In this document: positions 1-7,426 of the stretch, one piece after another
How positions within the stretch are numbered: position 1 is the first letter of the stretch
How the letters are laid out: every line of letters starts with the position of its first letter
Source: an uncultured Lachnospiraceae bacterium
GTDB lineage: Bacteria; Bacillota_A; Clostridia; Lachnospirales; Lachnospiraceae
Length of the DNA: 7,426 bases
NCBI GenBank assembly: GCA_946621895.1
Contig: CAMOOZ010000022.1
Coordinates: 1-7,426, forward strand
Direction of reading: 5' to 3'
Notes under the pieces: generated by a model
The model's database searches: none
Told to the model about the DNA's origin: nothing
What the model saw: only the letters and a program-made list of their open reading frames with translations
Made by a program: the position numbers and the translations under genes

Positions 1-641
1 ATTCCCCGGTGGATATGGTCCGCGTGGCCACCTATATCAATACGATGCCGGAGGCGATCGACATTATCGAGGATGCGGACAAGAAGGGCTATGAGACCAC
101 CTGCAATATCATGGCGGTGGCACACTGCCAGGAGGGGGATGTGAAGCTGGCGCTCGAGCTGATCGGGAAAAGCCCCGCCAGCGCCGTCTATATCGTGGAC
201 AGCTTCGGCTCACTTTATCCGGAGCAGGTCCGCAGGATCGCGGAGCTGTATCTGGAGTACGCGGACAGATACGGCAAAAAGGTGGGGATCCATGCCCACA
301 ACAATCAGCAGTGCGCTTTCGCGAATACGATCGAGGCGCTCTCCATCGGGACCAGCTTCCTGGACGCCACCTACTGCGGCATGGGCAGGGGCGCAGGCAA
401 CTGCAGCATCGAAGCGCTGATCGGCTTCTTAAAGAATCCGGCCTACCGCCTTTCCCCGGTGCTGAAGTTTATTGAAAAGGAGATGCTTCCCTTAAAAGCG
501 TCCGGCATCACATGGGGCTATGATATCCCCTATCTGCTGACAGGGCTTCTGGACCAGCATCCCAGGACGGCCATTGCCGCGATTGCCGCCGGAGACACCC
601 ATTATTTTGACCAGTACCAGAGTCTGTTGGAAAGGGATTGA
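1..641 (+). CDS. DRE-TIM/HMGL-like aldolase, 3' part
   Basis: This is the C-terminal ~212 residues of a TIM-barrel aldolase of the HMGL/4-hydroxy-2-oxovalerate aldolase type. The frame is open to the left edge (first full codon at base 3), so a true start and roughly the first third of the protein are missing; the GTG at base 9 is internal. Seen directly: a barrel strand ending VDSFGSLYPEQV, then GIHAHNNQQCAFANTIEA (His codons at 291 and 297) and DATYCGMGRGAGN. In DmpG-like aldolases the HxH pair binds the divalent metal and the G-x-GRGAGN loop is near the active site. The catalytic Arg-Asp of the N-terminus cannot be checked. The C-terminal tail (TWGYDIPYLLTG) resembles the 'aldolase catalytic domain' proteins common in Clostridia, whose substrate is unknown to me, so I do not assign a pathway. 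The next gene starts 12 nt after the stop, which suggests co-transcription. Confidence 0.85.
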   Translation, partial: SPVDMVRVATYINTMPEAIDIIEDADKKGYETTCNIMAVAHCQEGDVKLALELIGKSPASAVYIVDSFGSLYPEQVRRIAELYLEYADRYGKKVGIHAHNNQQCAFANTIEALSIGTSFLDATYCGMGRGAGNCSIEALIGFLKNPAYRLSPVLKFIEKEMLPLKASGITWGYDIPYLLTGLLDQHPRTAIAAIAAGDTHYFDQYQSLLERD

Positions 642-653
642 TCGTTTGAAATC

Positions 654-1244
654 ATGTTTAAGCTGATCGCGGATTTTTCCGATATTGAAACGGATACATT
701 GATCGACGCGGCCTTTGAGGCGATGAGGAGCATGCCGGCCGGGCTTCCCGGCGGCCTGAAGCTGCCGCCCTTTATCACGGCGGGGATGCTGAAAAGCATG
801 CCGAAGAACGCGTTCGTGGAGACCTTTGTCCAGTCATTTAATTCCGCGGAGGAAAAGATGCTTCCCCTCATTACCATGTGCCTGTCCCCTTATCTGGGCA
901 GGATCAGGGTGGATGCGGGAGAGACAAGGGCAAATCCGGCCCCCGGCGTTCTTCTTTCCGTGGAGGCCCTTGTGGGACAAGCGGATGAAGACTGGCTTTT
1001 TCAGCGGATGTTTTCGCTTTTTCCCGACTGGGCCTGCCTTGGGGAAGCCTTAAAGGAACCGGATGCGGGGGAAACCAGGCTGCGGGAGAGGATCGCCGGA
1101 CTAACCCCCCCGGAAAAGGAGTTTGCGGCCTTAAGGCTCATGAGCACCCACAGGGCGGAGCTGATCGAGCGGATCAACAGGGAAACAGCGGAAAAGGGGA
1201 CACCGATGGAGGTGTGCGGTCTGCGTTTTCTGATGCCTGCCTGA
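654..1244 (+). CDS. Hypothetical 196-aa protein
   Basis: I do not recognise this protein. It is a 196-residue soluble-looking protein with no signal peptide and no transmembrane segment. The N-terminal half has short helical segments and a Gly/Pro-rich stretch (residues 29-40). The C-terminal third (about 140-182) is charged and probably helical. The hexapeptide DAGETR occurs twice, at residues 87-92 and 137-142. ATG 654 is the only plausible early start, because the in-frame stop at 639-641 lies just upstream. The purine run GGAAAGGGA (629-637) lies about 16 nt before the ATG, longer than ideal, so initiation may depend on coupling to the aldolase gene 12 nt upstream. Base composition and codon use match the neighbours, which supports a real gene. 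The close spacing suggests a role linked to the aldolase, but that is inference only. Confidence 0.7.
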   Translation: MFKLIADFSDIETDTLIDAAFEAMRSMPAGLPGGLKLPPFITAGMLKSMPKNAFVETFVQSFNSAEEKMLPLITMCLSPYLGRIRVDAGETRANPAPGVLLSVEALVGQADEDWLFQRMFSLFPDWACLGEALKEPDAGETRLRERIAGLTPPEKEFAALRLMSTHRAELIERINRETAEKGTPMEVCGLRFLMPA

Positions 1245-1261
1245 GGATCAGCCGCTGCCTG

Positions 1262-1276
1262 CGCCGGTCACCGGCG
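1262..1276. other. Short perfect inverted repeat between genes
   Basis: CGCCGGT (1262-1268) and ACCGGCG (1270-1276) form a compact GC-rich dyad with almost no loop. It sits between the hypothetical gene (stop 1244) and the lipoprotein ribosome binding site (1294). No T-run follows, so it is not a standard intrinsic terminator. It may stabilise or process the mRNA, or may be chance in GC-rich DNA. Confidence 0.35.
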
Positions 1277-1303
1277 TGAAAACCCATATGTATGGAGGAA
1301 CGG

Positions 1304-1867
1304 ATGAAATTCAAGTATGCTATTTTATTTTGTGCAACTATATTACTGCTGAGCGCCTGCGGCGGAAACGATGTGGTGGAGATCGGCGGGGGAAGCGTGA
1401 CCGCCTCGCCCCAGGCATCGGGCGAAGGCACAGCTGCCGCCATGAGCGCTGCCGGGGCTGTCACGGAGTCCTATACCTTTACCGTGAACGGAAAGGCCAT
1501 TGCCCCGGATATGGACATGGCTGAGGTGCTTTCCGCGATCGGGAAGGAGCAGTCCTATTTTGAAGCGGAGAGCTGCGCCTTTCAGGGCATGGACAAGATG
1601 TATACCTACGCGGATTTCGAGATCGACACCTATCCCCAGGGGGATAAGGATCTGGTCTCCGTGATCCTGTTTAAGAATGATCTGGTCAAAACGGATGAGG
1701 GGATCGCCATCGGCATGGGGCTGGAGGATATCCAAAAGGCTTACGGCAATGCGCAGGAAGAGAACGGCGCTGTGATCTTAAATAAGGGAAATATGCAGCT
1801 GCAGTTCCTTTTGAAGGACGGGGTGATCACCTCCATCGAGTATGATTCACTGACGGCAAAGGGGTAA
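1304..1867 (+). CDS. Small secreted lipoprotein
   Basis: This is a 187-aa predicted lipoprotein. The start is placed at ATG 1304 rather than the in-frame ATG at 1292, because GGAGGA (1294-1299) is a strong ribosome binding site 5 nt before 1304 and overlaps the earlier ATG. The N-terminus then reads MKFKYAILFCATILLLSACG: a Lys-containing n-region, a hydrophobic core and the lipobox LSAC with Cys19 as lipidation site. A low-complexity Gly/Ser/Ala linker follows (about residues 20-54), then a compact domain (about 55-187) starting YTFTVNGK. It contains repeated 'D/E-hydrophobic-x-x-hydrophobic-Gly' helices (MAEVLSAIGKE, LEDIQKAYGNA) alternating with predicted beta strands. This pattern is reminiscent of BLIP/SmpA-like folds and of uncharacterised Lachnospiraceae lipoproteins. 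Function is unknown. It ends 4 nt before purA, so the two are very likely co-transcribed. Confidence 0.85.
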   Translation: MKFKYAILFCATILLLSACGGNDVVEIGGGSVTASPQASGEGTAAAMSAAGAVTESYTFTVNGKAIAPDMDMAEVLSAIGKEQSYFEAESCAFQGMDKMYTYADFEIDTYPQGDKDLVSVILFKNDLVKTDEGIAIGMGLEDIQKAYGNAQEENGAVILNKGNMQLQFLLKDGVITSIEYDSLTAKG

Positions 1868-1871
1868 ACAC

Positions 1872-3158
1872 ATGGTAACAGCAGTAGTCGGAGCAAACTG
1901 GGGAGATGAGGGCAAGGGGAAGATCACGGATATGCTCTCCGGGCAGGCGGACATGGTCGTCCGTTTCCAGGGCGGGGCAAATGCCGGCCATACCATTGTC
2001 AATGAATACGGGAAATTCGCGCTGCACGCGCTTCCCTCGGGCGTGTTCCATCAGCGGATCACGAATGTCATCGGAAACGGCGTGGCCCTGAATGTTCCCT
2101 TTCTGATGAATGAGCTGAAGACACTGGAGGAAAGGGGAGTGCCCGCCCCGAAGCTGATGATCTCGGACAGGGTCCAGCTGGTGATGCCCTACCATATCCT
2201 CCTTGATCAGTATGAGGAGGAACGGCTGGGCGGCAGAGCCTTCGGTTCCACAAAATCCGGCATCGCCCCCTTTTATTCGGATAAGTATGCGAAGATCGGC
2301 TTTCAGGCCGGGGAGCTTTTTGACGAGAAGGCGCTTAAGGAAAAGGCAAAAAGCGTCTGCGAACTGAAAAATGCGCTGATCGTTCATCTCTATCATAAGG
2401 AGCCCCTTGATCCGGACAGGATCATGGATGCGCTTCTGGAATACAGGGAGGCGCTTGTCCCGTATCTTGCGGACACCTCCGCGATTCTCCGGGGCGCGCT
2501 GAAGGAGGATAAGACCGTATTGCTGGAGGGGCAGCTGGGCACCTTAAAGGACACGGACCACGGGATCTACCCGATGGTCACCTCCTCCTCCACGCTTGCG
2601 GGCTTCGGCGCGGTGGGCGCGGGGATCCCGCCCTATGCGATAAACCGGGTGATCGCCGTTTCCAAGGCCTATTCCTCCGCGGTAGGATCAGGTGAATTTG
2701 TGTCGGAGATCTTCGGCGAGGAGGCAGCGGCCCTGCGCGATCACGGCGGAGACGGCGGGGAGTACGGCGCCACCACTGGCCGTCCCAGAAGGGTCGGCTG
2801 GTTTGACTGCGTGGCTTCGAGGTACGGCTGCGCGCTGCAGGGCGCCACGGAGGTGGCCTTTACGGTGCTGGATGCGCTGGGCTATCTGCAGGAGATCCCC
2901 GTCTGCACGGCCTATGAGATCGACGGAAAGGTGTGCGATGATTTTCCCGTGACCTCGGCGCTCAGAAGGGCAAAGCCGGTGCTTAAGGTGCTGCCGGGCT
3001 GGGGAGTCAGCATCCGCGGGATCAGAAAATATGAGGAGCTGCCGGAAAACTGCCGGGCATATGTGGAATTTATCGAGAAAAGGCTTGGGTTTCCGATCAC
3101 GATGGTCTCCAACGGGCCGGGGAGAGAGGATATCATTTATCGGGACGGAAGATCATGA
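1872..3158 (+). CDS. purA: Adenylosuccinate synthetase (divergent)
   Basis: A 428-aa enzyme of the family that joins IMP and aspartate using GTP to make adenylosuccinate, the first committed step to AMP, in the cytoplasm. The length is normal for the family. Seen: the phosphate-binding loop GANWGDEGKGK (residues 7-17) with catalytic-type Asp12, GGANAGHT with His40, DHGIYPMVTSS (229-239), GATTGRPRRVGW (299-310), and the C-terminal LPGW and NGPGRE motifs. Several usually constant pocket residues differ. E. coli-type EGAQGTL reads EGQLGTL here (219-225). TTGRGIGP reads STKSGIAP (126-133). The trans Arg143 position is Lys141. The guanine-site TKLD reads TVLD (331-334). The gene therefore belongs to a divergent PurA branch; I think similar sequences occur in other Clostridia but cannot confirm it. 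ATG 1872 is preceded by AAAGGGG (1858-1864), lying across the lipoprotein stop. No other purine gene is nearby. Confidence 0.93.
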   Translation: MVTAVVGANWGDEGKGKITDMLSGQADMVVRFQGGANAGHTIVNEYGKFALHALPSGVFHQRITNVIGNGVALNVPFLMNELKTLEERGVPAPKLMISDRVQLVMPYHILLDQYEEERLGGRAFGSTKSGIAPFYSDKYAKIGFQAGELFDEKALKEKAKSVCELKNALIVHLYHKEPLDPDRIMDALLEYREALVPYLADTSAILRGALKEDKTVLLEGQLGTLKDTDHGIYPMVTSSSTLAGFGAVGAGIPPYAINRVIAVSKAYSSAVGSGEFVSEIFGEEAAALRDHGGDGGEYGATTGRPRRVGWFDCVASRYGCALQGATEVAFTVLDALGYLQEIPVCTAYEIDGKVCDDFPVTSALRRAKPVLKVLPGWGVSIRGIRKYEELPENCRAYVEFIEKRLGFPITMVSNGPGREDIIYRDGRS

Positions 3159-3182
3159 AAAAGCAGTAAGCGCTGCTTTTTT
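3158..3182 (+). terminator. Intrinsic terminator of purA
   Basis: AAAAAGCAG (3158-3166) pairs perfectly with CTGCTTTTT (3173-3181) around a 6-nt loop, and the right arm merges into a run of six T (3177-3182). The left arm starts at the last base of the purA stop codon, so the terminator is packed directly against the gene. It closes the transcription unit that begins left of the window. Confidence 0.85.
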
Positions 3183-3219
3183 CCATGCGGTTTGCGGCCC
3201 ATTGACATGAGGAAAATGC

Positions 3220-3885
3220 ATGATCAGAAATGTGATTCTGGATATCGGGAATGTGCTGGTGGATTTCGCCTGGGAAAGGGAAGAACGGAGGATCATCCGG
3301 GAATATGCCGGGAAGCGGGGGATTCAGGATGAGCAGGAGATCGAAAGGCTTTTCGGACGGCTGAAATATGCCACCGTGGATTCCCCCACCTGGAACGAAT
3401 ATGACCGGGGCTATTGGACCGAGGAGCAGGTCATTGAAAGCTTTATCGAACGGGACAGAGAACTGGAGGAGCCGATCCGGCAAACGGGAAAGAGCTTAAA
3501 GGAGATCCTCTCCAGAAGAGCGGCCTCGATCCCCTTTATCGACCTGCTTCATGCGCTGGGCTATCAGGTGTTCTATCTTTCCAACTTTTCGGCGCCGGCA
3601 GTGCGGGACGCGAAGGAAGCGCTGGATTTCCTGCCGCATACGGACGGCGGTTTTCTGTCCTACACCGTGCATCTCTTAAAGCCGCAGAAGGCGTTTTACG
3701 AGATGCTCCTTGAGGAATACGAGCTTAAAGCAGAGGAATCCGTGTTCTTTGATGATATGGAAAGAAATGTGGAGGGGGCGAAGGCCTGCGGGATTCATGC
3801 GTATGTTTTTGAAGGCGTGGAGCAGGCGATGGGCATCCTGTGGAGTCTGAAGCAGGGGAAAGATCCGGCCGGGGAAGCGCTTTAA
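3220..3885 (+). CDS. HAD-superfamily phosphatase, YihX-like
   Basis: A 221-aa cytoplasmic hydrolase of HAD subfamily IA. All four motifs are visible: motif I LDIGNVLVDF with nucleophile Asp8, motif II LSNFS with Ser121, motif III Lys154 in LLKPQKAFYE, and motif IV FFDDMERNVEGA with Asp178/Asp179 for Mg2+. Residues ~15-100 form a helical cap. Gly10 replaces the second Asp of the usual DxD. That is also true of E. coli YihX (DLGNV), a glucose-1-phosphate phosphatase, so it is a family trait and not damage. Substrate is not predictable; a small sugar phosphate or nucleotide is likely. GAGGAA (3209-3214) lies 5 nt before ATG 3220. The gene lies just after the purA terminator, and I see no convincing promoter in the 37 nt between, so read-through or a weak promoter must drive it. 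Confidence 0.88.
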   Translation: MIRNVILDIGNVLVDFAWEREERRIIREYAGKRGIQDEQEIERLFGRLKYATVDSPTWNEYDRGYWTEEQVIESFIERDRELEEPIRQTGKSLKEILSRRAASIPFIDLLHALGYQVFYLSNFSAPAVRDAKEALDFLPHTDGGFLSYTVHLLKPQKAFYEMLLEEYELKAEESVFFDDMERNVEGAKACGIHAYVFEGVEQAMGILWSLKQGKDPAGEAL

Positions 3886-3941
3886 CCGGCGTATCCTGAA
3901 AAAGACGGAAACATTAGACATCAGAGGGAGGAAATGCGGGA

Positions 3942-4466
3942 ATGGCAGAGATGACATTACTGGAAAAATGGCGGACCATGGCCTATCCGGAAAAAGGGGA
4001 TCAGAAGGCCCTGGACAAGCTCTGGAAGGACTATTTTGATAAGGAAAAGCCGGTCTATGCCGAGCTTCTGGAGCATCCCGGTGAAGTAGTCCGTGGGACG
4101 GTAAAGGAGCTTGCGGAAAAGTATGACATGGATCTGATGACCATGGTGGGCTTTCTGGACGGGATCAATGACTCCCTGAAGGAGCCCAATCCGGTGGAGG
4201 AAATGACCGAGGACACGGAGGTGAACCTGGGCTTCGACACGGCGCTTCTTTATAAGAATATGGTGGCTGCCGGCGCGGACTGGCTTTACGGCCTTCCCCA
4301 GTGGGACGCGATCTTTTCAAAGGAGGAGCAGAAGGCCCTTTATCTGGAACAGAAAAATGCCAGGACCGTGGTCAAACCGGAAAAGATCTACCCCAATGAT
4401 CCCTGCCCCTGCGGCTCCGGGAAAAAATACAAAAAATGCTGCGGGAGAAACGCCGCTGCCTCATAA
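3942..4466 (+). CDS. SEC-C motif protein
   Basis: A 174-aa soluble protein with a mostly helical, acidic N-terminal domain (about 1-145) and a C-terminal SEC-C zinc-binding motif, [13 protein letters not shown], with Cys155, Cys157, Cys166 and Cys167. The same motif ends many SecA proteins, where it binds zinc and contacts SecB or ribosomes; in stand-alone proteins its role is usually unknown. The middle segment ([19 protein letters not shown], residues 66-84) matches my memory of a conserved Lachnospiraceae/Clostridia SEC-C family. ATG 3942 follows the strong ribosome binding site GAGGGAGGAA (3924-3933). An out-of-frame ATG at 3934 gives only a 6-codon peptide. Spacing of 56 nt from the HAD gene and shared orientation suggest one transcription unit. 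A link to protein export or ribosomes is inference. Confidence 0.85.
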
Positions 4467-4475
4467 GTCAGTAAA

Positions 4476-4507
4476 AACGCCGGGGCGGGAAGCTTCCGGC
4501 GTTCTTT
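4476..4507. terminator. Bidirectional hairpin terminator
   Basis: AACGCCGG (4476-4483) pairs with CCGGCGTT (4496-4503) over a 12-nt loop that itself contains part of the palindrome GGAAGCTTCC (4488-4497). On the + strand the tail is TTCTTT, a modest T-tract, 10 nt after the SEC-C stop. On the minus strand the stem is followed by TTTTT (complement of 4473-4477), a better tract. This suits a shared terminator between the converging SEC-C gene and the minus-strand gene. Confidence 0.7.
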
Positions 4508-4559
4508 ATGCCACGGGCGCTGAGGAAATTATCGCTATTCGGCGATGCGCCCCGGGCGG

Positions 4560-4592
4560 CGGGCAGGGTACGGATAAATCCTTCCCTGCCCG
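4560..4592 (-). other. Hairpin just after the minus-strand gene
   Basis: CGGGCAGGG (4560-4568) and CCCTGCCCG (4584-4592) form a perfect 9-bp stem; a small GGA/TCC stem (4572-4574/4579-4581) can fold within the 15-nt loop. It begins 8 nt after the stop of the minus-strand gene. No T-run follows on the minus strand, so it is more likely a 3'-end stabilising or pausing hairpin ahead of the terminator at 4476-4507 than a full intrinsic terminator. Confidence 0.5.
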
Positions 4593-4600
4593 ATTGCGTT

Positions 4601-5092
4601 TCATGCTTCCGCCCAGGGCTCTTCATACTCCGGAAACATTTCCATAAAGGCTTCCCGGAAGATGTTCTTTAACGGAATGAAGCTTTTTTCCAGACCGAAG
4701 CGCCGAGGATAGTCATACAGGATGATCTGCAGATCCCCAGCCAGCTTTTCGACCACCCACTCCGGTTTTAACTGCATCATGCCGAAAAGGGTGGAGCCGT
4801 AGCTTTTCGAATGGGCAAAGTTATCCAGATAGTCCTTCGCGAAGCGCCGCCATTCTTCGATCAGCTCCGGCGGCGCCTCGGGAAGCGTAAGTCCAAGGTC
4901 ATCCATGGAGGCAAGGAGATCCCGCTCCAGCCTCTTTTTAAAAAGAACGCTGCCGCCTGCCTCTCCCGAGCGGATCATCAGAAAGGCCCGCATAAATAAG
5001 TCAGTCTCATTGCCCTTTTTGTCCGTTTCAAACCGCGCCGGCCAGCTGGCCGATCCTTTTCTGTTTCTCTTTTTCTTTTGTTTTACAGCCAT
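4601..5092 (-). CDS. DUF6553-like small protein
   Basis: A 163-aa soluble protein with no signal peptide or membrane segment. It opens with a very basic N-terminus (VKQKKKRNRKG, residues 3-13), followed by helical segments. LFKKRLERDLLASMDDLGL (50-68), EEWRRFAKDYLDNFAHSKSYGSTLFG (79-104) and the C-terminal FREAFMEMFPEYEEPW resemble, from memory, the uncharacterised DUF6553 family of Lachnospiraceae. That family name is not verified. The basic tail could bind nucleic acid, but nothing else supports that. The start ATG (complement of 5090-5092) has GAGGA (complement of 5099-5103) 6 nt upstream. It has its own promoter (5116-5143) and is transcribed toward the SEC-C gene, with which it shares a terminator region, so it is a stand-alone unit. 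Confidence 0.8.
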   Translation of the reverse strand: MAVKQKKKRNRKGSASWPARFETDKKGNETDLFMRAFLMIRSGEAGGSVLFKKRLERDLLASMDDLGLTLPEAPPELIEEWRRFAKDYLDNFAHSKSYGSTLFGMMQLKPEWVVEKLAGDLQIILYDYPRRFGLEKSFIPLKNIFREAFMEMFPEYEEPWAEA

Positions 5093-5115
5093 GCAGGATC
5101 CTCACTTTCCTTTTC

Positions 5116-5143
5116 ATTATACTCCGCTCCGGTGATCTGTCAC
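5116..5143 (-). promoter_or_regulatory. Sigma-A promoter of the minus-strand gene
   Basis: On the minus strand, -35 GTGACA (complement of 5138-5143) and a perfect -10 TATAAT (complement of 5116-5121) are 16 bp apart, giving a transcript start near 5109-5110 and a short leader of about 17 nt. A 5-bp inverted repeat TCTGT-N6-ACAGA (5136-5151) overlaps the -35 and could be an operator half-site pair. Confidence 0.7.
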
Positions 5144-5213
5144 AATACAGAGCAGACGAAGAAAGATAACATTTAAAAATATGGTAAAATGTCCCGAAAA
5201 ACAAAATTCCCTA

Positions 5214-5242
5214 TTGAAATTCACTGTGCAAGTTGTTAGAAT
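5214..5242 (+). promoter_or_regulatory. Sigma-A promoter of the sugar transporter
   Basis: TTGAAA (5214-5219), a 17-bp spacer and TAGAAT (5237-5242) match the housekeeping consensus at 5/6 and 5/6 positions with ideal spacing. Transcription would start near 5249. It is the best + strand promoter in the 324-bp gap between the minus-strand gene and the binding-protein gene, and lies in the locally AT-rich part of that gap. Confidence 0.7.
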
Positions 5243-5249
5243 TCATTTG

Positions 5250-5416
5250 TTACACAGGCGTAGGGGACTGTGGCGGAAGAAAAGCCGGTTTTCTTTGCCG
5301 CGGACCGGGGGTCAGGTTTCTGCGGAAAACATGCGAACGGCTCCGGGCGAAGCGGATCGTTTTCCTTCCACGCAGCGCTCAAACCCAAATTGCTTTAAAA
5401 ATGGAGGAAAAAAGAG
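5250..5416 (+). promoter_or_regulatory. Long structured 5' leader of the transporter mRNA
   Basis: About 165 nt of leader separates the predicted transcript start from the binding-protein ATG. Two folds are visible. The first is AAGAAAA (5277-5283) with TTTTCTT (5289-5295) over loop GCCGG, extended by GCGG (5273-5276) with CCGC (5298-5301) across a 2-nt bulge. The second is CTGCGGAAAAC (5320-5330) pairing with GTTTTC (5359-5364) and, across a 6-nt bulge, with CGCAG (5371-5375); it encloses a small TCCG/CGGA hairpin (5342-5345/5353-5356). Neither is followed by a T-run, so neither is an obvious terminator. The last 40 nt are unpaired and carry the ribosome binding site GGAGG (5403-5407). I recognise no known riboswitch class. 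The function is unknown; mRNA stability of a highly expressed gene is the simplest idea. Confidence 0.45.
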
Positions 5417-6802
5417 ATGAAAAAAGTTTTAGGTTTCGCACTCTCCCTCACCATGGCGGGCATGCTTGTTGCCTGCGGCGGTGCACAGGGAGGAAACACT
5501 GCTGCACCTGCAGCTGATGCAGGCGCAGCCACGGAAGCTCCTGCAGCCGATGCAGCTGCCACTGATGCAGCAGCCACGGAAGCTCCTGCAGCAGAGGCCG
5601 AAGCTCCTGCAGCAGAGGCTGAGGCTCCCGCAGCAGAGGCCACCGGCAATGCCGCAAAGCCTCTTTGCTGGTTCAACCGTCAGCCTTCCAACAGCACCAC
5701 CGGTGAGCTGGATATGGCTGCGCTGAATTTCAATGACAAGACCTATTATGTTGGCTTCGATGCAAACCAGGGCGCACAGCTGCAGGGCCAGATGATCGCT
5801 GATTATCTGACTGCCGGCACCGCTGATCTGGACCGCAACGGCGATGGCATCATCGGTTATGTCCTTGCCATCGGCGATATCGGCCACAATGATTCCATTG
5901 CACGTACCCGTGGTGCAAGAGAAGCTCTTGGCACCGCTGTGGATGCAGGCGGCGCAACGGATCCTACACCTGCAGGCACGAACCTTGACGGCACCGCCAC
6001 TGTGGTACAGGATGGTTCCATCACCATCGCCGGAAAGGATTATATCGTCCGTGAGCTGGCTTCTCAGGAAATGAAGAACTCCGCCGGAGCTACCTGGGAT
6101 GCAGCCACTGCCGGAAACGCGATCAGCACCTGGTCCGCTTCCTTTGGCGATCAGATCGATGTGGTCGTCTCCAACAACGACGGTATGGCAATGTCCATCT
6201 TCAACTCCTGGTCCAAGGCGAACAAGGTTCCTACCTTCGGTTATGATGCAAACAGCGACGCTGTGGCAGCCATCGCAGAGGGCTACGGCGGCACGATCAG
6301 CCAGCACGCCGATGTGCAGGCTTACCTGACCCTCAGGGTCCTTCGCAACGCCCTTGACGGCGTGGATATCGACACCGGTATCGGCACTCCCGATGATGCG
6401 GGCAATGTGCTTACCGATGAGGACTACTACTACAATGCGGACGAGCGTTCCTACTATGCATTGAACCTGGCCGTGACCGCTGATAACTATAAGGATTTCA
6501 TGGATGCGACCAAGACCTACGCGCCCGTGTCCAATCAGCTGGATGAGGCTGCTCATGCCACGAAGAATGTCTGGCTTGACATCTACAATGCAGCGGATAA
6601 CTTCCTGAGCTCGACCTATCAGCCGCTTCTGGAGAACTATGACGATCTGCTGAACCTGAATGTCGAGTACATCGGCGGTGACGGTCAGACCGAATCCAAC
6701 ATCACCAACCGTCTGGGCAATCCTGACCAGTATGACGCATACGCGATCAACATGGTGAAGACGGACAACGCCGCTTCCTATACGGCGATTCTGAGCCAGT
6801 AA
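5417..6802 (+). CDS. mglB: Circularly permuted MglB-like sugar-binding lipoprotein
   Basis: A 461-aa substrate-binding protein of a sugar ABC transporter, anchored outside the membrane. The signal peptide ends in lipobox LVAC (Cys20). An Ala/Glu/Pro-rich tether spans about 21-80. The binding domain follows in permuted order. Residues ~81-364 match E. coli MglB from about 85 to its C-terminus: CWFNRQPS (Asn87 = Asn91), the Ca2+ loop DRNGDGIIG (139-147), GHNDSIAR (His157, Asp159, Arg163 = His152, Asp154, Arg158), Trp227 (= Trp183), SNNDGMAM (Asn254 = Asn211) and FGYDAN (Asp277 = Asp236). Asn256 is replaced by Gln296, and Ca2+ ligand Glu205 by Asp248. A linker (~365-384) leads to residues 385-461, which match MglB ~5-83: IYNAADNF (Asp394 = Asp14, Phe396 = Phe16) and YAINMVKTDNAASYTAIL. 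The ligand is probably galactose or glucose. ATG 5417 has GGAGG 9 nt upstream. A strong terminator and an MglA-like ATPase gene follow. Matching is from memory, by eye. Confidence 0.9.
   Translation: MKKVLGFALSLTMAGMLVACGGAQGGNTAAPAADAGAATEAPAADAAATDAAATEAPAAEAEAPAAEAEAPAAEATGNAAKPLCWFNRQPSNSTTGELDMAALNFNDKTYYVGFDANQGAQLQGQMIADYLTAGTADLDRNGDGIIGYVLAIGDIGHNDSIARTRGAREALGTAVDAGGATDPTPAGTNLDGTATVVQDGSITIAGKDYIVRELASQEMKNSAGATWDAATAGNAISTWSASFGDQIDVVVSNNDGMAMSIFNSWSKANKVPTFGYDANSDAVAAIAEGYGGTISQHADVQAYLTLRVLRNALDGVDIDTGIGTPDDAGNVLTDEDYYYNADERSYYALNLAVTADNYKDFMDATKTYAPVSNQLDEAAHATKNVWLDIYNAADNFLSSTYQPLLENYDDLLNLNVEYIGGDGQTESNITNRLGNPDQYDAYAINMVKTDNAASYTAILSQ
5579..5641 (+). repeat. Three tandem 21-bp repeats in the tether
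   Basis: Three consecutive 21-bp units (5579-5599, 5600-5620, 5621-5641) each encode EAPAAEA, residues 55-75 of the binding lipoprotein. The first two differ only at the last base and the third by a few synonymous changes. A related single unit encoding EAPAADA lies at 5534-5554. The repeats lengthen the flexible tether between the lipidated Cys and the folded domain, and could change copy number by slippage without a frameshift. Confidence 0.9.
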
Positions 6803-6820
6803 TACGGCAGTAAAAAATGG

Positions 6821-6855
6821 AAAGGTTGTGGGGCTTTGCCCCACAACCTTTTTTT
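6821..6855 (+). terminator. Strong intrinsic terminator between mglB and mglA
   Basis: AAAGGTTGTGGGGC (6821-6834) pairs perfectly over 14 bp with GCCCCACAACCTTT (6838-6851) around a TTT loop, followed by a T-run (6849-6855). It lies 18 nt after the binding-protein stop and 49 nt before the ATPase start, and no promoter is evident between. Such intra-operon terminators usually let only some transcripts continue, so binding protein is made in excess over the membrane and ATPase parts; the stem also protects the 3' end. Confidence 0.95.
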
Positions 6856-6904
6856 AAATGTGGGAACAGCAACGATTCAGTAAGGATCATCAGGGGTATA
6901 ACAT

Positions 6905-7426
6905 ATGGCAGGAAAGGAAAACGATATCATCCTCTCCATCCGCGGGATGTCGAAATCCTTCGGCAGGAACAGGGTGTTGGACAGGATCAATCTGGATGTG
7001 AAACGGGGCACCGTCATGGGTCTGATGGGGGAAAACGGCGCCGGGAAATCCACGATGATGAAGTGCCTTTTCGGTACTTATCAGAAGGATGAGGGCAGCA
7101 TTTTCCTGGACGGACGGGAGGTGAGCTTCTCCGGCCCCAAGGATGCGCTGGAAAACGGGATCGCGATGGTGCACCAGGAGCTGAATCAGTGCCTGGAGCG
7201 CAGCGTCGTGGATAATCTGTTTCTCGGGCGTTATCCGAAGACCTCTCTTGGGATGGTCGATGAGGGGAGAATGAAAAAGGAGGCGGCGGATCTTTTCCGA
7301 AGCCTTGGCATGACCGTCAATCTGACTGCGCCGATGCGGACGATCAATTTTGCCCAACTTGGCATGAGCTCGACGGTAACACACATTTCCTATCATTCAC
7401 AGATAACCGCACTGTATCAGCCCACA
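6905..7426 (+). CDS. mglA: Sugar ABC transporter ATPase, 5' part
   Basis: The first 174 residues of a MglA/RbsA-type ATPase, open to the right edge; the family is usually ~500 aa with two nucleotide-binding domains, so about two thirds is missing. Seen: a typical first domain, SIRGMSKSFGRNRVLD, Walker A GENGAGKST (42-50), the segment FSGPKDALENGIAMVHQELN with Q-loop Gln91, and FLGRYP. After about residue 146 the match decays. Where MglA/RbsA proteins have a degenerate signature followed by a hydrophobic strand and Asp-Glu-Pro-Thr, this one reads INFAQLGMSSTVTH and then LYQPT, with Tyr171-Gln172 in place of the Walker B Asp-Glu. The frame stays open and length is kept. Either the end of the sequence is unreliable or domain 1 is catalytically altered. 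AGGGG (6892-6896) lies 8 nt before ATG 6905. It would energise uptake with the binding protein and a permease expected beyond the edge. Confidence 0.88.
   Translation, partial: MAGKENDIILSIRGMSKSFGRNRVLDRINLDVKRGTVMGLMGENGAGKSTMMKCLFGTYQKDEGSIFLDGREVSFSGPKDALENGIAMVHQELNQCLERSVVDNLFLGRYPKTSLGMVDEGRMKKEAADLFRSLGMTVNLTAPMRTINFAQLGMSSTVTHISYHSQITALYQPT

Follow-up and report, generated by a model that had tools for sequence, protein, structure and literature searches.

The locus analysed here raises the question of whether a sugar-binding protein whose chain appears to carry its beginning at its end is a genuine product of evolution and, if so, to which family it belongs. The window, a stretch of 7,426 nucleotides from an uncultured Lachnospiraceae bacterium (contig CAMOOZ010000022.1), contains at 5417..6802 on the forward strand (stop codon at 6800-6802) an mglB gene encoding a protein of 461 aa, defined by its open reading frame (ORF), by the Pfam families PF13407 and PF18610 and by likeness to PDB entry 5jx2. 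A first-pass annotation had described the product as a natural circular permutation of the galactose/glucose-binding protein MglB. Judged by its sequence, this lipoprotein is such a permutation, with the MglB N-terminal piece placed after the rest, and it is a member of the circularly permuted subclass founded by TpMglB-2 of Treponema pallidum. The whole reading, by which the protein is membrane-anchored, binds glucose or galactose, serves an Mgl-type ABC importer and belongs to this subclass, we consider almost certain. The nearest relatives of the protein point to a gut member of the Clostridia close to Lachnospiraceae as its probable source.

The elements of the gene follow one another along the forward strand. 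A possible promoter, recognized by consensus match only, lies upstream at 5214..5242 (TTGAAA, 17 nt, TAGAAT; 10/12, with TG), in a scan that found 6 sites in the scanned region against 1.2 expected. The signal peptide extends up to the lipobox cysteine, Cys20 (LVAC; 5417..5476), which is present in 72 of the 75 aligned permuted proteins, and is followed by an Ala/Glu/Pro-rich low-complexity tether of 59 residues (21-79; 5477..5653), the coding region of which includes a tandem repeat of three 21-bp units at 5579-5641. Residues 80-366 (5654..6514) correspond, by sequence and profile alignments and by Pfam, to E. coli MglB (EcMglB) from residue ~85 to the C-terminal region, that is, to the end of lobe 1 and all of lobe 2; they contain the Ca2+ loop D139-x-N141-x-D143-G (5831..5857), located in the alignment of permuted proteins. 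The moved block, residues 383-461 (6563..6799), corresponds to EcMglB ~1-80 by alignment and by its match to PF18610 (Peripla_BP_7). The alignment gap between the two blocks marks a linker across the old termini (residues 367-382, 6515..6562, with approximate boundaries), whose ~16-20 residues agree with the ~20 initially described and whose position matches that of a fourth hinge and an extended segment published for TpMglB-2 (PMC4990184, section 6).

Exchanging the two blocks improves the alignment with MglB. In BLOSUM62 local alignments against the mature form of EcMglB, taken from MG1655, residues 80-461 score 234 as given and 267 when rearranged as 383-461 + 80-382; among rotations made in steps of 2, the best 15, with cuts at 352-380, each score 269 and the worst 154. 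Profile-profile comparison of 75 permuted proteins (the window protein and those of 74 of 80 related genome loci) with 55 canonical-order MglB proteins yields a score of 247.6 over 302 columns in the permuted order versus 219.6 over 224 columns in the given order. The other six loci (L004, L008, L030, L051, L061 and L062), in which the ORF caller returned no full permuted ORF, were excluded from the counts. Taken alone, residues 383-461 score 47 against EcMglB 1-90, a value reached by 5 of 2000 shuffles (mean 26.1, sd 4.8), and 27 in a shuffle-free comparison with EcMglB 91-end. Against EcMglB 1-85, also without shuffles, the score is 32 for residues 80-382 and only 21 for residues 1-79, and with scores this low no hidden N-terminal half-lobe shows.

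Domain models describe the same arrangement. The match to PF13407 covers residues 107-315 and enters the profile only at its position 94; PF18610, a family named in one paper of the literature searched (PMC9602780), matches residues 382-452 with 137.4 bits against a gathering cut-off of 36.8; both domains are above cut-off in the window protein, and no difference from these families was seen. The canonical MglB equivalog NF011924 matches in two stretches with 92.9 bits, below its curated cut-off of 420. This cut-off is exceeded in 0 of the 299 genomes of the Lachnospiraceae-family sample, canonical-order genes included, and therefore does not by itself separate the two orders.

Two other accounts of the gene have to be weighed against a permutation. 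It could be an ordinary MglB that lacks its N-terminal half-lobe and carries an unrelated C-terminal domain, and several observations would fit: plain phmmer matches canonical MglB only at residues ~78-337, leaving the C-terminus unmatched; the hhalign probability of the moved block alone against the N-terminal part of canonical MglB is only 63.6%; and the corresponding piece of TpMglB-2 matches canonical MglB poorly in pairwise comparison, at 13% identity (PMC4990184). That same profile match, however, has an E-value of 6.7e-5, against 0.67 for its reversed control, and joins the shuffling result given above; the residues equivalent to D14 and F16 of EcMglB are invariant in the moved block of all 75 proteins; and in the solved homologue, 5jx2, strands 1-3 of lobe 1 are formed by the C-terminal piece (PMC4990184). 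On the order scores, the profile match and this homologous crystal structure, we reject the separate-domain account as highly improbable, provided that the window protein folds like its homologue; the proposal that the moved piece completes lobe 1 is backed by the sequence and by a solved homologue of the same order.

The window looks abnormal over its final ~87 bases, which might instead suggest a chimeric assembly or a frame artefact. Against this stand the 7733 of 7996 scored candidates that pass an E-value of 0.001, with both Pfam domains in all 120 among the matches listed, and the full permuted ORF in 74 of the 80 independent genome loci. A chimeric assembly is therefore rejected, its probability being close to negligible, and the view that the gene is not an assembly error holds. 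The analysis adds a demonstration at the sequence level to the structural finding of 2016, in which the moved piece showed a poor pairwise match of 13% identity, and reveals a permuted binding protein that is strongly conserved in Clostridia genomes.

One part of the first-pass annotation did not survive, namely that no permuted family of periplasmic binding proteins had been described in nature. TpMglB-2 (Tp0684) was published in 2016 (PLoS One) as a circularly permuted glucose-binding protein of 'Type Ic/Cluster Bc', and its Gram-positive, largely gut, homologues were already reported there (PMC4990184); its structures are available as PDB 5jx2 and, later, 6bgc and 6bgd. The natural permutation of an MglB-type protein is hence already known and not novel. 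In a literature search for other permuted binding proteins, with subscription papers mostly outside its reach, only PMC4990184 looked relevant among the papers listed.

The window protein aligns with TpMglB-2 from end to end without rearrangement (5jx2 residues 21-384 to residues 80-458, E 2.2e-91), and a structure model of moderate confidence (pLDDT 61.9, 18 close sequences) matches TpMglB-2 along its length with an E-value of ~1e-31. A lobe-1 strand order of 5-4-6-1-2-3 would mark a TpMglB-2-like structure. Both proteins share the linear full-length order, the replacement of Asn256 by Gln, lipoprotein character, an Mgl-type ABC partner and the Ca-loop change from Gln142 of EcMglB to Gly, which is Gly147 in the window protein and G79 in TpMglB-2 (PMC4990184). 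They differ in that identity is 39-43% in structural alignments, in that one comes from a spirochaete and the other from Clostridia, and in that TpMglB-2, which prefers glucose, has Asn at the position of EcMglB Asp14 (PMC4990184, Table 2), where the window protein retains Asp. Canonical MglB/GGBP (E. coli; NF011924) has in common with the window protein the two-lobed type I fold, the sugar contacts and an EF-like calcium site, but it follows the canonical order, and its model gives the window protein only the 92.9 of 420 bits noted above.

The binding sites are as well preserved as first proposed. The sugar contacts D394 and F396 of the moved block (EcMglB Asp14 and Phe16), N87, H157, D159, R163, W227, N254 and D277 are each found in 75 of 75 permuted proteins, as is Q296 in place of EcMglB Asn256, so that all ten positions are invariant; the calcium loop is intact, with D139, N141 and D143 likewise in 75 of 75. 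These invariant contacts, together with the measured homologue, suggest that the protein binds hexose.

In the cell, a lipid anchor at Cys20, predicted from the lipobox, would hold the protein at the membrane. Sugar would enter the cleft between the two lobes, which would close upon it as shown for TpMglB-2, and would be passed to an MglA/MglC transporter that gene order places alongside. Within the window, the sugar ABC transporter ATPase gene mglA is represented by its 5' part only (174 aa; 6905..7426, forward strand; ORF and domain matches), cut by the window end, and mglC is seen in relatives: of 74 loci, 69 have mglA among the three ORFs that follow the permuted gene and 61 have mglC among the following four. 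No mglA was called in 5 loci and no mglC in 13, and at some of these the contig ends. Between mglB and mglA, a repeat scan identified a 14-bp inverted repeat with 8 G-C pairs (6821..6851; listed on the reverse strand, not assigned to either), which is a possible terminator or attenuator and is placed as an attenuator would be. The protein chain would begin with strand 4 of lobe 1, run through lobe 2, return via the extra hinge segment and end as strands 1-3 of lobe 1, a path shown for TpMglB-2 and indicated here by alignment. With such a start, the lipid anchor and the ~60-residue flexible tether would join the protein at a point other than in the canonical order. The permutation itself probably arose through tandem duplication and loss of the outer parts.

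The different attachment point bears on the idea, already raised and discussed in PMC4990184, that the permuted order is an adaptation to lipid tethering. The near-constant lipobox cysteine, which makes almost all permuted proteins lipoproteins by sequence, speaks for it. Nearby canonical-order MglB-like proteins, however, are mostly lipoprotein-like as well: a loose lipobox pattern, sought in the first 60 residues, occurs in 17 of 20 genes from 19 loci, 15 of the 20 having it at positions judged plausible. Since these canonical-order lipoprotein paralogues also have a lipobox, tethering seems not to require the permuted form, and we consider an adaptation of this kind quite unlikely.

Counted by hand, at least 19 of 32 genomes have such a canonical-order MglB-like gene no more than 10 kb away from the permuted one. 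We fetched 20 loci, 19 of them (L129-L147; for instance L132:8852-14557) chosen for having both gene kinds together and 1 as a contrast, a choice that does not amount to a frequency estimate. In 16 of the 19, the canonical-order gene comes after mglC, and the ORFs between probably encode a response regulator, a histidine kinase and a further binding protein. In L145-L147 it is upstream of the permuted gene, with one ORF between in L147 and a second canonical-order gene downstream in L145. Pfam analysis, applied to L129, L132 and L146 only, detects, among the ORFs it covered, a histidine kinase (dCache) in all three and an AraC-type response regulator in two. The canonical-order neighbours are probably sugar sensors; a literature search, with subscription papers mostly outside it, found no paper on this two-component arrangement.

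The permuted gene is patchy within the sampled genomes. For Claveliimonas bilis, a sample of its phylum had PF18610 in 2 of 299 genomes and a sample of its family in 32 of 299; a sample of the family to which a Flavonifractor-labelled genome belongs had it in 11 of 190, and the control genomes in 0 of 14, each genome sample including its centre, which was chosen for having the permuted gene. A scan of viral_contigs gave matches to 30 stretches, but no relative is encoded in any of them, and tblastn in phage records returned four partial matches at 27-28% identity in unannotated faecal records. One genome of the Claveliimonas bilis family sample (G490) contains a locus titled Bacteroidales bacterium (L043), which is likely a mislabelled or mixed bin. 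A homologue of 525 aa (P0004) has two internal segments repeating parts of the protein, through either an assembly artefact or a real duplication.

The partner permease has a distinctive feature of its own. Of 61 MglC proteins encoded beside the permuted protein, 59 measure 548-572 aa (the remaining two are 516 and 253 aa) because ~215 residues precede the part that aligns with EcMglC. In an example of such a gene (L012:8803-10455), this N-terminal arm contains 42 Lys/Arg and 42 Asp/Glu and has no hydrophobic stretch before TM1 (maximum 19-residue window 0.42), and it is probably cytoplasmic. Conservation is lower in the arm than in the membrane part (mean majority fraction 0.74 versus 0.91 in 59 sequences), and the arm is predicted to form long helices at 9-35, 38-53, 59-146 and 148-195 with pLDDT mostly 80-92, in a model whose membrane part is poorly predicted (whole mean 68.0, pTM 0.43). 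No PDB sequence matched the permease profile at E <= 0.1, and a Foldseek search with the model of the permease gave no hit at E <= 0.001, the best having E 0.35. In the literature searched, with subscription papers mostly outside, nothing on the arm was found among the papers listed, and the one paper naming Tp0686 was PMC4990184. A search with the arm matched 4094 of 7982 scored candidates; among the 120 matches listed, 113 have PF02653, P0125 has PF00005 and six have no domain, these seven being 309-483 aa long.

The arm accompanies the permuted gene closely. In the Claveliimonas bilis family sample it is matched in all 32 genomes that have PF18610 and in none of the 267 that lack it; for the second family sample the figures are 11 of 11 and 0 of 179, which makes a combined 43 of 43 and 0 of 446. 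Three of the 32 have a partial arm: in G506 (33 residues) and G304 (140) the binding-protein gene and the arm are on separate contigs, the G506 permease running in frame from the contig end, and in G546 the match of 85 residues runs off the contig end. In the other 29 a single contig carries both the PF18610 and the arm match, separated by 1.85-2.41 kb. As a control, 17 MglC-like ORFs in 20 loci around canonical-order MglB measure 327-423 aa; the permeases of L151-L153 have shorter N-terminal leaders of 73-87 residues, and L164 gave only a distant match.

Both the co-occurrence and the difference in permease length would be expected if permuted order and arm were functionally coupled as one transporter subtype and not merely co-inherited, a proposition that we nonetheless find doubtful. 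The operon looks like one clade, in whose ancestor both traits were possibly fixed; the arm, with no hydrophobic segment before TM1, is probably cytoplasmic, whereas the binding protein is outside; and leaders in 3 of the 17 control permeases make an extension as such not unique. We favour co-inheritance of one operon. A broader scenario for gut Clostridia, in which arm and permutation co-evolved in a distinct importer subtype because the changed binding protein demands a transporter cycle changed to suit it, and in which, in many of these loci, the nearby canonical MglB may be a sensor while the permuted copy is kept for transport, strikes us as unlikely. The arm and the canonical-order lipoprotein paralogues nearby offer handles on why the permuted form persists.

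Further observations concern the window as such. An Rfam scan at the gathering threshold and a tRNA scan gave no match in it. Opposite the binding-protein gene, an open frame of 471 aa occupies 5429-6844 on the reverse strand and is probably a shadow of that gene's codon usage. Over 7340-7426 mglA stays in frame, but when its DNA is compared with that of four relatives in 29-base blocks, identity drops from 66-93% to 38-69%, and the LDEPT segment of mglA reads LYQPT; this end of the window is probably noise or a chimera at the contig end.
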